DNA of 64,000 bases from Lentibacillus jeotgali. GTDB lineage: Bacteria; Bacillota; Bacilli; Bacillales; Amphibacillaceae. Location: NCBI RefSeq assembly GCF_000224785.1, contig NZ_AGAV01000015.1:186001-250000 (forward strand), given 5' to 3'. The position numbers and the translations under genes were made by a program. The notes below the pieces were generated by a model. It was not told the DNA's origin. It saw only the letters and a list, made by a program, of their open reading frames with translations, and made no database searches. Positions 1 through 64,000 of this stretch are shown in pieces. Each line of letters starts with the position of its first letter. The first letter of the stretch is position 1.

Positions 1-1783
1 TGCCATCGAGATTGGTGGCCCAGTCAGTCATGGAACGGAACTGAATCTGGATTTTCTGACCGGCATATTCGCTAATATCAATCGATTCATGGACCCAACC
101 GTCACTTGAACCGGTGTAACCCGGCATGTTCTCTTTAATGGCCGGGTAGCTGTCAGGTGTGATGTCACTCGTTGTACGTTCACTTGACAATGACTCCCAA
201 GTATCGCCGCCATCAGTTGAAACTTGTACCATAGCAAAATCCCAGTTGGATTCGAGGTTATACCATGTGTCAAAGTCAAGCGTTGCGTTGGAAGCGCTGG
301 TCAAATCCACTGTTGCCGCCATTTTGCTATCCATTTCATTGCCTTTGCCGCCATAGTAAGCTTTTTCACCAGATGCCGGTGTGGTCAAAACATTTTTCTT
401 CTGCGGCAGGTTCACTCGGACGGCATCATTGTTGGTACCTTTCGTGACGCCCTCATCAAGCAGGACACTTGTACCGTTTTCTGTAATGTCATTCGAATGG
501 ATAGTCGTACCGCTTAGCCAGTTGCCGCCATGATTGGTCTGCAGCATCTCTTTTGCAAATGGACTCATTCCGGGCGGTTCGGTCCCTGGAACATCGCCGG
601 CCCAGCTACCGCTCGCCATCAATGACCAGTAGGCAACGGCTTCACCTTCACCGGTGTACTGGGTGTCATATTCATCAGGGAGACCCAGATCGTGGCCATA
701 TTCATGGGCAAACACCCCGGCTGCACCGTCTTCAGGTTCAATTGTGTAATCCCAGGCACCTAACGCACCGCCAAACCGGTCACTGTTTGACTCTGCACCT
801 GGAATAGCAACAGGCTGAGTGCCCAAGTTCCAGCGATGGGACCAGATGGCATCTCCGCCAAGTGCACCGCCGCCAGCTTCTTCACCGACACCGGCATGGA
901 TAACCATCAGATGATCAATAAGCCCGTCTGGTTCGTCATAGACACCATCACCATCATAATCATTGCGGTCCCGGACGTCATATTCACTCAAGTCAATATC
1001 CGGGTCTTCTGAAGCTTTTTCCAGCGCTTCATAAACTAATTCGCGTGGACGCGCGTCACTGCCATCAGGCGCTGGATAGTTGCCGCCATAATAAGCAGCA
1101 GGTTTCTCAGCGGTGTACCAGCCAGCAATTTGGCCGTCTACAGTGTAGCTGCCGCCTGATTGCGCTTCATAATATTGCTTCATGGAAACCAGATTTTCAC
1201 CATTAGGTCCTTCATAACCATTTTCACCAAAGATCATGTTTTGGAAATGGTCATCGGTATAGTTGTCATAATACATGTCAGTTTCATCCGGCTGAATGGA
1301 ATTCCGTGAATAATCCGGGAAATCGATATTCAGCACCAATACTTTATCTTCCCGGACGTCGCCGTTGTAGGTCTCTTCTTTAGCCGGATCGACATGGTTC
1401 TTTTTGGCATGTCCAAGTTTATTTCCTTTCCCGTTGGTAAGCGGGTTGTTATTCTTCTTCTCATTATTTTTCATCTTGGCGTCTTCAGTGCCAGACTGAT
1501 TGATCTCCATTTTCTTGCCGCTTTCGGACTTTGACTGCAAGTATTTTTTAAGTGCTTCATTTGCTTCTGATGCAGATGCGTCCGCTGCAATGGTTCCTTT
1601 TTCCTTGAGCATCTCAATTAGCCTCTCATCATTGGCTACTCCCAAGTCTACCGGTGAGCCTAATGATGAGGGTATTTGAGTTTTTAATTCAGCATTTGCA
1701 TTTCTGCCCTGTTCTGCACTTACCGGCAGCCCAAGACTAAGCGTCAGCGCTGCTGCAGCAGATAATATAAAACCTTTCTTCAT
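1..1783 (-). CDS. Immune inhibitor A-type M6 metalloprotease, 3' end cut by window edge
   Basis: Secreted zinc protease of peptidase family M6, expected to act outside the cell on host or environmental proteins. The first 594 residues are present. The N-terminus is a signal peptide of about 23 residues ending in PVSA, followed by a charged, Lys/Asn-rich propeptide. The zinc site reads HEYGHDLGLPDEYD with H360, E361 and H364, matching HExxHxxGxxD. Downstream is the start of a beta-rich region with the MDSK and DFDTWYNLE signatures seen after the catalytic domain of InhA proteins. The ATG is preceded by GGAGGGGG at good spacing. The stop codon and C-terminal domain lie outside the window. Family InhA proteins are close to 800 residues, so about a quarter is missing. 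The family assignment is firm; which InhA paralogue it is cannot be told. Confidence 0.93.
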   Translation of the reverse strand, partial: MKKGFILSAAAALTLSLGLPVSAEQGRNANAELKTQIPSSLGSPVDLGVANDERLIEMLKEKGTIAADASASEANEALKKYLQSKSESGKKMEINQSGTEDAKMKNNEKKNNNPLTNGKGNKLGHAKKNHVDPAKEETYNGDVREDKVLVLNIDFPDYSRNSIQPDETDMYYDNYTDDHFQNMIFGENGYEGPNGENLVSMKQYYEAQSGGSYTVDGQIAGWYTAEKPAAYYGGNYPAPDGSDARPRELVYEALEKASEDPDIDLSEYDVRDRNDYDGDGVYDEPDGLIDHLMVIHAGVGEEAGGGALGGDAIWSHRWNLGTQPVAIPGAESNSDRFGGALGAWDYTIEPEDGAAGVFAHEYGHDLGLPDEYDTQYTGEGEAVAYWSLMASGSWAGDVPGTEPPGMSPFAKEMLQTNHGGNWLSGTTIHSNDITENGTSVLLDEGVTKGTNNDAVRVNLPQKKNVLTTPASGEKAYYGGKGNEMDSKMAATVDLTSASNATLDFDTWYNLESNWDFAMVQVSTDGGDTWESLSSERTTSDITPDSYPAIKENMPGYTGSSDGWVHESIDISEYAGQKIQIQFRSMTDWATNLDG

Positions 1784-2026
1784 TAACGTAAACCCCCTCC
1801 TGAATTATGTAACAGAATGTTAATTTTCTGAATTTAAATCTATTAAAAAGCACACTCCTTCCATAAAAATTTATAGAATATTTTTTATGATATAATGATG
1901 CGTTAAGATTGTAAATATTTTGGATGGAATATGACAAAAAACATGATAATAGACCTAGTACTAATACAGGAAATTAGACCTTGAAACAAAAGAAGGTTTC
2001 TAAGGAAGTTACCCCAATCTAATTAT

Positions 2027-2066
2027 ATGACATTTGTCATACCCACAACTTGACGTTTATGACTTC
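2027..2066 (+). promoter_or_regulatory. Probable DesR operator in front of des
   Basis: A near-perfect inverted repeat, ATGACA-TT-TGTCAT, lies at 2027-2040. A second, partial copy of the half-site (TTGACGTTTATGAC) follows at 2050-2063. It sits about 70-110 bp upstream of the des start codon, where the DesR-activated region lies in Bacillus des promoters. Assignment to DesR rests on position and on the presence of desK/desR downstream, not on a remembered consensus. Confidence 0.5.
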
Positions 2067-2135
2067 TATAACGTGCATGTTTTCACTAACATATAGAACA
2101 GGATGACAATACATATCCTTATTTAGGAGGCAGTT

Positions 2136-3170
2136 ATGAGTATACAAAAACAAACCAATTTAAAAAAACGCGTCGCAGCTTTCGCTAAGCCGGATAAGAA
2201 AGCAAGTATCCTCCAGCTTATTAATACTATCCTGCCATTTCTCTTGATCTGGTTTCTTGCCTACCAAAGTTTGTCTGTTTCGATCTGGCTAACACTTGCA
2301 CTTGGAGTTGTGGCGTCAGGATTTGTCGTTCGCATCTTTATTATTTTCCATGATTGTACACATGGTTCCTTCTTCAAAAATCCCAAGGCGAACCGGATTG
2401 TTGGTACGGTTACGGGAGTCATGACACTGTTTGCTTTTGAAAAATGGAAGCGAAGTCACGCGATTCATCATGCGACTAGCAGTAATCTGGACAAACGTGG
2501 TACCGGTGATGTATGGGTGATGACGGTTGATGAATATGCTGATGCTTCTTTTTGGGGCAGGCTGGTATACCGTCTTTACCGGAACCCAATAGTCATGTTC
2601 GGGTTAGGTCCGTTTTATCTTTTTCTCATATCGAATCGTTTTAACCGAAAAGGGGCAAAACGGAAGGAAAGGTTAAACACGTATGTCATTAATGCTTCTG
2701 TTGCAGCAATCTATGGTCTGTTAATATGGGCAATCGGCTGGCAAGCTTTTCTCATTATCCAAATGCCCATTATCTTTATAGCGGGTTCCCTGGGGATCTG
2801 GTTGTTTTATGTCCAGCATCAGTTCGAGGATTCTTATTTTGAAAATGAGGATGAATGGGATTTTGTAAAAGCCGCAGTGGATGGTAGTTCCTATTACAAG
2901 CTGCCGAAGATTATGCAATGGATGACGGGCAGTATCGGCTTTCATCATGTGCATCATTTAAGTCCAAGAGTACCGAACTATCATTTGGAAAAGGCGCATG
3001 AATCCACGCCGCCTTTAAAGAAGGCAACGACAATAACATTAGCCTCCAGCTTAAAATCGATTCGCTTCCGGCTGTATGATGAAGCAAGCAAGTCATTTGT
3101 AAGCTTTAAAGAGGTTAAAGGACTTCTGCGTAAAAGGAAACAGGTAAACTCACGTTTGCAGGAAAATTAA
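2136..3170 (+). CDS. des: Membrane acyl-lipid fatty acid desaturase
   Basis: Integral membrane di-iron desaturase that introduces a cis double bond into phospholipid acyl chains when membranes become too ordered, as after cold shock. All three histidine boxes are visible: HDCTH at residues 72-76, HAIHH at 108-112 and HHVHH at 270-274. They are separated by hydrophobic segments near 28-70 and 185-225. The length of 344 residues is close to the 352 of Bacillus subtilis Des. The start is supported by TAGGAGG 8 bases upstream. It is followed by the sensor kinase and regulator that control it in Bacillus, with a terminator-like hairpin in between, so desKR probably also have their own transcription start. 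Confidence 0.93.
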   Translation: MSIQKQTNLKKRVAAFAKPDKKASILQLINTILPFLLIWFLAYQSLSVSIWLTLALGVVASGFVVRIFIIFHDCTHGSFFKNPKANRIVGTVTGVMTLFAFEKWKRSHAIHHATSSNLDKRGTGDVWVMTVDEYADASFWGRLVYRLYRNPIVMFGLGPFYLFLISNRFNRKGAKRKERLNTYVINASVAAIYGLLIWAIGWQAFLIIQMPIIFIAGSLGIWLFYVQHQFEDSYFENEDEWDFVKAAVDGSSYYKLPKIMQWMTGSIGFHHVHHLSPRVPNYHLEKAHESTPPLKKATTITLASSLKSIRFRLYDEASKSFVSFKEVKGLLRKRKQVNSRLQEN

Positions 3171-3233
3171 ATTTATCCCGCATATAGCTGGCAGTAAGAC
3201 CCGCACTGATTGAAGCTCCACTTTATGATTGAA

Positions 3234-3270
3234 AGGCCCTCTATGATTGTATAGAAGGGTCCTATTTTTT
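3234..3270 (+). terminator. Terminator between des and desK
   Basis: GGCCCTCTAT pairs with ATAGAAGGGTCC across a short loop, with one-base bulges, and is followed by a T run. It may uncouple the strongly induced des transcript from the low-level desKR transcript. Confidence 0.6.
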
Positions 3271-3305
3271 GTTATACTTAATGAAGCTGAAAGGAGGGAG
3301 ATTGT

Positions 3306-4439
3306 ATGGAGAAATGGTATCATATCATTCCGAAAAATACGGGGCTTAGTATTTATGCGTGGATTATATTTTGTGTTCTCCCATTTTATTTTATATTTCG
3401 GACATCCGGCACCTGGGAAATTATTTTCGGTATTTTTATGATTTTCCTGTTTTTTACCGCCTACAGGGTATCTTTCCTTTCAGAAGGCTGGACGGTTTAT
3501 TTGTCGGTCGGTATTGAAATGGTCATAAGCATTGTGATGACAATATTATTAGGTTATGTATACTTCGCCTTGTTTTTGGCGTTTTACATTGGCAATTTAC
3601 AGCATAAAGTAAGGTTTATAACGCTTTATGTCGTCCACATTGTTACGACTGTTGCCGCTGTTACAGCAGGCTTTTTTACCCAAAACGAAATCTTTCTGTC
3701 GCAGCTTCCGTTTATTATCTTTAGTGTCGTCGGTGTGATTCTTTTGCCCATAACTCTCTATCACCGCAACAAGCGTGAAAGACTGGAAGACGAATTGAGA
3801 GATGCCAATCGGAGGCTTTCCCAGATGGCAGTCCTGGAAGAACGCCAGCGCATTGCCCGTGATTTGCATGACACCTTAGGGCAGAAACTGTCCTTAATTG
3901 GGCTAAAAAGTGATTTATCAGGCAAGTTAGTCGACGTAAAACCTGATAAAGCCAAAAGTGAAATTGATGATATCCACCAAACGGCACGAACAGCATTGAA
4001 GGAAGTCCGTGAGATGGTGTCCGATATGAAGGGCACCAAGTTAAAAGATGAAATAAATCGTATTCAGCAAGTTCTTAAAGCCGCAAACATTAAATTTTAT
4101 CTCAAGGGCAACACACAGCTCAAAAATATCTCATTATTAGTGGAAAATGTTCTAAGTATGTGTTTAAAGGAAGCTGTCACAAATGTCGTCAAGCATAGTC
4201 AAGCTGATTCTTGCCATGTTATGATTACCCAAACACTGGAGGAAGTGCATATTCGTGTACAAGATAATGGTCTTGGTATGACGGGTATTAAGGATTATAC
4301 GGAAAATGGACTTCAGGGGATGAAGGAGCGGCTGGAATTTGTTAATGGCAGCCTGGCTATTGCCTCGGAGAACGGTACATCACTTATAATTCGGGTTCCA
4401 AGCGTATCGCATCGAACTGAACAGGAGGGCTTATCGTGA
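3306..4439 (+). CDS. desK: Thermosensor histidine kinase DesK
   Basis: Membrane thickness/temperature sensor of the HPK7 kinase class. Four to five hydrophobic segments occupy residues 17-152. A coiled linker from about 153 to 185 leads to the phosphoacceptor motif ERQRIARDLHDTLGQ with H188, the same residue number as in B. subtilis DesK. The ATPase part has N293 in the N box (VTNVVKHS) and a DNGLGM G1 box at 320-325. There are 377 residues against 370 in B. subtilis. The RBS AAAGGAGGG precedes the ATG. The stop codon overlaps the GTG start of desR as GTGA, so kinase and regulator are translationally coupled. In the family it phosphorylates DesR in the cold and dephosphorylates it in warmth. 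Confidence 0.92.
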   Translation: MEKWYHIIPKNTGLSIYAWIIFCVLPFYFIFRTSGTWEIIFGIFMIFLFFTAYRVSFLSEGWTVYLSVGIEMVISIVMTILLGYVYFALFLAFYIGNLQHKVRFITLYVVHIVTTVAAVTAGFFTQNEIFLSQLPFIIFSVVGVILLPITLYHRNKRERLEDELRDANRRLSQMAVLEERQRIARDLHDTLGQKLSLIGLKSDLSGKLVDVKPDKAKSEIDDIHQTARTALKEVREMVSDMKGTKLKDEINRIQQVLKAANIKFYLKGNTQLKNISLLVENVLSMCLKEAVTNVVKHSQADSCHVMITQTLEEVHIRVQDNGLGMTGIKDYTENGLQGMKERLEFVNGSLAIASENGTSLIIRVPSVSHRTEQEGLS

Positions 4440-5035
4440 TAAGCATTGTCATTGCTGAGGATCAAAGTATGCTGCTTGGTGCACTGGGGTCATTGCTCGA
4501 TTTGGAAGAAGATATGGAGGTTGCCGGTAAAGCCAGGAATGGGGAAGAGGCCCTCTCGCTAGTAAAGCGGCATGAGCCCGATATTTGCATCATGGATATT
4601 GAAATGCCATTGAAAAGCGGACTTGATGCAGCGGAAGAATTAAAGGATCACCCATGCAAAGTAATTGTTTTAACAACGTTTGCCCGTACAGGCTATTTTG
4701 CACGCGCACGACAAGCCGGGGTAAGCGGTTATCTGTTGAAAGACAGTCCGAGCGAAGAATTGGCAAACTCAATCCGAACGATTATGGATGGCAGGCGGAT
4801 ATATGCACCTGAGTTGATTGATATGGTATACGACGACGAAAATCCGTTGACTGAAAGAGAGGGACAGGTCATAAAATTGATTGCTGACGGTAAAAGTACA
4901 AAGGAAATAGCGAGCCAGCTTTATTTGACCAATGGGACAGTCCGTAATTACGTTTCGGTCATCCTCGATAAACTTGAAGTGACGAACCGTATTGAGGCTA
5001 TTTCAAAAGTTAAGGAAAAAGGCTGGATTAAGTAG
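4436..5035 (+). CDS. desR: Response regulator DesR (NarL/LuxR type)
   Basis: Cytoplasmic transcription factor of 199 residues. The receiver domain covers about 1-118, with acidic residues E8/D9 and the phosphorylation site D54 in CIMDIEMP, and a conserved lysine in GYLLKDS near 103. A LuxR-type helix-turn-helix lies at about 135-195 (LTEREGQVIKLIADGKSTKEIA). The start is GTG and overlaps the desK stop by four bases. The likely target is the inverted repeat ahead of des at 2027-2066. Pairing with desK and des makes the assignment strong. Confidence 0.92.
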   Translation: MISIVIAEDQSMLLGALGSLLDLEEDMEVAGKARNGEEALSLVKRHEPDICIMDIEMPLKSGLDAAEELKDHPCKVIVLTTFARTGYFARARQAGVSGYLLKDSPSEELANSIRTIMDGRRIYAPELIDMVYDDENPLTEREGQVIKLIADGKSTKEIASQLYLTNGTVRNYVSVILDKLEVTNRIEAISKVKEKGWIK

Positions 5036-5101
5036 CCATCTTATATTCTGCATAATTACTCCCCCTTATTCAAAGCCTAAAATGGGAAAGGGGTGCAGAA
5101 G

Positions 5102-5236
5102 ATGCCGAATAAGAACAATCAATTCAAGGAAAATAAAAACCATGGTGAATACCGTAATGGCCGTAAAAGCCAATATAAAAACAGCAGTGTACATGGCAAG
5201 CAATTGAATGAGTATGTCAGCAACAAAGACGACTGA
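5102..5236 (+). CDS. Small hydrophilic Asn/Lys-rich protein, 44 aa
   Basis: An ATG 5 bases after AAAGGGGTG opens a 44-residue frame rich in Asn, Lys, Gln and Ser, with no hydrophobic stretch. It is followed at once by a strong terminator, which supports it as a real transcription unit. Composition resembles minor small acid-soluble spore proteins, but I cannot match it to a named Ssp family. The function is unknown. Confidence 0.6.
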   Translation: MPNKNNQFKENKNHGEYRNGRKSQYKNSSVHGKQLNEYVSNKDD

Positions 5237-5248
5237 TTTTTAAGAATA

Positions 5249-5280
5249 GGCGGTGTGATATGAAATCACACTGCTTTTTT
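5249..5280 (+). terminator. Rho-independent terminator
   Basis: GTGTGAT pairs perfectly with ATCACAC, extended by GC/GC, and is followed by TTTTTT. It ends the transcript of the 44-residue protein and lies directly before the RBS of the HAD phosphatase. Confidence 0.8.
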
Positions 5281-5296
5281 GGTAAGGAGTGGCAAC

Positions 5297-5827
5297 ATGA
5301 ACCCAGGGATGTTTCTTGACCGAGACGGCGTGGTTAATGAAGTGCTCAGCGCTCGGGTGAAATTTGTGAACAAGCCCAGCGATTTTTACCTCCTAGATGG
5401 TGCCGGGGAAGCGATTAGGCTATTCAATGACATGGCATTTAAGGTTTTTATCGTAACCAATCAGGGCGGCATTGGGCTCGGTTATATGCAGGAAGATGCA
5501 TTGAGCGCCATACATAACAAAATGGAAGCGGATCTGGCAGAATTTGGTGCAGTGATTAACGATATTGCCTGCTGCCCGCACAAACCGCATGCCAATTGCT
5601 CCTGCCGCAAACCGAAGCCGCAGATGATTCTGGACCTTGCAAAGAAATATAAGATTGACTTAGCCGAAAGCTGGATGGCAGGAGATAGGGGACCGGATAT
5701 TGAAGCGGGTAAACGGGCAGGCACGAAAACGGTTCTTATTAGTGCCAGGGAAAAATCAGCTGCTGATGCAGACAGTTCCTTCCCGGATCTTTTGTCATTT
5801 GCGGAATGGCTAAAAGGCCACCGTTGA
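5297..5827 (+). CDS. HAD-IIIA phosphatase, GmhB-like
   Basis: Cytoplasmic phosphatase of 176 residues in the D-glycero-D-manno-heptose 1,7-bisphosphate phosphatase / histidinol-phosphatase branch of the HAD superfamily. Visible motifs are the nucleophile pair D8 and D10 in FLDRDGVVNE, the second motif VTNQGG, and the zinc-binding cluster CCPHKPHANCSCRKP in the middle. The third motif lysine is in RKPKP and the acidic motif is AGDRGPDIEAG. The ATG with AAGGAGTGG upstream is preferred over an in-frame TTG 18 bases earlier, which lies inside the preceding terminator. The true substrate in a Gram-positive is uncertain, since no heptose genes are nearby. Confidence 0.85.
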   Translation: MNPGMFLDRDGVVNEVLSARVKFVNKPSDFYLLDGAGEAIRLFNDMAFKVFIVTNQGGIGLGYMQEDALSAIHNKMEADLAEFGAVINDIACCPHKPHANCSCRKPKPQMILDLAKKYKIDLAESWMAGDRGPDIEAGKRAGTKTVLISAREKSAADADSSFPDLLSFAEWLKGHR

Positions 5828-5902
5828 TTTTTCATGGATTTATTGTTTCGGGTAATACTAAAACCCGATGCAAAAAAACATTAACGAAAGGATGGATCTG
5901 TT

Positions 5903-6646
5903 ATGAAAAGCTTGATATCTCTGATGGCCGTGGCCCTGATGCTTTTTACAAGCGTGCCGTCCGTATCTGCTTTTTACAAAGGATTTGCCGAGGATTTACA
6001 TGAACAGCAGGCCGAGAAAGAGGAAAATAAAGACACATATCACCAAATTTTTCTGACGCTTGAAGCAAAGGACCTTGGGATTGAAACAGAAGGTAAAGAT
6101 AATGAACAATTAGCCAAAGAGGTTGCTGAAGCAAAAATAATAAAAAGTGCAAAGGAAAAGGATATTGAGACAGAAGATAAAGATATTAAGGAACTCGCCA
6201 AGGAGGTCCATCATGCTGAAGTGAAAGAAAAAGCTGGAGAAATGGGCATCAAACAAAAAGGCAAGGATCCCCAGATGCTCGCTGAGGAAGTTTATGAAGC
6301 GATTCTGAAGCAAAAGGCGGATGAACTGGGTGTTGATAAAGAAGGGAAGAAACCTGAGGACCTGAAGAAAGCCGTTATAGAGGCTTCCATTAAGAACGAA
6401 GCGGAGAGATTTGGCATCGAAACCGAGGGCCAAGATTTCAAGGAACTGCAAAAAGCCATTCACGAACAGAAAACTTTTCAGACAGCCAAGGCTCTCGGCA
6501 TCGGAGGCAAGGATAAGAATGCAGACAAACTATTCGATGAAATTATGACACAGCATGCCGAAAAGGCAAAAGAACAGAAACTGTACCCGTTTGAAAAACA
6601 GGAAGGTGAATTTTTTAAAGGGCACCATCACCTGCATAAAAAGTAA
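5903..6646 (+). CDS. Secreted protein of six exact 28-residue repeats
   Basis: A signal peptide (residues 1-23, ending SVSA) is followed by a charged spacer and then six ungapped 28-residue repeats from about 52 to 219. Each repeat follows a pattern like A-x3-G-I-x-T-E-G-K-D-x3-LAKEV-x-EA. A seventh segment of 28 residues (220-247) is diverged and ends in a His/Lys tail (GHHHLHKK). The pattern of helix, GI, T/K-E-GKD and helix recalls SAP/HeH-LEM-type small helical folds, which often bind nucleic acid or other polymers. That comparison is by eye only. RBS GAAAGGATGG precedes the ATG. No cell-wall anchor or membrane segment follows, so the protein is probably released. The function is unknown. 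Confidence 0.8.
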   Translation: MKSLISLMAVALMLFTSVPSVSAFYKGFAEDLHEQQAEKEENKDTYHQIFLTLEAKDLGIETEGKDNEQLAKEVAEAKIIKSAKEKDIETEDKDIKELAKEVHHAEVKEKAGEMGIKQKGKDPQMLAEEVYEAILKQKADELGVDKEGKKPEDLKKAVIEASIKNEAERFGIETEGQDFKELQKAIHEQKTFQTAKALGIGGKDKNADKLFDEIMTQHAEKAKEQKLYPFEKQEGEFFKGHHHLHKK

Positions 6647-6809
6647 ACCTTATGCCTGACACTTTCGGTTATAACGTTTCCCCCATCTTATTAATTGGTA
6701 TGGAATGGCGGGTTTAGCCTTTTGACGAAAAATGCTTCTGAAAAAAGGTGTTGCGGTATTTATTATTGAATATACTATTAAAGTGAGCTGTGGAAAGGGG
6801 AAATGGAAT

Positions 6810-7013
6810 ATGAGCGAAAAAGCAAAGATTAAAGTAAACGACGACGGGCCATATCTGGTGAAAGGTGAGGTAGAGATGGTGGATGCTGAGGGGAATGTTT
6901 TTGAAACAAAAAAGTCTTTTTCCATTTGTCGCTGCGGTCATTCGAACAATAAGCCGTTCTGTGACGGCTCCCACCGGAAAGTCGGCTTTGAAAGCGAGCC
7001 GCGTGCGGACTGA
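6810..7013 (+). CDS. CDGSH iron-sulfur domain protein
   Basis: A 67-residue protein carrying the mitoNEET-type signature C40-x-C42-x2-S-x3-P-x-C51-D-G-S-H55, which binds a redox-active [2Fe-2S] cluster through three Cys and one His. The N-terminal half is a short beta-rich segment. The ATG is chosen over upstream in-frame codons because GGAAAGGGG lies 9 bases before it. Small bacterial members are thought to act in iron or redox handling; the partner is unknown. It ends at a hairpin terminator. Confidence 0.9.
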   Translation: MSEKAKIKVNDDGPYLVKGEVEMVDAEGNVFETKKSFSICRCGHSNNKPFCDGSHRKVGFESEPRAD

Positions 7014-7020
7014 TTAGCTT

Positions 7021-7055
7021 CCCTCTATGCCATGTATGGTGTAGAGGGTTTGTTG
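7021..7055 (+). terminator. Rho-independent terminator
   Basis: CCCTCTA pairs with TAGAGGG and the inner CCAT with ATGG, followed by a T-rich tract. It ends the CDSGH gene transcript. Confidence 0.75.
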
Positions 7056-7198
7056 TTGAACACCAATGACCGGCTACAAACTGCTCTGCCTGACGGGCTG
7101 GTCATGGATAGATTTCCCATTATTCAAACAATATAGTTGCGATGATGGCGTCAGTTTGGAATAATAATAGTATATTCTTAATGCAGGGAGTGGAATGC

Positions 7199-7846
7199 AT
7201 GAAAGTCTTAGTAGTAGGCGCAAATGGACAAATCGGAAAACATATCGTGAAGCAATTGCAAAATAACGATCAACATACAGTACGGGCAATGGTCCGGAAA
7301 GAAGAACAGGCAGAAGAGCTGAAGAAAAGTGGCGTGGACGCTGTCATTGCAAATCTTGAAGGGAGCAAGAATTCCATCATTAAAGCGGCAAAAGGCTGCG
7401 AGGCGGTCGTTTTCACGGCAGGTTCAGGGGGCGGCACGGGCCCTGATAAAACATTGCTCGTTGACTTGGATGGCGCTGTTAAAACGATCGAAGCTGCAGA
7501 AGAAGCAGGAGCAGAACGCTTTGTAATCGTCAGCGCCCTGCAAGCCAACAACCGTCAAAATTGGAATGAAAAAATCAGACATTATTATGCAGCCAAGCAC
7601 TATGCTGACAGAATGCTCGAGACAAGCAATATGAATTACACGATTGTTCGGCCAGGCGGACTGCTGAACGGAGAGGGAACAGGTAAGGTGAATGTAGCTG
7701 AAAACCTTAACGAACGCGGATCAGTTCCACGTGAAGATGTCGCAAAAACGGTGATAGCCTCACTGGCTGAAGAAAACACATTCAAACGCGGTTTTGACCT
7801 CATTTCCGGCGATACAGCAGTGGCCGATGCTCTGAAAAACCTATAG
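7199..7846 (+). CDS. yhfK: Atypical SDR / NmrA-like NAD(P)-binding protein
   Basis: A 215-residue Rossmann protein of the atypical short-chain dehydrogenase group (SDR_a5), matching the size and style of B. subtilis YhfK. The nucleotide-binding motif GANGQIG is at residues 7-13, and a further strand-helix pattern carries VVFTAGSGGGTGPDKT. A YxxxK-like pair appears in HYYAAKHYADRML, and the conserved NYTIVRPGGL follows. The ATG at this position has GGGAGTGGAATGC before it; an upstream in-frame ATG has no RBS. The substrate is unknown; it may act as a redox sensor or oxidoreductase. Confidence 0.85.
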   Translation: MKVLVVGANGQIGKHIVKQLQNNDQHTVRAMVRKEEQAEELKKSGVDAVIANLEGSKNSIIKAAKGCEAVVFTAGSGGGTGPDKTLLVDLDGAVKTIEAAEEAGAERFVIVSALQANNRQNWNEKIRHYYAAKHYADRMLETSNMNYTIVRPGGLLNGEGTGKVNVAENLNERGSVPREDVAKTVIASLAEENTFKRGFDLISGDTAVADALKNL

Positions 7847-7938
7847 TAAAACGTCATTCAGCGGTTTTTTAAGGAATCGGACATTTATGGGTCGTTCGCT
7901 TCGTCCTTTGGGGTTACTGTTGTTATAGGTGAAAATAA

Positions 7939-7975
7939 GACGCCAGGAGCCAAGGTGCTTTTGGCGTTTTTCTTT
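7939..7975 (+). terminator. Terminator
   Basis: ACGCCA pairs with TGGCGT, with additional inner pairing, followed by TTTTTCTTTTT. It lies between the SDR gene and the nucleoside hydrolase. A TATAAT at 7992-7997 just downstream may be the -10 box of the next gene. Confidence 0.65.
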
Positions 7976-8016
7976 TTATTTGAAACAGTTGTATAATGAG
8001 ATATGAGGTGAAGCAT

Positions 8017-8943
8017 ATGAAAAAGAAAATCATCATTGATTGCGATCCCGGCCATGATGATGCGATGGCCATTTTACTGGCGGCATCGGGTGTAAGCAAT
8101 TTGCAGATTGAAGCGATTACGACTGTCGCCGGCAATGTCGGCGTTGGGAAAAACACTAAAAATGCACTAAGAATTTGCGATCTGTCTGGACTGCATACTG
8201 TACCGGTGGCGATGGGAGCTGACCGATCGCTCATCCGAGAGCCGTTGGAAGCAGCCCACGTACACGGCGAAAGCGGTCTTGATGGAACAGGGTTGCCGAA
8301 AGAGCCGATCAAGAAAGTGGCCGATGCGCATGCGGTTGATGTCCTCATTGAGAAGCTGCTGGCCTCTGATGGAGACATCACACTTGTACCAATTGGACCG
8401 CTGACAAACATTGCAATAGCTATGCGGAAAGAGCCGTTAATCATTCCGAAAATTAATGAAATCGCACTGATGGGCGGCGGTACATATGGCAACCGGACAC
8501 CCGCAGCCGAATTTAATATTTATGCAGATGCCGAAGCGGCCCGCATCGTGTTTGAGAGTGGCACGCCCATTAAGATGTTCGGGCTGGATGTCACGCATCA
8601 GGCACTGGCAACGCCTGATAAGCTGGAGGAACTGACGGCAATCGACAGCCCGGCTGCTGCAGCGGTTGCCGACATGATCACGTTTTACTCCGGTGCGTAC
8701 AAAGGAAATTTTGCGGGTGCTGCATTGCACGACCCCTGCCCGATCGCTTATTTAATTGATCCTTCTATTTTTGAGTTGAAGAAGGCAAGAGTGGATGTGG
8801 AGACAAAGGGTGAGTTCACATATGGCATGACTGTTGCCGACTTTAAGGGCAGGACAGGCAGAGCACCAAATGTCCAATTTGCAACCTGGCTGGATCAGGA
8901 AGGCTTTTGGCAGCTGTTTATGGATGCGCTGCGGTCGTATTGA
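8017..8943 (+). CDS. Nucleoside hydrolase (IunH/Rih family)
   Basis: Cytoplasmic enzyme that cleaves the N-glycosidic bond of nucleosides to free base plus ribose, for purine/pyrimidine salvage. The calcium-binding N-terminus reads IIIDCDPGHDDAMA (D8, D10, D14, D15). Other family blocks present are LVPIGPLTNIA, EFNIYADAEAA and HDPCPIAY. At 308 residues the length is normal. The start has GAGGTG 6 bases upstream and is preferred over an ATG 21 bases earlier. It is a single-gene unit; base specificity cannot be predicted from the sequence alone. Confidence 0.92.
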   Translation: MKKKIIIDCDPGHDDAMAILLAASGVSNLQIEAITTVAGNVGVGKNTKNALRICDLSGLHTVPVAMGADRSLIREPLEAAHVHGESGLDGTGLPKEPIKKVADAHAVDVLIEKLLASDGDITLVPIGPLTNIAIAMRKEPLIIPKINEIALMGGGTYGNRTPAAEFNIYADAEAARIVFESGTPIKMFGLDVTHQALATPDKLEELTAIDSPAAAAVADMITFYSGAYKGNFAGAALHDPCPIAYLIDPSIFELKKARVDVETKGEFTYGMTVADFKGRTGRAPNVQFATWLDQEGFWQLFMDALRSY

Positions 8944-8948
8944 ACCTT

Positions 8949-9137
8949 AAGTTGAGCGGGAAGGCCCAGAATTCGTGCGAGGGAGGGCTCAACTCGTCCA
9001 GGGGTGCTCTAAACTTGTGCGAGGAAGGCCTCAACCCGTGTAGGAAAGCCTTAAACTTGTGTGAGAGCCTAGCCAACTTGTGCAGGAAAGCTTTAAACTC
9101 GTGCGACAACTTCATAAATATATGCGATAGCCCAGGT
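8949..9137 (+). repeat. Array 1: nine imperfect 21-bp units, core AAC-TYGTGCGA
   Basis: Cores start at 8952, 8973, 8994, 9015, 9036, 9057, 9078, 9099 and 9120, an exact 21-bp step with no indels. Units share AA(C/T) followed by T(C/T)GTGC and a purine-rich second half such as GAGGAAGGCCTC. It begins within 10 bases of the nucleoside hydrolase stop codon and fills the gap to the convergent C45 hydrolase gene. The spacers are similar to one another, so it is not CRISPR. Confidence 0.85.
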
Positions 9138-9207
9138 CGCTTGCTCTTACTATGATTTCGCCCAGTAGCAGATCCCAAAAATCACTCTTTTAACGATAAT
9201 CGAAAGG

Positions 9208-10248
9208 CTATTCCATATTCGCTATGCCGAGCTGGGTGTCGAGCTTACCATGAATCGTTTCAGCAGTGGCATCTTCATCTTCCAACCATTCGGCAAAGTC
9301 AAACTCAACCGGATCCCGATCGCCGCCCAGAGCAAACCACGCCTTCAATTCTTTTGGAAAATAGGCGGACGTATGAATCGTGCCGGCCCAGCTCTTATAA
9401 AGGTCAGAGAAAATACCCTTATCTTTGTCATTGAACAAGCGAAATGCGTCATATGCACTGGCGGGCTGATTAGCTTTATGATCGATGATTTGCATTCGCC
9501 GCTTGGAGTCATCCAAATAATGGCGATTCTCATGCTGCAGCAGCTCAAAATGATTCGTGCAGATATTGGATTGCCGTACTTCAACGCCTCTTGGCGATGC
9601 CTCAATCACATAAGTTTGTTCATTTCGATCCATCACAACGTAGCTGAACGACCCGCGATGGGGAATTTCCTTCAGCAGTTGAATGGCATCATCAACAGTA
9701 GTGCATGTTTGAAGAATTATTCGGCCAATCATGTGGCAGACAAAACCGTCACCGGGCTTCCGGCGCTGCATGAAGTTGTAACCCATGACCAGGCCCTTTT
9801 CATTCATACCATCCATACGTCCGGTGATCCGCGATGCCGGACCAATGATTGCATAACCTTTATCACTTGGCTGGAAAAAGTCGTATCGACCGTCATAAGT
9901 GAGTGGATGATAATCATAATTGCGTACCATAAAATCCGATCCCGTTAAAATTGAGCAGCCGCTCGGTGTTGAGTTCATCCGGTAGTGGCCGAAATCACGC
10001 AGAACATTCTGCATCGGCATTTTGAGAGCATCACCGAGACCCAGCAGCTCATTCCAGATTCCTGGGGCAAAACGCGAAAACGCCTCTTTGGCTTCCGCTT
10101 CATCAATTGAAAAGCGCGGCTTTCGGATGCGCCAGTTGCCCTGGCGATTTCGGAGCACTGCTGAATCCTGCAGCATACACCCTTGCGTATAGCCAAAGTC
10201 ATAATGGTTGCCTCGGAATTGTGTGATATCAACATGTATGCTTGTCAT
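9208..10248 (-). CDS. C45-type N-terminal nucleophile hydrolase / acyltransferase
   Basis: A 346-residue protein of the acyl-CoA:6-aminopenicillanate acyltransferase-like (peptidase C45) family. These enzymes mature by self-cleavage before a cysteine. The predicted nucleophile is C98 in NSTPSGCSIL. The downstream blocks VRNYDYHP, GRMDGMNEKGLVMGYNF and SFSYVVMDRNEQTYVIEASP fit the family fold. The second ATG is chosen because AAAAGGG lies 9 bases before it and abuts the first ATG. Such proteins cleave or form small amide bonds; the natural substrate is unknown. No neighbour suggests a pathway. Confidence 0.82.
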   Translation of the reverse strand: MTSIHVDITQFRGNHYDFGYTQGCMLQDSAVLRNRQGNWRIRKPRFSIDEAEAKEAFSRFAPGIWNELLGLGDALKMPMQNVLRDFGHYRMNSTPSGCSILTGSDFMVRNYDYHPLTYDGRYDFFQPSDKGYAIIGPASRITGRMDGMNEKGLVMGYNFMQRRKPGDGFVCHMIGRIILQTCTTVDDAIQLLKEIPHRGSFSYVVMDRNEQTYVIEASPRGVEVRQSNICTNHFELLQHENRHYLDDSKRRMQIIDHKANQPASAYDAFRLFNDKDKGIFSDLYKSWAGTIHTSAYFPKELKAWFALGGDRDPVEFDFAEWLEDEDATAETIHGKLDTQLGIANME

Positions 10249-10462
10249 GGCATTCATCCCTTTTAGTATACTACCCCCATTTTACGTCAGCCCTTAAGAA
10301 AATAAAATTATCATGATTCAAAAAGCCACCGAAAGCACAGCAAACAGTGTGAACAAGAGCAGCATCAGATAGGGCAAGGCGCTATTACAGACAGAAATGC
10401 AGTTAAAAATAACTGCATCATAAGAGAATGGGAGTTAATATATTAATATTGGAAGTTAAGGA
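10249..10462. other. Intergenic gap, nothing recognised
   Basis: AT-rich sequence between the C45 hydrolase and the symporter, both on the minus strand. I see no convincing ORF, hairpin terminator or operator here. Confidence 0.5.
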
Positions 10463-11875
10463 TCAATTCCCGCCAGCATCTTTTTCATTTGGCTGGGGAT
10501 GCTTTCCGATGTCTTTTAAGTAAAAATCAAAGGAATTAAAATAGTCATCTTTTAACTGCTTGACTTCCCTGCTAAGCAGCAGTAGCGCAATAATATTCGG
10601 AACAGCCATTGCTGCAAGGCTGATATCAAGCAAGCTCCAAATCGCCTTAGCGCCTCCGACAGCCCCAATGAATAGAGAGACAACATATATAACTTTTACA
10701 ACCCAAACTGCCTTTGCCCCAAATAAAAATTCAGCCTGTTTTTCACCGTAATAAGATAAAACAATGACGGTTGATACCACGAAGAATAGTAATGCAATTG
10801 ATACGATATAACTTCCAATACTGCCGAGGCCTTCAGCAAAGGCAACGGAAGTGAGCCCAGATGGATCTTCAGTAAATCCCTCGTTTGTCCATACGCCAGT
10901 TGACAGGATGACAAATGCTGTTGCACTGCACACAATCAGTGTGTCAATAACGACTTCTGTTATTGCCCATAGACCCTGTCTTACCGGATGGTCCGTTTCT
11001 GCCGCTGCATGCACGATAGGCGCCGTACCGACACCTGCCTCATTCGAATATACACCTCGGGCAAAGCCCCATCTGACCGTCTGTGCGATTGCTGCGCCAC
11101 CAAATCCCCCTGCGGCTGCCATTGGCTGAAAAGCGTAGCTGAATATTAGACCAAGGACTTCCCCAATCATATCTGCATTTATGATCACAACAGCAAAGGC
11201 TGCGGCTAAATATAGAAATATCATTAACGGGACAAATTTCTCAGTGAAGCTTACAATTCGTTTAATACCGCCAATAATCACGATACCAACAATAATCATT
11301 GTTATAATACCTGTTATAACCGGACTTATATTAAAAGTTTCTTCAACAGTTAGTGCCAATGAATTACCTTGCACCATGATACTTGCCAATACTTCAAACA
11401 TCATGGCGGCAGCAAACCATACACCAAGCCACTTCATATTCAGTCCTTTTGTCATGTAATACATTGGCCCACCAACATACTCGCCTTTTGTATTTTTTTC
11501 TCTGTAATTTACTGCCAAAGTAACCTCGGAAAACTTGATGGCACCTGCGATTATGCTGATCATCCACATCCAAAAAATAGCCCCAGGCCCTCCGAACATG
11601 ATAGCGACGGGGACACCGGTTATATTGCCGGCGCCAATTGTACATGCCAGGGCTGATGTTAGCGATTGATAAGGGCTTACTGTACCTTTGCCTTTTGCAT
11701 TTGATTTTTTGAATATGCTTCCTATCGTTTGTTTAATAATGTAAGGGGCATAACGAAAATGAAAAAAACCTAGGCGTATAGTCAAAAATATGCCACTGAA
11801 TAGTAGCAGGATTATCATTGGAAGCCCCCAGATCCAATCTGAGACTGCTACAATAATGTGTAGTAAAGAATCCAT
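10463..11875 (-). CDS. Sodium:alanine/glycine symporter (AGCS family)
   Basis: A 470-residue integral membrane transporter with about ten hydrophobic segments, importing alanine, glycine or glutamine with Na+. Family signatures visible include the GGPGAIFWMW block, IACTIGAGNITGVP-like sequence near residue 75-90, and RGVYSNEAGVGTAPIVHAAA around 275-295. The start has GGAGGTCTAAA directly upstream. The C-terminal tail (KHPQPNEKDAGGN) is cytoplasmic. It stands alone. Choice among alanine, glycine and glutamine cannot be made here. Confidence 0.92.
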   Translation of the reverse strand: MDSLLHIIVAVSDWIWGLPMIILLLFSGIFLTIRLGFFHFRYAPYIIKQTIGSIFKKSNAKGKGTVSPYQSLTSALACTIGAGNITGVPVAIMFGGPGAIFWMWMISIIAGAIKFSEVTLAVNYREKNTKGEYVGGPMYYMTKGLNMKWLGVWFAAAMMFEVLASIMVQGNSLALTVEETFNISPVITGIITMIIVGIVIIGGIKRIVSFTEKFVPLMIFLYLAAAFAVVIINADMIGEVLGLIFSYAFQPMAAAGGFGGAAIAQTVRWGFARGVYSNEAGVGTAPIVHAAAETDHPVRQGLWAITEVVIDTLIVCSATAFVILSTGVWTNEGFTEDPSGLTSVAFAEGLGSIGSYIVSIALLFFVVSTVIVLSYYGEKQAEFLFGAKAVWVVKVIYVVSLFIGAVGGAKAIWSLLDISLAAMAVPNIIALLLLSREVKQLKDDYFNSFDFYLKDIGKHPQPNEKDAGGN

Positions 11876-11918
11876 TTTAGACCTCCGTTAAATTGGAATT
11901 ATTTGAGTTCAAAGATTG

Positions 11919-12021
11919 TTAAGCTGAACCAAGTGAGCCCCGGTGCCCGGTTGCTTTGGCCATACAGCCAGCAAGTACGTCATAGCCAGGTTCTTTGATA
12001 CCGATTTCATAAAGTAGTTCC
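11919..12021 (-). pseudogene. Short gene remnant, possibly an iron-alcohol dehydrogenase C-terminus
   Basis: One minus-strand frame reads ELLYEIGIKEPGYDVLAG, then CMAKATGHRGSLGSA and a stop. This resembles the helical C-terminal part of Fe-dependent alcohol dehydrogenases (LGI-x-E-x-x-x-x-LA...AT). A TGA lies just upstream in frame and there is no start codon or RBS. The family guess is weak. Confidence 0.3.
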
Positions 12022-12363
12022 TCGATAAGTCAAATTATCAGTTTTCTCATCACATGCTACTCTCCTAAACTAATCTCTATTATTCTAGCGCTTGAGATGT
12101 TGTTGTTGATTCCTGACTGGGGATATAAATAGTTTTTATTTTACCGAGATCAGACTAATCTGTCAAATTGCGTTAAGGATTTTAGTGACTTAGGAAAAAC
12201 TATTTAAATTCAATGAAGGTAGCGGGTGGGGTTAAAACAAGTGATCTGTAAATATGTAATATGGTCTATTTAAATAACCGCTACGTCTGGTAAAATGGAG
12301 AATGTACAATATGGCTATTCTGGGTGGTGGCTCACTCCCTTTTAAGAAAGGGGGTGATGCGAT

Positions 12364-12444
12364 ATAACAGTATTTGAGACGCTGGTTCTGATGATTTCGT
12401 TTGGAACGCTGGTCACGATGATACTGTCTGACATGAAAAAATAA
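12364..12444 (+). CDS. Holin-like type I toxin, start codon reads ATA
   Basis: A 26-residue hydrophobic peptide with the Hol_Tox pattern TVFETLVLMISFGTLVTMI and a SDMKK tail. AAAGGGGGTG lies correctly upstream, but the codon in the start position is ATA where related loci have ATG. The downstream leader (12445-12558), with its CCACCC...GGGTGATTATTTGTC segment and final GC-rich hairpin, is the arrangement I associate with these Bacillaceae toxin loci. There an antisense RNA on the other strand is thought to silence the toxin. Either translation starts at ATA at a low rate or the toxin is dead. Confidence 0.6.
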   Translation: MTVFETLVLMISFGTLVTMILSDMKK

Positions 12445-12528
12445 CCACCCTATGAGCCTGGCAAGCATGTAGGGTGATTATTTGTCACGAAGCATGTGAG
12501 CCGCCCCTTTGAAGGGCTATTGTACACG

Positions 12529-12558
12529 GCCGCCAGTGTTCAGCACTGGCGGTTTTTT
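12529..12558 (+). terminator. Terminator of the toxin transcript
   Basis: CCGCCAGTG pairs with CACTGGCGG across a short loop, followed by TTTTTT. It is the conserved 3' end of the holin-like toxin locus. Confidence 0.85.
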
Positions 12559-12629
12559 CTTATCTTTAGTATAACGGATTTTGCAGGAAATGAACACAGT
12601 AATATACAGGGTGATTTAAATAAAGTAAT

Positions 12630-12664
12630 CGAACACTTGTTTTGGTTTGGTTTTATGGTATAAT
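12630..12664 (+). promoter_or_regulatory. SOS (LexA/DinR) box overlapping a promoter
   Basis: CGAACACTTGTTTT at 12630-12643 is close to the Bacillus LexA consensus CGAAC-N4-GTTYC. Its TTGTTT half forms a plausible -35, with TATAAT at 12659-12664 after a 16-base spacer. This is the arrangement used for DNA-damage-inducible genes. Confidence 0.6.
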
Positions 12665-12722
12665 AAATGCAGCGACAACATCCCGGTCATTCCACTTCAT
12701 AACCCCCAATGGATATGGTGAA

Positions 12723-12923
12723 ATGTTATTAGCTACAACCGTACACGAACGAACAGACAGCTCCAAGTATACCAAGCATGATCAGCTGTTTATAAAGTTG
12801 ACTCAAACCTTCTTCAAAGAATTCATCGATGTATTTTTCCCGGACGTTCACAGACATATTAATGATCATCATACGACATTTTTGTCCGAAGAAGTCAATA
12901 TGGATCCGGGGTTTTTTATTTAA
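12723..12923 (+). pseudogene. Truncated Rpn-type (PD-(D/E)XK) recombination-promoting nuclease gene
   Basis: The frame contains YTKHDQLFIKLTQTFFKEF, then DVFFPDVHRHI and TTFLSEEV. This is the N-terminal signature of Rpn/YhgA-like putative transposase-nucleases of about 250-320 residues. It stops after about 66 residues, before any catalytic motif. The start is unclear and lacks a good RBS. It is probably a remnant left when the SOS-controlled region was rearranged. Confidence 0.6.
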
Positions 12924-13259
12924 TAAACAGAAACTTTAGACACTTTCATCCGTATGAAATAAAGGAATTTCAAATTATATTGTCGAAATAGTCTAAGTAT
13001 CTGCTTTTATCGAGCGATATGGTTAGGGAGATATACTATACCATCCGTGATCCCGTTATTACATAAACTTAAATATGCACAGCAGGGGTGATGTTTCGTG
13101 AATCATGTTGGGCCGCTTGTATACGATCTTTTAGCTGACATTTGTATTGACGGTTTTTTATGTTGTATTTGATTTGCAAGGGCTTGGGCTGTTTGTATTT
13201 CAGACGGTTATTCATTGATAAAATAAGTACAGCAGTTCAATTTAAAGGGAGATATGAAC
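12924..13259. other. Intergenic gap before coaW
   Basis: AT-rich sequence. A possible 24-residue frame begins with GTG at about 13099 after GGGGTGATG, but nothing supports it as a gene. No clear terminator or riboswitch was seen. Confidence 0.4.
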
Positions 13260-14075
13260 ATGCAACCAACAAAAATAGGCATTGATGCCGGGGGAACACT
13301 TATAAAAGTGGCATACACTGAAAATAGAAGAATTCATTACCAGTCTTTTCGCTCCGGGGCGGTTGATGATGTCGTGAAGTGGATTGGTGAACACTTTAAA
13401 AACCCCGACATATGTGTAACAGGCGGGAAGAGTGAAGTGCTGGCCGAAAAAATGAACAATCCGGCTAAAACAGTTATCGAATTTGATGCCACCACCCAGG
13501 GCATTACATATCTGGCGGATCAGCAAGATAAATCTCTTGGCGGCGATTTTCTATTTGTCAATGTCGGTACTGGGACGTCCATGCACTATGTCCAGGATGG
13601 CAGGCAAGAGCGTGTTGGCGGCTCCGGTATCGGTGGTGGTACGTTGCTCGGATTAGCTTTTTTAACCACGGGTATGCAGGATTATGAACAGATTGTCCGG
13701 GGTGCTCGTGACGGTGACCGGGAGAATGTGGATTTGAAAGTGAAAGATATCTTTGAAGGGGCTCTACCGCCTATTTCCGGTGACCTGACTGCCAGCAACT
13801 TCGGGAAGACAGAAGCGATGATGCTGGAGCCGCCTTCCAATCCGGATATTTTAGCAGCCAATATCGGTTTTATCGGTGAGGTGATTGTGACCATCAGTAG
13901 TCAGATGGCAGGACAGTATGACGCTGAGGCGATCGTTTATGTCGGCTCGTCATTCCGTTCCAATCCGCTATTGCAGGAAATTATTGAAATGTATGCCGGG
14001 ATGATAGGAAAAAAGCCGGTATTCTTAGATCATGGTGAATACAGCGGGGCTGTCGGAGCATTGCTGTCGCTTTGA
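13260..14075 (+). CDS. coaW: Type II pantothenate kinase
   Basis: Cytoplasmic enzyme phosphorylating pantothenate, the first step of coenzyme A synthesis. It belongs to the type II (eukaryote-like, Staphylococcus/B. anthracis) class of the ASKHA fold. Visible blocks are the phosphate-binding loop IGIDAGGTLIK near the N-terminus, the second motif VNVGTGTSMHYV, and GSGIGGGTLLGL. The adenosine-binding region is IVYVGSSFRSNPLL, with a terminal YSGAVGALL. The second ATG has AAAGGGAG at 8 bases and is preferred to the one 6 bases earlier. The 271-residue length is normal. It is a single-gene unit. Confidence 0.93.
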   Translation: MQPTKIGIDAGGTLIKVAYTENRRIHYQSFRSGAVDDVVKWIGEHFKNPDICVTGGKSEVLAEKMNNPAKTVIEFDATTQGITYLADQQDKSLGGDFLFVNVGTGTSMHYVQDGRQERVGGSGIGGGTLLGLAFLTTGMQDYEQIVRGARDGDRENVDLKVKDIFEGALPPISGDLTASNFGKTEAMMLEPPSNPDILAANIGFIGEVIVTISSQMAGQYDAEAIVYVGSSFRSNPLLQEIIEMYAGMIGKKPVFLDHGEYSGAVGALLSL

Positions 14076-14156
14076 TTTAGAAGGGAGTATATCAATTGGA
14101 ATTGCTGTTCCATCTGCCTTATTCCTGCTGTGAATCTGGTATAATTATACTATGCA

Positions 14157-14191
14157 AAAAACGGGAAGAGATTTAAAAGTTTCCGTTTTAA
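14157..14191 (+). terminator. Hairpin downstream of coaW
   Basis: AAAACGGGAA pairs with TTTCCGTTTT, flanked by A and T tracts, so it could work on both strands. A TATAAT-like box lies just upstream. Confidence 0.5.
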
Positions 14192-14228
14192 AAATCTTAA
14201 AAAGCAAAAAGGCAGGTGAACATGTGGT

Positions 14229-14585
14229 ATGACGTTAGAAGGCAGCATTCCAGCTATTATCTTTTTTATTCTATTTATTATTATTGCATTGGCCGTAAGT
14301 TATCTGTATGGCTGGAAAATGATCGAAATGACCGGCTTATTTGGCTCGCAGACATTTGTCGCAAGTATCATTAATTTATTTCTGTGGGTACTCGCGGTAT
14401 TCGGATGGTTTCTCTATACTGCGGGGCGTGGCGAGGAACTATTCTTCGGCGGATTGGTGCTCGGGGCTGTTTTGTTTGTTCTGGGTGAAGCAGCACTTAT
14501 CATCACATTGTTTCTCAGACGGGAAAGATTTATAGAGACCTATCACGAGCAGTCTGATAGGAGCAATGTCCCGGAACGGGAATAA
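14229..14585 (+). CDS. Small four-helix membrane protein, unknown
   Basis: A 118-residue protein with hydrophobic segments at about 8-27, 43-63 and 71-92, and a charged, Glu/Arg-rich C-terminal tail that should be cytoplasmic. The only weak Shine-Dalgarno candidate is AGGTGAA, about 10 bases upstream. I do not recognise the family. It is probably a single-gene unit. Confidence 0.6.
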   Translation: MTLEGSIPAIIFFILFIIIALAVSYLYGWKMIEMTGLFGSQTFVASIINLFLWVLAVFGWFLYTAGRGEELFFGGLVLGAVLFVLGEAALIITLFLRRERFIETYHEQSDRSNVPERE

Positions 14586-14673
14586 TGGGAGTTTCAAAGA
14601 AGGATACACAAATGTGTTGCAGCAGGGAATGTCCGGTTAACAACATAGCAAGTCAACCAAGGAGAAAATTGAC

Positions 14674-15230
14674 ATGAAATCGGAAAAAGAAAAAATGCTA
14701 AATGGGGAGCTGTATGATGCTCAGGACCCTCAATTAAAAGCAGAACGTGAGCAGGCGCGCAAGTTAACAAGATTATTCAACCAGACCCTGGAAACAGACG
14801 ATTTGAAACGTGTTGAGCTGCTGAATCAGCTTTTTGGCTCAACCGGAGAAAATATCGATATTGAGCCTTCTTTCCGCTGCGACTATGGCTACAACATACA
14901 TGCGGGCGAAAATTTCTATGCCAATTTTGATTGTGTGATTCTGGATGTATGTCATGTCAGGTTAGGTGATAACTGCCTGCTTGGGCCAAGCGTACATATT
15001 TATACGGCAACACATCCAATTGATTCAATTGCACGGATTTCTGGAGAAGAATATGGCAAGCCAGTGACTATAGGAAGTAATGTTGGATCGGCGGACAGGC
15101 TCTCATCAATCCGGGCGTTACGATTGGCAATAACGCCGTAATCACCTCCGGGGCGGTTGTGACAAAGGATGTGCCCGATAATGTGATTGCAGGCGGAAAC
15201 CCTGCGAAAGTTATTAAACAGATTGGCTGA
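14674..15230 (+). pseudogene. maa: Maltose O-acetyltransferase gene broken by a one-base frameshift
   Basis: Left-handed beta-helix (hexapeptide) acetyltransferase of the Maa/NodL group, which acetylates sugars with acetyl-CoA. The first 134 residues read normally (MKSEKEKMLNGELYDAQDP, then CDYGYNIHAGENFYANFDCV, HIYTATHPID and [10 protein letters not shown]). One T is missing from a short T run near 15082-15084, where TTTGGATC is expected. The remaining codons continue in another frame as [15 protein letters not shown], then [19 protein letters not shown], and end at 15230. The restored length would be 185 residues, the family norm. It is either a recent pseudogene or a sequencing error. The RBS AAGGAGAAAA precedes the ATG. 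Confidence 0.88.
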
Positions 15231-15236
15231 GTGAAA

Positions 15237-15274
15237 AAAAGACCATCAATCGAATAGAAATTGATGGTCTTTTT
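15237..15274 (+). terminator. Bidirectional terminator
   Basis: AAAAAGACCATCAAT pairs with ATTGATGGTCTTTTTT. It has A and T tracts on both sides and serves the converging acetyltransferase and CarD-like genes. Confidence 0.88.
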
Positions 15275-15297
15275 TAAGATTCTTCGAGCAAGATAGA

Positions 15298-15798
15298 TTA
15301 GGCTGTTTGTTTGATTTGGCTGTTAATCAGCTTAGCTATATTTTCATAAGATGTATCAAGTGATATGGCCAATTCCTTAAACATAATGCTCTTAATATAC
15401 TCTAATAGTTTCCGGTCTTGGTCCTGCATTTTGATTTGCCTTCTGTGTGTCTCTAATTCTCTCCGCAATAACGTATTGGCCACCTTGCAAATATCTGTAC
15501 GATTACCGGTGTTGATCAGACTGCTATAATGTTTATGTCGCTGTCTGGCATCATCGATCCATTGAATGCCCTGATCCTTGAAAGAGTGTAAAACCCTTTC
15601 TGCTTCGTCTTTGTCCATAATGGCCAGCATTATTGACTGATCATTGTTGACAGGTGTGTTTATCGTTAATTCTGGAGATTCAATCGGATGCATGACATAA
15701 TAAGTTCTCCTCGAATTACTGTAATCTCTTTCACTTATATCATCAATCTTGCACAATCCATGTGTGGAATAGATTATTGTATCCCCAATATTAAACAT
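15298..15798 (-). CDS. CarD/CdnL-type transcription regulator
   Basis: A 166-residue protein with an N-terminal RNA polymerase-interacting domain (MFNIGDTIIYSTHGLCKIDDI, YVMHP) like CarD/CdnL/TRCF-RID. A mainly helical C-terminal half carries IQWIDDARQRHKHYSSLI. CarD proteins bind the RNA polymerase beta subunit and stabilise open promoter complexes. The internal ATG with GGGAGG 7 bases upstream is preferred over an earlier in-frame start. It is transcribed divergently from a MarR-type regulator. Confidence 0.85.
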   Translation of the reverse strand: MFNIGDTIIYSTHGLCKIDDISERDYSNSRRTYYVMHPIESPELTINTPVNNDQSIMLAIMDKDEAERVLHSFKDQGIQWIDDARQRHKHYSSLINTGNRTDICKVANTLLRRELETHRRQIKMQDQDRKLLEYIKSIMFKELAISLDTSYENIAKLINSQIKQTA

Positions 15799-15878
15799 TC
15801 GGATTCCTCCCAAATACAGAATCGTCAACTCAGTTTACTATAATAGTATATACCTGTCTTGCAAAAATGTCAATTAGG

Positions 15879-15907
15879 TTGACAATATAGTTCAGTTTTT
15901 GTATAGT
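15879..15907 (+). promoter_or_regulatory. Sigma-A promoter of the MarR-type gene
   Basis: TTGACA at 15879-15884 and TATAGT at 15902-15907 are separated by 17 bases, about 30 bases upstream of the TTG start. This is a near-consensus vegetative promoter. Confidence 0.75.
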
Positions 15908-15938
15908 TAGGTCGGAAAAATTGATAGGAGCGATCGAG

Positions 15939-16367
15939 TTGAGTCAAGAATATAAAAACCTGGATTTAATTGATGCATTGAGCGAGCGCCATCACCAGCT
16001 TCGGAAAATAACCGAACAATTATGGAATGAGAACAGTGATATTAAATTGTCAAACTCTGAATGGTTCATTATGGCAAGAATATACGAAAAGCAGCCTGCC
16101 ATCGCCTACGTTACAAAGAATGTGGATATTTCCAGGCAAGCCACTCATAAATTTATAAAGAAACTTGAAGCTAAAGGCTTAGTTGAAATCAATAGCGTGA
16201 AAGACAATAAAAAGAATAAGCATATCCGGTTAACCGAATTAGGCGAAGAATGTTATGAAAAAAATGAAGCACTGAAAGCGGAACAGGAGAGAAAAATCGC
16301 CGATAAAATCGGTTATGAGCAATTGCAGCTTCTTAAAGATATATTGAAAGCTGATTGGGGCTTATAA
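15939..16367 (+). CDS. MarR-family transcriptional regulator
   Basis: A 142-residue winged helix-turn-helix protein. The recognition region reads AYVTKNVDISRQATHKFIKK and the wing is NSVKDNKKNKHIRLT. Dimerisation helices lie at both ends. The start is TTG, with TAGGAG 8 bases upstream. No obvious target gene is adjacent. A palindrome near the promoter was not found, so the ligand and regulon are unknown. Confidence 0.85.
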   Translation: MSQEYKNLDLIDALSERHHQLRKITEQLWNENSDIKLSNSEWFIMARIYEKQPAIAYVTKNVDISRQATHKFIKKLEAKGLVEINSVKDNKKNKHIRLTELGEECYEKNEALKAEQERKIADKIGYEQLQLLKDILKADWGL

Positions 16368-16419
16368 TCGTTCGGTAAATGTTGGTTGCCATGTTCCTGA
16401 AAAAATAAGTGAAACGTCA

Positions 16420-16457
16420 CCAGCCGATTGGTTTTTTGAAAATCAGTCGGCTTTTTT
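16420..16457 (+). terminator. Terminator after the MarR-type gene
   Basis: AGCCGATT pairs with AATCAGTCGGCT (one bulge), followed by TTTTTT. Confidence 0.75.
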
Positions 16458-16716
16458 ATGACAGAAACGTCCATGGATACGGCTGTTTGTTTGTGGTGAT
16501 ATTAAGGTTGGATTCCTTTATACAGCGGAATTTACAGGGTTTTAGTAAAAAATCGTGTGATAGTTATAGAAAAGACATAGCTATTGGAGGAACGCCTTCA
16601 TGAGGACCAGAGTAAACCTGTCATGAGGAAAAGTCCAAATCGTCCCTGCTGAAAGCGATTGAGAATGAAAATTCCAGGGAAAATAAATACAACAAAATGA
16701 AAAAAGGAGTAGCATA
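16458..16716 (+). other. Gap with decayed short frames before the PAP2 gene
   Basis: A good RBS (TTGGAGGAACG) at about 16585 leads only to an eight-codon frame ending TGA. A second frame across 16622-16714, ending KMKKGVA, has no start. CATGAGGA occurs twice, 23 bases apart. This looks like a small gene decayed by indels, but no family is recognisable. Confidence 0.3.
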
Positions 16717-17391
16717 ATGACGGTTCATCAAAGACAGGTTTTATTATCCTGTATGATTATATCAGTGGTATTGTTTGTGTTGATTGCATTAAATTTTAAA
16801 GAACCATTGATGTTGAACTTCGGCGAGTGGGTACAATCCTATTTGTACGATTTTCTTGGCTCATATGGCGACTTTGTTTTTGTTGTGATTACCTATGTCG
16901 GTTCAGCATATGTTTCCTTTCCAATTATGGGAATTCTCATGTGCGTTTTTTTGTTTCAAAAAAGATACTGGACCACGCTATTGCTTATCTTTAATCTTAT
17001 TGGGGTCCGGCAGCTTAATTGGCTGCTGAAATCCATTTTCGAAAGACCCCGTCCAGAATTAGAGCACCTTGTCCAAGTCAGTTCGGATAGCTTTCCGAGT
17101 GGCCATTCAATGAATTCGATCGCCTTCTTTGGCTTTCTTGCATATTTGCTGCATCTGAAATTAAAGGACAGCAGAAAACTTTCTCGCTGGGTTTGGGCAA
17201 GCGCCGTTGTTTTGATAGGACTAATTGGTCTTAGCCGCGTCTATTTAGGTGTTCACTATCCATTAGATGTCGTCGGGGGATTTCTGGCCGGAGGAGCATG
17301 GCTGTTACTCAGCATTTTTCTATATACTTATGTCCCGCAAAAAGAGCACTTCAATCAGCGGGCTCCCGTTAAACAAGAACAAAATCGCTGA
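16717..17391 (+). CDS. PAP2-type membrane phosphatase
   Basis: A 224-residue membrane protein of the phosphatidic acid phosphatase 2 family. The three active-site motifs are intact: K105-x6-R-P (KSIFERPRP, to 111), PSGH at 127-130 and SRVYLGVHYPLD at 173-184. About six hydrophobic segments surround them. Members dephosphorylate lipid phosphates such as phosphatidylglycerol phosphate or undecaprenyl pyrophosphate at the outer face. AAAAGGAG lies 8 bases before the ATG. It is a single-gene unit. Which lipid it uses cannot be told from sequence. Confidence 0.9.
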   Translation: MTVHQRQVLLSCMIISVVLFVLIALNFKEPLMLNFGEWVQSYLYDFLGSYGDFVFVVITYVGSAYVSFPIMGILMCVFLFQKRYWTTLLLIFNLIGVRQLNWLLKSIFERPRPELEHLVQVSSDSFPSGHSMNSIAFFGFLAYLLHLKLKDSRKLSRWVWASAVVLIGLIGLSRVYLGVHYPLDVVGGFLAGGAWLLLSIFLYTYVPQKEHFNQRAPVKQEQNR

Positions 17392-17454
17392 CTGAAGCAA
17401 AAATGATGGCTGCCAGGATCCGCCTGATAGCCCCATAAAATTGGTGTTCAATGG

Positions 17455-18867
17455 CTATTGAATTGGCGCAGGGTCTTCATTCAGCAGATAATCGTTGGTG
17501 TTGGAGTCTGGTTTATTTTTCGATTTGCTCCACGGAACATCCTGCCTAACTGTATCATAAACCGCAGCGCCAATCAGCTCGCCATTTGTTTGAATTCGTT
17601 CCTGGCTGATTTTGTCTATCGTATCGAGAGGAGTATGGTACCAAGGCTCCAGTGATGCGGTTTCCGGGTCCCTCAGGATGAAATTAGCCGCATCGATTCC
17701 GGCCTCATAGAAGGATACATGGTCTGAAGCCCCTCTTTCATACAGCTTGAGACTATCGTTGCCAAGTCGTTCACCGGCTGCCTCAACTGCCTGCCATACT
17801 GCATTTGGCGCGCCGTCCATTACATTCACGTATAATGCTGTAGCCTGATCCCATCCGGTTCCGACCATGTCCATATTGAATGCTGCCAGGCTGTTTTCCA
17901 CATCCTGTGTGGAAAGTCCGCTGACATATTGCTGGGATCCAACAAGACCAATTTCTTCTGCACCAAAGAAGACAAAGCGGATTTCTTTATCTGTCGGGAA
18001 GGGCTGTAAAATTCTTGCCAGTTCAAGTGCGACGCTTGTCCCTGAAGCATTGTCACTTGCCCCGGGTGAATATGGTACACTGTCATAATGTGCTGTGACG
18101 TAGACGATATCATTGTCATTGGTCGGTTTGCCTTTAGGCTCTTTGACAGCAATAACATTTTGAGATTGCTGGTCACTGATTTCAGTGATATTCAGAGTCG
18201 CGCGGACTTCTTCACTTGCCATTTCCTCCTTAAGTTTTTGTCCATCTTCCATTGTGATGGCCACTACCGGGATGGAAGCCTCATTGTCTCCCAGACTTGG
18301 CGTAATAGGAACCAGACCTTCCGTATTATCATAGATGATTATACCTGCAGCACCGGCATTCATGGCATTTTTAGTTTTTTCCCAGAAAGACATGTCACCG
18401 CGTTCAATCAGAGCAATATTTCCCTCGACCGCTTCAGGAAAGTTACCGGGCAGCCCGATGCCAGAATCAACAATGGCTCCGATAACATTTTCACCCTGTG
18501 TACTTGCCGAGCCCGTTGCCACACGAATGGCAAGCTCTTCATCATTATAAGAAGTGGTTAGCTCGCCCTCAAGTCGGTCAGCAATGCCAAATTCCTCTGT
18601 TTTTGTTTCATAGCCATAATGCTGTAATTTTTGACGGATATACTCAGCTGCATCCAGCTCTTCTTTAGTTCCTGCCACACGAGGACCAATGTTTTCGCTA
18701 AGATAAGAGATATGTTCCATGGATCTGTCAGAGTCAAATCGTTCAGTAATTTTCTTATCGAATGCTGACCCGTTTCCTGCCTTGTTCGGGAGGGCAGATG
18801 CAATTCCCGGCTGCACGATGGAAGCCAACAGGGCAAGGGCCGCCATCCATGTTATTTGTTTCTTCAA
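17455..18867 (-). CDS. Secreted M28 aminopeptidase with PA domain
   Basis: An exported zinc aminopeptidase of 470 residues, close in plan to B. subtilis YwaD. The signal peptide spans roughly residues 1-26, ending ASA. A protease-associated insert covers about 105-235. The M28 domain has the di-zinc ligands H260 (AHYDS), D272 (GASDNASG), E304/E305 (FGAEEIG), D333 (NMDMVG) and H411 (WYHTPLD). The start is TTG with AAAGGAG 9 bases upstream; an earlier TTG lies too close. A CRE-like site and a start-stop AUG-UAG lie in its leader, so carbon repression is likely. It would supply amino acids from extracellular peptides. Confidence 0.92.
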   Translation of the reverse strand: MKKQITWMAALALLASIVQPGIASALPNKAGNGSAFDKKITERFDSDRSMEHISYLSENIGPRVAGTKEELDAAEYIRQKLQHYGYETKTEEFGIADRLEGELTTSYNDEELAIRVATGSASTQGENVIGAIVDSGIGLPGNFPEAVEGNIALIERGDMSFWEKTKNAMNAGAAGIIIYDNTEGLVPITPSLGDNEASIPVVAITMEDGQKLKEEMASEEVRATLNITEISDQQSQNVIAVKEPKGKPTNDNDIVYVTAHYDSVPYSPGASDNASGTSVALELARILQPFPTDKEIRFVFFGAEEIGLVGSQQYVSGLSTQDVENSLAAFNMDMVGTGWDQATALYVNVMDGAPNAVWQAVEAAGERLGNDSLKLYERGASDHVSFYEAGIDAANFILRDPETASLEPWYHTPLDTIDKISQERIQTNGELIGAAVYDTVRQDVPWSKSKNKPDSNTNDYLLNEDPAPIQ

Positions 18868-18939
18868 TAGCAATCTCTCCTTTTGTGCAAATTTGGATTT
18901 GAGACATAAAAGATTTGAAGAATTCCTATCAAGGAAGGT

Positions 18940-18959
18940 CTACATAAATGATCACTCCT
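18940..18959 (-). promoter_or_regulatory. Minimal start-stop ORF (ATG TAG) with RBS in the aminopeptidase leader
   Basis: On the minus strand AGGAG is followed, 9 bases later, by ATG and immediately by TAG. This is a perfectly placed initiation site with no coding sequence, about 75 bases ahead of the aminopeptidase start. It may trap ribosomes or be chance. Confidence 0.4.
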
Positions 18960-18975
18960 AATAGATTATTATATT

Positions 18976-18989
18976 GTATGCGCTTTCAT
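18976..18989 (-). promoter_or_regulatory. CcpA-type catabolite response element
   Basis: The minus strand reads TGAAAGCGCATACA, one or two mismatches from the CRE consensus WTGNAARCGNWWWCA. It lies just upstream of the AT-rich promoter region of the aminopeptidase gene. Confidence 0.5.
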
Positions 18990-19178
18990 TTGGTGTTACT
19001 ATTTATTTTACTAGGAAGATTAATAGAGGCAATAGGCCATCAGGACGATTGCAGGATTATCTTGACAGGTCCCTGTAACTGTTGGACTAAGACTTTTTGA
19101 CAAGCTGAAAAACAACTTTAAAACCGGAATATGTAAAATAGTATGTGTAAACCATTGAAATAAAGGAAGGAGGATATT

Positions 19179-19301
19179 ATTCTTAGTATTAATAATGAGG
19201 ATAAGCCGCTTGCCGGGAAAGGGATCCGGTATATGTTTAAAAGCAGTAAGAATGAGAGGAAAAGATTCACAGGATTCAGCTGGAATAAGTACTATAGCTG
19301 A
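19179..19301 (+). CDS. Possible 40-aa basic protein with an ATT start
   Basis: AAGGAGG at 19167-19173 is followed after 5 bases by ATT opening a 41-codon frame. It ends in a charged, aromatic C-terminus (NERKRFTGFSWNKYYS). It contains no ATG, GTG or TTG at suitable spacing. Amino acid use looks protein-like. A competing frame with an ATG at 19195 is poorly spaced. Unrecognised and uncertain. Confidence 0.3.
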   Translation: MLSINNEDKPLAGKGIRYMFKSSKNERKRFTGFSWNKYYS

Positions 19302-19316
19302 GAGGGGTATCTGATA

Positions 19317-19877
19317 ATGGAGCGGAATGTTGTGAGCAATTTCTTGCTAATCATTTTGTCAGCCCTATTATTAACTGGCTGCGGGTCAGGAACAACGGAG
19401 GACGACACAATGAGTGAAGAAGGACCAATTACCAAGGAGACATCTGAGCTTTCATTTAAGAGGATTGATTCAGGTGAAGTGCCGGAGAAAGTACAAGAAT
19501 GGATTGACAAAAACAGGAAAGAGGGATCGAAAAAAGTTTTCCATGCAGACGGTAAAACGTATGTAATCATCATGCTCGGGCAGAAATCAACCGGCGGCTA
19601 TGCAGTAAAAATTGATGATATGCAGCTTGAGAAAATTGTTTCGCCTGAGTCCAAGGCGGGCAAGGGAACGGTTAACGTCACATACCATACGATTGAACCG
19701 GGAAAGGGAAGCATTAACACACAAGCGCTCACATATCCAATGGCGATAGCTGAATTGGAAGGGACGCATGATTATGACTATCAGTTTTCAGAAAAAGGCA
19801 AGCAGAATAAGCTAAAAGGAAGCAATGATGGGGAGCAGACCGAACACGTCAAGCCTGAAAAGCTGACGAACGAGTGA
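19317..19877 (+). CDS. Lipoprotein with PrcB-like C-terminal domain
   Basis: A 186-residue exported lipoprotein. The lipobox LLTGC places the acylated cysteine at C22. An acidic linker is followed by a domain with the pattern KTYVIIMLGQKSTGGYAVKI, typical of PrcB C-terminal-type protease-associated domains. The tail is hydrophilic and Lys/Glu rich. The start is ATG, with GAGAGGGG about 9 bases upstream. No protease gene adjoins it. A role at the outer membrane face, perhaps binding a protease, is inferred only from the domain resemblance. Confidence 0.75.
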   Translation: MERNVVSNFLLIILSALLLTGCGSGTTEDDTMSEEGPITKETSELSFKRIDSGEVPEKVQEWIDKNRKEGSKKVFHADGKTYVIIMLGQKSTGGYAVKIDDMQLEKIVSPESKAGKGTVNVTYHTIEPGKGSINTQALTYPMAIAELEGTHDYDYQFSEKGKQNKLKGSNDGEQTEHVKPEKLTNE

Positions 19878-19879
19878 GG

Positions 19880-20050
19880 ATGCATATTATGGGAATCGCA
19901 ACAAGGCTGGAGCTTACTGTCATTAAAGACAATATGAAAGCGGTCAAGCTTTACCAGAAAATGGGGTTCCAGATTGAAGGCGAAAAAGTTCATTCATTGA
20001 TAATCGATGGACAGCCTGCCAATGAGTATTATATGTACAAGCTGGTTTAG
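19880..20050 (+). pseudogene. C-terminal fragment of a GNAT acetyltransferase
   Basis: The frame reads RLELTVIKDNMKAVKLYQKM, then GFQIEGEKVHSL and ANEYYMYKLV. This is the last third of a GNAT N-acetyltransferase (L-V-x-x-N-x-x-A-x-x-L-Y-x-K-x-GF-x-x-EG). The acetyl-CoA-binding motif A and everything N-terminal to it are missing. It starts almost at the stop of the lipoprotein gene, suggesting a deletion joined the two. Confidence 0.75.
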
Positions 20051-20201
20051 ATGCCGATCCAAAGAACGGCTATCCGGAATCAAGACTGGCGGAGGCTTGG
20101 GATAGTTAGTGCTTGGCCAGCCAAAGGGTTTTTAAATGAGAGTTATTATGGTCTTTTTTGTCCGCCAATGGTATAATGACCTAAACAAGGGGGATGGCCC
20201 G

Positions 20202-20507
20202 ATGGAAGAAACGTTAAACCAGATTTTAAGTGAATTGAAGGGATTACGCACGGGTTTAGACGGAGTACGCACAGATATAACGGATATACGTACAGATATG
20301 ACTGATATACGAACAGATATAACCGATTTGAAACAAGGGCAGAAAAGAATTGAAGACGGTCAGGAAAGACTTCAAAAAAATCTGGTAGCCAGTTTAGGTG
20401 ACTATACTGAAAAAATCATTGACCATTTTGATGATAAGACGGATGCATTGAACAATCGCGTATTCAAAGTTGAATCAGAAATGAAAAGCTTAAGCAGGCA
20501 GCAGTGA
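20202..20507 (+). CDS. Coiled-coil protein with DIRTDIT heptads
   Basis: A 101-residue hydrophilic protein. Residues 20-45 are made of near-identical heptads (TDITDIRTDMTDIRTDITDL), giving a long coiled coil, and the C-terminal half stays helical. AAGGGGG lies 9 bases before the ATG, and TATAAT at 20172 is a likely -10. A hairpin overlapping the stop codon ends the unit. Heptad number is likely to vary between strains. The function is unknown; it is probably a homo-oligomeric scaffold. Confidence 0.7.
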   Translation: MEETLNQILSELKGLRTGLDGVRTDITDIRTDMTDIRTDITDLKQGQKRIEDGQERLQKNLVASLGDYTEKIIDHFDDKTDALNNRVFKVESEMKSLSRQQ

Positions 20508-20536
20508 GATAAATCATTGCTGCCTTTACTTTTTTA
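20496..20536 (+). terminator. Terminator overlapping a stop codon
   Basis: GGCAGCA at the end of the coiled-coil gene pairs with TGCTGCC, followed by a T-rich tract ending TTTTTT. Confidence 0.7.
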
Positions 20537-20623
20537 ACAATGCTTACCCTCCTTCATGGATATTTTTCATTGAATGGTACACCCTACTGAATATAGAGTT
20601 TTATAAAAGGTGGGGACCATCAA

Positions 20624-22240
20624 ATGAACATAGCAGATATTATGACAGTGATTGGCTTTATTGTTGTTTCGATTGTCATTCTAATATTGCTGGCAATTGG
20701 CATATACATATATTTCATCGACCGTACCCAGCGGCAGCATCCGGTGCTCCGCAACTATCCGATTGTGGGACGGGCGCGCTATTTTTTTGAAAAGATCGGT
20801 CCGGAACTGCGTCAGTATTTCTTTAATAACGATCGGGAAAGCAAGCCAATTTCGCGGGAAGAGTATGGGCATATCGTAAAGAAGGCGAAATATAAGCGCG
20901 ATGTTGAAGGATTCGGCTCGCAGCGCGATTTTGAAAAAGCAGGCTATTATATCCGGAATAGCATGTTTCCGAAATTGACTGAGGAATTGAAGATGGACGG
21001 GGAAGCTAAAGTAACGACCGACCGTTATTTGCTGACCAAGGATCCGCTGTTCACACAGCGGGAAGAGCATTTAGAGGAAGAGAATTCACCGGCTTATCTA
21101 CTAGATGAGGAAGATACCATTGTGATCGGCGAGAATACCTCCCGCAAGCCATTTAAGCTTCGCGGACAGATCGGCATGTCGGCGATGAGCTATGGTTCGC
21201 TTGGCGAGCGGGCGATTACGGCTTTATCGGAAGGTCTCGGGATGGCCGAGGGAACTTGGATGAATACGGGAGAAGGCGGTCTCTCGGATTATCATCTAAA
21301 AGGCGGTGGCGATATTATCATGCAAATCGGCCCTGGCATGTTCGGTCTCAGGGATAAGGAAGGCAACTTCAACTGGGATGAGCTGAAGGAAAAAAGTCAG
21401 ATTCCAGAGCTGAAGGCGTTTGAAGTGAAATTGGCACAGGGTGCGAAAACGCGCGGCGGGCACGTCGATGCTGAAAAGGTTAATGAGGAGATTGCCCGAA
21501 TTCGCATGGTTGAGCCGTTCACGTCCATTGATAGTCCGAACCGTTTTCCGGAATTCACAGATTTGCCTTCGCTGTTTGATTTTATTGAGCGTGTACGAGA
21601 GCATTCCGGAAAACCTGTTGGCATGAAAATTGTAGTGGGAAGCCATTTTGAAGCTGAGGAACTGGCAAAAGGGATACGTGATATCGAAAAGGGCCCTGAT
21701 TTCATCACAATTGACGGCAGTGAAGGCGGTACGGGCGCTTCGTATCAGGAGCTGACGGACAGTGTCGGGCTTCCGATCAGGTCTGCCTTGCCCCTGGTGG
21801 ACAATGCGCTGAAAAAATATGGAGTCAGGGATCAGGTCAAAATCATTGCTTCCGGCAAATTGTATTCACCTGACCGGGTGGCAATTGCTCTGGCAATGGG
21901 TGCCGATCTCGTCAACATCGCCCGGGCATTCATGATTACAGTCGGGTGCATCCAGACGTTGAAATGCCACTCCAACGTGTGCCCGGTTGGGGTTGCTACA
22001 ACCGATCCGGATCTGCAGAGGGCACTTGTCGTCGATGAAAAGAAACATCGGACCGCTAACTATCTGATCTCCATGCGTAAAGGATTATACCGCGTTGCAG
22101 CGGCGGCCGGGCTGGAATCGCCACTACATTTCAAGCGCGAACATGTGGTATATAAGGATGAGAAAGGCAAAACGTGGTCGCTTGATGACATATATCAGTC
22201 GATGATTCAGCCGGGCGGTGAAGGATCGATGAATGCGTGA
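20624..22240 (+). CDS. yerD: Membrane-anchored FMN-binding glutamate synthase-like protein (YerD)
   Basis: A 538-residue protein with an N-terminal membrane helix (about 8-32) followed by a GltB-type FMN/Fe-S barrel. Visible blocks are IGMSAMSYGSLGERAI, the flavin-binding TIDGSEGGTGASYQEL, and ASGKLYSPDRVAIALAMGAD. A cysteine cluster GCIQTLKCHSNVCPVGVAT binds the [3Fe-4S] centre. It lacks the amidotransferase half of true GOGAT. B. subtilis YerD has the same plan at 525 residues. The ATG follows AAGGTGGGGA. Its reaction is unknown; it probably oxidises or aminates a small acid at the membrane. Confidence 0.88.
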   Translation: MNIADIMTVIGFIVVSIVILILLAIGIYIYFIDRTQRQHPVLRNYPIVGRARYFFEKIGPELRQYFFNNDRESKPISREEYGHIVKKAKYKRDVEGFGSQRDFEKAGYYIRNSMFPKLTEELKMDGEAKVTTDRYLLTKDPLFTQREEHLEEENSPAYLLDEEDTIVIGENTSRKPFKLRGQIGMSAMSYGSLGERAITALSEGLGMAEGTWMNTGEGGLSDYHLKGGGDIIMQIGPGMFGLRDKEGNFNWDELKEKSQIPELKAFEVKLAQGAKTRGGHVDAEKVNEEIARIRMVEPFTSIDSPNRFPEFTDLPSLFDFIERVREHSGKPVGMKIVVGSHFEAEELAKGIRDIEKGPDFITIDGSEGGTGASYQELTDSVGLPIRSALPLVDNALKKYGVRDQVKIIASGKLYSPDRVAIALAMGADLVNIARAFMITVGCIQTLKCHSNVCPVGVATTDPDLQRALVVDEKKHRTANYLISMRKGLYRVAAAAGLESPLHFKREHVVYKDEKGKTWSLDDIYQSMIQPGGEGSMNA

Positions 22241-22249
22241 ATTAATCAA

Positions 22250-22282
22250 AAAGAAGGAGATTGCTGTCTTAGCAATCTCCTG
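22250..22282 (-). terminator. Terminator of the yidC2 unit
   Basis: GGAGATTGC pairs perfectly with GCAATCTCC. On the minus strand it is followed by TTCTTTTTG, so it mainly serves the minus-strand insertase gene while also lying just after yerD. Confidence 0.75.
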
Positions 22283-22287
22283 AAATC

Positions 22288-23094
22288 TTAGGACGTTTCG
22301 GCCGTCCCTTTTTTATGGGCTAAATAAATTTTTTTTGAAATCAACGTTTGTCCAATTATGAACAATCCCCCGACAGCCCAATACAGTGGTAAGGCTGCCG
22401 GGGCGTTTAGGGAAATGATGCCGATCATGACCGGCGAGAAGATCCCGATAAGCGCCATCTGTTTTTTCTGTTGCGGTTCAAGACCAATTTGCGTGACTTT
22501 GAACTGAACAAAGTAGATGATGACAGCCAGGATAGTTAGCAAAATGTCGGTCTCTCCAAGATCAAACCATAAAAATTGATGTGCCGCTATTTCCTGAGTA
22601 CCGCGTATTGCCCAGTAAAAGGCTATTAGTATCGGCATTTGGATCAGCATCGGCAAGCATCCGGCAAATGAGGCGAGCGGGTTGAAATTGTGTCTTTGAT
22701 ATAGCTGCATCATTTCCTGCTGCATGTTCATCTGTGATTCCCGGTCTTTGTGATCCTTGTATTTTTTCTGGACCTTGTCCATTTCTGGTTTCAGTTCTTT
22801 CATCTTATCCTGCATTTCAAGACTGCTTCTCGTCTGTTTCAGCATAAAGGGCATGACGGCAAGCCGGATAATGAGCGTGATCATGATGATCGACAGTCCG
22901 TAGCTTCCGTTGAAAAAGGATGCCAGACCTTTGATTAACAGAGAAAAGTTGTAAACAAAGTAGTGATTGAAAAAGCCTTCTGTATCAGCACTGATCGGCT
23001 CGTTTCCCAATCCGCACCCTGACAGAAAAATGATGAGAGTCAGTCCGGCAAGGCTAAATTTCTTCGTGAGTGTGAATACAGATGTTTGTTCCAT
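22288..23094 (-). CDS. yidC2: YidC/OxaA membrane protein insertase, lipoprotein type
   Basis: A 268-residue insertase that helps Sec substrates and small proteins enter the membrane. The N-terminus has a lipobox FLSGC with C27. The catalytic groove arginine is R77 in ITLIIRLAVMP. The charged cytoplasmic loop (KLKPEMDKVQKKYKD region) and five membrane segments follow. GAGGAGG lies 6 bases before the ATG. No rnpA or jag gene adjoins, so this is a second paralogue (YqjG-like) rather than the SpoIIIJ locus. It is overlapped at its 5' end by a small membrane gene in the same operon. Confidence 0.92.
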   Translation of the reverse strand: MEQTSVFTLTKKFSLAGLTLIIFLSGCGLGNEPISADTEGFFNHYFVYNFSLLIKGLASFFNGSYGLSIIMITLIIRLAVMPFMLKQTRSSLEMQDKMKELKPEMDKVQKKYKDHKDRESQMNMQQEMMQLYQRHNFNPLASFAGCLPMLIQMPILIAFYWAIRGTQEIAAHQFLWFDLGETDILLTILAVIIYFVQFKVTQIGLEPQQKKQMALIGIFSPVMIGIISLNAPAALPLYWAVGGLFIIGQTLISKKIYLAHKKGTAETS

Positions 23095-23417
23095 CTAATG
23101 CCTCCTCGTTTTTTCATCATTGTGCTGAAAAAAGAGCAGGCATGGTCGTCATTATCATCGTCCGGTGCGTCTATCCGCTTTGCCTTTTGGACAATCCAGA
23201 CCATTACATCTGTCACCTCACCGATAGATTCTTGGATGGGGGCCGACTGGATTTTGACTGAATGGGAATTTTTCGTATGCACATAGGCATGCCCGACAAA
23301 CTTATTCAAACCGAGTTGTGTGATTTTAATGCTGCCGATGACAGACAGGAAAACGCTGAAGTAAAAGTAAAAAGGCGATGTCTCGGCAAGCAGTTCATAT
23401 AACAGTTCGATGATCAT
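23040..23417 (-). CDS. Small membrane protein upstream of and overlapping yidC2
   Basis: AAAGGAGGTG stands 7 bases before the ATG, an excellent initiation site. The 125-residue product has one clear hydrophobic segment (about 16-35) followed by a polar domain with KNSHSVKIQSAPIQESIGEV and an acidic patch DAPDDDNDDHACSFF. It runs 55 bases into yidC2 in another frame. The final 25 residues (RGGIRWNKHLYSHSRRNL) may be an extension acquired by loss of an earlier stop. I do not recognise the family. Its place suggests it is co-expressed with, and may be a partner or substrate of, the insertase. Confidence 0.6.
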   Translation of the reverse strand: MIIELLYELLAETSPFYFYFSVFLSVIGSIKITQLGLNKFVGHAYVHTKNSHSVKIQSAPIQESIGEVTDVMVWIVQKAKRIDAPDDDNDDHACSFFSTMMKKRGGIRWNKHLYSHSRRNLALPD

Positions 23418-23521
23418 CTGTATTCACCTCCTTTGCTGTGCTTTTATTTACCTATAATTATATGATACTACAAATCGTTGAGAATAATAAGCCTGAAACG
23501 TTTTACACCGCTTTCTGTATA

Positions 23522-25042
23522 TCACCGCCGGGAAAGCCTTTGTTTGATTCCCTTAATAATATCGTCGGCAGCATTGATCCGCATAAAATAAACGAGCACG
23601 GCGTACAGCACTGCAGCCATTACCCCGGATAGCAGCAATGCAAGGGTAAGGCCAGTCACGGCTATCAGTTGGTGGTAAGCCATATACGCGATCCATCCTG
23701 TAAAAGCAGAGGCGCCGGCTATTTTAATCACAGATAGAAAAATGTATCGGTTTTCGAATGAGCCGATTTTCCGTCTTAAATTAATAAATAACAGAAGTGT
23801 ACAGAAAATCATCGACAGGCTCGTCGCCAAAGCTAGTCCGCCGATGCCTATCCATCTGGCCAAAAGGAAATTCAGGATGATGTTCAGGACCATTGCAATA
23901 GCTGCATTAATCATCGGGGTTTTCGTGTCCTGCAGCGAATAAAATGTTCTTGAAAGTAACGTCCTTAAACCAAATCCAATCAGGCCAATCGAATAATAAA
24001 AATAGGCATCTGATGTCATGGCTACAGCGTCCTCCTCGAAGGCGCCTCTCCCGTAAAGAAACGAAATGATCGGTTCGGCCAGAAATAAGGAACCGGCCGT
24101 GGCGGGGAGGATCAGCAAGCTGACACCTACAATGGACTGGGAGACGTTCTGTTTTAGTCCGTCCATATTGCCTTTGGCAGCCATTTTAGATATTAATGGG
24201 TACATCACAGTCGAAATGGACGCCACAAATATGCCCAATACAGCAATATTGACGGTATGGGCGTAATTTAGCGCTGATATACCGCCTACATCAATTCGGG
24301 AAGCCAGTGTCCTGTCAACAAGTTTATTAATCTGGGTAACAGATGACCCAAGAATGACTGGAACCGCCAGAACGAGCATGTTTTTAAGGTCAGTATCTTT
24401 CAGATCAAATGCTGGTTTGTATCGGTAACCTTTTTTAAAAGAAAAATACAGTAACAGCAGCAGCTGAACGAATAACGCTGTCACATAGCCAATCCCCATG
24501 ATGATGACCAGGTCAAGCTGGTAGCTGAAAATAATCGAGAGGATTAAAACGGCATTCATCGGTAAGCCAATCAATGCCGGTACGTTGAAAAGTTTTTTGT
24601 AATTCAAATAGGCGCTCAATATTCGTATAACTAATGTAAAGTATATGCCAATGATCGTTATCCTCGTAAGCAGCACGGCAATATTTAAATTTCCCCCCGA
24701 AAAACCGCTTGCAAAAACGTTAACAATGGGTTCAGTAAAAACCAGGGCGCCGGCGATGGTCAATGTGCACAGTACAAACAGAACAGTGATAAGATTATTG
24801 GTGAACAGTTGGCCGCGTTTCTCGCCAAATTGCTCTTCAATTCTGCTGTACATTGGTATGTAGCCAGTCGAAATGCCTGCCGCAATTATGCCGAATATGA
24901 CTGTCGGGATCGTAATCGAAATAAGATAAGCGTCACTGATCATGGACGCCCCGTAAAAGTAAGATAGAGTGACATCTCTTAAAAAGCCTGACATTTTAGA
25001 GATGATTGTTATCAGCATGAGTACCAGAACTGCTTTTTTCAT
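23522..25042 (-). CDS. MurJ/MviN-type lipid flippase
   Basis: A 506-residue polytopic membrane protein with about 14 hydrophobic segments. It belongs to the MurJ branch of the MOP superfamily, which flips lipid-linked precursors such as lipid II. Family blocks include SGFLRDVTLSYFYGAS near the N-terminus, SRIEEQFGEKRG, and FLYGRGAFEEDA followed by LLSRTFYSLQDTKTPM. The start is taken at the ATG 20 bases after the ATP-grasp stop; the RBS is weak (TTGGGG), so coupling is likely. Being second in an operon with an ATP-grasp ligase, it may export a dedicated glycolipid or peptidolipid rather than lipid II. Confidence 0.88.
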   Translation of the reverse strand: MKKAVLVLMLITIISKMSGFLRDVTLSYFYGASMISDAYLISITIPTVIFGIIAAGISTGYIPMYSRIEEQFGEKRGQLFTNNLITVLFVLCTLTIAGALVFTEPIVNVFASGFSGGNLNIAVLLTRITIIGIYFTLVIRILSAYLNYKKLFNVPALIGLPMNAVLILSIIFSYQLDLVIIMGIGYVTALFVQLLLLLYFSFKKGYRYKPAFDLKDTDLKNMLVLAVPVILGSSVTQINKLVDRTLASRIDVGGISALNYAHTVNIAVLGIFVASISTVMYPLISKMAAKGNMDGLKQNVSQSIVGVSLLILPATAGSLFLAEPIISFLYGRGAFEEDAVAMTSDAYFYYSIGLIGFGLRTLLSRTFYSLQDTKTPMINAAIAMVLNIILNFLLARWIGIGGLALATSLSMIFCTLLLFINLRRKIGSFENRYIFLSVIKIAGASAFTGWIAYMAYHQLIAVTGLTLALLLSGVMAAVLYAVLVYFMRINAADDIIKGIKQRLSRR

Positions 25043-25060
25043 AATGAACCCCAATGTGCT

Positions 25061-26101
25061 TTAGTTAAATTCGTGTGAAGCTTCTTCCTCATAAATGAAT
25101 AATTGTTCCCTGTACCGGAGCATTCGTGTATTCCAGCGCGGGTGAACTTCAGGGAATTCTCCCAATACATTATATTGCAGAAATAAATGAGGGAAGTTAA
25201 CGCCTGCTCCCAGACTCATCACCTGGCTGCCGCAAAAACGTGGATTGATATCTGTCAGTTTGTATCCGTTCTGACCTGTCATAAATTGCAGATTGATAAA
25301 GCCATCTGATATTAAAGATGTTGCTATGTCTCCAGCTGCATCGATCAGCTCCTGATTGAATACGACTCTTCCGTCCAGCACAATGCCATTTGACACACCA
25401 GTACGCTCTCTGGGTATGGCTGTGACGACGTTTCCATTATGAAGGAACATATCAACACTGTACTCCGGGTCATCTAAAAGCTCCATAGCAATGTGTCTTT
25501 CACCGGAGAGGACTTCACAATAGTCATCAATACGGTAGACTTTTGCTTTACCTTTTTTAACAGCTTCCAAATAGTTATGATGGTCAGTAAGTATGGCAAA
25601 TCCCATAGCGCCATGTCCGTTGACCTGCTTCACGACGACTTGAACATTCTTCGAAAAGGCATGTTCAATAATCTGACGTAATTCAGAAGCATGATTAAAC
25701 CCATAATATTCCGGGATATATCGGTGCAAGCCTATTTCCCGAAGATAGTGGTAGGTTGACTCTTTGTCCATTAGAATGGAAAACAAATGACTCTGAGGCA
25801 ATGCGACAGCCGCATTAATCGTATCTTTGAGCTCGCAGAATAATTCAATTTCCTCATGGAGCGAAGGAAAAACGGCATGGATATTTTCGTTTCGGACGAT
25901 ATCCATGATCGCTTCTTTGTACAGTTCTTTCTGCGTATAACGCGGGATTTTATATGTCGTATCACAAAATTGATTTCCGGGCGTTATCTCTCGCCTATCT
26001 GAGCCTACAATACGCACTTCATCTATGTCTTTGAGCCCTTGGGCAACACCTTGGGCAGTCGGGCCGCCGATTCCCGTAATTAAAACATTAACTTTTTGCA
26101 T
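25061..26101 (-). CDS. ATP-grasp ligase (CarB/PylC-like)
   Basis: A 346-residue enzyme with an N-terminal Rossmann-like domain (VLITGIGGPTAQGVAQGL) and an ATP-grasp domain. Visible signatures are VVVKQVNGHGAMGFAIL (ATP-binding lysine and glycine loop) and ERHIAMELLDDPEYSVDMF. The metal-binding end is GYKLTDINPRFCGSQ, with D and N in place. ATP-grasp enzymes join a carboxylate to an amine or thiol through an acyl phosphate. RBS AAGGGAG precedes the ATG by 7. It is followed 18 bases later by a MurJ-type flippase, implying that its product is an envelope precursor. The substrates are unknown. Confidence 0.88.
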   Translation of the reverse strand: MQKVNVLITGIGGPTAQGVAQGLKDIDEVRIVGSDRREITPGNQFCDTTYKIPRYTQKELYKEAIMDIVRNENIHAVFPSLHEEIELFCELKDTINAAVALPQSHLFSILMDKESTYHYLREIGLHRYIPEYYGFNHASELRQIIEHAFSKNVQVVVKQVNGHGAMGFAILTDHHNYLEAVKKGKAKVYRIDDYCEVLSGERHIAMELLDDPEYSVDMFLHNGNVVTAIPRERTGVSNGIVLDGRVVFNQELIDAAGDIATSLISDGFINLQFMTGQNGYKLTDINPRFCGSQVMSLGAGVNFPHLFLQYNVLGEFPEVHPRWNTRMLRYREQLFIYEEEASHEFN

Positions 26102-26359
26102 GTGTCATCTCCCTTAGCTGTTAAAGCTGCAAATCTAGTATTATTATAAATGGGTAATAACAAAAAGTAAAAAAACAAAATTACGATATTTCTCTTTTTC
26201 TGATGTGAATTGAGCTCTCATTTGATGGTATTATGAAGAGAGTATGCTAAATTTTGTTTGAACTGGTCGATCTTATGGAATAGTAAGGGTACAAAAGAAT
26301 TTTGCTCGTACGACATGATGCATGTGGAATCTGCTAAGAGGAAGGGGCATCATTTTTTA

Positions 26360-27628
26360 ATGGGGATTTATCAGTTTGAGGACTTAAAACGCTATAATCA
26401 AATTTTGCTCGTCACCGGAATTATCGTGATTGCCTTTAATTTGCGCGCAGCGATCACATCTGTCGGCCCATTGGCAAACGTTATCGGGGACGACCTGGGG
26501 CTCGCCAGCTGGAGTGTCGGAATACTGACGAGTCTGCCGCTCATTGCGTTTGCTGTAATGTCGCCAGTTGCACCTAAATTGGGAAACAAATTCTCGAACG
26601 AGATTGTACTTATTGCCGGGATGGTGGTGCTACTTATTGGGATATTGGCGCGTTCGGTACCAATGGCGGTTTTTCTTTACGGCGGCACCTTGCTGATTGG
26701 ACTGGGGATCGCGGTGTCCAATGTTCTTCTGCCTGGTATCATTAAGGAGAGATTTCCGAGGCGGGTCCCGCTCATGACAAGTGTTTATTCTGTCGCTATG
26801 GGACTTGTCGCTGCTCTGGCGTCCGGTGTCAGTATACCGCTTGCAGATAAGGCAGGTTTTGGCTGGGAATGGTCGCTAGCCGTCTGGGGAATCCCTGCGC
26901 TTGCCGGGGTTATCATCTGGGTTTATTTTGTCAAACGTCGCAGGGCCGCTAATGAAGTGAGTGTTCATTATGTGGCGGCCAGTGACGTGAGAATGTGGAA
27001 GTCGCGTCTTGCATGGGAAGTTGCTATATTTCTTGGCTTACAGGCCTTACTATATTACGTCATTATTGCGTGGCTTCCGGCTATTTTACAGGACTATGGC
27101 GCAAGCAGCGGAACAGCGGGCTGGATGCTGTCTTATGCCCAATTTATCGGACTGCCCGCCAGTTTACTTCCGGTGTTGGCCGGTAAGTTTAGATCACAAA
27201 GCGGTTTGACAGTCGGTATTTGTCTGCTGGCAGCAGCAGGCTCCGCCGGGCTGCTGTTCGGCCAATCCAACCTTATAATGATCGCAAGCGTGACGTTGCT
27301 CGGTATTTCAACGGGTGGATTGTTCCCATTGGCACTCTCCTTTTTGGGGATGCGTACAAGTGACGCACAGCAGGCAGCGGAGTTATCAGGGATGGCTCAA
27401 GCGCTTGGCTACTTTCTGGCTGCATTGGGGCCAATTATAATCGGGTATTTAAATGATATCACCTCAGGTTGGCAGATGCCGCTGACAATGTTGCTTGTCA
27501 TATCGGTGCTTATGGCTATCGTCGGTTATGGCGCCGGTAGGAACCGGACGGTAGAGGATGAATTCAGAGATATGTCCGAGCGTGAGGAGGAAGATCCAGA
27601 GGTTGATATGAGCTCAAAGGATTTGTAA
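26360..27628 (+). CDS. MFS transporter, CynX/NimT family
   Basis: A 422-residue, 12-segment major facilitator. The conserved N-terminus AFNLRAAITSVGPLANVI and the segment FPRRVPLMTSVYSVAMGLVAAL mark the CynX/NimT (cyanate/2-nitroimidazole transport protein) group. The function of most members is unknown. The start is placed at MGIYQFED; the nearest purine-rich stretch (AGGAAGGGG) is about 12 bases away. An in-frame extension of 34 codons upstream is less likely because it is not hydrophobic and has no better RBS. The tail is acidic. Confidence 0.82.
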   Translation: MGIYQFEDLKRYNQILLVTGIIVIAFNLRAAITSVGPLANVIGDDLGLASWSVGILTSLPLIAFAVMSPVAPKLGNKFSNEIVLIAGMVVLLIGILARSVPMAVFLYGGTLLIGLGIAVSNVLLPGIIKERFPRRVPLMTSVYSVAMGLVAALASGVSIPLADKAGFGWEWSLAVWGIPALAGVIIWVYFVKRRRAANEVSVHYVAASDVRMWKSRLAWEVAIFLGLQALLYYVIIAWLPAILQDYGASSGTAGWMLSYAQFIGLPASLLPVLAGKFRSQSGLTVGICLLAAAGSAGLLFGQSNLIMIASVTLLGISTGGLFPLALSFLGMRTSDAQQAAELSGMAQALGYFLAALGPIIIGYLNDITSGWQMPLTMLLVISVLMAIVGYGAGRNRTVEDEFRDMSEREEEDPEVDMSSKDL

Positions 27629-27668
27629 AAGGATGCTGTGGAGAGGGGTTTCATGCGAGAAAGGGAAA

Positions 27669-27812
27669 AATTCGCTTGATATTGAGTTTGCCGCGCAAGA
27701 ACGGCTCAGTTCGCGCGAGAAATTGTTGAAGTCGCGCGACACCAGCAGAAATTCGCGCGACAATCATATAAAATCGCGCAACACCTGCTTTTTTTCGCGC
27801 AACAGCGTAAGC
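27669..27812 (+). repeat. Array 2: 21-bp units with palindromic TCGCGC core
   Basis: TCGCGC starts at 27711, 27732, 27753, 27774 and 27795, exactly 21 bp apart; two degenerate units precede. Three units carry the full self-complementary TCGCGCGA, the last two TCGCGCAA. Spacers differ in sequence. It lies between the converging MFS and ywcA genes, starting about 40 bases after the MFS stop. Confidence 0.85.
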
Positions 27813-27851
27813 CTTATCCTAATCCCAGAAGCAGCTATACCCGTAGATCAA

Positions 27852-27881
27852 AAAAAGCGACTGCCATGTCGGCAGTCGCTT
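27852..27881 (-). terminator. Bidirectional terminator after ywcA
   Basis: GCGACTGCC pairs perfectly with GGCAGTCGC. The minus strand continues into a run of seven T, so it ends the ywcB-ywcA transcript. Confidence 0.85.
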
Positions 27882-27886
27882 TAAAC

Positions 27887-29425
27887 TTAACTTCCGGTCT
27901 CCCGGTAGCCTGTATGTGCTTTTACTTTCACTTCAGCATACCGCTTCGCATCGGATTTACTAGAGAAAATCGTACCAAGGTAGCCACCGAGAAAGCCAAT
28001 CGGTACAGACACCAACGCCGGATTGCTAAGTGGAAAGATCGGGTTACCGACAAATAATGCTGCACCTTCTGTCGGTGAGAAAACACTCGGGCTTACCGAC
28101 ACAAGAATCAATGCTGAAAACAGACCGGACAAGAGCGCCGAAACAGCCCCTGTTGTATTGAATCGCTTCCAATAGACTGTATACAGAATGACCGGTAAAT
28201 TGGCACTTGCCCCGATACAGAATGCTAGCGAAACAAGGAATGCCACGTTTAAATACTGCGCAAACAACGACAGAACAATTGACAGGACTGATACGGCTAG
28301 AGCGGCATAGCGTGCAGCGAGCATTTGCTGCTGATCGGATGCTTTACCGTTTTTTATGATCTGCCCATATAAATCATGGGCAAATGCCGATGCACCGGAT
28401 AGAACAAGACCAGCAACAACCGCCAAAATAGTGGCAAAGGCCACAGCAGAAATGAATGCAAACAGGAATTCACCACCTATTGCCTCGGCTAAGAGTGGTG
28501 CGGCCATGTTTCCGCCTGGGTTCGCCTCTCTGATTGTTCCCTCACCAACGAAAATCGCTGCGCCAAACCCGAGGAACAGTGTCAGGACATAGAAAGCTCC
28601 AATGATCCAGGTAGCGGTAACGACCGATTTCCGGGCGGTTTTGGCATCTTTAACCGTGAAAAAACGCATGAGAATATGCGGCAGTCCGGCTGTACCAAGA
28701 ACCAGTGCGAGCATCAGCGAGATCGTATCCAGCGGTGCTGTGTACTTCAGCCCCGGATTCAAATAATCGGCGCCGTGCGCTGTAGCTGTTTTGGCCTCTT
28801 CGAACATCGCTCCGATATTAAAATTGAAATGCATTAGGACAAGGAACGAAAGAATCAGCATGCCTGCCATTAACAGGACCGCTTTAACGATCTGCACCCA
28901 GCTAGTAGCGATCATGCCGCCAAACAGGACATAAATCGTCATCATCACACCAACTATCAGGACAGCTACTGTATAAGGAATATCAAACAATAGTTGGATG
29001 AGTGCACCCGCCCCAACAAGCTGAGCAAGCATATAGAATATAGAAATCGTAATGGTACTTAAGGCCGCGGCTCCTCTGACTTTTTTGGCATCGAACCGGG
29101 CATTGATCATGTCGGCCAGGGTGTATTTGCCAAGATTCCTGAGCGGTTCCGCGACTAGAAACAGAACGACCAGATATGCAATTAGAAAACCAATGCTGTA
29201 GAAGAAACCGTCAAAACCGAAAAGTGCAATCGACCCGGCGATTCCAAGGAAAGATGCTGCCGATAAGTAGTCACCTGAAATCGCAAGTCCGTTTTGAAAA
29301 CCGGTCAGACCACCGCCCGCTGTATAAAAATCCCCGGTTGTCTGAGTCTGCCTTGAAGCCCAGAACGTAATCACAAGTGTTAGAGCAACGATAATCAAAA
29401 ACAATACAATAACTGTAGGGCTCAT
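27887..29425 (-). CDS. ywcA: Sodium:solute symporter YwcA (ActP-like)
   Basis: A 512-residue SSS-family transporter with about 13 hydrophobic segments, in the acetate/monocarboxylate (ActP) branch. Signatures include GDYLSAASFLGIAG near residue 50, TLADMINARFDAK, and GTAGLPHILMRFFTV near 245. It starts one base before the stop of the DUF485 gene, as ATGA, so the two are coupled, as in B. subtilis ywcB-ywcA. It shares clear similarity with a second symporter in the window at 33198-34742. A CRE upstream of ywcB suggests carbon repression. Confidence 0.9.
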   Translation of the reverse strand: MSPTVIVLFLIIVALTLVITFWASRQTQTTGDFYTAGGGLTGFQNGLAISGDYLSAASFLGIAGSIALFGFDGFFYSIGFLIAYLVVLFLVAEPLRNLGKYTLADMINARFDAKKVRGAAALSTITISIFYMLAQLVGAGALIQLLFDIPYTVAVLIVGVMMTIYVLFGGMIATSWVQIVKAVLLMAGMLILSFLVLMHFNFNIGAMFEEAKTATAHGADYLNPGLKYTAPLDTISLMLALVLGTAGLPHILMRFFTVKDAKTARKSVVTATWIIGAFYVLTLFLGFGAAIFVGEGTIREANPGGNMAAPLLAEAIGGEFLFAFISAVAFATILAVVAGLVLSGASAFAHDLYGQIIKNGKASDQQQMLAARYAALAVSVLSIVLSLFAQYLNVAFLVSLAFCIGASANLPVILYTVYWKRFNTTGAVSALLSGLFSALILVSVSPSVFSPTEGAALFVGNPIFPLSNPALVSVPIGFLGGYLGTIFSSKSDAKRYAEVKVKAHTGYRETGS

Positions 29426-29775
29426 GAGGCTTTCCCTCCATCCCCATTGTGAATCTGATCTTCAATGATCTGGTCAGTCTCTTCATCAAAAGCTGCTGCT
29501 TTTTTCACGTAAATCGTACACAGAACCCACGTCATCACGAACTGGGCAAAGGCAAACAACCATACCCAGGAAATATCACCAATTGCCGGTGTATTCAAAA
29601 AGGTGGTATACGACGTCAATACCGGCAACAGAAAATAAAATATCAGGAAAAAGACGGTATAAGGTATAATAAATTTTTTCTTCTTTTGCAAAAAGCTTTT
29701 GAACTGGTCACTTTGTTCCACCTTTTCAAAATCGACTTTTTGATTGTCTGTATTAAATTCGTTAACAGTACTCAT
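29422..29775 (-). CDS. ywcB: DUF485 membrane protein YwcB
   Basis: A 117-residue protein with two membrane helices (about 33-55 and 68-92), connected by a short loop. The conserved PYTVFFLIFYFLLPVL and WVWLFAFAQFVMTW segments are typical of DUF485. These proteins are nearly always encoded directly before ActP-type acetate symporters and are presumed accessory subunits. AAGGAGG precedes the ATG by 5 bases, and the stop overlaps the symporter start. Confidence 0.9.
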   Translation of the reverse strand: MSTVNEFNTDNQKVDFEKVEQSDQFKSFLQKKKKFIIPYTVFFLIFYFLLPVLTSYTTFLNTPAIGDISWVWLFAFAQFVMTWVLCTIYVKKAAAFDEETDQIIEDQIHNGDGGKAS

Positions 29776-30193
29776 ATTAACCTCCTTATATTAAGTCATG
29801 ATGAGGTAACTAATTCAGGCCCCAACTGACATCTATTTCTCTATCGCCTGAGAAGATCCCTATTGGTTCATCAAGGTTCACCTTTCCCGTTTCATGCCAG
29901 GAAAAATGGCTCTTCAACTTCCTTCCATGAAAAGTCGCAGGTTCCAAACTCATCATGAGATATGTTGGCCTGCCTCTTTTTCGACGCAATTTTATCAACC
30001 ACTTTGATTCCTCCTCACACTATTAGTTATGGTCATCCGAACAGTCTGCTGAATAAATTTAGCCGAAATGAATCACCTCCGTATATTGTAAGCGCTTACG
30101 ATACATTGTAGCTGATATTCAGTTACTTGGAGGGGGTTTTTGTGTCAGCTGTTGCCCATGATGTCTGAAAAGTTTAAATTTACTGGTGAATGG
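29776..30193 (-). promoter_or_regulatory. Long leader of ywcB with a CcpA site at 30086-30101
   Basis: TTGTAAGCGCTTACGA at 30086-30101 is a perfect palindromic match to the CcpA catabolite response element. About 300 bases separate it from the ywcB start. The leader contains short frames (29810-29998 and an overlapping GTG frame after GAGGAGG at about 30012), neither convincing as a gene. It probably holds the promoter repressed in glucose and the site for the nearby LytTR regulator. Confidence 0.65.
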
Positions 30194-30952
30194 TTAATTT
30201 TTGAATGTCTCAAGCAATACCTTTCGTGCTGATCGGCTGACCGGCAGTGTTGTATGGTTATCATCCTTCAGCGTCAGATTGTATGCTCCGTTGAACCATG
30301 GGGTAATCTCCCGAACATAATTGAGGTTAACCAGATAGCTCCGGTGGGTCCGGAAAAAGAACAGCCCCTGCAGTTTATCTTCCAGTTCCTGCAAAGTCAT
30401 GCGGCTTTCGATCACTTCATCATGTGTATAGATTTCCAGCATACGGTTGGATGGGACGGCATAGTAAATTGAATCCGGCGACAGCACGACCAAGCGTTCA
30501 CCGTCATCTATAAGCAGCTTTTCGGCAGCCGAATCGTTTTGCACCTTAGCTCGCCTGTTCCGTTTCATGCCGATCTGTGCCATTTGCTTGCGGATCCGCC
30601 GCATGGTTTTTTGAAAACGGGCATCATCATAGGGCTTGAGCAAATAATCAACCGCTTCAATTTCAAACGCGTCCATCGCGTATTGGTCATAGGCTGTTGT
30701 AAAAATAAACAATGGCGGGTGAAGGTATTCCAGTTCTATTATCTGCTTTATAGCGTCCACTCCGGTCATGCCGGGCATTTCTACGTCGAGAAAAATAACG
30801 TCAGGTTCATGTTCAACATACAAGTCTAACAATTGCTTGCCCGTTTCAGCACTGGGACAGAGTATGACATTCGGCTCCTTTTCCAATAAATAAATCATGT
30901 CCTCCCGTGCCAGCTGTTCATCTTCGGCAATCATGGCGTGAATTGATCGCAT
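30194..30952 (-). CDS. LytTR-family response regulator
   Basis: A 252-residue cytoplasmic regulator. The receiver domain has E10/D11 and the phosphorylation site D56 in VIFLDVEMPG. Its final part is DYLLKPYDDARF. A LytTR DNA-binding domain occupies about 145-250 (EKLLIDDGERLVVLSPDSIYY, then FFRTHRSYLVNLNYVREI). GGAGAG precedes the ATG by 7. The cognate LytS-type kinase lies upstream in the same direction but is separated by 500 bases containing a repeat element. In related species such pairs sense pyruvate or acetate and induce a transporter. Confidence 0.9.
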   Translation of the reverse strand: MRSIHAMIAEDEQLAREDMIYLLEKEPNVILCPSAETGKQLLDLYVEHEPDVIFLDVEMPGMTGVDAIKQIIELEYLHPPLFIFTTAYDQYAMDAFEIEAVDYLLKPYDDARFQKTMRRIRKQMAQIGMKRNRRAKVQNDSAAEKLLIDDGERLVVLSPDSIYYAVPSNRMLEIYTHDEVIESRMTLQELEDKLQGLFFFRTHRSYLVNLNYVREITPWFNGAYNLTLKDDNHTTLPVSRSARKVLLETFKN

Positions 30953-31012
30953 AACGAAACTCTCCTTCTTTAAGGCTGTATTTAAAAAGGTATTGTTTCT
31001 AATACAAAATCC

Positions 31013-31404
31013 ATAAACTGCGACGTAGTGACAGGGTTGATTTCCGCTTCAGGCAGTTGCTTTCCGCGGGCAACGCTTCAGCTTCCTCGGAAGCAAAACC
31101 CGCTTCCTGCGGGATCTTCAGCTGTTGCTTTCCCGCAGGAGTCAACTGCCCTCCGCTCCAATCAACACCATATTAGCGCAGTGTACATCAGAAGCTGGAT
31201 TGTTTACGATATGTGGCACATCACATGAAATATAGTGAACAAAACTAAGCGGAGGAAATACACGGAGACTCCTGCGGGAGCAGAGGCATAGGTGAGACCC
31301 CACAGTGCGAAGCACGAGGAGGCTCACCAGCCGCCCGCGGAAAGCGAAGTGTATTTCCGAAGCGGTATTATCGCACACAAATTTTTCACTATGTCGCAGT
31401 TTAT
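31013..31404. mobile_element. 392-bp element with 19-bp terminal inverted repeats and two internal hairpins
   Basis: The ends are ATAAACTGCGACGTAGTGA (31013-31031) and its inverted copy at 31386-31404 with one mismatch. Inside are two related units of about 120 bp in opposite orientation, at 31044-31163 and 31246-31365. Both share TTTCCGCGGGC, a CCTCCTCG or TTCCTCGG block, CCCGCAGGAGTC and a CCTCCGCT end. Their closing stems differ but each pairs with itself (GGCAGTTG/CAACTGCC and GGAAATACAC/GTGTATTTCC). No protein is encoded. It resembles a MITE or a structured-RNA repeat. No target duplication was recognised. It separates the LytS kinase from its regulator. Confidence 0.75.
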
Positions 31405-31452
31405 CTCAAATTAAAAGGTTAAGAGCTGCGGAGTTTGTCTGTATAGCCTTTT

Positions 31453-33201
31453 TTAATGATCACTATATGGAATCGTAAAACAGACTTCACTTCCGCGTTC
31501 AGGCAAATTGCGTATATGCAGGCGTGCCGAATCGCCGATCAGGCTGATCAAACGCTGGTTCACGTTATAAAGACCGGCACCCCCGTTTTCGCTGTCTGAC
31601 AATGATGGCATTCCGGCTTCCCTCAAAAGCCTTTCGGGAAATCCATCTCCGTTATCACGGACGGCGATATGAATGCTGTCTTCGTTTTCTTCCATGATAA
31701 CGTTCACTTCACCCCCGCTGGTTACATTTTTCAAGCCGTGCTTGATGCTGTTTTCAACAAGCGGCTGGATCGTTGAAGGCGGTATGTCCACTCGTGTCAT
31801 TACCTCAGGCTCTGAAACGTGAATGGTCAACTGGCTGGAAAAACGGGCCTGAATGATTTCGACGTATGATTTAACGTGTTGATATTCTTTTTCCAGCCGG
31901 ACGAGTGATGCTGATACAAGGCCGATATTGAAGCGCATATAGTGTGCCAGGTTAACGGTGATATGCCGCGCTTTTTCCGGATCTTTACGAAAAAGGGCCG
32001 CAATCATGTGAAGTGTATTAAATAGAAAATGCGGATTAATCTGAGCCTGAAGGTTTCGCAGTTCCGCATCACGAATATGTTTTTTCAATTCTTCTGTTGC
32101 GATAGTATCGAGCTGATTGGTAATCAATTGTCCGAGTCCTTTGGCGAGAACAAGCTCCATCGGCCGGATATGCTGTGTTTTTTCGAAGTAGAATTTAATC
32201 AGTCCTGCAGATTCCTGGGTATCGATGATCGGGATGAAAATTGCCGCTTCAAACGGACAATTCTTATAGCGGCACTGGATCTCCGAACGCGAATAAGCGA
32301 TTTGCATCTGCCTGGTTTCAAGTGCCTCATAGGATAAGGGCGTCACGATCTGATCGCCTTCCTGATGATGATCACCGCCCATCCCTTTGTGCGCTAGAAC
32401 TTCGTGTTCATTGGTGACAGCAACTGCAGCCAATTCCAGACGCTCATAAAGTAAATCAGCAATCTCTGCCGCCATCTCTTTTGGCGAATGGTGTTTTCTT
32501 AAAAAAGGGAGAGCCTCTTCAGCAATGGCAAGCGCCTGTCCGGTGGCCTGCGCTGCTCTAGTTTCCTGCTCCCGTAGGACAATACCGATCATAGCTGTGA
32601 AAATCGCGATGGAGATGCTGTTTGATAAGACCAGTGGCAGTCCGATCGTGTTGACGATTGTAATCATTTCCTCTGAGTTTGGTTCGGCAATCAGCAGCAT
32701 ATGCATCTGCAGGACCGGAGGGAAAACACCGATAAAGAGCGCCTTCATAGGTGATATAACCCGCTCATTGGAAAAAAATCGAGCCGTCCACCCTGCCAGG
32801 AGTCCGGTAATCGGGTTGACCAGGCTGTTCGCTATAAATCCTATGCCTCCAAGGTAAAAAAGATGTGCCCCCGCAATCACACCAGCACCAAGCCCAACGA
32901 TAGGACCTCCCAGTAAACCGGCAATGACAATTGCAACCAGACTTGAACCAGTTACCATCTGATCATCACTGACAGGCATCAGTACGAGGTCGCGTGTGGC
33001 GACTGTATCTCCTTCAATTACAATTCCTGTAATTGTACCTGCTATGCCAAACAGACCAAAGACACAGGCATGGACCAGCAGCATTCCTTTACTGAACTCA
33101 CGGTCCAGGAGTGATCTGAACCCGCGGGTGCGTGTCAGGACAAAGGCGATGACGAGCAATAGCCCGAGACGTTCGAATAAAATCAGCGTCAAATAGTTCA
33201 T
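31453..33201 (-). CDS. LytS-type sensor histidine kinase (5TM-LYT, GAF)
   Basis: A 582-residue membrane kinase. Residues 1-210 hold the 5TM-LYT sensor with NPxxG loops such as GGIGFIANSLVNPITGLLAG. About 230-365 is a GAF-like domain with a CRYKNCP cysteine pair. The phosphoacceptor is H391 in LQAQINPHFLFNTL, followed by an ATPase domain with PPSTIQPLVENSIKHG and DNGDGFP. The ATG overlaps the stop of the upstream symporter (ATGA), tying sensor to transporter. Homologues (LytS, BtsS, YpdA) sense pyruvate or related acids. The CxxxxC pair in the GAF domain could add redox or metal sensing. Confidence 0.92.
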   Translation of the reverse strand: MNYLTLILFERLGLLLVIAFVLTRTRGFRSLLDREFSKGMLLVHACVFGLFGIAGTITGIVIEGDTVATRDLVLMPVSDDQMVTGSSLVAIVIAGLLGGPIVGLGAGVIAGAHLFYLGGIGFIANSLVNPITGLLAGWTARFFSNERVISPMKALFIGVFPPVLQMHMLLIAEPNSEEMITIVNTIGLPLVLSNSISIAIFTAMIGIVLREQETRAAQATGQALAIAEEALPFLRKHHSPKEMAAEIADLLYERLELAAVAVTNEHEVLAHKGMGGDHHQEGDQIVTPLSYEALETRQMQIAYSRSEIQCRYKNCPFEAAIFIPIIDTQESAGLIKFYFEKTQHIRPMELVLAKGLGQLITNQLDTIATEELKKHIRDAELRNLQAQINPHFLFNTLHMIAALFRKDPEKARHITVNLAHYMRFNIGLVSASLVRLEKEYQHVKSYVEIIQARFSSQLTIHVSEPEVMTRVDIPPSTIQPLVENSIKHGLKNVTSGGEVNVIMEENEDSIHIAVRDNGDGFPERLLREAGMPSLSDSENGGAGLYNVNQRLISLIGDSARLHIRNLPERGSEVCFTIPYSDH

Positions 33202-34742
33202 GAGCTTTTGTCCCTCGTTTCAATCCCAGTCTGTGATTTTATGAAAAACCGCCGGAATTCCGCAGTGCTCTGTGTCGAGGACTGGGTCAGCAGCGAACCG
33301 ATGATGGCCCCCAAGAATCCGATCGGGATGGCGATGATACCCGGGTTGGATAACGGCAACAGTGGTTCGTGCGGAATCCAGCCGCTCTGTGGATTCATGA
33401 TATGCGGGCCGATTAAGAGCAGCGCGAGCGAAGCAATCAGGCCGCTCACCATACCCGTGATAGCCCCCTTTTCATTAAAACGCTTCCAGTAAATCGTGAA
33501 CAAAAGCACCGGCAAATTGCTTGATGCCGCCACGATAAATGTCAGTGAAACAAGGAGTGTCACATTGATATTTTTTAAACCAAGTGCAAACAGGGTTGAG
33601 GTAAGCCCGACGACAAAGGCTGTCCATTGGGCCGACCGCAGCTGCGTTTTCTCGGTTGTCTGTCCTTTTTTAATGATATGGAAATAAACATCGTGCGAAA
33701 AGGCGGTTGTGGCTGAAATCACCAGACCGGCTACCACAGCAATGATCGTTGTAAACGCAATAGCTGCAATAAAAGCCATCAGAAAGTCGCCACCCAATTC
33801 TTCTGCCAATAGGGGCGCTGCCAAGTTGCCGGTCGGATCAAGCCCGACCAGCTGCTGATAGCCGATTAACGCAACGGTCCCCAGCCCGAGAACAAGTGCG
33901 ATGATATAAAAAGAACCAATAATCCAGCTGGCGGTCAGCAGTGATTTGCGTACCTCTTTTGTGTTGCGAACCGTAAAGAAGCGGATCAGGATATGCGGTA
34001 GCCCTGCTGTTCCAAGAATTAACGCCAGATGCAGCGATATGCTCTCCAGCGGGTCATCGTATAAGTTGCCGGGCAGGAAAAACTGCTCTCCCAGAGGCGT
34101 ACCTGTTTTCACCTGGGCGATTAACTCTGCGATATTCCAGTCGAAACGTGAAAAAACAATTAACGCTAGCAGAAAGGTACCGGACATGAGTACAACTGTT
34201 TTTACAATTTGCACCCAAGAAGTGGCAAACATGCCGCCGAACACCACATAGACAGTCATCAGACTCCCGATGATCAATACGGAAGTTGAATAGTCAATAT
34301 TTAAGAGCAGACGAAGCAGCAGACCGGCAGCCACCAACTGTGGAATCATGTAAAGAATCGAGATGATCAGGGCCCCGATTGCCATCATCCAGCGCATCCG
34401 TTTTCCCGGGAAACGCGAACAAATAACATCCCCGAGCGAATACTTGCCTAGACGATGAACGGGTTCGGCAATAAAAAATAACACAATTAAATAGGAAACC
34501 AAAAAGCCAATCGCATATAAAAACCCGTCATAACCGCTGATAGCGATGGTTCCGATTATCCCGAGAAACGATGCGGCACTAATATAATCCCCGGCAATCG
34601 CCATGCCGTTTTGTATACCTGTTAAACTGCCTGCTGCTACATAAAATTGGTTCGTTGTTTTACTCTGCTTCGCTGCCCAATATGTAATGATTAAGGTACA
34701 CACGATAATGCACAGGAAAAACAGGAAATAAGTCAGGTTCAC
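33198..34742 (-). CDS. Sodium:solute symporter, ActP-like, coupled to LytS kinase
   Basis: A 514-residue SSS-family transporter with about 13 membrane segments, similar throughout to YwcA (GDYISAASFLGIIG, LGDVICSRFPGKRM, GTAGLPHILIRFFTV). A GTG with GAGGGTGGG 3 bases upstream is taken as start. An in-frame TTG 69 bases earlier would add a non-hydrophobic, Pro/Gly-rich extension. Its stop overlaps the start of the LytS-type kinase. The arrangement suggests that the kinase reports on, or regulates, uptake of the same small organic acid. No DUF485 partner is encoded here. Confidence 0.88.
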   Translation of the reverse strand: MNLTYFLFFLCIIVCTLIITYWAAKQSKTTNQFYVAAGSLTGIQNGMAIAGDYISAASFLGIIGTIAISGYDGFLYAIGFLVSYLIVLFFIAEPVHRLGKYSLGDVICSRFPGKRMRWMMAIGALIISILYMIPQLVAAGLLLRLLLNIDYSTSVLIIGSLMTVYVVFGGMFATSWVQIVKTVVLMSGTFLLALIVFSRFDWNIAELIAQVKTGTPLGEQFFLPGNLYDDPLESISLHLALILGTAGLPHILIRFFTVRNTKEVRKSLLTASWIIGSFYIIALVLGLGTVALIGYQQLVGLDPTGNLAAPLLAEELGGDFLMAFIAAIAFTTIIAVVAGLVISATTAFSHDVYFHIIKKGQTTEKTQLRSAQWTAFVVGLTSTLFALGLKNINVTLLVSLTFIVAASSNLPVLLFTIYWKRFNEKGAITGMVSGLIASLALLLIGPHIMNPQSGWIPHEPLLPLSNPGIIAIPIGFLGAIIGSLLTQSSTQSTAEFRRFFIKSQTGIETRDKSS

Positions 34743-35022
34743 GTTCCCACCCTCTTTTGCTGTCCCGGGTTGAGGGGCTGTTTTTAGATCAAACCGCAAG
34801 ATACTATTCAATAAATTATAAATTTAAGCAATACTCTTGTTATGAATCGTACCGCAATCTTTGCTGTACGTAAAGTTATTTAGACAGTTCACCGCAACGA
34901 TGGTTCTAATATCCAACCTTTCATGCTATACTGGCGGTGAGTTAAAATGCAATGGCTTTGTGAGAACAGACGCGGCAGTTGATCGGATATGCACAGAGCC
35001 AACGCGAAAAGGGGACTTGAAT

Positions 35023-35637
35023 ATGTTTAAAAAAATTGCCTCAGATGCGCTGGGTCTATCGGACATTGGTAAGATCATCGACCCGGAGGACTATGACAAA
35101 ACCGATGCGGATGATTATGTCCGGCATGAAGATGATGAGAAAATCTACTTTCTGATCAAGACAAAGGCGGATGAATACTGCTTCACGAATACCGCCCTCA
35201 TTCATGTTGACGGGGAAAATGCAGCATCCTCCAAACGGACACTGAACCGCTATCCATATGCACAACACAAAGTTGCAAATGTCTTCCTCGAGACGGCCGG
35301 AAAAATTGATATGGATATTGAAATCAAATTCTCGCTCAGCAACCAGGCCTTCAGCATTGATGTACATAAGGATGAGATCGAGAAATTGAAAGATCTGTAC
35401 AAGGCGCTGCTGCATATTGCTGAAACCATGCATGAAAATGAAATTATCCTGGAAATGGGTAATCAAAGCCTGGATAAAGCAGTGAATGTGCTCCAGCATT
35501 CACGGGCGGCTGATGCTGATTTGGCGAGCCAGTATAAGGAGATGACGGAGTACAGCTTCTCCTGGCTGAAGTCTGTAAGGGAAGCGTATCATGCGAAAGA
35601 CTTTGGCGATATTTTTGAAAAGTATATCAACAATTGA
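35023..35637 (+). CDS. yvbH: Bacterial PH-domain protein YvbH
   Basis: A 204-residue protein starting MFKKIASDALGLSDIGKIID, with the block DEKIYFLIKTKADEYCFTN and the SSKRTLNRYPY region characteristic of B. subtilis YvbH and the bPH_1 (PF08000) fold at about 15-130. A helical C-terminal half follows. AAAAGGGGA precedes the ATG by 7 bases. Long in-frame sequence upstream lacks an RBS and is not included. Bacterial PH domains probably mediate protein-protein contacts; no specific role is known. It is cytoplasmic, a single-gene unit, and is followed by a hairpin and array 3. Confidence 0.9.
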   Translation: MFKKIASDALGLSDIGKIIDPEDYDKTDADDYVRHEDDEKIYFLIKTKADEYCFTNTALIHVDGENAASSKRTLNRYPYAQHKVANVFLETAGKIDMDIEIKFSLSNQAFSIDVHKDEIEKLKDLYKALLHIAETMHENEIILEMGNQSLDKAVNVLQHSRAADADLASQYKEMTEYSFSWLKSVREAYHAKDFGDIFEKYINN

Positions 35638-35642
35638 TCGCG

Positions 35643-35682
35643 AAAAGGGCTGGACGATGCTGCGGCATTGTGCAGTCCTTTG
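35643..35682 (+). terminator. Terminator-like hairpin after yvbH
   Basis: AAGGGCTG and CAGTCCTT pair at the base, with ATGC/GCAT above, and a weak T tract follows. Array 3 begins directly after it. Confidence 0.5.
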
Positions 35683-35808
35683 TTCGCGCGATAGCATCGA
35701 ATTTCGCGCGAGGCCTCCAAGAAATCGCGCGACACTCATCGAATTTCGCGCGAGGATGCCATGAAATCGTGCGGCGCCCCCACAATTTCGCGCGACACAT
35801 CCCCATCA
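35681..35808 (+). repeat. Array 3: six units, TCGCGCGA core, 20-21 bp apart
   Basis: Cores start at 35684, 35704, 35725, 35746, 35767 and 35788, steps of 20, 21, 21, 21 and 21. Five of six contain the palindrome TCGCGCGA; one has TCGTGCGG. Units are preceded by AAT, AAA or TGT. It lies 45 bases after yvbH in a tandem intergenic gap. Confidence 0.85.
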
Positions 35809-35942
35809 CAGTCTTTGGGAAAAACGCTGGATCCAGTGACCTGCGCAGATGGCCTCATTTGTTTTTATTTACTTAAAATGGGGAATGACAAAGGTGATTG
35901 AAAGGAAAACTATCCGTGAAGTCATCTGAAGGGGGCACTCGT

Positions 35943-37079
35943 TTGTCACAAAAAATAACCGTTGGATTAATCCCGGCTCCGGAGTTGCCGGAAACTATTG
36001 CTTATAATTTAGTCGACAAATTACCCGGTGCCTTTAATGAAGAAATTGACGGCGACATTTCATGGGAAGTCGGTGTTTTCCGAGACCCGTTAACGGGTGC
36101 TGCTGAAAATGTGGACAATCTGATTGAACGGGCTGGAGCCATTAAAGAGGCTCACAATTGGGATTATACTGTGTGTCTGACAGATCTGCCCATTTTTTCT
36201 AAAAAGGGTGTCGTGCTGGGGGATGTGAATGACAAAGAAGGTGTTGCGCAAATATCCATCCCTGCGTTCGGGCTTTCCCCTGTGCAAAAAAAGGTGAATC
36301 AAGCCATTATACAGGTTGTCGGTGAATTATATTTCAGGGTGAATGAGGATTACAGTATCAATGGGGAAAGTGCAAATAGACATAAAGGTTTGCTGGAGCG
36401 CGGTTTTCTATTTTCTCCAATCCATAAAATGACGCAAACTGACGGGATTGAAAAATCAGATGTGCGCTTTATTCTTAAACCAAAGCTGTATGGAAGGTTA
36501 AAGTTGCTGCTTGGCATGACCCATGCGAACCGCCCGTGGTCGATTATTCCGTCATTTAAACGCGTGATGGCAGTTGCTTTTGCAACCGGTGCGTATGGAT
36601 TAGTATTCCCGACACTGTGGCAGCTAAGTGCGGCTTATGACATGAATCGATTTTGGATATTAACGCTGTCGGCCCTGTTCGGTATGATTATCTGGATTAT
36701 TTTTGCGCATAATCTTTGGGAAAAACCGAGCGCAAAAAGCCACCGAAAATTGCGGTTACTCTATAATGCGGCGACATTCCTAACCATAACAGTTGCCGTC
36801 AGTGTTTACTATGTTATGCTGCTGCTGTTGTTTCTAATTGCAGTTGCGTTTATCGTGCCACCGGGGTTATTCAGTGAGGTTGTCGGCTTGGAAAGAGAAG
36901 AGGTAGGTTTTATGCATTTTTTCCGTCTGGGCTGGCTTGTTGCCTCGATTGCCACGGTAGCTGGTGCTATTGGTTCCAGCTTGGAACGCGAGACGACCGT
37001 TCGGAACATCATGTACGGTTACCGGCAGCAGCAGCGCTATGAGGAAATGGACTACTATGGTGAAAAAGACGAAGCGTAA
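35943..37079 (+). CDS. Conserved membrane protein, function unknown
   Basis: A 378-residue protein with a soluble N-terminal domain of about 200 residues (ITVGLIPAPELPETIAYNLV, then WDYTVCLTDLPIF). The latter contains an alternating strand/helix pattern. Four hydrophobic segments follow at about 205-350. The last part is a polar tail ending YYGEKDEA. The TTG start is chosen for GAAGGGGG 6 bases upstream; GTG and TTG codons up to 45 bases earlier are alternatives. I do not recognise a functional family. It is followed closely by the RNase H gene, whose RBS lies just past its stop, suggesting an operon. Confidence 0.65.
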   Translation: MSQKITVGLIPAPELPETIAYNLVDKLPGAFNEEIDGDISWEVGVFRDPLTGAAENVDNLIERAGAIKEAHNWDYTVCLTDLPIFSKKGVVLGDVNDKEGVAQISIPAFGLSPVQKKVNQAIIQVVGELYFRVNEDYSINGESANRHKGLLERGFLFSPIHKMTQTDGIEKSDVRFILKPKLYGRLKLLLGMTHANRPWSIIPSFKRVMAVAFATGAYGLVFPTLWQLSAAYDMNRFWILTLSALFGMIIWIIFAHNLWEKPSAKSHRKLRLLYNAATFLTITVAVSVYYVMLLLLFLIAVAFIVPPGLFSEVVGLEREEVGFMHFFRLGWLVASIATVAGAIGSSLERETTVRNIMYGYRQQQRYEEMDYYGEKDEA

Positions 37080-37101
37080 CTGTCAGGAAGGAGTTCATGC
37101 A

Positions 37102-37488
37102 TTGATTGAGGTTTATACAGACGGCTCATCCAGCGGCAACCCGGGTGCCAGCGGTGCAGGTATTTACATCAAAGCTCACGGGGGAAAATATGAATTTTCG
37201 TTTTCGCTCGGCGTCATGTCCAATCATGAGGCCGAGTTTCATGCGGTCTTGAAGGCGTTGGGGATTTGTTTGGAGCATTTTCCGGATGAAATCTTATCAT
37301 TCCGCTCAGACTCCAGGCTGGTTGTTGACGCGATTGAGGCTGGCTTTATCAAAAATCAGGTCTACAAGCCGCTACTTTCTCAAATTAACGAGAAGGCAAG
37401 CAGCTTCCCCTATTTCTTCATCAAATGGATCCCCGAAAAGCAGAACCCTCATGCAGACAGACTTGCCAGACAAGCAATCAGGGTGTAA
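37102..37488 (+). CDS. RNase HI-like protein (YpeP type)
   Basis: A 128-residue RNase H fold protein. The catalytic acids are D7 in YTDGSSSGNPG, E in NHEAEFHAVLKAL, D in FRSDSRLVVDAIE and the final D in HADRLARQAI. The full DEDD set is present, so it is likely active on RNA in RNA:DNA hybrids. The TTG start has AGGAAGGAG 8 bases upstream; the only nearby ATG runs into a stop after one codon. The length matches B. subtilis YpeP (about 130). It lies 22 bases after the membrane protein gene. Confidence 0.88.
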   Translation: MIEVYTDGSSSGNPGASGAGIYIKAHGGKYEFSFSLGVMSNHEAEFHAVLKALGICLEHFPDEILSFRSDSRLVVDAIEAGFIKNQVYKPLLSQINEKASSFPYFFIKWIPEKQNPHADRLARQAIRV

Positions 37489-37637
37489 CCGTGCAAGGGG
37501 AAAATTGACGTATAAAATTTAGGCTTTAAAATTAGTCTGTATGAGAATTTACATACTTAACTTAATTATGGACACCAACAGACTTGCTTAGAAAGTAGTT
37601 TGAATGCTGTCTGTTTAAGAGAAAGAAGGAAACTTAA

Positions 37638-39563
37638 TTGGCAACATCGATCATTAAAGATGCTTTTAAGGTAAAAAGAACCCCTTTTCCGTGGCGAAGG
37701 GCAGTCGGAGCGGGATTAAGTGCATCCATTCCCGTCATGATTGGCATCTTGCTTGGGAACTTCCAATACGGCCTAATTGCCGGGATTGGAGGATTTTCAT
37801 CGTTATATGTGTTTAATGAACCGTATAAACATCGCGCCAAAAAGGTGTTTTTCGTTATTCTGGGCTTGTCTGCTGCCATGGGACTTGGCACGCTGACCGC
37901 TATTTCGCCAGTTCTATTTGCGGTCTTGTTGGGGCTGATTGGCGGAGTCGGGACGTTTGTCTTTGGGGCTTTGAAAATCCAGGGGCCGGCTTCGATCTTC
38001 TTCGTTATCATATTTGCCATGACATCCGCCATGGAGATTAACCCGAATGACGCACTGCTGAGGGCTGGATTGGTTGCCATGGGTGGTACCGTTTCCTGGG
38101 TGGTTGCGATGGCCGGATGGTTTACTGATCCTTACCATCCGGAGAAGAAGTCAATTTATCGCCTTTATGCCACGTTATCGGCTTTACTAGATTCGATTGG
38201 AACAGCCAAATTCAATGAGATGAAGGAAAAAACGTTATTTTCGTTACAGGATGCTGAAAGGACACTAGCATCTGGCTATATTTCATGGCGTAGCACCGAT
38301 TCATTTAAGCGTTTATACGTATTGAAGGAATTGGCACATGGAATCTGGATGGACCTCTTGGAACTGGAGGCTGAAGGCAAAACGGAGCCCCCTTCAGAAA
38401 TGGGCACTTTTTTAAGACAGGTGACACAATCACTTCGTAAAAAGCATCCGGCGACAAGCATCACTGCTCCTGCTATAAAGCAGTTAAGCACCTTGGAGGA
38501 GCGTCTCTTGGCCAATCTTGTCGAGGCAAATGCTGTAATTCACGAGTCGTTCCCAAATTTGGATCAGGAGGTTCATTTGCAGAAACAGCCGATTATAAAA
38601 AAATTTGCGGATGCATTTGATAAAAATGCCGTTGTATTCTTAACGTCCATTAGATATGCCATTGTTTTGGGGCTTGCGGCATTGATCGCATTCTCGTTCG
38701 AATTTGACCGGTCATACTGGATTCCCGTTTCATGTGGGTCTGTCATGCTCGGTTCAACCATCATCAGTACGTTTCATCGGTCGATTCAGCGTTCGCTCGG
38801 CACCCTGTTCGGAATTCTTGTCGCTGTGGTAATTCTGTCCATCAGCCCTGCACCGGTTGTTGTGGCACTATTAATCGCGATGTTTCATTTTCTAACAGAG
38901 ACGTTTATGGTGCGCAACTATGCATTTGCCGTTACGTTTATCACACCGAATGCGATTTTAATAGCTGAGAGCACAACGCAAATTCAAAACGTATCCTTTT
39001 TTGCCAGTGCTCGGATCACCGATGTCATCATTGGTTGTATCATTGGGATTTTGGGTGTGCTGCTCGTCGGCCGTCATTCAGCATCAAGCCGCCTGCCGCA
39101 TTTATTAGCCAAAACCATTCGCAGTCAATCACAGTTATTTTTCAAAATTTTTTCGGATAAAAGTGTATCCGTTGTTGAGGATTACAGTCGTACGCAAAAT
39201 AAAATGCGGACGAATTTAAATAATTTACGTACCGTTTACAATACATCATTAGGTGAGATTCCGAATGACTTTGATTATCTGACTCATTTATCGCCGGCTA
39301 TTTTCTCGTTAGAACAGCTTGGCTACTTTCTTGACACTGCTGCAGTGAGCGGTGGGCGAACAGTATTATCCAAAGACGAAACGGCCCGATTTGTTTATTT
39401 TTTCGAGTCAATGGCCCAGTCCATTGAGCAGCAGGAATTGCTTGAGACGTTTGACATTCCTCACATACCGGAACACACGCAGATTCGCCAGGAACTTAAT
39501 ACATTGCAGGAAACATTGACGCTTAGTTTGAACAAGTTAGCAAAACCGGAAGAAAGGGAGTAG
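37638..39563 (+). CDS. FUSC-type aromatic acid exporter-like membrane protein
   Basis: A 641-residue protein with two membrane blocks of about six helices each (roughly 20-165 and 335-475), separated by and ending in cytoplasmic helical domains. This is the plan of the fusaric acid resistance / YccS family. Conserved motifs include RRAVGAGLSASIPVMIG in the first block, and SYWIPVSCGSVMLGST followed by RSIQRSLGTLFGILVA in the second. The start is TTG, with AAAGAAGGA 7 bases upstream. It is presumed to export aromatic or other organic acids; the substrate is not known. Confidence 0.85.
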   Translation: MATSIIKDAFKVKRTPFPWRRAVGAGLSASIPVMIGILLGNFQYGLIAGIGGFSSLYVFNEPYKHRAKKVFFVILGLSAAMGLGTLTAISPVLFAVLLGLIGGVGTFVFGALKIQGPASIFFVIIFAMTSAMEINPNDALLRAGLVAMGGTVSWVVAMAGWFTDPYHPEKKSIYRLYATLSALLDSIGTAKFNEMKEKTLFSLQDAERTLASGYISWRSTDSFKRLYVLKELAHGIWMDLLELEAEGKTEPPSEMGTFLRQVTQSLRKKHPATSITAPAIKQLSTLEERLLANLVEANAVIHESFPNLDQEVHLQKQPIIKKFADAFDKNAVVFLTSIRYAIVLGLAALIAFSFEFDRSYWIPVSCGSVMLGSTIISTFHRSIQRSLGTLFGILVAVVILSISPAPVVVALLIAMFHFLTETFMVRNYAFAVTFITPNAILIAESTTQIQNVSFFASARITDVIIGCIIGILGVLLVGRHSASSRLPHLLAKTIRSQSQLFFKIFSDKSVSVVEDYSRTQNKMRTNLNNLRTVYNTSLGEIPNDFDYLTHLSPAIFSLEQLGYFLDTAAVSGGRTVLSKDETARFVYFFESMAQSIEQQELLETFDIPHIPEHTQIRQELNTLQETLTLSLNKLAKPEERE

Positions 39564-39586
39564 CGGCCGGGTTCCGTTCTCTCCTC

Positions 39587-40213
39587 TCAAACCCCTTTTT
39601 GGCTGAAAGGCAGGAATAATTTAATGCCCCGCTTATTCCCCGGCAAGAACTGCATATCGATCAGCAAATGACTTCCGTAAGCTAGCACAAGCGCCCAAAA
39701 TAGTCCCTGAACGGCAAAGTCCTGATTGATGTAATAGGCGATCACCCCAAAAAACAGCCACCCGATGAGTGAGTGCGTATAACTCCTGTGCGGTACCAGT
39801 GCAGCCATTGCGACATAAACACCCGCCAGCCAAACCCATATTTCCGATATGAATACACCTCCTGCAATAATAGCGGCACCACTGATAAACAGCATCAGTT
39901 TTTGTGAAAATACCGGTGCGATGAATAACAGAAACACCCCAAGCGCCAGCCCGATGTACTTTTCCGTCCCCGCTAGGCCGAACCAGGCATAAAGACCGGC
40001 TAAAATCCCAATTAGCCGCACAAGGTTCTGAACCATTTTATATGACAATGAAATTTTATTGGCAAGTTTTCCGCCTGTATCTAAATCCGGCACCAGTGAG
40101 GCAACTATTCCAGCACCCATCAATACGGCGGTGTTAATTGCGTCCTGACCGGTTGACTGGGCTACAGCTATGCTAGTCCCCGCTCCGACGATTGCGTGAA
40201 TTTTTCCGTCCAT
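39587..40213 (-). CDS. YdjM-type metal-dependent membrane hydrolase
   Basis: A 208-residue polytopic protein of the DUF457/YdjM group, annotated as membrane-bound metal-dependent hydrolases. The His/Asp pattern is visible: H6 in KIHAIVG, LVPDLDTGGK near 45, HRSYTHSLIGW near 146-156 and GSHLLIDMQF near 182. About six hydrophobic segments are present. AAAGGAG precedes the ATG by 8 bases. The substrate is unknown; some members are linked to DNA damage or membrane lipid metabolism. It converges with the FUSC gene. Confidence 0.87.
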   Translation of the reverse strand: MDGKIHAIVGAGTSIAVAQSTGQDAINTAVLMGAGIVASLVPDLDTGGKLANKISLSYKMVQNLVRLIGILAGLYAWFGLAGTEKYIGLALGVFLLFIAPVFSQKLMLFISGAAIIAGGVFISEIWVWLAGVYVAMAALVPHRSYTHSLIGWLFFGVIAYYINQDFAVQGLFWALVLAYGSHLLIDMQFLPGNKRGIKLFLPFSQKGV

Positions 40214-40389
40214 TGGCAGTCTCCTTTAATTCGTGATGACAGGGTTATTATACAGGATGCGGGCCTCTTTGTGCAGAGGTTGGAGCGATTGGCCAAGCCA
40301 TTCACATAACAGTGTATTACCAAAATGGGCTATCCGGCATAGGCTGAGAATGGAAGTATTTTATCTATACAGAGGAGGACTTTGCTGTT

Positions 40390-41370
40390 ATGACGATGCA
40401 ATCGACAGAAGCAGAATGGCTGGAGCATTTGGTGGAATGGACAGAGCAGTGCGATCAGCTGGTCGCTTCATTAGAAACGCGTTCAGATATGCCAGATTCA
40501 AACATTGAACCGGGTGAGTGGCAGCTCCGTTTTCGTGAACTGGGCGAAAGGGCAGATGCTTACCGTGAGCAATTACTGCAGGATGAAGACACGGCTGATA
40601 CGGCAGTTGATATTAATTCATTGAATGAGAAAGCGCACCAGCTCAGAAGTGAATTTGCTCAATTGATGGAGGAAAACAGTTCCGGCGGGTTTTCAGAAGA
40701 CAATGAACCTGATGCGGATGATGAGGACAGACAATCAACGACAGCTGTTCCAATTGGCAAACATACCCTGCCGCCGCTCCCGTACGATTACAATGCACTA
40801 GAACCGCATATCAGTGAGGAAATTATGCGACTGCATCATGACAAACACCATCAAGGCTATGTGGATGGCTTGAACAAAGCTGAAAAGGAGATGCAAAAAG
40901 CTCGGAAAAACGGCGACTTCTCGCTGATCCGGCATTGGGAAGTTGAAGCGGCATTTAATGGCGCCGGGCACTATCTGCACACGATTTTCTGGGAAAACAT
41001 GAGTCCGAATGGTGGCGGAAGACCGGATGGCCCGATTGCAAAAGAAATCAAGCAGACATTCGGCAATTTTAATAAATTTAAGGAGCATTTCTCCAAAGCA
41101 GCTGAAAACGTCCAGTCTGTAGGGTGGGCGCTGCTTGTCTGGTCACCAAGATCACACCGGACCGAAATCTTGCAGGCAGAGAAGCATCAGAACCTCACCC
41201 AGCAGGATGTGATCCCATTGCTCGTCCTTGACGTATGGGAGCACGCATATTATCTGCAGTACCACAATAACCGTACAAACTACATCGATGCGTGGTGGAA
41301 CGTTGTCTGCTGGGACAGTGTGAACAGACGGTTTAACGAGGCGAGAAAGGTAAAGTGGCAGCCGTATTAA
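40390..41370 (+). CDS. sodF: Iron/manganese superoxide dismutase with N-terminal extension
   Basis: A 326-residue protein. Residues 1-120 form a helical, acidic extension not found in ordinary SODs. Residues 122-326 are a Fe/Mn-SOD (HTLPPLPYDYNALEPHISEE). Metal ligands are H149 in HHDKHH, H197 in GHYLHTIFWENM, and the D and H of DVWEHAYYLQ. This plan matches B. subtilis SodF. GAGGAGG lies 8-9 bases before the ATG. It converts superoxide to peroxide and oxygen in the cytoplasm; the role of the extension is unknown. It is followed by array 4. Confidence 0.92.
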   Translation: MTMQSTEAEWLEHLVEWTEQCDQLVASLETRSDMPDSNIEPGEWQLRFRELGERADAYREQLLQDEDTADTAVDINSLNEKAHQLRSEFAQLMEENSSGGFSEDNEPDADDEDRQSTTAVPIGKHTLPPLPYDYNALEPHISEEIMRLHHDKHHQGYVDGLNKAEKEMQKARKNGDFSLIRHWEVEAAFNGAGHYLHTIFWENMSPNGGGRPDGPIAKEIKQTFGNFNKFKEHFSKAAENVQSVGWALLVWSPRSHRTEILQAEKHQNLTQQDVIPLLVLDVWEHAYYLQYHNNRTNYIDAWWNVVCWDSVNRRFNEARKVKWQPY

Positions 41371-41393
41371 TCTGTTTAAGTTTAAGATAGCTA

Positions 41394-41458
41394 AACTTGT
41401 GTGAAGCGGCAGTAACTCCACCCCCAACTTGTGCAGGACCGCGCCTAATTCGTGCGCG
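41394..41458 (+). repeat. Array 4: short degenerate array, AAC-TTGTGC units
   Basis: Related cores occur at 41397 (TTGTGTGA), 41417 (degenerate), 41429 (TTGTGC) and 41450 (TCGTGCGC); the last two are 21 bp apart. They resemble array 1 units. It begins about 25 bases after the sodF stop. Confidence 0.55.
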
Positions 41459-41527
41459 CATCACATCCCTAAATGACGATTTTCGTTCTTGACTGAAAAT
41501 CAACTACCTTCCAGTAAATTAAAGTAA

Positions 41528-41554
41528 AAGCTCCCGGCTTCGTGCCGGGAGCTT
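41528..41554 (+). terminator. Strong hairpin after sodF
   Basis: AAGCTCCCGGC pairs perfectly with GCCGGGAGCTT around TTCGT. The following tract is only weakly T-rich. It is likely to be the sodF terminator and could act on both strands. Confidence 0.7.
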
Positions 41555-41584
41555 CAATACTATGAAAGAATAGCACATCATAAT

Positions 41585-41736
41585 TACATTAACGTCTGGA
41601 ACCAATACCAAGTCTGGTTCCGACGTAATTGCCGATGATGTATCCGAGCGTTCCCACAACCAGCGTTGGCCCCCTTGAAGCCTTGAAGAGATCGGGGACT
41701 TATTGCGCCGTCGGTGTACCAGTACCGGCGGTTTTT
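41585..41736 (+). ncRNA. Structured region ending in a terminator; possible small RNA
   Basis: A long hairpin (TTAACGTC-GGAACCA against TGGTTCC-GACGTAA) at 41588-41629 is followed by a segment with CCCCCTTGAAG...ATCGGGGACTTATTGCGCCG. A final hairpin GCCG-CGGT/ACCG-GCGG with TTTTTAT lies at 41706-41736. The 3' part resembles the end of the holin-like toxin locus at 12445-12558. On the other strand a short frame ends GTLGYIIGNYVGTRLGIGSR but has no start codon. It may be a relic of a second type I toxin-antitoxin locus. Confidence 0.4.
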
Positions 41737-41868
41737 ATATCATATGTTACTATTGTCATTCAACATCCTCAAAATCCCATTCTATTACTTGCTGCACTAT
41801 TATTGAATATATAAATTAACCCTAACCCATACTACAGTTGTACACTTTCTGACTTGGGGGGTTGTTTT

Positions 41869-42342
41869 TTGGCTTTTCCTATCTTCTTCTTTCTGACATG
41901 GCTTGTCGGTTCCATATTCGCTGTTATGCGGAAAAAACTATCCTTAGTGGAGAACACGTTTGTATTTCTGATCATCCTGATTGTGAGTATTAATTTTTCA
42001 TGGATTATTGCGGATGAGTTAAAATTGATTACAGTTACAAAACAAACACTTCCACACACGGCATATTTGATCAACCGCAGCGTCATTATTCCGGTTCTTA
42101 TTCTAATACAGCTGAATATCTCGATGGCACGTGATTCATTTGGCTGGAAGACGATGATGGTTCTGTTTTCTGTCCTGTTGTTGACTGGCGTAAATTATCT
42201 TATGACTGCTTTGAACATGGTGACATACACTAACTGGAATCTTGGCTTCGATGCCATCTACTTTTTGCTTCTCAATCTGGCTGCATTTTTGGCTTACCGC
42301 ATTATGGAAAAGGCATCTGAGAAAGCGGTGAATCAGACATGA
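41869..42342 (+). CDS. Multi-pass membrane protein, unknown
   Basis: A 157-residue protein with about five hydrophobic segments (FPIFFFLTWLVGSIF, FVFLIILIVSI, IIPVLILIQL, MMVLFSVLLLTG, YFLLLNLAAFLA) and little else. The TTG start is chosen because GGGGGG lies 7-8 bases before it; another TTG 15 bases earlier is possible. The stop overlaps the next ATG as ATGA, so it is co-translated with the CBO0543-family protein. I do not recognise its family. The pair may form one membrane complex. Confidence 0.65.
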   Translation: MAFPIFFFLTWLVGSIFAVMRKKLSLVENTFVFLIILIVSINFSWIIADELKLITVTKQTLPHTAYLINRSVIIPVLILIQLNISMARDSFGWKTMMVLFSVLLLTGVNYLMTALNMVTYTNWNLGFDAIYFLLLNLAAFLAYRIMEKASEKAVNQT

Positions 42343-42848
42343 TGTTATGGGAAACATTTGGTAAAAATGAAATTTATGTTCTGGTGATGCTGATTGTTGC
42401 CTATGCTGCTTTTTTTATATTCCCGAAAAAGATTCCGCGGGACATTACTTTATTGTTTTTAGTTTGGGGGTTTACAATTTCCACATTCTTTGATTTCACC
42501 GTTGGCGGTGGATTAATGGATTTTTACAAAGTTAATGACTCAGATAAGTACGAGTTGACCGATCTTCTCACATATTTTTTGTTTGCCCCGTTCAGTTATT
42601 TCTTTGTTTACTTTTATCACCGCTTTCAGATTGACCGGAAAACAGTCATTTTCTATATATTAGGGTGGGCAATTCTTGGGCTTGTAATGGAACGGGTATC
42701 GAGGTTTATGGAAGTGGTCCATTATCAGAACGGATACAGTATGAAATATTCAGTTGCCGTTTTCCTTGTTACACAGACGATGACCGCACTTTATTATCAA
42801 TGGACTGTCAGAGAACAGAACAGGATGAGGGGTAGCTCCCGCCTTTAA
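42339..42848 (+). CDS. CBO0543-family membrane protein
   Basis: A 169-residue membrane protein with about five hydrophobic helices and conserved polar residues between them (FPKKIPRDI, TFFDFTVGGGLMDFYKVND, LFAPFSYFFVYFYHRF). This layout is typical of the CBO0543 family widespread in Bacillaceae and clostridia. Its function is unknown. It overlaps the upstream membrane gene by four bases. Confidence 0.75.
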   Translation: MMLWETFGKNEIYVLVMLIVAYAAFFIFPKKIPRDITLLFLVWGFTISTFFDFTVGGGLMDFYKVNDSDKYELTDLLTYFLFAPFSYFFVYFYHRFQIDRKTVIFYILGWAILGLVMERVSRFMEVVHYQNGYSMKYSVAVFLVTQTMTALYYQWTVREQNRMRGSSRL

Positions 42849-42932
42849 ATCTTCACCAAATCCTTACACCACATTAACTTCTAATTAACATTCAGGTGAT
42901 ATAGTGGATGTATCATAAGGAGGGAGAATAAT

Positions 42933-43721
42933 ATGAGTATACGCGCCATGTTCATCGATATGGACGGAACACTGCTTACCTCATTGAATGAAATATCACA
43001 GCGTAATGCGGAAGCGATAAACAGACTGAATAATCAGGGTGTGAAGGTTTTTCTGGCGACAGGACGGCAATATGAGATTACGGCGCCATATCATAGGCTG
43101 CTTGGTTTGAAGACACCGATGATTTGCCTGAATGGTGCTTCAATCCATGAAGGGTTCACAGGAAGAGTAGCTCAGATGAAACCTGTTGTCCTTGATGAGG
43201 CACATTTTCATCGTGTCACGAGTGAACTTCCGTGCAACGTCATCGTGCATACCACAGATGGTCTCTATTGCAGTAGGATGTGCAAGGAGGTGGATGTGTG
43301 GACAAAAGAAAGTCATATCCCACCAAAGTATATCGGCGATTTGCGGGATGCGGATTACCGGCGTGCGCTGAAATACACAGTCAAGACCGGCCGTCATGGT
43401 TCGCACATGTCACATTTATTCCGTAACGAAGCGGATGTGATTGACTGGCGAGACGGCTTTGAAATAGTCGCTCCTGGTATTTCCAAATGGTCTGGGATTC
43501 AATCGCTGATCAAGGCATTAGGCATTAATCCTGAAGAAACAGCTGCAATCGGTGATGGCCCAAACGATATTCAAATGCTGCGAAATGCCGGAATTAGTGC
43601 CGCAATGGCTAATGCCGCGCCTGAAGTGAAGGCGGCAGCTGACCATGTCTCTAGCCACCACGAAGAAGATGGTTTGGCTGAATTTATTGAGCGCTATCTT
43701 GTACGGTCATTCGCTATATAA
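42933..43721 (+). CDS. Cof-type HAD-IIB phosphatase
   Basis: A 262-residue cytoplasmic HAD hydrolase with a C2B cap, the group that dephosphorylates sugar phosphates, FMN or pyridoxal phosphate. The catalytic pair is D9/D11 in FIDMDGTLLT. Motif II is ATGRQYE, the motif III lysine is in SKWSGIQSLIKALG, and motif IV is IGDGPNDIQMLRNAG. AAGGAGGG precedes the ATG by 8 bases. The cap segment is slightly short for the family, around 90-190. The substrate is not predictable. It is a single-gene unit. Confidence 0.9.
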   Translation: MSIRAMFIDMDGTLLTSLNEISQRNAEAINRLNNQGVKVFLATGRQYEITAPYHRLLGLKTPMICLNGASIHEGFTGRVAQMKPVVLDEAHFHRVTSELPCNVIVHTTDGLYCSRMCKEVDVWTKESHIPPKYIGDLRDADYRRALKYTVKTGRHGSHMSHLFRNEADVIDWRDGFEIVAPGISKWSGIQSLIKALGINPEETAAIGDGPNDIQMLRNAGISAAMANAAPEVKAAADHVSSHHEEDGLAEFIERYLVRSFAI

Positions 43722-43845
43722 AGCTTGATTGAAAGCACATCTCTGGAAGGTAATCCAACTTGTTTTTTGGCCGCGTGACACTTTTTTAACCCCCGGATAG
43801 GACAACCCCTTTGCTGATAATCTCAGCTGTTATAACCCCTAATCA

Positions 43846-43876
43846 TTAAAAAGGCCCCCCTGTGGATAAGGGAGGC
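43846..43876 (-). terminator. Terminator of the subtilisin gene
   Basis: GCCTCCCT pairs with AGGGGGGC (one mismatch) on the minus strand and is followed by CTTTTTAA. Confidence 0.75.
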
Positions 43877-43890
43877 TCTGTTTTATGAAT

Positions 43891-45096
43891 TTAGTATTTC
43901 ACCGCAGACTCAGAATCTATTAATCCATGTTCGAAGTTAGAGCCGGTACCGCTGATAGGGTTTGCGGTATTTTCAATAGCTGAACGGATTTCGGCATTAT
44001 CTCTGCCCTGTGCAGCTAGAAGTCCAGCCAATCCCGCAACGTGCGGTGATGCCATTGAAGTACCGGACATGTATGCGTAGCCATTGCGTTGTACAGTTGA
44101 GGCGATATCCACGCCGGGAGCGGCTACGTCAACCCAGCTGCCATAATTTGAGAAGCTCGCCAGGTTATTCTGGCTGTCAACGGCAGCAACGGCAATCACA
44201 TTGTCATAAGATGCCGGCTCAAACTGGGTAGACACTCCAGCATTTCCTGCTGCAGCTATAACAACTGATCCTTTATTCCAAGCGTAATTGACGGCATCTT
44301 CCATTGCCTGTGTATCGCAATCACATCCGAGTGATAGGTTGATAACTTCAGCGCCATGGTCTGCCGCGTATCGAATGCCGTCTACGATGTTCGCCAATGA
44401 TCCGCTGCCTTGTGCATCCAGCACTCGTACAGCCAGGATGCTTGATTCAGGCGCCATACCGGCAACTCCTGTACCATTATTCGTTTCGGCCGCAGCTGTG
44501 CCTGCAACATGTGTGCCGTGTCCATTCTGGTCCAGTGGGTCATCGTCGTTCTCAACGAAATCATATCCAAGAATGGTTTTATCGCTCAAATCTTCATGGT
44601 TATAGTCAACACCGGTATCCACCACCGCAATTTCCTGATTGCTGCTTCCGCGTGTAACATCCCATGCATTATTTGTATTTGTTGTAAAAAGTCCATATTG
44701 ATAATCCCGGTTGGCATATGGGTCATTAGGAGACCATGTTGATTCCATCTTATAGTTAGGCTCAGCGTATTCCACATTCGGGTTATTATTCAGTGCCTTT
44801 ACGGCTTTATCCACGTTTCCGACTTCCAATACCTTAAATGATGATTTGACAGGGTCCTTATCGGGAGTAACCTGTGCATTCAGTTCATTTAAAGCAGCAC
44901 CTTTGTTCTGATGAGCTGCATCATCCTCGAATTTGACAATCACCTCTCCCTTTATGTATTCCCCTTGTTCTGCTGTTTGGTTGACTGCTGATGTGTGATC
45001 AGCAATGTCATTTCCTTTGTCAGCGGCTTCTCCTGTTATTGGGCATACTGCGAGCAGAAATGCCAGAGCAGCACCGCTTAGAATTGACTTCTTCAT
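43891..45096 (-). CDS. Secreted subtilisin-like serine protease (S8)
   Basis: A 401-residue preproprotease. The signal peptide covers residues 1-25 (ending GEAA). An I9-type inhibitor propeptide spans about 45-118 (EYIKGEVIVKFEDDA, ending VEYAEPNY). The catalytic domain has D160 (AVVDTGVDYNHEDL), H193 (NGHGTHVAGT), oxyanion N285 (AAAGNAG) and S347 (SGTSMASPHVAG), so it is complete and active. The sequence is closer to thermitase/proteinase types than to subtilisin E. GGGAGG lies 9 bases before the ATG. It degrades extracellular protein. It is a single-gene unit with its own terminator. Confidence 0.95.
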   Translation of the reverse strand: MKKSILSGAALAFLLAVCPITGEAADKGNDIADHTSAVNQTAEQGEYIKGEVIVKFEDDAAHQNKGAALNELNAQVTPDKDPVKSSFKVLEVGNVDKAVKALNNNPNVEYAEPNYKMESTWSPNDPYANRDYQYGLFTTNTNNAWDVTRGSSNQEIAVVDTGVDYNHEDLSDKTILGYDFVENDDDPLDQNGHGTHVAGTAAAETNNGTGVAGMAPESSILAVRVLDAQGSGSLANIVDGIRYAADHGAEVINLSLGCDCDTQAMEDAVNYAWNKGSVVIAAAGNAGVSTQFEPASYDNVIAVAAVDSQNNLASFSNYGSWVDVAAPGVDIASTVQRNGYAYMSGTSMASPHVAGLAGLLAAQGRDNAEIRSAIENTANPISGTGSNFEHGLIDSESAVKY

Positions 45097-45431
45097 GAAT
45101 TCAGTCCTCCCTTTAAAAAAGCTAATGGTAATGTTCGACAGGTTGGAGCATATTCCTGCTGAATCAGACTTGGGAAAGAACAGGTGAAGAAAGCCATTTC
45201 ATAAGGAGTCTTTCGCCCCAGACTTGCATATTTAGGGGCAATTCCCCGTGTGCGCAAGGATGACGTGACAAAATAACAAATGTGCTATCAGGCTTTACAA
45301 GCAGGATGTCCTGGTTGCAGGTCCTGTGTATCATATGTTCTTTTGAGATAATCATCCTAATGCTAGCTTGTTTGGCGATTAGTGAAAGTAAAGGTAAGGG
45401 TAGTGGGCATTTAATTAAACAAAACGAAAAC
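45097..45431. other. Upstream region of the subtilisin gene
   Basis: This 335-base gap should hold the protease promoter, but I could not define -35/-10 boxes with confidence. A 63-codon minus-strand frame at 45164-45355 has no proper RBS and no recognisable content. Confidence 0.4.
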
Positions 45432-45457
45432 AGCTGCTAGTTATTGAAATAGCAGCT
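45432..45457 (-). terminator. Terminator of the SDR gene
   Basis: GCTGCTA pairs perfectly with TAGCAGC. The minus strand continues into TGTTTTCGTTTTG. Confidence 0.7.
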
Positions 45458-45502
45458 TCTTAGTGGGGTATTATAAAGTGAAGCACTCAAGACAGGTGTA
45501 TA

Positions 45503-46420
45503 TCAATCAAAAACCTGCCCGCCATTCACATGGAGCACCTGCCCGGTCACAAAGCGGGAGTCATCGGAAGCCAGATAGACGAACGTTGGGGCTACCTCAA
45601 AGGGCTGTCCCTGCCGATCCATGGGGTTGCCGGCGAGTGGTACCTGGTCAGCTGAGAAACTCGCGGGAATAAGCGGGGTCCAGATGCGGCCCGGAGCTAT
45701 GGCGTTGACGCGGATGCCTTTACTGATCAGGCTGTTGGCAAGCGCACGGGTGAATCCGACGTTGGCACCTTTTGTCGCTGTGTAATCAATCAATTGGTCA
45801 TTGCCGTAAAAGGCAACGACAGACGTTGTATTGATGATCGAACTGCCTTTATTCAAGTGCTTCAGCGCTGCACGGGTTGTGTAAAAGTGTGAATATATAT
45901 TCACTTTAAATGTATCATCAAACTGCTCATCCGTAATATCCTCGAGATTTAACTGCTGGAACTGGATCCCAACATGGTTACAAAGAATATCCAGTTGTCC
46001 AAACGTTTCAACTGTTCTTTCCACAATATCAATGCATTGATGTTTTTCGCGGAGATCGCCCGGCAGTAACAGGCAGCGTTGTCCCAGTTCTTCCACCCGC
46101 TGTTTTGTCCGGTTTGCGTCGTCGTGCTCATCCAAATAAGCAATCGAGACATCCGCACCCTCTTTAGCAAATGCAATGGCAGCTGCTGCGCCTATTCCGC
46201 TGTCACCGCCTGTAATGAGTGCCACTTTTCCTGTCAGTTTTTCGCTGCCTTGTTCATTTGGATTTTCAATTATCGGCCGCGGTACCATAAGACCTTCGAC
46301 CCCTGGCTGCCGGTATTGGCGCTGTTCGGGAACCGTGATGGCGACATCCTCATATTGCGTTATTTTCCCGTAGTTGGGATATAACGGGTATTGCCGCTTA
46401 TGTCTTTTATCTTCAGTCAT
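45503..46420 (-). CDS. General stress-type SDR oxidoreductase (YhdF/YdaD-like)
   Basis: A 305-residue short-chain dehydrogenase with the N-terminal extension typical of B. subtilis YhdF/YdaD ([12 protein letters not shown], then [14 protein letters not shown]). The NAD(P) motif is TGGDSGIG, the active site has S and the pair Y-x3-K in DYTATKGAN, and the C-terminus is [12 protein letters not shown]. The usual NNAG is replaced by CNHVG. AGGAAGGG lies 9 bases before the chosen ATG, which removes 16 residues from the longest frame. Homologues belong to the sigma-B general stress regulon; the substrate is unknown. Confidence 0.88.
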
Positions 46421-46567
46421 CAAATCCAACCCTTCCTGAAAATGAGCTTCAGATTTAAGATATGCCAAATAGTCACCTGCCGTGCTTAGAGTGTCTTCCG
46501 TACAGGCTCAATTGTGAGGGAAATGAATAGGCTAACAGGGAATACGCGCAGGAAGGAGGTCCGTATT

Positions 46568-46741
46568 GTGCACGATTACTACTACAATCCTGAAGTGAGA
46601 TATTTGCTGATTTCTCGCACAGAAGGAAAGGCGAAAGTATTATATGACAATAACCCCAAAAGGTGGTCACTTCCCAAAATTGGACCAAGACCGCCATGTT
46701 ATACCAATCCGCGTTATGAGCCGTATTATCCGGTCATTTAG
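46568..46741 (+). CDS. Small Tyr/Pro-rich hypothetical protein, 57 aa
   Basis: A GTG with AAGGAGG 8 bases upstream opens a 57-residue frame (HDYYYNPEVRYLLISRT, ending NPRYEPYYPVI). It is rich in tyrosine, proline and basic residues, without membrane segments. It lies divergent to the SDR gene and just before the antiporter. Composition is like some spore coat or cortex-associated peptides, but no family is recognised. Confidence 0.5.
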   Translation: MHDYYYNPEVRYLLISRTEGKAKVLYDNNPKRWSLPKIGPRPPCYTNPRYEPYYPVI

Positions 46742-46825
46742 TTTTCTGTTTCAACTATATTCTTTGTTTTAAAGGGAAAAAGTCGGTAAAATAGAAATAG
46801 AATAAGGTTGAAAGGATTTCACTTC

Positions 46826-48331
46826 ATGGCTGACAATATAACATCGTTTGTTTTCCTATTCGCACTCATGCTCCTGGTCGGTGTATTCACAACAAAATTC
46901 TCAGCCCGGCTGGGGTTGCCTTCACTTGTGCTTTTCCTGTTCGTTGGGATGCTGCTCAACGAATTTATTTATTTTGAAAATGTGGAGCTTACCCAGTTCA
47001 TCGGCATCATGGCACTGATTATCATCTTGTTTGAGGGTGGTACACAGACGAAGTGGAATAATATGCGTCCGGTCCTTGCGCCGGCGGGGGTATTAGCGAC
47101 TGTCGGGGTATTGTTAACCTCTGTTATCACCGGATTTGCCGCTTATTATATCCTTGATTTGACCATGCTGGAAGGGATGCTGTTTGGTGCGATTGTAGGT
47201 TCAACCGACGCTGCGGCGGTCTTCTCTGTCCTTGGAAGTAAAAATATTAATAAGCGATTGACGGCTACATTGGAAGCTGAATCAGGAACGAACGATCCAA
47301 TGGCGGTCTTTTTGACAGTTGCTTTTATTGAAATGATTAAAGTTCCGGAAACCACCATCTGGTCTGCGGTCGGCGACTTTTTTATCCAAATGGGTCTTGG
47401 CTTGATTTTTGGTTTGCTGTTTGGCCGGTTAAGTGTATTATTGATCAATAAAATAAGGCTCGACGTCTCCGGCATGTATCCGCTTCTGGCATTAGGGAGT
47501 GCCGTTTTAACGTATGGCGTTACTGATTCTTTGGGCGGCAGCGGATTTTTAGCCGTCTATGTGATGGCAGTCTTAGTCGGCAACAGTGACTTGATGCATA
47601 AGTTCTCCATTGTCCGCTTTAATGAAGGGTTCGCGTGGATGATGCAGATCATCATGTTTATCTTTCTGGGAATGCTCGTCTTCCCGAGTGATTTGTTAAC
47701 GGTCGGCTGGCAGGGGGTTCTGTTAGCGATCATTCTCATGTTTGTTGCCAGACCTGTCGCAACCTTTCTATGTATGATTTTTTTCAAACACAGTGTGAAA
47801 GAGCAGATATTCTTATCCTGGACAGGGCTCAAAGGTGCGGTTCCAATCGTTTTGGCAACTTATCCGCTCATTTCCGAAGTAGAAAATGGCTACATTATCT
47901 TTAATGCCGTCTTTTTCGTTGTCCTGATTTCAGCGCTTGTACAGGGTAGCACACTGTCACCGCTGGCAACAAAACTAGGACTGACGGAGGATGGAACGGA
48001 CTTTGATCCGAGCGGGTTTGAAATGATTCCTTTAGGTAATACGGATTCCGAAATCATTAAACTGCCGATTGGCAAAAAAGCTCCGGTTGTTCACTCAACA
48101 TTAATTGATATTACCCTGCCAAGTGATACATTGGTTGTTGGCATTGTCCGTGAAGAAGAATTGATTACACCGGGCGGCACAACTTCAATTGAAGCCGGGG
48201 ATACACTGTTTGTCCTCAGTGAAAAGGAAAAACGTTCTAAGGTCAGGGAAGTGTTTTTGGGCAAAAAAGCGAAAAAGGAAAAACCGAAGAAGAAAAAATG
48301 GTGGGACATTTTTGGCCGGAAAAAGGACTGA
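46826..48331 (+). CDS. Cation/proton antiporter with C-terminal RCK_C domain (NhaP2/CvrA type)
   Basis: A 501-residue membrane antiporter. About 12 hydrophobic segments occupy residues 1-390. CPA1 signatures include the GSTDAAAVFSVLGSK block near 130 and EAESGTNDPMAVFLTVAF near 153, which holds the ion-binding acidic residues. A TrkA-C (RCK_C) ligand-binding domain lies at about 405-475, followed by a Lys-rich tail. This plan matches K+(Na+)/H+ antiporters NhaP2/CvrA. Small nucleotides such as c-di-AMP may bind the RCK_C part in Firmicutes; that is inference. AAAGGA lies 9 bases before the ATG. Confidence 0.9.
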   Translation: MADNITSFVFLFALMLLVGVFTTKFSARLGLPSLVLFLFVGMLLNEFIYFENVELTQFIGIMALIIILFEGGTQTKWNNMRPVLAPAGVLATVGVLLTSVITGFAAYYILDLTMLEGMLFGAIVGSTDAAAVFSVLGSKNINKRLTATLEAESGTNDPMAVFLTVAFIEMIKVPETTIWSAVGDFFIQMGLGLIFGLLFGRLSVLLINKIRLDVSGMYPLLALGSAVLTYGVTDSLGGSGFLAVYVMAVLVGNSDLMHKFSIVRFNEGFAWMMQIIMFIFLGMLVFPSDLLTVGWQGVLLAIILMFVARPVATFLCMIFFKHSVKEQIFLSWTGLKGAVPIVLATYPLISEVENGYIIFNAVFFVVLISALVQGSTLSPLATKLGLTEDGTDFDPSGFEMIPLGNTDSEIIKLPIGKKAPVVHSTLIDITLPSDTLVVGIVREEELITPGGTTSIEAGDTLFVLSEKEKRSKVREVFLGKKAKKEKPKKKKWWDIFGRKKD

Positions 48332-48355
48332 TCAGAACCGCTGTCTCGACTAATC

Positions 48356-48387
48356 ACTGCTTCCATAAATAGGTGGAAGCAGTTTTT
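48356..48387 (+). terminator. Antiporter terminator
   Basis: CTGCTTCC pairs perfectly with GGAAGCAG, followed by TTTTTGTCTT. The doxX promoter begins directly after. Confidence 0.88.
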
Positions 48388-48390
48388 GTC

Positions 48391-48445
48391 TTGACATTAT
48401 CCTGAATTCATAATATATTAGTTCCGTACTTACAAAAAGTAAGTT
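48391..48445 (+). promoter_or_regulatory. doxX promoter with inverted-repeat operator
   Basis: TTGACA (48391-48396), a 17-base spacer and TATATT (48414-48419) form a near-consensus promoter. Immediately downstream, covering the expected start of transcription, is the inverted repeat ACTTAC-AAAAA-GTAAGT (48428-48444). Such repeats are typical of HxlR/MarR-type thiol or quinone sensors (YodB, CatR, MhqR) that repress doxX-like genes. The regulator is not in the window. Confidence 0.7.
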
Positions 48446-48475
48446 AGTAATAAAAAGTAGGAGGATTTATATATT

Positions 48476-48862
48476 ATGATTCATATCGGTTTATTGATTA
48501 TAAGGTTGGTTCTTGGAATCAGCCTGGCCGGACATGGCGCTCAAAAGCTGTTTGGCTGGTTCGGCGGACATGGAGTAAAAGGGACAGGCGGATTTTTTGA
48601 TTCAATCGGTGTCAAACCAGGTGTACCATTGGCCTTTCTGGTTGGCTTGTTTGAATTTGTCGGTGGACTGCTATTGGCAGCAGGTCTTCTGACATGGCTT
48701 GCAGCTGCTCTTATTGTCATTGTCATGATCGGGGCCATCTTTAAGGTCCATTTGCCGAATGGCTACTTTGCCGATAAAGGCGGCTTTGAATACCCATTTG
48801 TCATCATTGCGATTGTTGTCGGTATTGCCTTAATCGGCCCTGGCGTTTACGCTATTGGATAA
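48476..48862 (+). CDS. DoxX-family membrane protein (CatD/MhqP-like)
   Basis: A 128-residue protein with four membrane helices and the family motifs RLVLGISLAGHGAQKLFGWF, GGFFDSIGVKPGV, and EFVGGLLLAAGL. Bacillus members such as CatD and MhqP are induced by quinones, catechols and thiol stress. AGGAGG lies 10 bases before the ATG. The strong promoter and the operator across its start site support repression that is lifted by electrophiles. Confidence 0.9.
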   Translation: MIHIGLLIIRLVLGISLAGHGAQKLFGWFGGHGVKGTGGFFDSIGVKPGVPLAFLVGLFEFVGGLLLAAGLLTWLAAALIVIVMIGAIFKVHLPNGYFADKGGFEYPFVIIAIVVGIALIGPGVYAIG

Positions 48863-48872
48863 AGTATCAAAA

Positions 48873-48906
48873 GGCGCAATTCCTTTATGGGATTGTGCCA
48901 ATTTTT
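48873..48906 (+). terminator. doxX terminator
   Basis: GGCGCAAT pairs with ATTGTGCC (one G-T), followed by AATTTTTTCG. Confidence 0.8.
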
Positions 48907-48967
48907 TCGTTATAATCACTGGAATATCAGCCAAAATAAGCATACGACACTGAAGGGAGTGATGAGC

Positions 48968-49180
48968 ATGGGCGAACAATCCCGTTTCCGTGGTGGCCAA
49001 AAAGCGCCGAATAATGGCGTTTACATCGAAAAAGGCGAGACAGGTAGCAATGTAGAGGACCCGAGACAAATTGACATGAAAGCAGGCGACAAATTCCCGG
49101 AAAACGCCAATCCGGAACGTGTATGGGTCAATAAACGCGATCTGTCCAGACCGGGCGTCCAGGGAAGAGCCAATGACTGA
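48968..49180 (+). CDS. yjzC: YjzC-family small protein
   Basis: A 70-residue hydrophilic protein with the pattern GEQSRFRGGQKAPNNGVYIE, KAGDKFPENANPERVW, which matches B. subtilis YjzC. AAGGGAG lies 8 bases before this ATG; an ATG 6 bases earlier is too close to the RBS. A TATAAT at 48911-48916 is a likely -10. The function is unknown. Its own terminator follows. Confidence 0.88.
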   Translation: MGEQSRFRGGQKAPNNGVYIEKGETGSNVEDPRQIDMKAGDKFPENANPERVWVNKRDLSRPGVQGRAND

Positions 49181-49219
49181 CGGCGGGAGAGCAGAACGTT
49201 GTTAATACTTACGAATAAG

Positions 49220-49246
49220 CTGCTGGTATCAGACCGGCAGTTTTTT
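49220..49246 (+). terminator. yjzC terminator
   Basis: CTGCTGGT pairs with ACCGGCAG (one G-T), followed by TTTTTT. Confidence 0.85.
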
Positions 49247-49383
49247 AATGTGGTTTTATTAGCTAATAATAAATCAGCGACTACAACAAAAGAAAAGCGG
49301 TATTTTCGATTCTACATCTTTTCATGCTGAATAAGTTAAAGAGTGGGGATTTTTTCGGTATTAAAAAAGAATTGTATGAATGC

Positions 49384-49409
49384 TGAAACTTAATGCGTTT
49401 GTAATCGTA
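49384..49409 (+). promoter_or_regulatory. Sigma-W promoter of floT
   Basis: TGAAAC at 49384-49389 and CGTA at 49406-49409 are separated by exactly 16 bases, the sigma-W consensus. In Bacillus the floT operon is a known sigma-W target induced by envelope stress. Confidence 0.88.
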
Positions 49410-49477
49410 CTGTAATATATAGATCCATTTACATAGCTTGATGGATTGGATTCATTATTTATAAGGGAGCGGATTTT

Positions 49478-50962
49478 TTGTTTCAAGATGCACTATTTTT
49501 AATGATTCTCGCCATTATTGGAGTTGTGGTGGTTGTTGGGGGAGCAATCGCTTTTATTATCTTCAGGCTCCGCTACAAAACAGCAAGCTCCAATGAAGCG
49601 CTCATTGTTACCGGACCGAAACTGGGTGATCCGGAAAAAGAGCGGAATGTTTTCCAGGATGAAAATGGCCGTTCAGTCAAAATCATCCGCGGCGGCGGTT
49701 ACCGTCTCCGTATGTTCCAGACGGCTACACCGATTGACCTGACGTCTTTCCAGCTGCAGGTTGATTCAGAGAAAGCCTATACCAAGGAAGGTATCCCGGT
49801 GCGTGTTGTCAGCACGGCTGTCATCAGTATCGGCAGTGAGCTCGAGATTATGGCAAATTTTGCAGAGAAATTTCTCGGTAAAGAGCAGGATGAGCGGGAA
49901 TCGGAATTAAGGGATGTCTTAAATGGTCATCTGCGTGCGATTATTGCTTCGCTTTCCATTGAAAAGATCTATAACGATTTTAAAGAAGTTAATACGCAGG
50001 TGAAGAAGATTGCTGAGGCGGACCTGAAAGGTATGGGTTTTGAGATCACATCATTTGCTTTGAATGATGTGGAGGATGTTGATGTCGAGAACGGCTACAT
50101 CGATGCCCTAGGACGTCCGCATATTGCCGAAGTACAGAAATTGGCGAACCAGGCAGAATCTGATGCGGAGAAGGAAACCCGCATTTATCAGGCACAGAAC
50201 GACCAGGAGGCACAGGACGAGGAAAACCGTCGTCAAACAGCCATCGCTCAATCCAAAAAGGACAAAGATATTAAAGAAGCTGAATTCCAGAAAGAAACAA
50301 ACCGTGCCAGGGCTAACGCAGAACAAGCTGGAGAACTGGAAAAACAACGCCTTGCCCAGCAGGTGAAGGATGAAGAATTGAAGGTTCAATATATTGAGAA
50401 ACAGCGTGCGGTAGAACTCGAAGAAGAGGAAAATAAACGCCGGCGCTCAATCGCTGATGCGGAAGCCTATAAAACGACCAGAGCAGCTGAAGCAGATGCG
50501 GAGAAAGAACGGATTAAAGGTGAATCTGAAGCTGAAGTTATCCGTCAGCGCGGTATTGCCGAAGCAGAATCCAAAGAACGCATGGCTCAAGCAATGGAGC
50601 AATACGGGGAAGCAGCGATTATGGAAATGCTTATCAACGTTCTGCCCGAATATGCTGAAAAAGTGTCCGCACCGATATCCCAGATTCAGGATATGAAAGT
50701 GATCGATATGGGCGGCAGCGATTCGCAGGGCGGTTCATCAAAAGTCGCCAATAATGTGACCTCAACCATGCTCGGCATTCAGGAATCCTTGAAGGAAACG
50801 ACCGGCATGGATCTGAAAGCGATGCTTGAGAGCTATGTATCCCGCGGAAATGCTGATCATTTTGGCGCCCAGAAGGAAAAATATTATCAGGAAGCTTCAG
50901 CCGCCAAGGGGTCGGATGGAGATGATGACGGCTCAGTAGACAGCGACCATAATGAACAGTAA
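49478..50962 (+). CDS. floT: Flotillin
   Basis: A 494-residue membrane scaffold protein that organises fluid/ordered membrane domains. The N-terminal hydrophobic hairpin (about 5-32) is followed by an SPFH/PHB domain (SSNEALIVTGPKLGDPEKER, GGGYRLRMFQTATPIDL). A long Ala/Glu-rich coiled coil with EA repeats runs through about 215-375. The C-terminus is acidic. The start is TTG with AAGGGAGCGG upstream. It is transcribed from a sigma-W promoter. The usual NfeD partner (YuaF) is not next to it, which differs from the B. subtilis operon. Confidence 0.94.
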   Translation: MFQDALFLMILAIIGVVVVVGGAIAFIIFRLRYKTASSNEALIVTGPKLGDPEKERNVFQDENGRSVKIIRGGGYRLRMFQTATPIDLTSFQLQVDSEKAYTKEGIPVRVVSTAVISIGSELEIMANFAEKFLGKEQDERESELRDVLNGHLRAIIASLSIEKIYNDFKEVNTQVKKIAEADLKGMGFEITSFALNDVEDVDVENGYIDALGRPHIAEVQKLANQAESDAEKETRIYQAQNDQEAQDEENRRQTAIAQSKKDKDIKEAEFQKETNRARANAEQAGELEKQRLAQQVKDEELKVQYIEKQRAVELEEEENKRRRSIADAEAYKTTRAAEADAEKERIKGESEAEVIRQRGIAEAESKERMAQAMEQYGEAAIMEMLINVLPEYAEKVSAPISQIQDMKVIDMGGSDSQGGSSKVANNVTSTMLGIQESLKETTGMDLKAMLESYVSRGNADHFGAQKEKYYQEASAAKGSDGDDDGSVDSDHNEQ

Positions 50963-50991
50963 GGTCCTATCCTGTCATGGCTGAGCACATA

Positions 50992-51037
50992 AAAAACCGG
51001 GGCTTTTACTTAGATAATGGTGAAAGTCGCGGTTTTT
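50992..51037 (+). terminator. floT terminator
   Basis: AAAAACCG-GGCTTT-AC pairs with GT-AAAGTC-CGGTTTTT around an AT-rich loop. Confidence 0.75.
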
Positions 51038-51201
51038 AAATAGTATTAAATACTTACTTACGGCATAAGTGCAACGAAGGGATTGGCGATTAAAGCTTAA
51101 CAATGAGCCAATTTTACTAATAAAATTTCCTTTTCAAGAGGAATTGGCATGTTTATTGTCGAAAGTGGAATATGGGCGTTAATATTAAAAATTTATAAGG
51201 A

Positions 51202-51387
51202 ATGAATGCTGTGTCTCGAAAGGTCTTATTATGGTCGGGTCTATTCATGTTTATGATGGGTCATCTTTTCCTGGTGGGTTTATTGGAATTTAATCCTGTT
51301 GCCGGTAATGAAGTTATGGTGTACTTAATTATTATTGTAGGGCTGTTTTTAATTGGCGTTTCTAATTTGCTGAAGCAGCAGCGATAG
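51202..51387 (+). CDS. Two-helix small membrane protein, 61 aa
   Basis: A small protein with hydrophobic segments at about 8-27 and 38-55 and a basic end (LLKQQR). The first ATG sits one base after ATAAGG. A GTG nine bases on (MSRKVLLWSGLF) has better RBS spacing and may be the true start. No family recognised. It is followed by array 5. Confidence 0.55.
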   Translation: MNAVSRKVLLWSGLFMFMMGHLFLVGLLEFNPVAGNEVMVYLIIIVGLFLIGVSNLLKQQR

Positions 51388-51430
51388 CTCGAGTATTGGG
51401 GAAGACGGAAAACATGAGCAGGATGTCGTG

Positions 51431-51793
51431 AACATCAGCAGAAGGAGGAAATTATCAGCAGAACATCGAAAATATCAGCAGAAGAAGGGGATTATCCGCA
51501 GAACATCGAAAATATCGGCAGAAGAAGGAAATTATCCGCAGAACATCGAAAACATCGGCAGAAGAAGGAAATTATCAGCAGAACATCGAAAATATCGGCA
51601 GAAGAAGGGGATTATCCGCAGAACATCGAAAACATCGGCAGAAGAAGGAAATTATCCGCAGAACATCGAAAATATCGGCAGAAGAAGGGGATTATCCGCA
51701 GAACATCGAAAACATCAGCAGAAGAAGAAAATTTTCAACAGAACTCCGCATACATCGGTAGAAGAACAGAAACATCAGCAGAACAGCTGCTTC
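51431..51793 (+). repeat. Array 5: about 18 units of exactly 20 bp, alternating in a 40-bp dimer
   Basis: Units start at 51434 and every 20 bp thereafter to 51774 without indels. Odd units read ATC(A/G)GCAGAAGAAGG(A/G)(A/G)ATT and even units ATC(A/C)GCAGAACATCGAAAA(T/C), so the true period is 40 bp. The last three units are degenerate. It lies about 45 bases after the small membrane gene. A 131-codon open frame through it is a by-product of repetition. Confidence 0.9.
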
Positions 51794-51901
51794 GGCTCTG
51801 TACACCCAGTGAAAGTGATGTGATAATAGTTGGTGTTATACATCTGTAAAACATACAAGCAATAGAGACCGTATAATCAACGACAAAAAAGGATGTCAGC
51901 A

Positions 51902-52138
51902 ATGAAAAAATTTATTATTTTTGCGCTTAGTTTCATCGTGCTGTTCGTATTGTTCCAAATCTTATCTGGACTGATTCTCACCTATGTATACACTCCGGAT
52001 ATAGAGGAGGCGTGGAACCTGAGTGCTGCGTTATCCCGCGAAACTGAAATTAACAGCAGTAGCAGTTCCTTTTTAATAACATTCTTTATTGCCTTGCTTT
52101 CAGCCACAATCGCTTATTTTATCCCGAAAAAATTTTAG
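51902..52138 (+). CDS. Small membrane protein with two helices, 78 aa
   Basis: Hydrophobic segments lie at about 4-27 and 57-74. Between them is an exported-looking loop (PDIEEAWNLSAALSRETEINS) with serines. The tail is PKKF. AAAAAGG precedes the ATG by 9 bases; an ATG three codons earlier is too close. No family recognised. It heads a run of small membrane-protein frames. Confidence 0.6.
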   Translation: MKKFIIFALSFIVLFVLFQILSGLILTYVYTPDIEEAWNLSAALSRETEINSSSSSFLITFFIALLSATIAYFIPKKF

Positions 52139-52170
52139 CTGTGTTATATTAGAGGACCTCGTACGGAATA

Positions 52171-52320
52171 ATGAAAGTGATTGCGACCCTGTGGTGAAGC
52201 GCTGGTTTTTGCGCTGCATGTGTGACTGTAATCGGCGGATTTTTGATTGCGCTGACAGGATACATTACAGCCAACTTATTATTTAATTTGCTTAATCCCC
52301 TTGTATATCCCAGGAGGTAA
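52171..52320 (+). pseudogene. Small membrane-protein frame interrupted by an in-frame TGA
   Basis: From ATG the codons read MKVIATLW, then TGA at 52195-52197. They then continue in the same frame as SAGFCAACVTVIGGFLIALT, GYITANLLFNLLNPLVYPRR and a TAA. Without the TGA it would be a 49-residue membrane protein. The RBS is weak. It is either a decayed gene or, less likely, a stop read through as Trp. Confidence 0.4.
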
Positions 52321-52343
52321 TCAACCAGGAAGAGGTGTTATAA

Positions 52344-52508
52344 ATGAATAGCTGGCTGTACGGTCTATATGCACTTATATTGGGTCTGGTTTCGATTGTG
52401 ACCGGAGAAATCATAACGTTTGTTATGCTGGGCCTTATTTTAATGAGCCTTCAAAATATTCATTCTACATTAAAACAGATCCTTATGGCTCAAAAAGAGC
52501 AAAATTGA
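52344..52508 (+). CDS. Small membrane protein, 54 aa
   Basis: An ATG 8 bases after AGGAAGAGGTG opens a 54-residue frame. A long hydrophobic region (WLYGLYALILGLVSIVTGE, IITFVMLGLILMSL) is followed by a polar helix (HSTLKQILMAQKEQN). One or two membrane passes are likely. No family recognised. It lies in a cluster with two other small membrane frames. Confidence 0.6.
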   Translation: MNSWLYGLYALILGLVSIVTGEIITFVMLGLILMSLQNIHSTLKQILMAQKEQN

Positions 52509-52704
52509 ATAATAAAGTTGCCCTGCCCTTGCAGTGTTGGTAGTTGTTATTCAAGTTATAATAAGCTGGATATAATTTAAGCCCTGTAAAACTTAGGATG
52601 GTTTTAATGGAAATTGGAAAACATCTGGCTTATACGAAGAAAAAGAATCCATTTTGAAAAAAGAGTGATCAAAATGGATTCAACTAGGTTGACTATAACC
52701 GGTA

Positions 52705-53604
52705 TTATTCAGCTTCCTTTAAGTCTTCAATGGAATCAATATCCATGTAGGAAGGTACAACGAGGCCATTCCGTGTACCAGTCAGGTTAACGCCTAAATC
52801 TTCAAAGTCTCCTTCATACTTTTCATAGTAATCAGCATGTGTTGAAGGTAACCATGCACCTACCATTGCGTCTGCACTTCCATCTGCGATACTGGCAAAC
52901 ATTGGACCCGGTTCCACTTGCATTAATTCAACTGAGTAATCTAACTTATTTTCCAATACGTATTTTACAACATTAGAACTGGCAATTACATCGGCCCAGG
53001 CAACATACGGTACTTTTACTGTCGCTCCGTTTCCAGGCTCTGCACCTTCTATCCAGGAATTAACCAAGTCTTCATTATTTTCGACCCATTCTTTGGCTGC
53101 TTTTTGTTCGTCCATACCTTCTTCAATATTCAGCATGACCTCTTGCAGGTGATCCGGCTTCCACTTGAATTGATCAAAAAACGTATATGCTCCAGGCATG
53201 TCTTCCTTTAAACCTTTGCGTACAAGTGTATTTATATTTTCTTCTCCACCATAAACCTCTTTAGGGTCATCCAGCATTTTGAGGTCATACTCAAAAAATT
53301 TCCAGTGTGGAATCCAGCCAGTCACGATGATTGGCTCTTCTTTATTAATCGCTCCATCTAACTCTGCTGTCATAGCCGCACCGGAGCTTTCCTTAAGTTC
53401 CCAGTTCTCTTCAAGGCCATACTCAGATAATACGTTTTTCGTTTGTCCCATAATACCAGCGCCTGGGTCAATCCCAATGATCTCATGATCAACCTTTTCA
53501 CCCACAGAAGCGTTCTCATTATTTGAGTTCTCACTACCTCCACATGCTGTTAAGCCGATTGATAAAGTTAGAGCTGAAGTAATTCCTAAAAACTTTTTTA
53601 ACAT
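52705..53604 (-). CDS. Glycine betaine/proline ABC transporter substrate-binding lipoprotein, orphan
   Basis: A 299-residue OpuAC-type binding protein. The signal peptide ends in lipobox LTAC with acylated C21. Tryptophans suited to caging a trimethylammonium group occur in VTGWIPHWKF, YVAWADV and VGAWLPSTHADYY. AAGGAGG precedes the chosen ATG by 9 bases; a longer in-frame start lacks an RBS. No ATPase or permease gene is next to it, so it must work with a transporter encoded elsewhere or act as an extra receptor. It fits osmoprotection in a salt-tolerant host. Confidence 0.9.
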   Translation of the reverse strand: MLKKFLGITSALTLSIGLTACGGSENSNNENASVGEKVDHEIIGIDPGAGIMGQTKNVLSEYGLEENWELKESSGAAMTAELDGAINKEEPIIVTGWIPHWKFFEYDLKMLDDPKEVYGGEENINTLVRKGLKEDMPGAYTFFDQFKWKPDHLQEVMLNIEEGMDEQKAAKEWVENNEDLVNSWIEGAEPGNGATVKVPYVAWADVIASSNVVKYVLENKLDYSVELMQVEPGPMFASIADGSADAMVGAWLPSTHADYYEKYEGDFEDLGVNLTGTRNGLVVPSYMDIDSIEDLKEAE

Positions 53605-53800
53605 TATGTAGAACCTCCTTGATGACTTTATGTTCAATTTTGTTTCCAAAATAACGGCTAACCTATTAAGTGTCACATATTAGAATTGCAGTCTCAAAGT
53701 TCAAAATCTGTCATATTCTTTAATGAATCTTATAATGTTAATATTTTGTCGATATAATAAGGAATATATATAGAATTACTCTGTTTTTCGTTAGTTTAGA

Positions 53801-54451
53801 TTAATATAACCCCTTTTTCACCTTCACGCCAAAAGCCTCAATAAATTGCGCAGCCTGTTCAGGTGCGATTACTGCACCACGCAGCCCTTCCCCGTCGATA
53901 TGTAAATGGGTGAACTTGCAGCGGCTAAGGTCGACATGTTTGAGTGAAGTTCCCGTGAATTGCACATCTTCGATGACTGAAGTGCCAAGAAGTAGGTTGT
54001 CCTGGGCGGCATCAATGAAGTTGGCACCTTTTAATAAACAGTTATCAAACTGTACATCCCGAAGTTCGGTCAGGTTACAGAGAATATATGGGGCCTGACA
54101 ATCTGTCCAAGTCACATCTTGCATTACAGCCTGGTCAAAATCAGTACCCGTGAGCTTGCAATTACGGAACTCGACCCGCTTAAACCGTGCGCCATTCAGT
54201 CTGACGCCAGAAAGGTCACAATTATCAAAAGTGACATCCAACCACTGGGAAAAAGGAAGCTCTGTATCGGTAAACGCGACACCTTTGAAATGAATCTGAT
54301 CAAACCGGACATGTTCTGCATGTACCGGGCCGATTGCGGTCCTGATCGTACCCATTTCGTAAAACATCTGATCTGTCAGCTTATCAGTTTTGATAATATC
54401 TAATTGTCCCGGTAGATCCGGTTTCTGGATGCATCTATTTTTCTTTTTCAC
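53801..54451 (-). CDS. Pentapeptide-repeat protein
   Basis: A 216-residue protein whose middle (about 45-200) is built of five-residue repeats A/C/V-D/N-L/F-x-x, for example VRFDQIHFKGVAF, FDNCDLSGVRLNGARFKRV, and FDNCLLKGANFIDA. This predicts a right-handed quadrilateral beta-helix of about seven coils. The start is GTG with AAAGGAGG 8 bases upstream. No signal peptide is present. Some such proteins mimic DNA and protect gyrase, but there is no specific evidence for that here. Confidence 0.85.
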   Translation of the reverse strand: MKKKNRCIQKPDLPGQLDIIKTDKLTDQMFYEMGTIRTAIGPVHAEHVRFDQIHFKGVAFTDTELPFSQWLDVTFDNCDLSGVRLNGARFKRVEFRNCKLTGTDFDQAVMQDVTWTDCQAPYILCNLTELRDVQFDNCLLKGANFIDAAQDNLLLGTSVIEDVQFTGTSLKHVDLSRCKFTHLHIDGEGLRGAVIAPEQAAQFIEAFGVKVKKGLY

Positions 54452-54711
54452 AGTTGCAGCCTCCTTTCATAGAAATTATAGATGAATATTGAGAAGCCTT
54501 CAATTCAATAATTATTTTGATGATCGAAACGTTAAATCATATTTTACCATATAATTAGGTGGTGCAATCATCTGCCTGTAAAGCTCGATTCGTTCAACTA
54601 ACATTCAGAAGGATAAAGTTCCCTTGAATGAATCCCCACTTTATCGACAGTTTGTATTATTTCCCGGGAAATATCGACAAAAATATTGCGTACGCTGAGT
54701 TTACTTCAAAG

Positions 54712-54966
54712 TTATAGTTTTCTTCGGAATTCGTCGCTTGCCAGCAGCATATACACTTGTCTTCCCCAGACTTTTACCATTTCGGCGGTTGTATTTTCCT
54801 GAATGGCAATTGCCTCAACACTCATCCCGCCAATGATGTGCAAATAAATCCACTTCCATTGATTGACGGTTAGGTTCCTGCGTAGATTGGACCACAGGCT
54901 TGGATCCTGCAAAACGACAGGAATTGGTACATACGTGCACGGCCCCTTTTCGAATAAATGTGTCAT
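54712..54966 (-). CDS. Small sigma-70 region-4-like helix-turn-helix protein
   Basis: An 84-residue protein. Residues 30-78 (LTVNQWKWIYLHIIGGMSVE, AIAIQENTTAEMVKVWGRQV) resemble the helix-turn-helix of sigma factor region 4, which contacts -35 elements. There is no region 2, so it is not a complete sigma factor. GGGGG precedes the ATG by 7 bases. It may be a sigma-like accessory regulator. Divergently transcribed from the following SDR gene. Confidence 0.65.
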   Translation of the reverse strand: MTHLFEKGPCTYVPIPVVLQDPSLWSNLRRNLTVNQWKWIYLHIIGGMSVEAIAIQENTTAEMVKVWGRQVYMLLASDEFRRKL

Positions 54967-55116
54967 TTGTTTTCCCCCTATAGAAAGACTTCCTCATACT
55001 TATAATCGAAGTGAAACGCAAAAAAGGGGCATGATAAATAAAAATTTTTTGCTGGAATATATGTCTGCCAACACGTACAATGGTGGTAAAGACTGTAAGC
55101 GAAAGGATGAGACAGA

Positions 55117-55839
55117 ATGGGGCAGGATATTAAAGGAAAAGTTGCCTATATTACGGGGGCCGGAAGCGGCATAGGCAGGGCAACAGCGCTTGAGTTGGCG
55201 CGTGTTGGTGTACATGTCGGGCTGATTGCACGGACAGAGAACAAGCTAAAGGCAGTGGCAGAAGAGGCTGCAGCCCAAGGCGTGAAAACAAGCTACGCCG
55301 TTTGCGATATCGCCAAAATAGATGATGTGAATCTGGCAGTCGAACACTTGAAAAGCAACCTTGGTGCTGCTGATATTCTCCTTAACAATGCCGGTGTCGG
55401 TCAGCGCGGTGATTTTCTCGAAGTTAATCCGGATGAGTGGAAGCATATATTGGAAGTAAATGTGTTTGGTACATACCATGTTACGCGCGCTGTGCTGCCG
55501 CAAATGATTGAGAAAAATCAGGGCGATATCATGAACATTTCATCAAGCAACGGGTTAAAAGGAACAGCGAAATCGACGTCGTACAGTGCGTCTAAGTTTG
55601 CTATACAGGGTATGACAGAGGCGCTCATGCAGGAAGTTCGCCCGTACAATATTCGTGTCTCCACACTTAACCCGAGCATGGTCGGGACGGAAATGATATT
55701 CGGAGATAATCCTGATAAAAATGATAAGGAGAAATTCATGCAGCCGGAAGACCTAGCGGAATATATGGTATCGCAGCTACAGCTGCATCCGCGGATTTTC
55801 ATCAAACAGTCGCTGCAATGGGCGACAAATCCGTTTTAA
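55117..55839 (+). CDS. SDR-family 3-oxoacyl-ACP reductase-like oxidoreductase
   Basis: A 240-residue classical short-chain dehydrogenase. TGAGSGIGRAT binds NAD(P). NNAG is in LLNNAGVGQRG, the catalytic serine in MNISSSNGLKG, and the Y-x3-K pair in YSASKFAIQG. Sequence and length resemble the FabG-like enzymes of B. subtilis that are not essential for lipid synthesis. GAAAGGATG precedes the ATG by about 9 bases. The substrate is unknown. Confidence 0.88.
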   Translation: MGQDIKGKVAYITGAGSGIGRATALELARVGVHVGLIARTENKLKAVAEEAAAQGVKTSYAVCDIAKIDDVNLAVEHLKSNLGAADILLNNAGVGQRGDFLEVNPDEWKHILEVNVFGTYHVTRAVLPQMIEKNQGDIMNISSSNGLKGTAKSTSYSASKFAIQGMTEALMQEVRPYNIRVSTLNPSMVGTEMIFGDNPDKNDKEKFMQPEDLAEYMVSQLQLHPRIFIKQSLQWATNPF

Positions 55840-55873
55840 CAAGCACTGTCTGATAAAAATAGGGGGCGAATGC

Positions 55874-55984
55874 ATGAAGCAAATAAAAAAGGCTGTTGTG
55901 TCAATTTCAATGATTAGGATCAACCTTTATAACCTTATCACAACTATTGCAATGCTTGTGGTTGTGATGACCCTGCATGCGTAA
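55874..55984 (+). CDS. 36-aa membrane peptide
   Basis: An ATG 6 bases after AGGGGGCG opens a 36-residue frame with a basic N-terminus (MKQIKKAVVS) and one hydrophobic helix (LYNLITTIAMLVVVMTLHA). It lies 34 bases after the SDR gene and could be in the same transcript. It looks like a single-pass membrane peptide; no family recognised. Confidence 0.5.
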   Translation: MKQIKKAVVSISMIRINLYNLITTIAMLVVVMTLHA

Positions 55985-56099
55985 TTGTTGAAGCATTCGT
56001 TATAACATTTAGTATGCCGTGTATCAATAACGTCTGCTTATAGGTTTCCAGAATTTAAAAATGCTTTCACAACAGCGGAAAAAAGAGGCTTTTGCCCCT

Positions 56100-56240
56100 T
56101 TAGCTCGATTTCGTTCTATTAATAATAATAGAACGATTTCTCAGTTCCTCCTTTATTAACTGGATAAATTCGTTATCTAATTTGTGATCGACTGCCCGAT
56201 GGTATAATTCAACGAGCAATTCATCTGATAACTGTCGCAT
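56100..56240 (-). CDS. sda: Sporulation checkpoint inhibitor Sda
   Basis: A 46-residue protein with the Sda pattern MRQLSDELLVELYHRAVDHK, then LDNEFIQLIKEELRNRS. This is a helical hairpin that binds sporulation histidine kinases (KinA/KinB) and blocks autophosphorylation when replication is disturbed. The length equals B. subtilis Sda. The start follows AAAGGAG at an unusually long 16-base distance, while in-frame sequence upstream is unlike Sda. DnaA boxes, which control sda in B. subtilis, were not clearly found. This gene confirms a spore-forming host. Confidence 0.88.
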   Translation of the reverse strand: MRQLSDELLVELYHRAVDHKLDNEFIQLIKEELRNRSIIINRTKSS

Positions 56241-56422
56241 GGCATTTCTCGATAAGCTCCTTTCCTCTTGATACTCTAACCTTAGGCATAATACTATATA
56301 TCCCGATTGTTGCAAGGAAAAACCTCAATTTTCGCCAAAAAACGGCAACGTTATGGCTTAATTTCCAATTAGAAAATCGAATTAAACTTGTAATAAGAGC
56401 CACAAGTTTCAAAAGACAGCCA

Positions 56423-57304
56423 TCACGCAAAAAATTGCTTTATAAGTTCGATAAACCGCATAACAATCGGGGGCTGGTAACGGTTTTTGTCATAGGCGAG
56501 ATAGACGATCCGGGAGATGCTGTCACTGTCTATTTTTTTGATAGCACAGTCCGTCTGTTTGGAATAGCGGACGTAATTCTCCGGTATGACAGTAATGCCG
56601 AGCCCGTCCTCCACAAGGCTGCAGCCTGTTTCGAACCATTCGATCTCAAACTGGATGTTCGGTTTAACACCCGATTTGCTGAAGGCATTCAGGATGTCCT
56701 GCCTTGTTTGGAATCCCTCTTTGCAAACGATGAAGTTTTCCCCTTCCAGGTCGTGGATTTGCACTGTGTCTTTCCGGTTTAACCTGTGGCCCGGAGGAAT
56801 GAGTGCGACGAGATTTTCCTCATAGATTGGAATGGTTTCGATATCTTCCTGGTAAATGTACTGATTGGTGATAGCGAGATGGATATCAAAGCTATTAAGG
56901 GCTTTCATGACATCGGTGAGACTTAACGTTTCGAGCAGGCTGATACGCACATCATGATATTCGCGCTTGAAATGCGATAGTATGTCGGGTATGAAAAACA
57001 TCGATGATTCTATCAGACCGATTGACAGTTCCAGCGGTCCTTGTTGCTTGAGACGATCCATTTCAAAGGAGACGTGCTCATAATGGTGGAGCAGTTTCCG
57101 GGACTCCAGATAGAGAATCTGGCCTTCTTTCGAAATCTGGAGCTGCCGTTTAGAACGGTCAATTAGAATTAGACCAACTTCCTGCTCCAACTTTTTGATT
57201 GCAGCACTTAATGATGGCTGTGAGATGTGCAGTGTACTGGCGGCCCTTGTGTAAGTTTGCTCATCGACAAGGGTGATGAAGTATTTTAACTGGCGTAAAT
57301 CCAT
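56423..57304 (-). CDS. LysR-family transcriptional regulator
   Basis: A 293-residue regulator. The winged HTH is at the N-terminus (MDLRQLKYFITLVDEQTYTR, SQPSLSAAIKKLEQEVG) and a two-lobe effector domain fills the rest. AGGAGG precedes the second ATG by 9 bases. It faces the decayed hutG across about 115 bases. That gap contains ATGA-N7-TCAT (57348-57362), a T-N11-A type LysR box, with a TATAAT at 57379. Its natural target was probably hutG or a histidine/urocanate operon. Confidence 0.9.
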   Translation of the reverse strand: MDLRQLKYFITLVDEQTYTRAASTLHISQPSLSAAIKKLEQEVGLILIDRSKRQLQISKEGQILYLESRKLLHHYEHVSFEMDRLKQQGPLELSIGLIESSMFFIPDILSHFKREYHDVRISLLETLSLTDVMKALNSFDIHLAITNQYIYQEDIETIPIYEENLVALIPPGHRLNRKDTVQIHDLEGENFIVCKEGFQTRQDILNAFSKSGVKPNIQFEIEWFETGCSLVEDGLGITVIPENYVRYSKQTDCAIKKIDSDSISRIVYLAYDKNRYQPPIVMRFIELIKQFFA

Positions 57305-57419
57305 AGCATACAACCTCCTATAGACAAAAACTATCGAAATATAAAAAATGAGTATTAGTCATTATACCATAGATGAATTATAATAGTTATTAAAGTTGAT
57401 ATTTTCAAAAATTAGCAGC

Positions 57420-58068
57420 ATGACAGGGGTGGTTGATATTTATAGACAGACGGATAAGGAAGTCTGGTCCGGCAGGGTTGATGATGAAGCGGACCCGGCT
57501 ACTTTTCGATTTCATCAGATGGTTCAGGCGCTCGGAATTGGTGAGCTGACGGGACCGGTTAAAAATGGATTTGGCATCATTGGGTTTGCCAGTGATGAAG
57601 GTGTCCGGCGCAACAAGGGGCGGCAGGGTGCTGCACATGCGCCTGATGCAATCCGCCGATTTTTAGCTAAATTGCCGTATCTTATGGATGGGGAAACGAT
57701 TGATACTGGCAATGTTCATTGTGAAGGTGAAGCGTTGGAAATGGCACAGGCTGAACTTGGCCGCCATATTAAGACGATTTTTCAGGCAGGGGCCACACCG
57801 ATTATTTTTAGCGGTGCGGTATGATGATTTGATTATGACTTTGTGCACCGATTCAATCGTGTCATCGGCAGCACCTGGGGTGAGTGCTCCGTCCCCGCTT
57901 GGACTTAATCCGAAAACGGTCAGGTCAATTTTAGCCTATGCCGCGGAAAAGTATAATTTGCTCAGTTTTGATATATCAGAGGTGAACCCTTTGGTGGATG
58001 AGGGTGACAAAACGATCAAACTGGCTGCTTATTTGGCAGCGGAAGTGATTCGGAATTTTCACAGGTGA
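57420..58068 (+). pseudogene. hutG: Formiminoglutamase (hutG) with internal deletion and frameshift
   Basis: The first part (to 57824) reads like the N-terminus of arginase-fold HutG: TGPVKNGFGIIGFASDEGVR, RNKGRQGAAHAPDAIRRFL, and GATPIIFSG. The last part, in another frame, carries APGVSAPSPLGLNPKTV and LLSFDISEVNPLVDEGDKT to 58068. About 110 residues between them are gone, including the GGGHE and DxHxD manganese ligands. The enzyme that would hydrolyse formimidoylglutamate to glutamate is therefore dead. An intact promoter region and LysR gene remain upstream. Confidence 0.88.
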
Positions 58069-58128
58069 TATTTGCAACTCCTTAATACACATCTTTAACA
58101 ATTACCCTCTTTCCTCTATAATAAGTCA

Positions 58129-58158
58129 GAGAACCATCATTCGCGTGGTGGTTCTTTT
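58129..58158 (+). terminator. Terminator after hutG remnant
   Basis: AGAACCATCA pairs with TGGTGGTTCT (one G-T), followed by TTTTTTG. Confidence 0.85.
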
Positions 58159-58186
58159 TTGTTCATAAATAGAGGAGATGACCCTG

Positions 58187-59260
58187 TTGAATAACTGGCG
58201 CGCATTTGCTGAGGCAATTGTGGTGGCACTGGCCGGTGTTACCATATTTTCAGTTACGAATATCCCGCTCCCGTGGCTGATCGGCCCACTTGTGGCTGTT
58301 GCAGCTTGGCGGATTACGACTCAACGAGAACTGTATTGGCCGTTTACCTTTCGAAAAATAGCGATGGTTCTGCTCGGTTATTTAATCGGCACGTCATTTA
58401 CACAGGATACGCTGGTTGAAATGGGTAACCATGTGCCGTCAATGATTCTAATAACCGCTCTGACCGCTACATTCAGCCTGATGCTGGGATTCATATTTTC
58501 AAAGCTGACCGGCCTTGATCTTTCCAGCTGCATGATTGGGATTATTCCAGGCGGTCTGTCGCAAATCATGGTTCTGCTTGATGAAATAAAAGGTTTGAAT
58601 TCGACGATCATCATGTTTCTGCAGAGTATGCGCGTGATGGTGATAGTTATTGTTGTACCGATCGTTACGGTGTATATATTTGGTGGTGAATCCGGCGCAG
58701 AGCTGAGCGGTATGGGCACCAGCTCTGTCACTTGGGCGGACATGCCGTGCTATGCATTCCCTTTATACCCGATGCTTATGACGGCAGGGGCGTGGCTTTT
58801 TGCCCGTCTGCGGATTCCGACCGCATTATTGCTCGGGCCGATGGTGCTGACAATTGTTATGACGTTTGCAGGCCTGCCTACTCCCGAACTTCCAGTGGCG
58901 TTCATTAATCTGGCACAAGTTTTTATCGGTGTGCATATCGGTTTACAAATGCAGCCGCGCGACCTGCCTGATTGGAAGCGAATTACCGGCTATACCGTCG
59001 CTACGATTGCTGTTCTGGTGTTTTTTGGGCTTGTTATTGGTTATGGGCTGGCAATGTTATATGATTTACCGTTCCCCACGGCACTGTTGAGCACGGCGCC
59101 GGGGGGCATGGTGGAAATGGGCCTTACTGCAGTGGCAGTCGGAGGTGATGTTTCCGTGGTAACCAGCTACCAGCTTTTCCGGCTGCTTATCATTATGTTG
59201 TTTGTGCCGTTTTTCTTTAAATGGCTGAATAAGCGGGGTGCAGGCAGCTCGCGAGGTTAG
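58187..59260 (+). CDS. AbrB-type (duplicated) membrane protein, putative transporter
   Basis: A 357-residue protein with about ten hydrophobic segments in two repeats. Each repeat carries the motif PWLIGPLVAVA or TALLLGPMVLT, followed by GxxIGxxF/GVHIGLQMQP. This is the AbrB duplication (TIGR03082) family, sometimes mislabelled ammonia monooxygenase. A TTG 9 bases after GAGGAG is preferred to an ATG that abuts the RBS. Further signatures are IIPGGLSQIMVLLDE and STAPGGMVEMGLTAV. The substrate is unknown; it may carry an organic anion. Confidence 0.82.
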   Translation: MNNWRAFAEAIVVALAGVTIFSVTNIPLPWLIGPLVAVAAWRITTQRELYWPFTFRKIAMVLLGYLIGTSFTQDTLVEMGNHVPSMILITALTATFSLMLGFIFSKLTGLDLSSCMIGIIPGGLSQIMVLLDEIKGLNSTIIMFLQSMRVMVIVIVVPIVTVYIFGGESGAELSGMGTSSVTWADMPCYAFPLYPMLMTAGAWLFARLRIPTALLLGPMVLTIVMTFAGLPTPELPVAFINLAQVFIGVHIGLQMQPRDLPDWKRITGYTVATIAVLVFFGLVIGYGLAMLYDLPFPTALLSTAPGGMVEMGLTAVAVGGDVSVVTSYQLFRLLIIMLFVPFFFKWLNKRGAGSSRG

Positions 59261-59338
59261 AGCTGAGGATAAACAGCTGGCGTATTCAGTTTTGAAACGG
59301 TAATATAAAGACAGACCTGATAGAAAGGAAGATTCATT

Positions 59339-59704
59339 CTGAAGTTTTTCCGTCCGCTTGAAATCATTCTCGCTTTGTGCGTAACCATTTTGCTGGTTTA
59401 CGATTATTTTCCTGATATCCCGTTTGTGGAAGCCGTGCCGTTGGAGCTCTTAATCGTTGCGATGCTTGTCTTATTTATGGTAACTGTTTACCGCAACCGG
59501 AAACATAACACGGATCAAAAAACTGTATTCCGGTCACAGCTTTTCTTCCTCGTCTATATTGTTGCGTTAATGGTCCTGCTGACGGCCTTAGGCGGGGAAT
59601 CACAAGTCGGTATTTCGTTTGATAAAGGGGTTTTCTGGGCTGCTGTGGCGATAGCCATTATGGAAATATCGTTTCAGTGGCGCCGGATGCAGCAGGAAGA
59701 GTAG
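59339..59704 (+). CDS. Small membrane protein with apparent CTG (or ATT) start
   Basis: Three or four hydrophobic segments (PLEIILALCVTILLVYDYF, LLIVAMLVLFMVTVY, SQLFFLVYIVALMVLL, FWAAVAIAIMEISF) lie in a frame of about 121 codons. AAAGGAAG at 59324-59331 points to CTG at 59339 or ATT at 59336. The next possible start (TTG at 59375) lies inside the first helix and has no RBS. It follows the AbrB-type gene by about 80 bases. The family is unknown. Confidence 0.55.
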   Translation: MKFFRPLEIILALCVTILLVYDYFPDIPFVEAVPLELLIVAMLVLFMVTVYRNRKHNTDQKTVFRSQLFFLVYIVALMVLLTALGGESQVGISFDKGVFWAAVAIAIMEISFQWRRMQQEE

Positions 59705-59791
59705 GATTGTGCAAGGAAAGCGAACTTACGGATTTATACTGTTTTGTTAGAACTCTTTTCGGAGCAGGTGTAACCTCTTAAACACAATTTC

Positions 59792-59818
59792 TTTAACATT
59801 AAATATTTTAGTGTTAAA
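59792..59818 (+). promoter_or_regulatory. 27-bp palindromic operator of the SDR-MarR operon
   Basis: TTTAACAT-TAAATATTTTA-GTGTTAAA is an almost perfect palindrome. Extra TTTAACA half-sites lie either side, at about 59778-59790 and 59821-59832. It covers the expected promoter of the SDR gene, whose operon ends with a MarR regulator, so autorepression is likely. Confidence 0.75.
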
Positions 59819-59847
59819 ATAAATGTGTTAAAAGAGGAGTGATGATT

Positions 59848-60600
59848 ATGGGTAAAATACAGGATAAAGTCGCGATTATTACTGGTGGAGCAGGCGGGAT
59901 TGGCAAAGGCATGGCGATGGCTTTTGTGAAAGAAGGTGCCAAGGTGGTGATTGTGGACTTGAATGAGGAGGCCGGTCAGGATTCAATAAAGGAATTAAAG
60001 CAGTACCAGCCGGAATCCATGTTCATTCAGGTGAATTTGGCTGAGCATGACAAATTGAAGGACATCATCGGTCAGGTTATAGAAAAGTATGGAAAATTGG
60101 ATATTCTCGTCAACAATGCGCACGCATCCAGAAATAAGCCTTTTCTGGAAACAGATCAAAAGGACTTGGATCTGTCATTTGATACTGGTTTCTATCCGAC
60201 CTTTTATCTGATGCAGGCAGCCATACCACATTTGAAAGAAACGAAAGGCAACATCATTAATTTCGCATCCGGTGCGGGGATACAGGGTCATGCGACTCAA
60301 ACGGCTTATGCGGCAGCGAAGGAAGCAATCCGTGCTATTACGCGGGTTGCAGCCAATGAGTTTGGCAAAGATGATATTAATGTTAATCTGATCGCGCCAA
60401 TTGCCAATTCACAGGGTGTGCAGGAATGGGCTAAGGCTCAGCCGGAGTATTATCAGGAAGTTGTTTCAAAAATTCCAATGCAGCGTTTTGGTGAGTTAGA
60501 GGAAGACATTGGTCCCGTGGCGGTTTTCCTGGCAAGTGATGAGTCCAACTATATTACCGGCCAAACCATCAACGTTGATGGCGGATCTGTCAAATTCTAG
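59848..60600 (+). CDS. SDR-family oxidoreductase in a MarR-controlled operon
   Basis: A 250-residue classical short-chain dehydrogenase. NAD(P) motif TGGAGGIGKGMA, VNNAHAS in place of NNAG, catalytic S in NFASGAGIQG, and Y-x3-K in AYAAAKEAIRA. The C-terminus is YITGQTINVDGGS. GAGGAG lies 8-9 bases before the chosen ATG; GTG and ATG codons just upstream overlap the RBS. It is followed 10 bases later by the MarR gene and preceded by a palindromic operator. Its substrate may be the compound that relieves repression. Confidence 0.88.
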   Translation: MGKIQDKVAIITGGAGGIGKGMAMAFVKEGAKVVIVDLNEEAGQDSIKELKQYQPESMFIQVNLAEHDKLKDIIGQVIEKYGKLDILVNNAHASRNKPFLETDQKDLDLSFDTGFYPTFYLMQAAIPHLKETKGNIINFASGAGIQGHATQTAYAAAKEAIRAITRVAANEFGKDDINVNLIAPIANSQGVQEWAKAQPEYYQEVVSKIPMQRFGELEEDIGPVAVFLASDESNYITGQTINVDGGSVKF

Positions 60601-60610
60601 CGGTGATCGA

Positions 60611-61033
60611 ATGAGCGATAATATTTTAGAATTGATTCGTGCAGTTGAATTGTTCACCAATAAATCGATTATCCGTTTTAATGAGGCATATGAGCATAAT
60701 ATCGGAATTTCATCAATTCTCGTTCTGGCTGAGTTAAATAAGAAGGGACCGCAAAAGTCATCAGCAATTGCAAAAGAACTTAGCTATACACCCGGAGCAA
60801 TGACGAATATTGCAAACAAACTGATCAATGAGGGTTATGCCGTGCGCCAATATGATGAAAAGGATCGTCGGAGGGTGATGCTGGCTATCACTGATCAGGG
60901 CCAACATGCGCTTGAGGATGCACAAAAGACAGGACAAGTATTACGAAAAGATGTATTTGAAACATTAACCGAAGAAGAAATTCGGCAGTTCCGTGCTATT
61001 TATGAGAAGCTGCTGGATCAGCTGGACACATAA
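60611..61033 (+). CDS. MarR-family repressor of the SDR operon
   Basis: A 140-residue winged HTH protein. Recognition helix region KSSAIAKELSYTPGAMTNIAN, wing YDEKDRRRVMLAIT, and helical ends for dimerisation. The DEKDRR wing is a strong MarR signature. The start is 10 bases after the SDR stop, with a weak RBS, so it is translated by coupling. Its operator is probably the 27-bp palindrome at 59792-59818. Confidence 0.88.
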   Translation: MSDNILELIRAVELFTNKSIIRFNEAYEHNIGISSILVLAELNKKGPQKSSAIAKELSYTPGAMTNIANKLINEGYAVRQYDEKDRRRVMLAITDQGQHALEDAQKTGQVLRKDVFETLTEEEIRQFRAIYEKLLDQLDT

Positions 61034-61128
61034 TAGAAGATTGACATATGGGATGAGTTAAAGAAATAGTTCCATCTAAAAAGACAATTGCCCTTTTGTT
61101 ATACTGAAAAGAAAGGGGGGGTACCGAA

Positions 61129-61620
61129 ATGACTGAACAGGTGAAACATGCGATACAAGACGATTATCCGGCAGATTTTTCCCATTGCTACGGATGCGGG
61201 CGACTGAATCAGGAAGGCCACCATTTCCGCACTGGCTGGAACGAGGATCAGACGGTCACCATCTACACACCAAAACCGGAACATACTGCAATTCCAGGTT
61301 TTGTATATGGCGGGCTTATTGCATCATTGGTTGACTGCCATGGAACTGGTTCAGCGTCGTTGGCATTGCATCGTAAAAACGGGCATGAGCCTGGCGGCGC
61401 TCAAGAACCGCCGCGGTTTGTCACGGCAGCATTAAACATCGATTTCCTTAAGCCGATCCCGCAGGATATACCGCTCAAAGCAATTGGAACACCCGAAGAA
61501 GTGCATCCAAAGAAGTTTAACATACATACAAAAGTTTTTGCGGGTGATACGGTCTGTGCAAAGGCTGTGGTGACAGCTTCTGTTATGCCGGCATCATTTA
61601 CACAACAGACAACAGAATGA
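61129..61620 (+). CDS. Hotdog-fold thioesterase-like protein
   Basis: A 163-residue PaaI/4HBT-type protein. An N-terminal CYGCGRLNQEGHHF segment (two Cys, His) is followed by the hotdog helix VYGGLIASLVDCHGTGSASL with the catalytic-type Asp. The strand pattern is FVTAALNIDFLKPIP and VCAKAVVTASV. GAAAGGGGGGG precedes the ATG by about 8 bases. Such enzymes hydrolyse acyl-CoA or acyl-ACP thioesters; the acyl group is unknown. Confidence 0.85.
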   Translation: MTEQVKHAIQDDYPADFSHCYGCGRLNQEGHHFRTGWNEDQTVTIYTPKPEHTAIPGFVYGGLIASLVDCHGTGSASLALHRKNGHEPGGAQEPPRFVTAALNIDFLKPIPQDIPLKAIGTPEEVHPKKFNIHTKVFAGDTVCAKAVVTASVMPASFTQQTTE

Positions 61621-61677
61621 TTAGACGGCATTAGATCGGCATTCACGGAAAGGCTAATGACCATTATATACAGGAAA

Positions 61678-61716
61678 AGAAGAAGGAAAAGTGCAATCAC
61701 TTTTCCTTCTTCTTTT
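61678..61716. terminator. Bidirectional terminator overlapping the P-II gene end
   Basis: A perfect 15-bp stem, GAAGAAGGAAAAGTG with CACTTTTCCTTCTTC, around CAAT, with TTTTTCTTTTT on the plus-strand side. The minus-strand gene's stop codon lies inside it, and its Lys/Glu tail is encoded by one arm. Confidence 0.85.
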
Positions 61717-62449
61717 TCTTTTTAAATTCTTCCCGGATTTTTTCGTTCATCACGCGGCTGATGCCGACGGTGCTTTCAACGTCCAGCACAAAGGCAATCC
61801 CTTTACCCGGCTTTTTCAATTCAGCGTCTTCATTAATAGTTTTAAGTACTTCCGTCGTTTTGTTCTTATCGATGAGTGTCAATACCACTTCTTTCTCAGG
61901 TTCGATCATAATGTTGAATAGTTTGGCCTTCTCGTGAACACCGGTTCCGCGTCCATGCAGGATGGTTCCTCCTTCCGCCCCGGCTTTTCGAGTCGCATCC
62001 ACAACTTTTTCCGAATCGCCCCTGTTGACGATGGTAATGATTAAATCATATAGAACGTCCTGATCTTCCTTCATGATATCAACACCCTCCTCATCTGTTG
62101 CATCGCCTTCCTCACCATGCCACCCCAGCAAATGATTGATTCCGGCGATTTTTTTCGTATCGATTACAAATCCGATGCCCTGTCTCGGCTTATTCAGCTG
62201 AACAGAATCGATGATGGCGTGTTTGACATCATCAAAAATTTCATCGGATACAAGTGTCAGTATGACGGCTCTTTCACGTTCCGCCGGTATGCCTAAAATC
62301 CGCATCTTTTCGTTGAGCCGGATTCCCTCGCCTAGCAGGGTGGTTCCGCCTTGAGCCCCGGCGTTTCGTGAAGCCTGCACAACCTTTTTGGCCTTATCTT
62401 TTTTAACGATCGTGATGATGAGCTTCTGCCCCTGAATCGTCACTGACAT
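61697..62449 (-). CDS. Tandem P-II (GlnB-like) domain protein
   Basis: A 250-residue cytoplasmic protein of two P-II-like domains. Copy one is KLIITIVKKDKAKKVVQASR to RQGIGFVIDTKKIAGI. Copy two is YDLIITIVNRGDSEKVVDAT to GKGIAFVLDVESTVGI. Both carry AGA(Q/E)GGT(T/I)L and an L-T-L strand. An acidic linker of about 15-20 residues joins them (DATDEEGVDIMKEDQ). The T-loop is not like that of GlnB and lacks the modified tyrosine. AAAGGAG lies 10 bases before this ATG, inside the 3' end of the DUF1538 gene. Likely to bind a nucleotide and gate the DUF1538 proteins. The tail is poly-lysine. Confidence 0.85.
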   Translation of the reverse strand: MSVTIQGQKLIITIVKKDKAKKVVQASRNAGAQGGTTLLGEGIRLNEKMRILGIPAERERAVILTLVSDEIFDDVKHAIIDSVQLNKPRQGIGFVIDTKKIAGINHLLGWHGEEGDATDEEGVDIMKEDQDVLYDLIITIVNRGDSEKVVDATRKAGAEGGTILHGRGTGVHEKAKLFNIMIEPEKEVVLTLIDKNKTTEVLKTINEDAELKKPGKGIAFVLDVESTVGISRVMNEKIREEFKKKKKKEK

Positions 62450-63173
62450 ACTGACTTTTCTCCTTTCTGCTGTACAGAATACCAAGCGTTAACACTGATA
62501 ATATAGGAGCCAATGCGACCATTGCAACCATACCAAACCCATCAAGTAACGGGTCGCGTCCTTCTATCTGTCCGGCGATGCCGGTGAACATGGCCAGTAT
62601 GAATGTTGCCGTCATTGGCCCCGTGGATACCCCGCCTGAGTCGAATGCGATTGTTGTAAATGTTTTTGGCGAATAGCGAACCATTACAAACGCTATTATA
62701 TAACCTGGAATGATAAAATACCATAGGGAAAATCCAAAAATTAGCCGTATCATTGACAGTGCGACCGAAATGCCGACCCCTATTGATAATGTATACAGCA
62801 GTAGTTTTTCCGGGATATAACCACCGGATACTTTCTCAGCCTGCTCAACCATGACGGCAACAGCAGGTTCTGCATAGATGGCAAAAAAGCCAATGATAAA
62901 TCCGATTGGTATCAAAACCCATTTATATGACATATCCCCCAGAACATTCCCCATTTGTTCCCCGAAAGGCATGAACCCGATGTGAACGCCCTGCAGGAAA
63001 AACGCAAGTCCAAAAAATGTCAGAACGAAGCCGATTCCGATGTCCAATAGCCGGCGAACCGGCAGTTTCAGAAAGACAAAGTGAAAAATGGCAAACAAAA
63101 CAGCCAGAGGCAACAGCGCAATCGCCACCTCTTGCATGGTCTGGGGGAAGCCTTCAAATATGTGCAAATTCAT
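62403..63173 (-). CDS. DUF1538 membrane protein, second copy
   Basis: A 256-residue protein with about seven hydrophobic segments. Family motifs are GIGFVLTFFGLAFFLQGV, FMPFGEQMG, AEPAV in a membrane context, and FDSGGVSTGPMTATFILA. The tail is polar and ends AEAHHHDR. It starts in a four-base overlap with the preceding DUF1538 gene (ATGA), and the P-II gene starts 47 bases before its end. The two DUF1538 proteins are paralogues and may form a two-subunit channel or transporter; nothing is known of the substrate. Confidence 0.85.
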   Translation of the reverse strand: MNLHIFEGFPQTMQEVAIALLPLAVLFAIFHFVFLKLPVRRLLDIGIGFVLTFFGLAFFLQGVHIGFMPFGEQMGNVLGDMSYKWVLIPIGFIIGFFAIYAEPAVAVMVEQAEKVSGGYIPEKLLLYTLSIGVGISVALSMIRLIFGFSLWYFIIPGYIIAFVMVRYSPKTFTTIAFDSGGVSTGPMTATFILAMFTGIAGQIEGRDPLLDGFGMVAMVALAPILSVLTLGILYSRKEKSQYVSDDSGAEAHHHDR

Positions 63174-63862
63174 CCGTAAATCACCCCCAGAATCAGTACC
63201 GATAAAATCGGGCCGATAGAAGCGAGACCGACAAGACCGAATCCGTCACTTGAGGCTGTTTTACCCCTGATAACGGTAGCAACCCCGACGCCCAATGCTA
63301 GGATGAATGGTACAGTCAGTGGCCCGGTTGTGACACCACCAGCATCAAACGAAATTGGTACAAAGCTTGATGGCGCAAAAGCAGCTATCAAAAAGATAAG
63401 CGCATAGCCGCCTGCCAGCAAATAAACAATGCTGATATTAAACACGATACGGAACATGGCTAAGGCTACAAAAATACCTACACCAATAGCGACTGACATG
63501 ATTAGAACGCTCTGCGGAATAGCTCCCCCGGAGACATCATCAATTTGCGAGGAAAGAACGCGCACATCGGGTTCAGCAAACGTTACAACTGCCCCGAGGA
63601 GAAAGCCAAACAATACAATGATCCAGATCTTTTTGGTCTTGGATAAAGCTGATCCGATCATTTCTCCGACGGGAAGCAGTCCTACATTAACGCCCAGAAG
63701 AAAGAGGATAAGGCCGATGCCAACAAACAAGACGCCAATTAAAAATTGCACAAACGCCTCCATCGGCAGCCAGATGATTGTGAATTGCAGTGCGGTTATA
63801 ACGAGTGCAATCGGCAGGATAGAATAAATAACCTCAAAAACAGTGTCCTTAATATTGTCCAT
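63170..63862 (-). CDS. DUF1538 membrane protein, first copy
   Basis: A 230-residue protein with about seven hydrophobic segments and the same motifs as its neighbour: FVGIGLILFLLGVNVGLLPV, GEMIGSAL, FAEPDVRVL and FDAGGVTTGPLTVPFILALG. GGGGG precedes the ATG by 7 bases. It heads the three-gene DUF1538-DUF1538-P-II operon. The paired FDxGGVxTGP motifs and the AEPxV sequence in the middle of a membrane region suggest pore or substrate-binding loops. The transported species is unknown. Confidence 0.85.
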   Translation of the reverse strand: MDNIKDTVFEVIYSILPIALVITALQFTIIWLPMEAFVQFLIGVLFVGIGLILFLLGVNVGLLPVGEMIGSALSKTKKIWIIVLFGFLLGAVVTFAEPDVRVLSSQIDDVSGGAIPQSVLIMSVAIGVGIFVALAMFRIVFNISIVYLLAGGYALIFLIAAFAPSSFVPISFDAGGVTTGPLTVPFILALGVGVATVIRGKTASSDGFGLVGLASIGPILSVLILGVIYG

Positions 63863-64000
63863 AAAAAACCCCCAGGTGTGTTTGGTGATTTGTTGCTAGC
63901 GAAGAAACGTATATTGGAAGATTAAGATCAAAAGAGGATATATACGTAAATGTTCCCTTTTCATTATAGCATTGTGAAAGAATAATCAGAAATAAAAAGC

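Follow-up and report, generated by a model that had tools for sequence, protein, structure and literature searches.

An IS1595-type MITE carrying two inverted hairpin modules between lytS and lytR of Lentibacillus jeotgali

The closest described counterparts of the element analysed here are found among insertion sequences and MITEs of the IS1595 family and among folded or palindromic intergenic repeats. For the former, the part of PMC12561309 drawn on here describes A/T-rich 8-bp duplications for ISApl4, a member of the IS1595 family. As for the latter, the BOX elements of Streptococcus pneumoniae are presented in the relevant portion of PMC3049150 as modular MITE-like repeats with extensive folds, transcribed in some cases, whose terminal repeats resemble ISSpn2, a likeness proposed as the basis of their mobilisation. 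The excerpt of PMC2267715 used here names bcr1 (Bacillus cereus group) and Bhal-1 (B. halodurans) as structured intergenic repeats of Bacillus, and REP/BIME, ERIC and NEMIS appear in extracts of PMC3733652 and PMC1590033 as intergenic palindromes or MITEs, some of them transcribed with their neighbours.

We analysed an element separating a lytS-type sensor kinase gene from a lytR-type regulator gene, both on the minus strand, in a window of 64,000 nucleotides (the whole stretch of DNA studied; Table 1). The outer element belongs to a known family of MITEs and to an ordinary class. It holds two opposite copies of a hairpin of about 110 nt with four helices. This module represents a genuine hairpin family with strong covariation, found widely across the order and with a putative role. 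Our joint reading, to which we give a probability of roughly three in four, is that of a 475-bp non-autonomous IS1595-family MITE with two inverted hairpin modules, in which arms would be partly copied from each other, modules exchanged between copies and, as a weaker component, a role played as RNA.

The element and its site

Table 1. Features of the window at and around the element (positions are those of the window)
Feature	Position	Strand	Basis
Whole element, IS1595-type MITE, 475 bp, between lytS and lytR	30974..31448		End alignment in own genome, limits and flanks, empty sites in congeners
Target duplication, left 8-bp copy, TTCTTTAA	30966..30973		Matches right copy 7/8
Target duplication, right copy, TTTTTTAA, contains the lytS stop codon	31449..31456
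Outer left end, P type, GGCTGTATTTAAAAAGGTATTG...	30974..31012		12/19 core positions; core as in IS1595-type elements
Outer right end, Q type, inward reading GGCTATACAGACAAACTCCG..., decayed	31405..31448		10/19 core positions only
Inner 19-bp repeat, left arm, ATAAACTGCGACGTAGTGA, subterminal repeat of the genus	31013..31031	+
Inner 19-bp repeat, right arm	31386..31404	-
Hairpin unit A, core GACTCCTGCGGGA ... CCGCGGAAAGC, stem GGCAGTTG/CAACTGCC	31043..31159	-	Covariance model match, E 1.3e-12
Hairpin unit B, stem GGAAATACAC/GTGTATTTCC	31251..31361	+	Covariance model match, E 4.2e-28
lytR-type response regulator, LytTR domain, downstream gene	30194..30952	-	Pfam PF04397, PF00072
lytS-type sensor kinase, 5TMR-LYT and His_kinase domains, upstream gene	31453..33201	-	Pfam PF07694, PF06580

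The original prediction, made from the sequence of the window, described a mobile inverted-repeat element running from 31013 to 31404. Its mobile nature is borne out by IS1595-type ends, target duplications and empty sites. Its limits had to be moved: conservation runs about 40-45 bp beyond both positions, and the empty-site comparison together with the end alignment places the insertion limits about 40 bp outside them. A target duplication, which the prediction had proposed to look for, flanks the revised interval with seven of eight positions alike. The predicted 19-bp inverted repeat with one mismatch is present as an inner repeat, as are the blocks shared by two oppositely oriented units and their stems, at 31052-31059/31143-31150 in unit A and 31254-31263/31349-31358 in unit B. 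No ORF of at least 80 aa overlaps 30974-31448. Promoter and terminator scans over the element stayed at chance level, the former with one promoter found and 1.0 expected. Elsewhere in the window, positions 12305-12552 (+) match the Rfam family BsrG, listed as an sRNA (79 bits, cut-off 55); BsrG is a type I toxin-antitoxin RNA.

BLAST with the 392 bases between the outermost positions of the inner repeats found 48 places in the own genome, mostly partial, and matched 31 of the 40 genomes of a relatives set that included it. A phage search with this stretch gave no match, and a plasmid search gave six records with partial matches only. When one mismatch is allowed, the first 12 bases of the inner repeat, ATAAACTGCGAC (followed by R), occur at 60 own-genome sites, and the reversed pattern used as a control occurs at 8. 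The 12 bases are found exactly in all 12 genomes of the genus, albeit at a single site each in G003 and G005, maybe by chance; one site in G004 lacks the flanks seen at other sites. In the alignment of the 60 sites, most are preceded by an outer end resembling either GGCTGTTTTCTAAAAGGTTGTTG...ACAAAATCC or GGCTCTTTTCGTAAANTTTGTTGC...GCAGTTGAT.

In the own genome, 25 elements have both inner ends 100-1000 bp apart with at most two mismatches in each. The IS1595-type core reached at least 13 of 19 positions in 29 of their 50 outer ends, compared with 0.6% of background stretches. The ends of the window element are decayed (12/19 and 10/19, where the background mean for the best of 41 is 9.4) and were placed by alignment with other own-genome ends. 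An automatic duplication test on the 25 elements was weak, with 3 reaching at least 6/8 (shuffled mean 0.6, the count being reached in 36 of 2000 shuffles), so most own-genome copies are either old or misplaced in their limits. Eight assembly contigs terminate no more than about 150 bases from a MITE inner end, and the own-genome copy counts are therefore likely lower bounds.

The element's end type is GGCTNTTTTCNTAAANNTTGTTG. Named genomes scanned for the end GGCTCTTTTCGTAAANNTTGTTGC yielded at least 120 stretches, and 80 loci were analysed; the loci listed belong to Bacillus, Rossellomorea, Metabacillus, Mesobacillus, Sutcliffiella, Peribacillus, Paenibacillus and others. A mate end lay within 1.5 kb at 60 of the 80. 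These mated loci carry an 8-bp A/T-rich target duplication, exact in 34 and at least 6/8 in 55, whereas 1000 shuffles of the mates gave a mean of 1.02 exact duplications and a maximum of 5. One locus, L185, contains a broken gene with an IS1/IS1595-type zinc domain. With a piece of this gene as query, 37 of 150 genomes of the order matched, and a transposase lay between such ends in 4 of 30 loci (L298, 1625 bp; L302, 1533 bp; L305, 1612 bp; L306, 1662 bp). In a second set, from the family, 24 of 80 genomes matched and these ends were present in 2 of 20 loci (L328, 1880 bp; L329, 1466 bp). The target duplication is 8/8 in all of these full-length elements except L305, where it is 7/8; one end of L306 is poor, with six mismatches. 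Three further transposase loci have variant ends with duplications of 7/8 or 8/8, and four more (L331, L332, L334 and L341) have a shifted end, GGCTNNGTTA..., with exact 8-bp duplications. Of L298-L306, the nine loci whose transposases are closest, five yielded no pair of ends.

Four of the six full-length elements (L302, L305, L328 and L329) have an open transposase frame; in the other two, L298 and L306, it is broken. The L302 protein is an IS1595-family transposase (NF033547, E 2.7e-63; PF12762, E 4e-18), as is that of L305, and both profiles score above cut-off for both proteins. A terminal core is common to L298, L302, L305, L328, L329 and the own-genome family ends. The window's own assembly contains no match to PF12762 or to the L302 transposase, and the element should be immobile there unless a transposase comes from outside. 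None of the 20 loci of the second set held a full-length element with the inner repeat ATAAACTGCGAC. Four IS1595-type elements (L185, L222, L298 and L306) bear passenger genes, with the domains NTP_transf_6, zf_CopZ, DUF5680 and DUF6882.

The GGCTCTT ends had at first suggested the ISL3 family as parent. ISL3 elements have GGCTCTT ends and make 8-bp duplications, and in congeners such sites are also present close to genes for ISL3-type transposases. However, a search with PF01610 gave no match in the own genome, which thus lacks an ISL3 transposase, and in the 12 of 23 congener ISL3 loci that were inspected no GGCT[CG]TT site continues as the 23-bp end, which frames IS1595-type elements. An ISL3-family MITE is accordingly a very improbable identity for the outer element.

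The insertion site was compared across the genus. The joined flanks match 11 of 12 genomes, the own included, with no match in G006. Six congeners have the two flank matches separated by 35-41 bp, and a seventh, G003, has a single BLAST match across the junction, so that the site is empty in these species. It is occupied in G011, G008 and G002, by inserts of about 261, 706 and 141 bp, respectively. Their left ends resemble the window's left end; at the right end, a locus-specific AGCTGC run is common to G011, G008 and the window and absent from the G002 remnant. The contents differ: by reading, the G011 insert is a fused A/B unit (model E 0.07) and the G008 insert holds units with nested inserts (one model match, E 2e-11), while the G002 remnant has no model match. 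Because the site is common to several species of the genus, we infer that the occupied sites descend from one old insertion in an ancestor of several species, and that the contents of this insertion were subsequently deleted or replaced by others. Another site shared by the own genome (L068) and G008 (L158) has flanks of 85-88% identity and an interior mostly without match. Occupied in four species with differing contents and empty in seven, the lytS-lytR site makes cassette exchange directly testable.

A hairpin module widespread in the order

Over the window, the covariance model recovered exactly two units at E up to 1, 31251-31361 (+) and 31159-31043 (-), unit B being one of the 28 sequences from which the model was built. 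The whole stretch 31013-31404 folds with z = -10.45, none of 100 shuffles being as good; each unit, folded on each strand as single-stranded DNA, gives z from -3.9 to -4.2, with 0 or 1 of 200 shuffles as good. Profile searching of the collected loci yielded 147 distinct units. The module core, GACTCCTGCGGGA ... GAGACCCCGCAG ... GAGGAGGCTCACC ... CCGCGGAAAGC, is conserved, while the outer stem is variable. Model matches were obtained in 113 of 150 genomes of the order, the own included, and in 65 of 84 genera, often with at least 20 scored copies (25 candidates scored per genome, E up to 0.001). The phylum search covered 199 genomes with the own (E up to 0.0001; 19 candidates scored); besides the own genome, a single one of the 198 others matched.

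No Rfam family matched the element at its gathering score. Among sub-threshold results, two matches at E up to 1 came from five module loci. One of them, possibly due to chance, places tsr24, a small RNA of Staphylococcus aureus, over unit A (locus L001, 1544-1631, minus strand) with 22 bits against a cut-off of 50 (E 0.24). In a literature search by the module's conserved strings, no title among the matches listed concerned the module. The hairpin family could not be placed in any known family and is new to the searches made, BOX being compared by description only.

Copies vary in composition. Six own-genome copies (L014, L017, L023, L029, L066 and L068) have CCCTAAGGTGCGCG, or a sequence close to it, in place of the block CCCGCGGAAAGCG. 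Three MITE copies (L070, L071 and L075) hold arrays of CTCGCGCGAAATTCAGAG-like repeats instead of, or beside, hairpin modules. Two loci, L066 and L351 (the latter in G011), contain chimeric units in which type A arms are joined to a type B core or arms, as if exchanged at shared blocks. By eye, seven loci of genome G169 (L415, L416, L418 and L420-L423) seem to have a further outer palindrome beyond the stem, differing between copies.

The modules are found in several contexts. Among 50 own-genome units with enough flank, 27 lie in an IS1595-type MITE, 8 beside one such end, 12 beside one or two TGGGACA-type ends and 3 beside neither; the corresponding figures for 92 units of other genomes are 35, 29, 5 and 23, the loci of both counts having been partly chosen by MITE ends. 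A further 40 stretches from five other genomes were scored as having IS1595-type ends in no case, TGGGACA-type ends in 11 and neither in 29. The module is therefore not simply part of the IS1595-type MITE. A second kind of element, with ends like GAGGCTGGGACA... and ...TGTCCCAGCCTC, holds modules at L015, L016, L019 and L020 and at the G119/G093 loci L404-L412, L432 and L433; by eye, it has no evident target duplication.

IS1272 has TGGGACA-type ends. Given the TGGGACA-bounded elements, we considered a possible link of the module to 'inverted-repeat-replacing' insertion of the IS1272 type, a mode treated in the section of PMC5678879 consulted. These contexts, bounded by TGGGACA/TGTCCC or by neither kind of end (29 of the 40 stretches), would also suit modules that are independent transposons, each variant stem being the terminal repeat of a transposase of its own. 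Yet the stems vary even among copies in one genome, and an unsystematic look brought to light neither a target duplication nor a transposase linked to the module, which makes such independence improbable.

With respect to neighbouring genes, units are sense to the 5' neighbour in 74 of 112 cases, with 48 sense against 28 antisense units in co-directional gaps, and lie in 26 convergent against 10 divergent gaps; these orientation counts rest on crude ORF calling and on related loci.

How complementary arms are kept

The original prediction held that the stems covary between copies, and this claim stands. When own arms were paired, 72% of 95 distinct stem pairs scored at least 8, compared with 10% when arms were swapped between unlike units (an anchor-based parser took 127 of the 147 units and dropped 20). 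We also built an alignment without reference to structure, of the window unit and 27 units hand-picked from 72 for clean length and diversity, a selection that leans towards well-formed copies. On it, 25 of the 31 pairs of the four-helix structure have changed on both sides. The covariation score is 0.453, against 0.130 for shuffled alignments (0 of 500 reach the observed score) and at most 0.119 for slid ones, the structure having been drawn from one of the aligned sequences, which favours it over the slid controls. A MAFFT alignment of 72 diverse units gave a useless fold in RNAalifold (energy -2.8).

G-T and A-C pairs were counted on the GACTCC strand. With fixed anchors and a rule giving both kinds of pair equal treatment, which kept 74 of 98 outer stems and 29 of 32 inner arms, distinct G-T cases outnumber A-C cases by 15 to 2 in the outer stem and by 12 to 1 in the inner stem. 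A larger set (133 of 176 units kept) gave 19 against 6 contexts (p = 0.015, ignoring relatedness), and its subsets gave 4 against 0, 3 against 1, 8 against 1 and, for the named loci, 5 against 4. The outer stem of the unfitted 28-sequence alignment, with 18 G-T cells against 13 A-C cells, shows a weaker asymmetry than the counts by anchors. Two model-fitted alignments carry no weight here, since counts on them are biased towards the modelled strand.

Wobble is nonetheless rare: of 1839 stem cells, 1684 are Watson-Crick and 23 are G-T. Stems one pair apart (75 of 153 stems compared, at least 8 of 10 Watson-Crick pairs being required, which favours paired states) show 28 full Watson-Crick swaps, 17 of them transversions, and 24 one-sided changes, comprising 8 G-T, 0 A-C and 16 others. 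In genome G169, stems of 9-20 bp (mean 16) differ considerably from copy to copy and still pair. Double changes by transversion, which pass through no wobble intermediate, together with the rarity of wobble, form a pattern that copying of one arm from the other during replication would also be expected to give. The claim that the folded form is what is kept thus holds in part: the G-T excess, which favours a constraint on one strand, speaks for it, and the mostly transversional double changes and rare wobble against it.

These data bear on two simpler explanations. If the module were a structured RNA, as a small RNA or a 3'-UTR element, maintained by ordinary selection through sequential compensatory mutation and merely carried by the MITE, all four helices should covary, as they do, and the excess of G-T over A-C on one strand, including the 8 against 0 among one-sided differences, would follow, as would the preference for sense orientation and for convergent gaps. 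For an RNA helix, however, 23 wobble cells in 1839 is very few, and double changes are mostly transversions. Moreover, the co-directional bias is modest and subject to the limits of ORF calling and locus relatedness already given, the two window units point in opposite ways, and promoters over the element do not exceed chance. We regard selection on RNA as a sole cause as possible, if doubtful. Conversely, the stems could owe their complementarity purely to palindrome correction by template switching, in neutral parasitic DNA with no selected fold. The nearly pure Watson-Crick stems, the 17 of 28 double changes that are transversional and the divergent but still pairing G169 stems all suit this explanation. 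Nevertheless, drift alone would hardly keep a core and a multi-helix plan recognisable in 65 of 84 genera, and a symmetric process would not be expected to produce an excess of G-T over A-C; we consider pure correction unlikely.

Our joint reading draws on both processes. The transversion swaps, the rare G-T pairs and the G169 stems that differ yet pair lead us to infer that arms were partly copied from each other; at the level of DNA, the arms may perhaps have been rewritten together, as well as selected as a structure. The excess of G-T over A-C points to some selection acting on a single strand as RNA and speaks against the view that a symmetric double-stranded cruciform is all that is selected. 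At the window locus, an IS1595-family MITE would have inserted once between the lytS stop codon and the lytR start, in an ancestor of several species. Modules would then have been exchanged between copies by recombination at shared blocks; one site carries different module contents in different species, while the module core is conserved and its four helices covary. Complementarity would be kept partly by template switching within the palindrome, both arms changing in one event. A weaker, putative component is that the GACTCC...GGAAAGC strand, where transcribed, would fold as RNA and be kept as a co-transcribed hairpin; the window copy of such a hairpin would lie within the lytS-lytR message.

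A general account can be offered tentatively, at somewhat less than even odds: hairpin cassettes uncatalogued in Rfam would ride, throughout the order, in unrelated MITE classes and outside them, their arms being rewritten jointly in single events by copying, so that the textbook RNA-like covariation would be largely made by DNA processes and the core kept as a one-strand structure. Should both arms indeed change in a single step, statistics of covariation give too high an estimate of selection on the RNA folds of mobile palindromes, and the module offers a natural test of how compensatory change arises.

Relation to described repeats

The closest likeness is to IS1595-family insertion sequences and MITEs, which have the same ends, the same 8-bp A/T-rich duplications and, in full-length relatives, the transposase. 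The window element differs from that family in having no transposase, a paired hairpin cargo and the extra subterminal repeat ATAAACTGCGAC seen in the genus. With BOX, as portrayed in the part of its description used here, it shares the plan of modular MITE-like repeats with extensive folds. By description only, BOX differs in host and in module plan; the modules here are a single hairpin in inverted copies, with stems that change freely, and they also occur outside the MITE. Among the repeats of Bacillus, bcr1 is specific to the B. cereus group according to the title of its paper as cited in PMC2267715, and Bhal-1, known here from the description in the same partial source and not by sequence, is 74 bp long. 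REP/BIME, ERIC and NEMIS, so far as the extracts cited above portray them, are palindromic intergenic repeats like the module. In contrast to them, the module described here is longer, has four helices, is widespread in one order and, at this locus, sits on an IS1595-type element.
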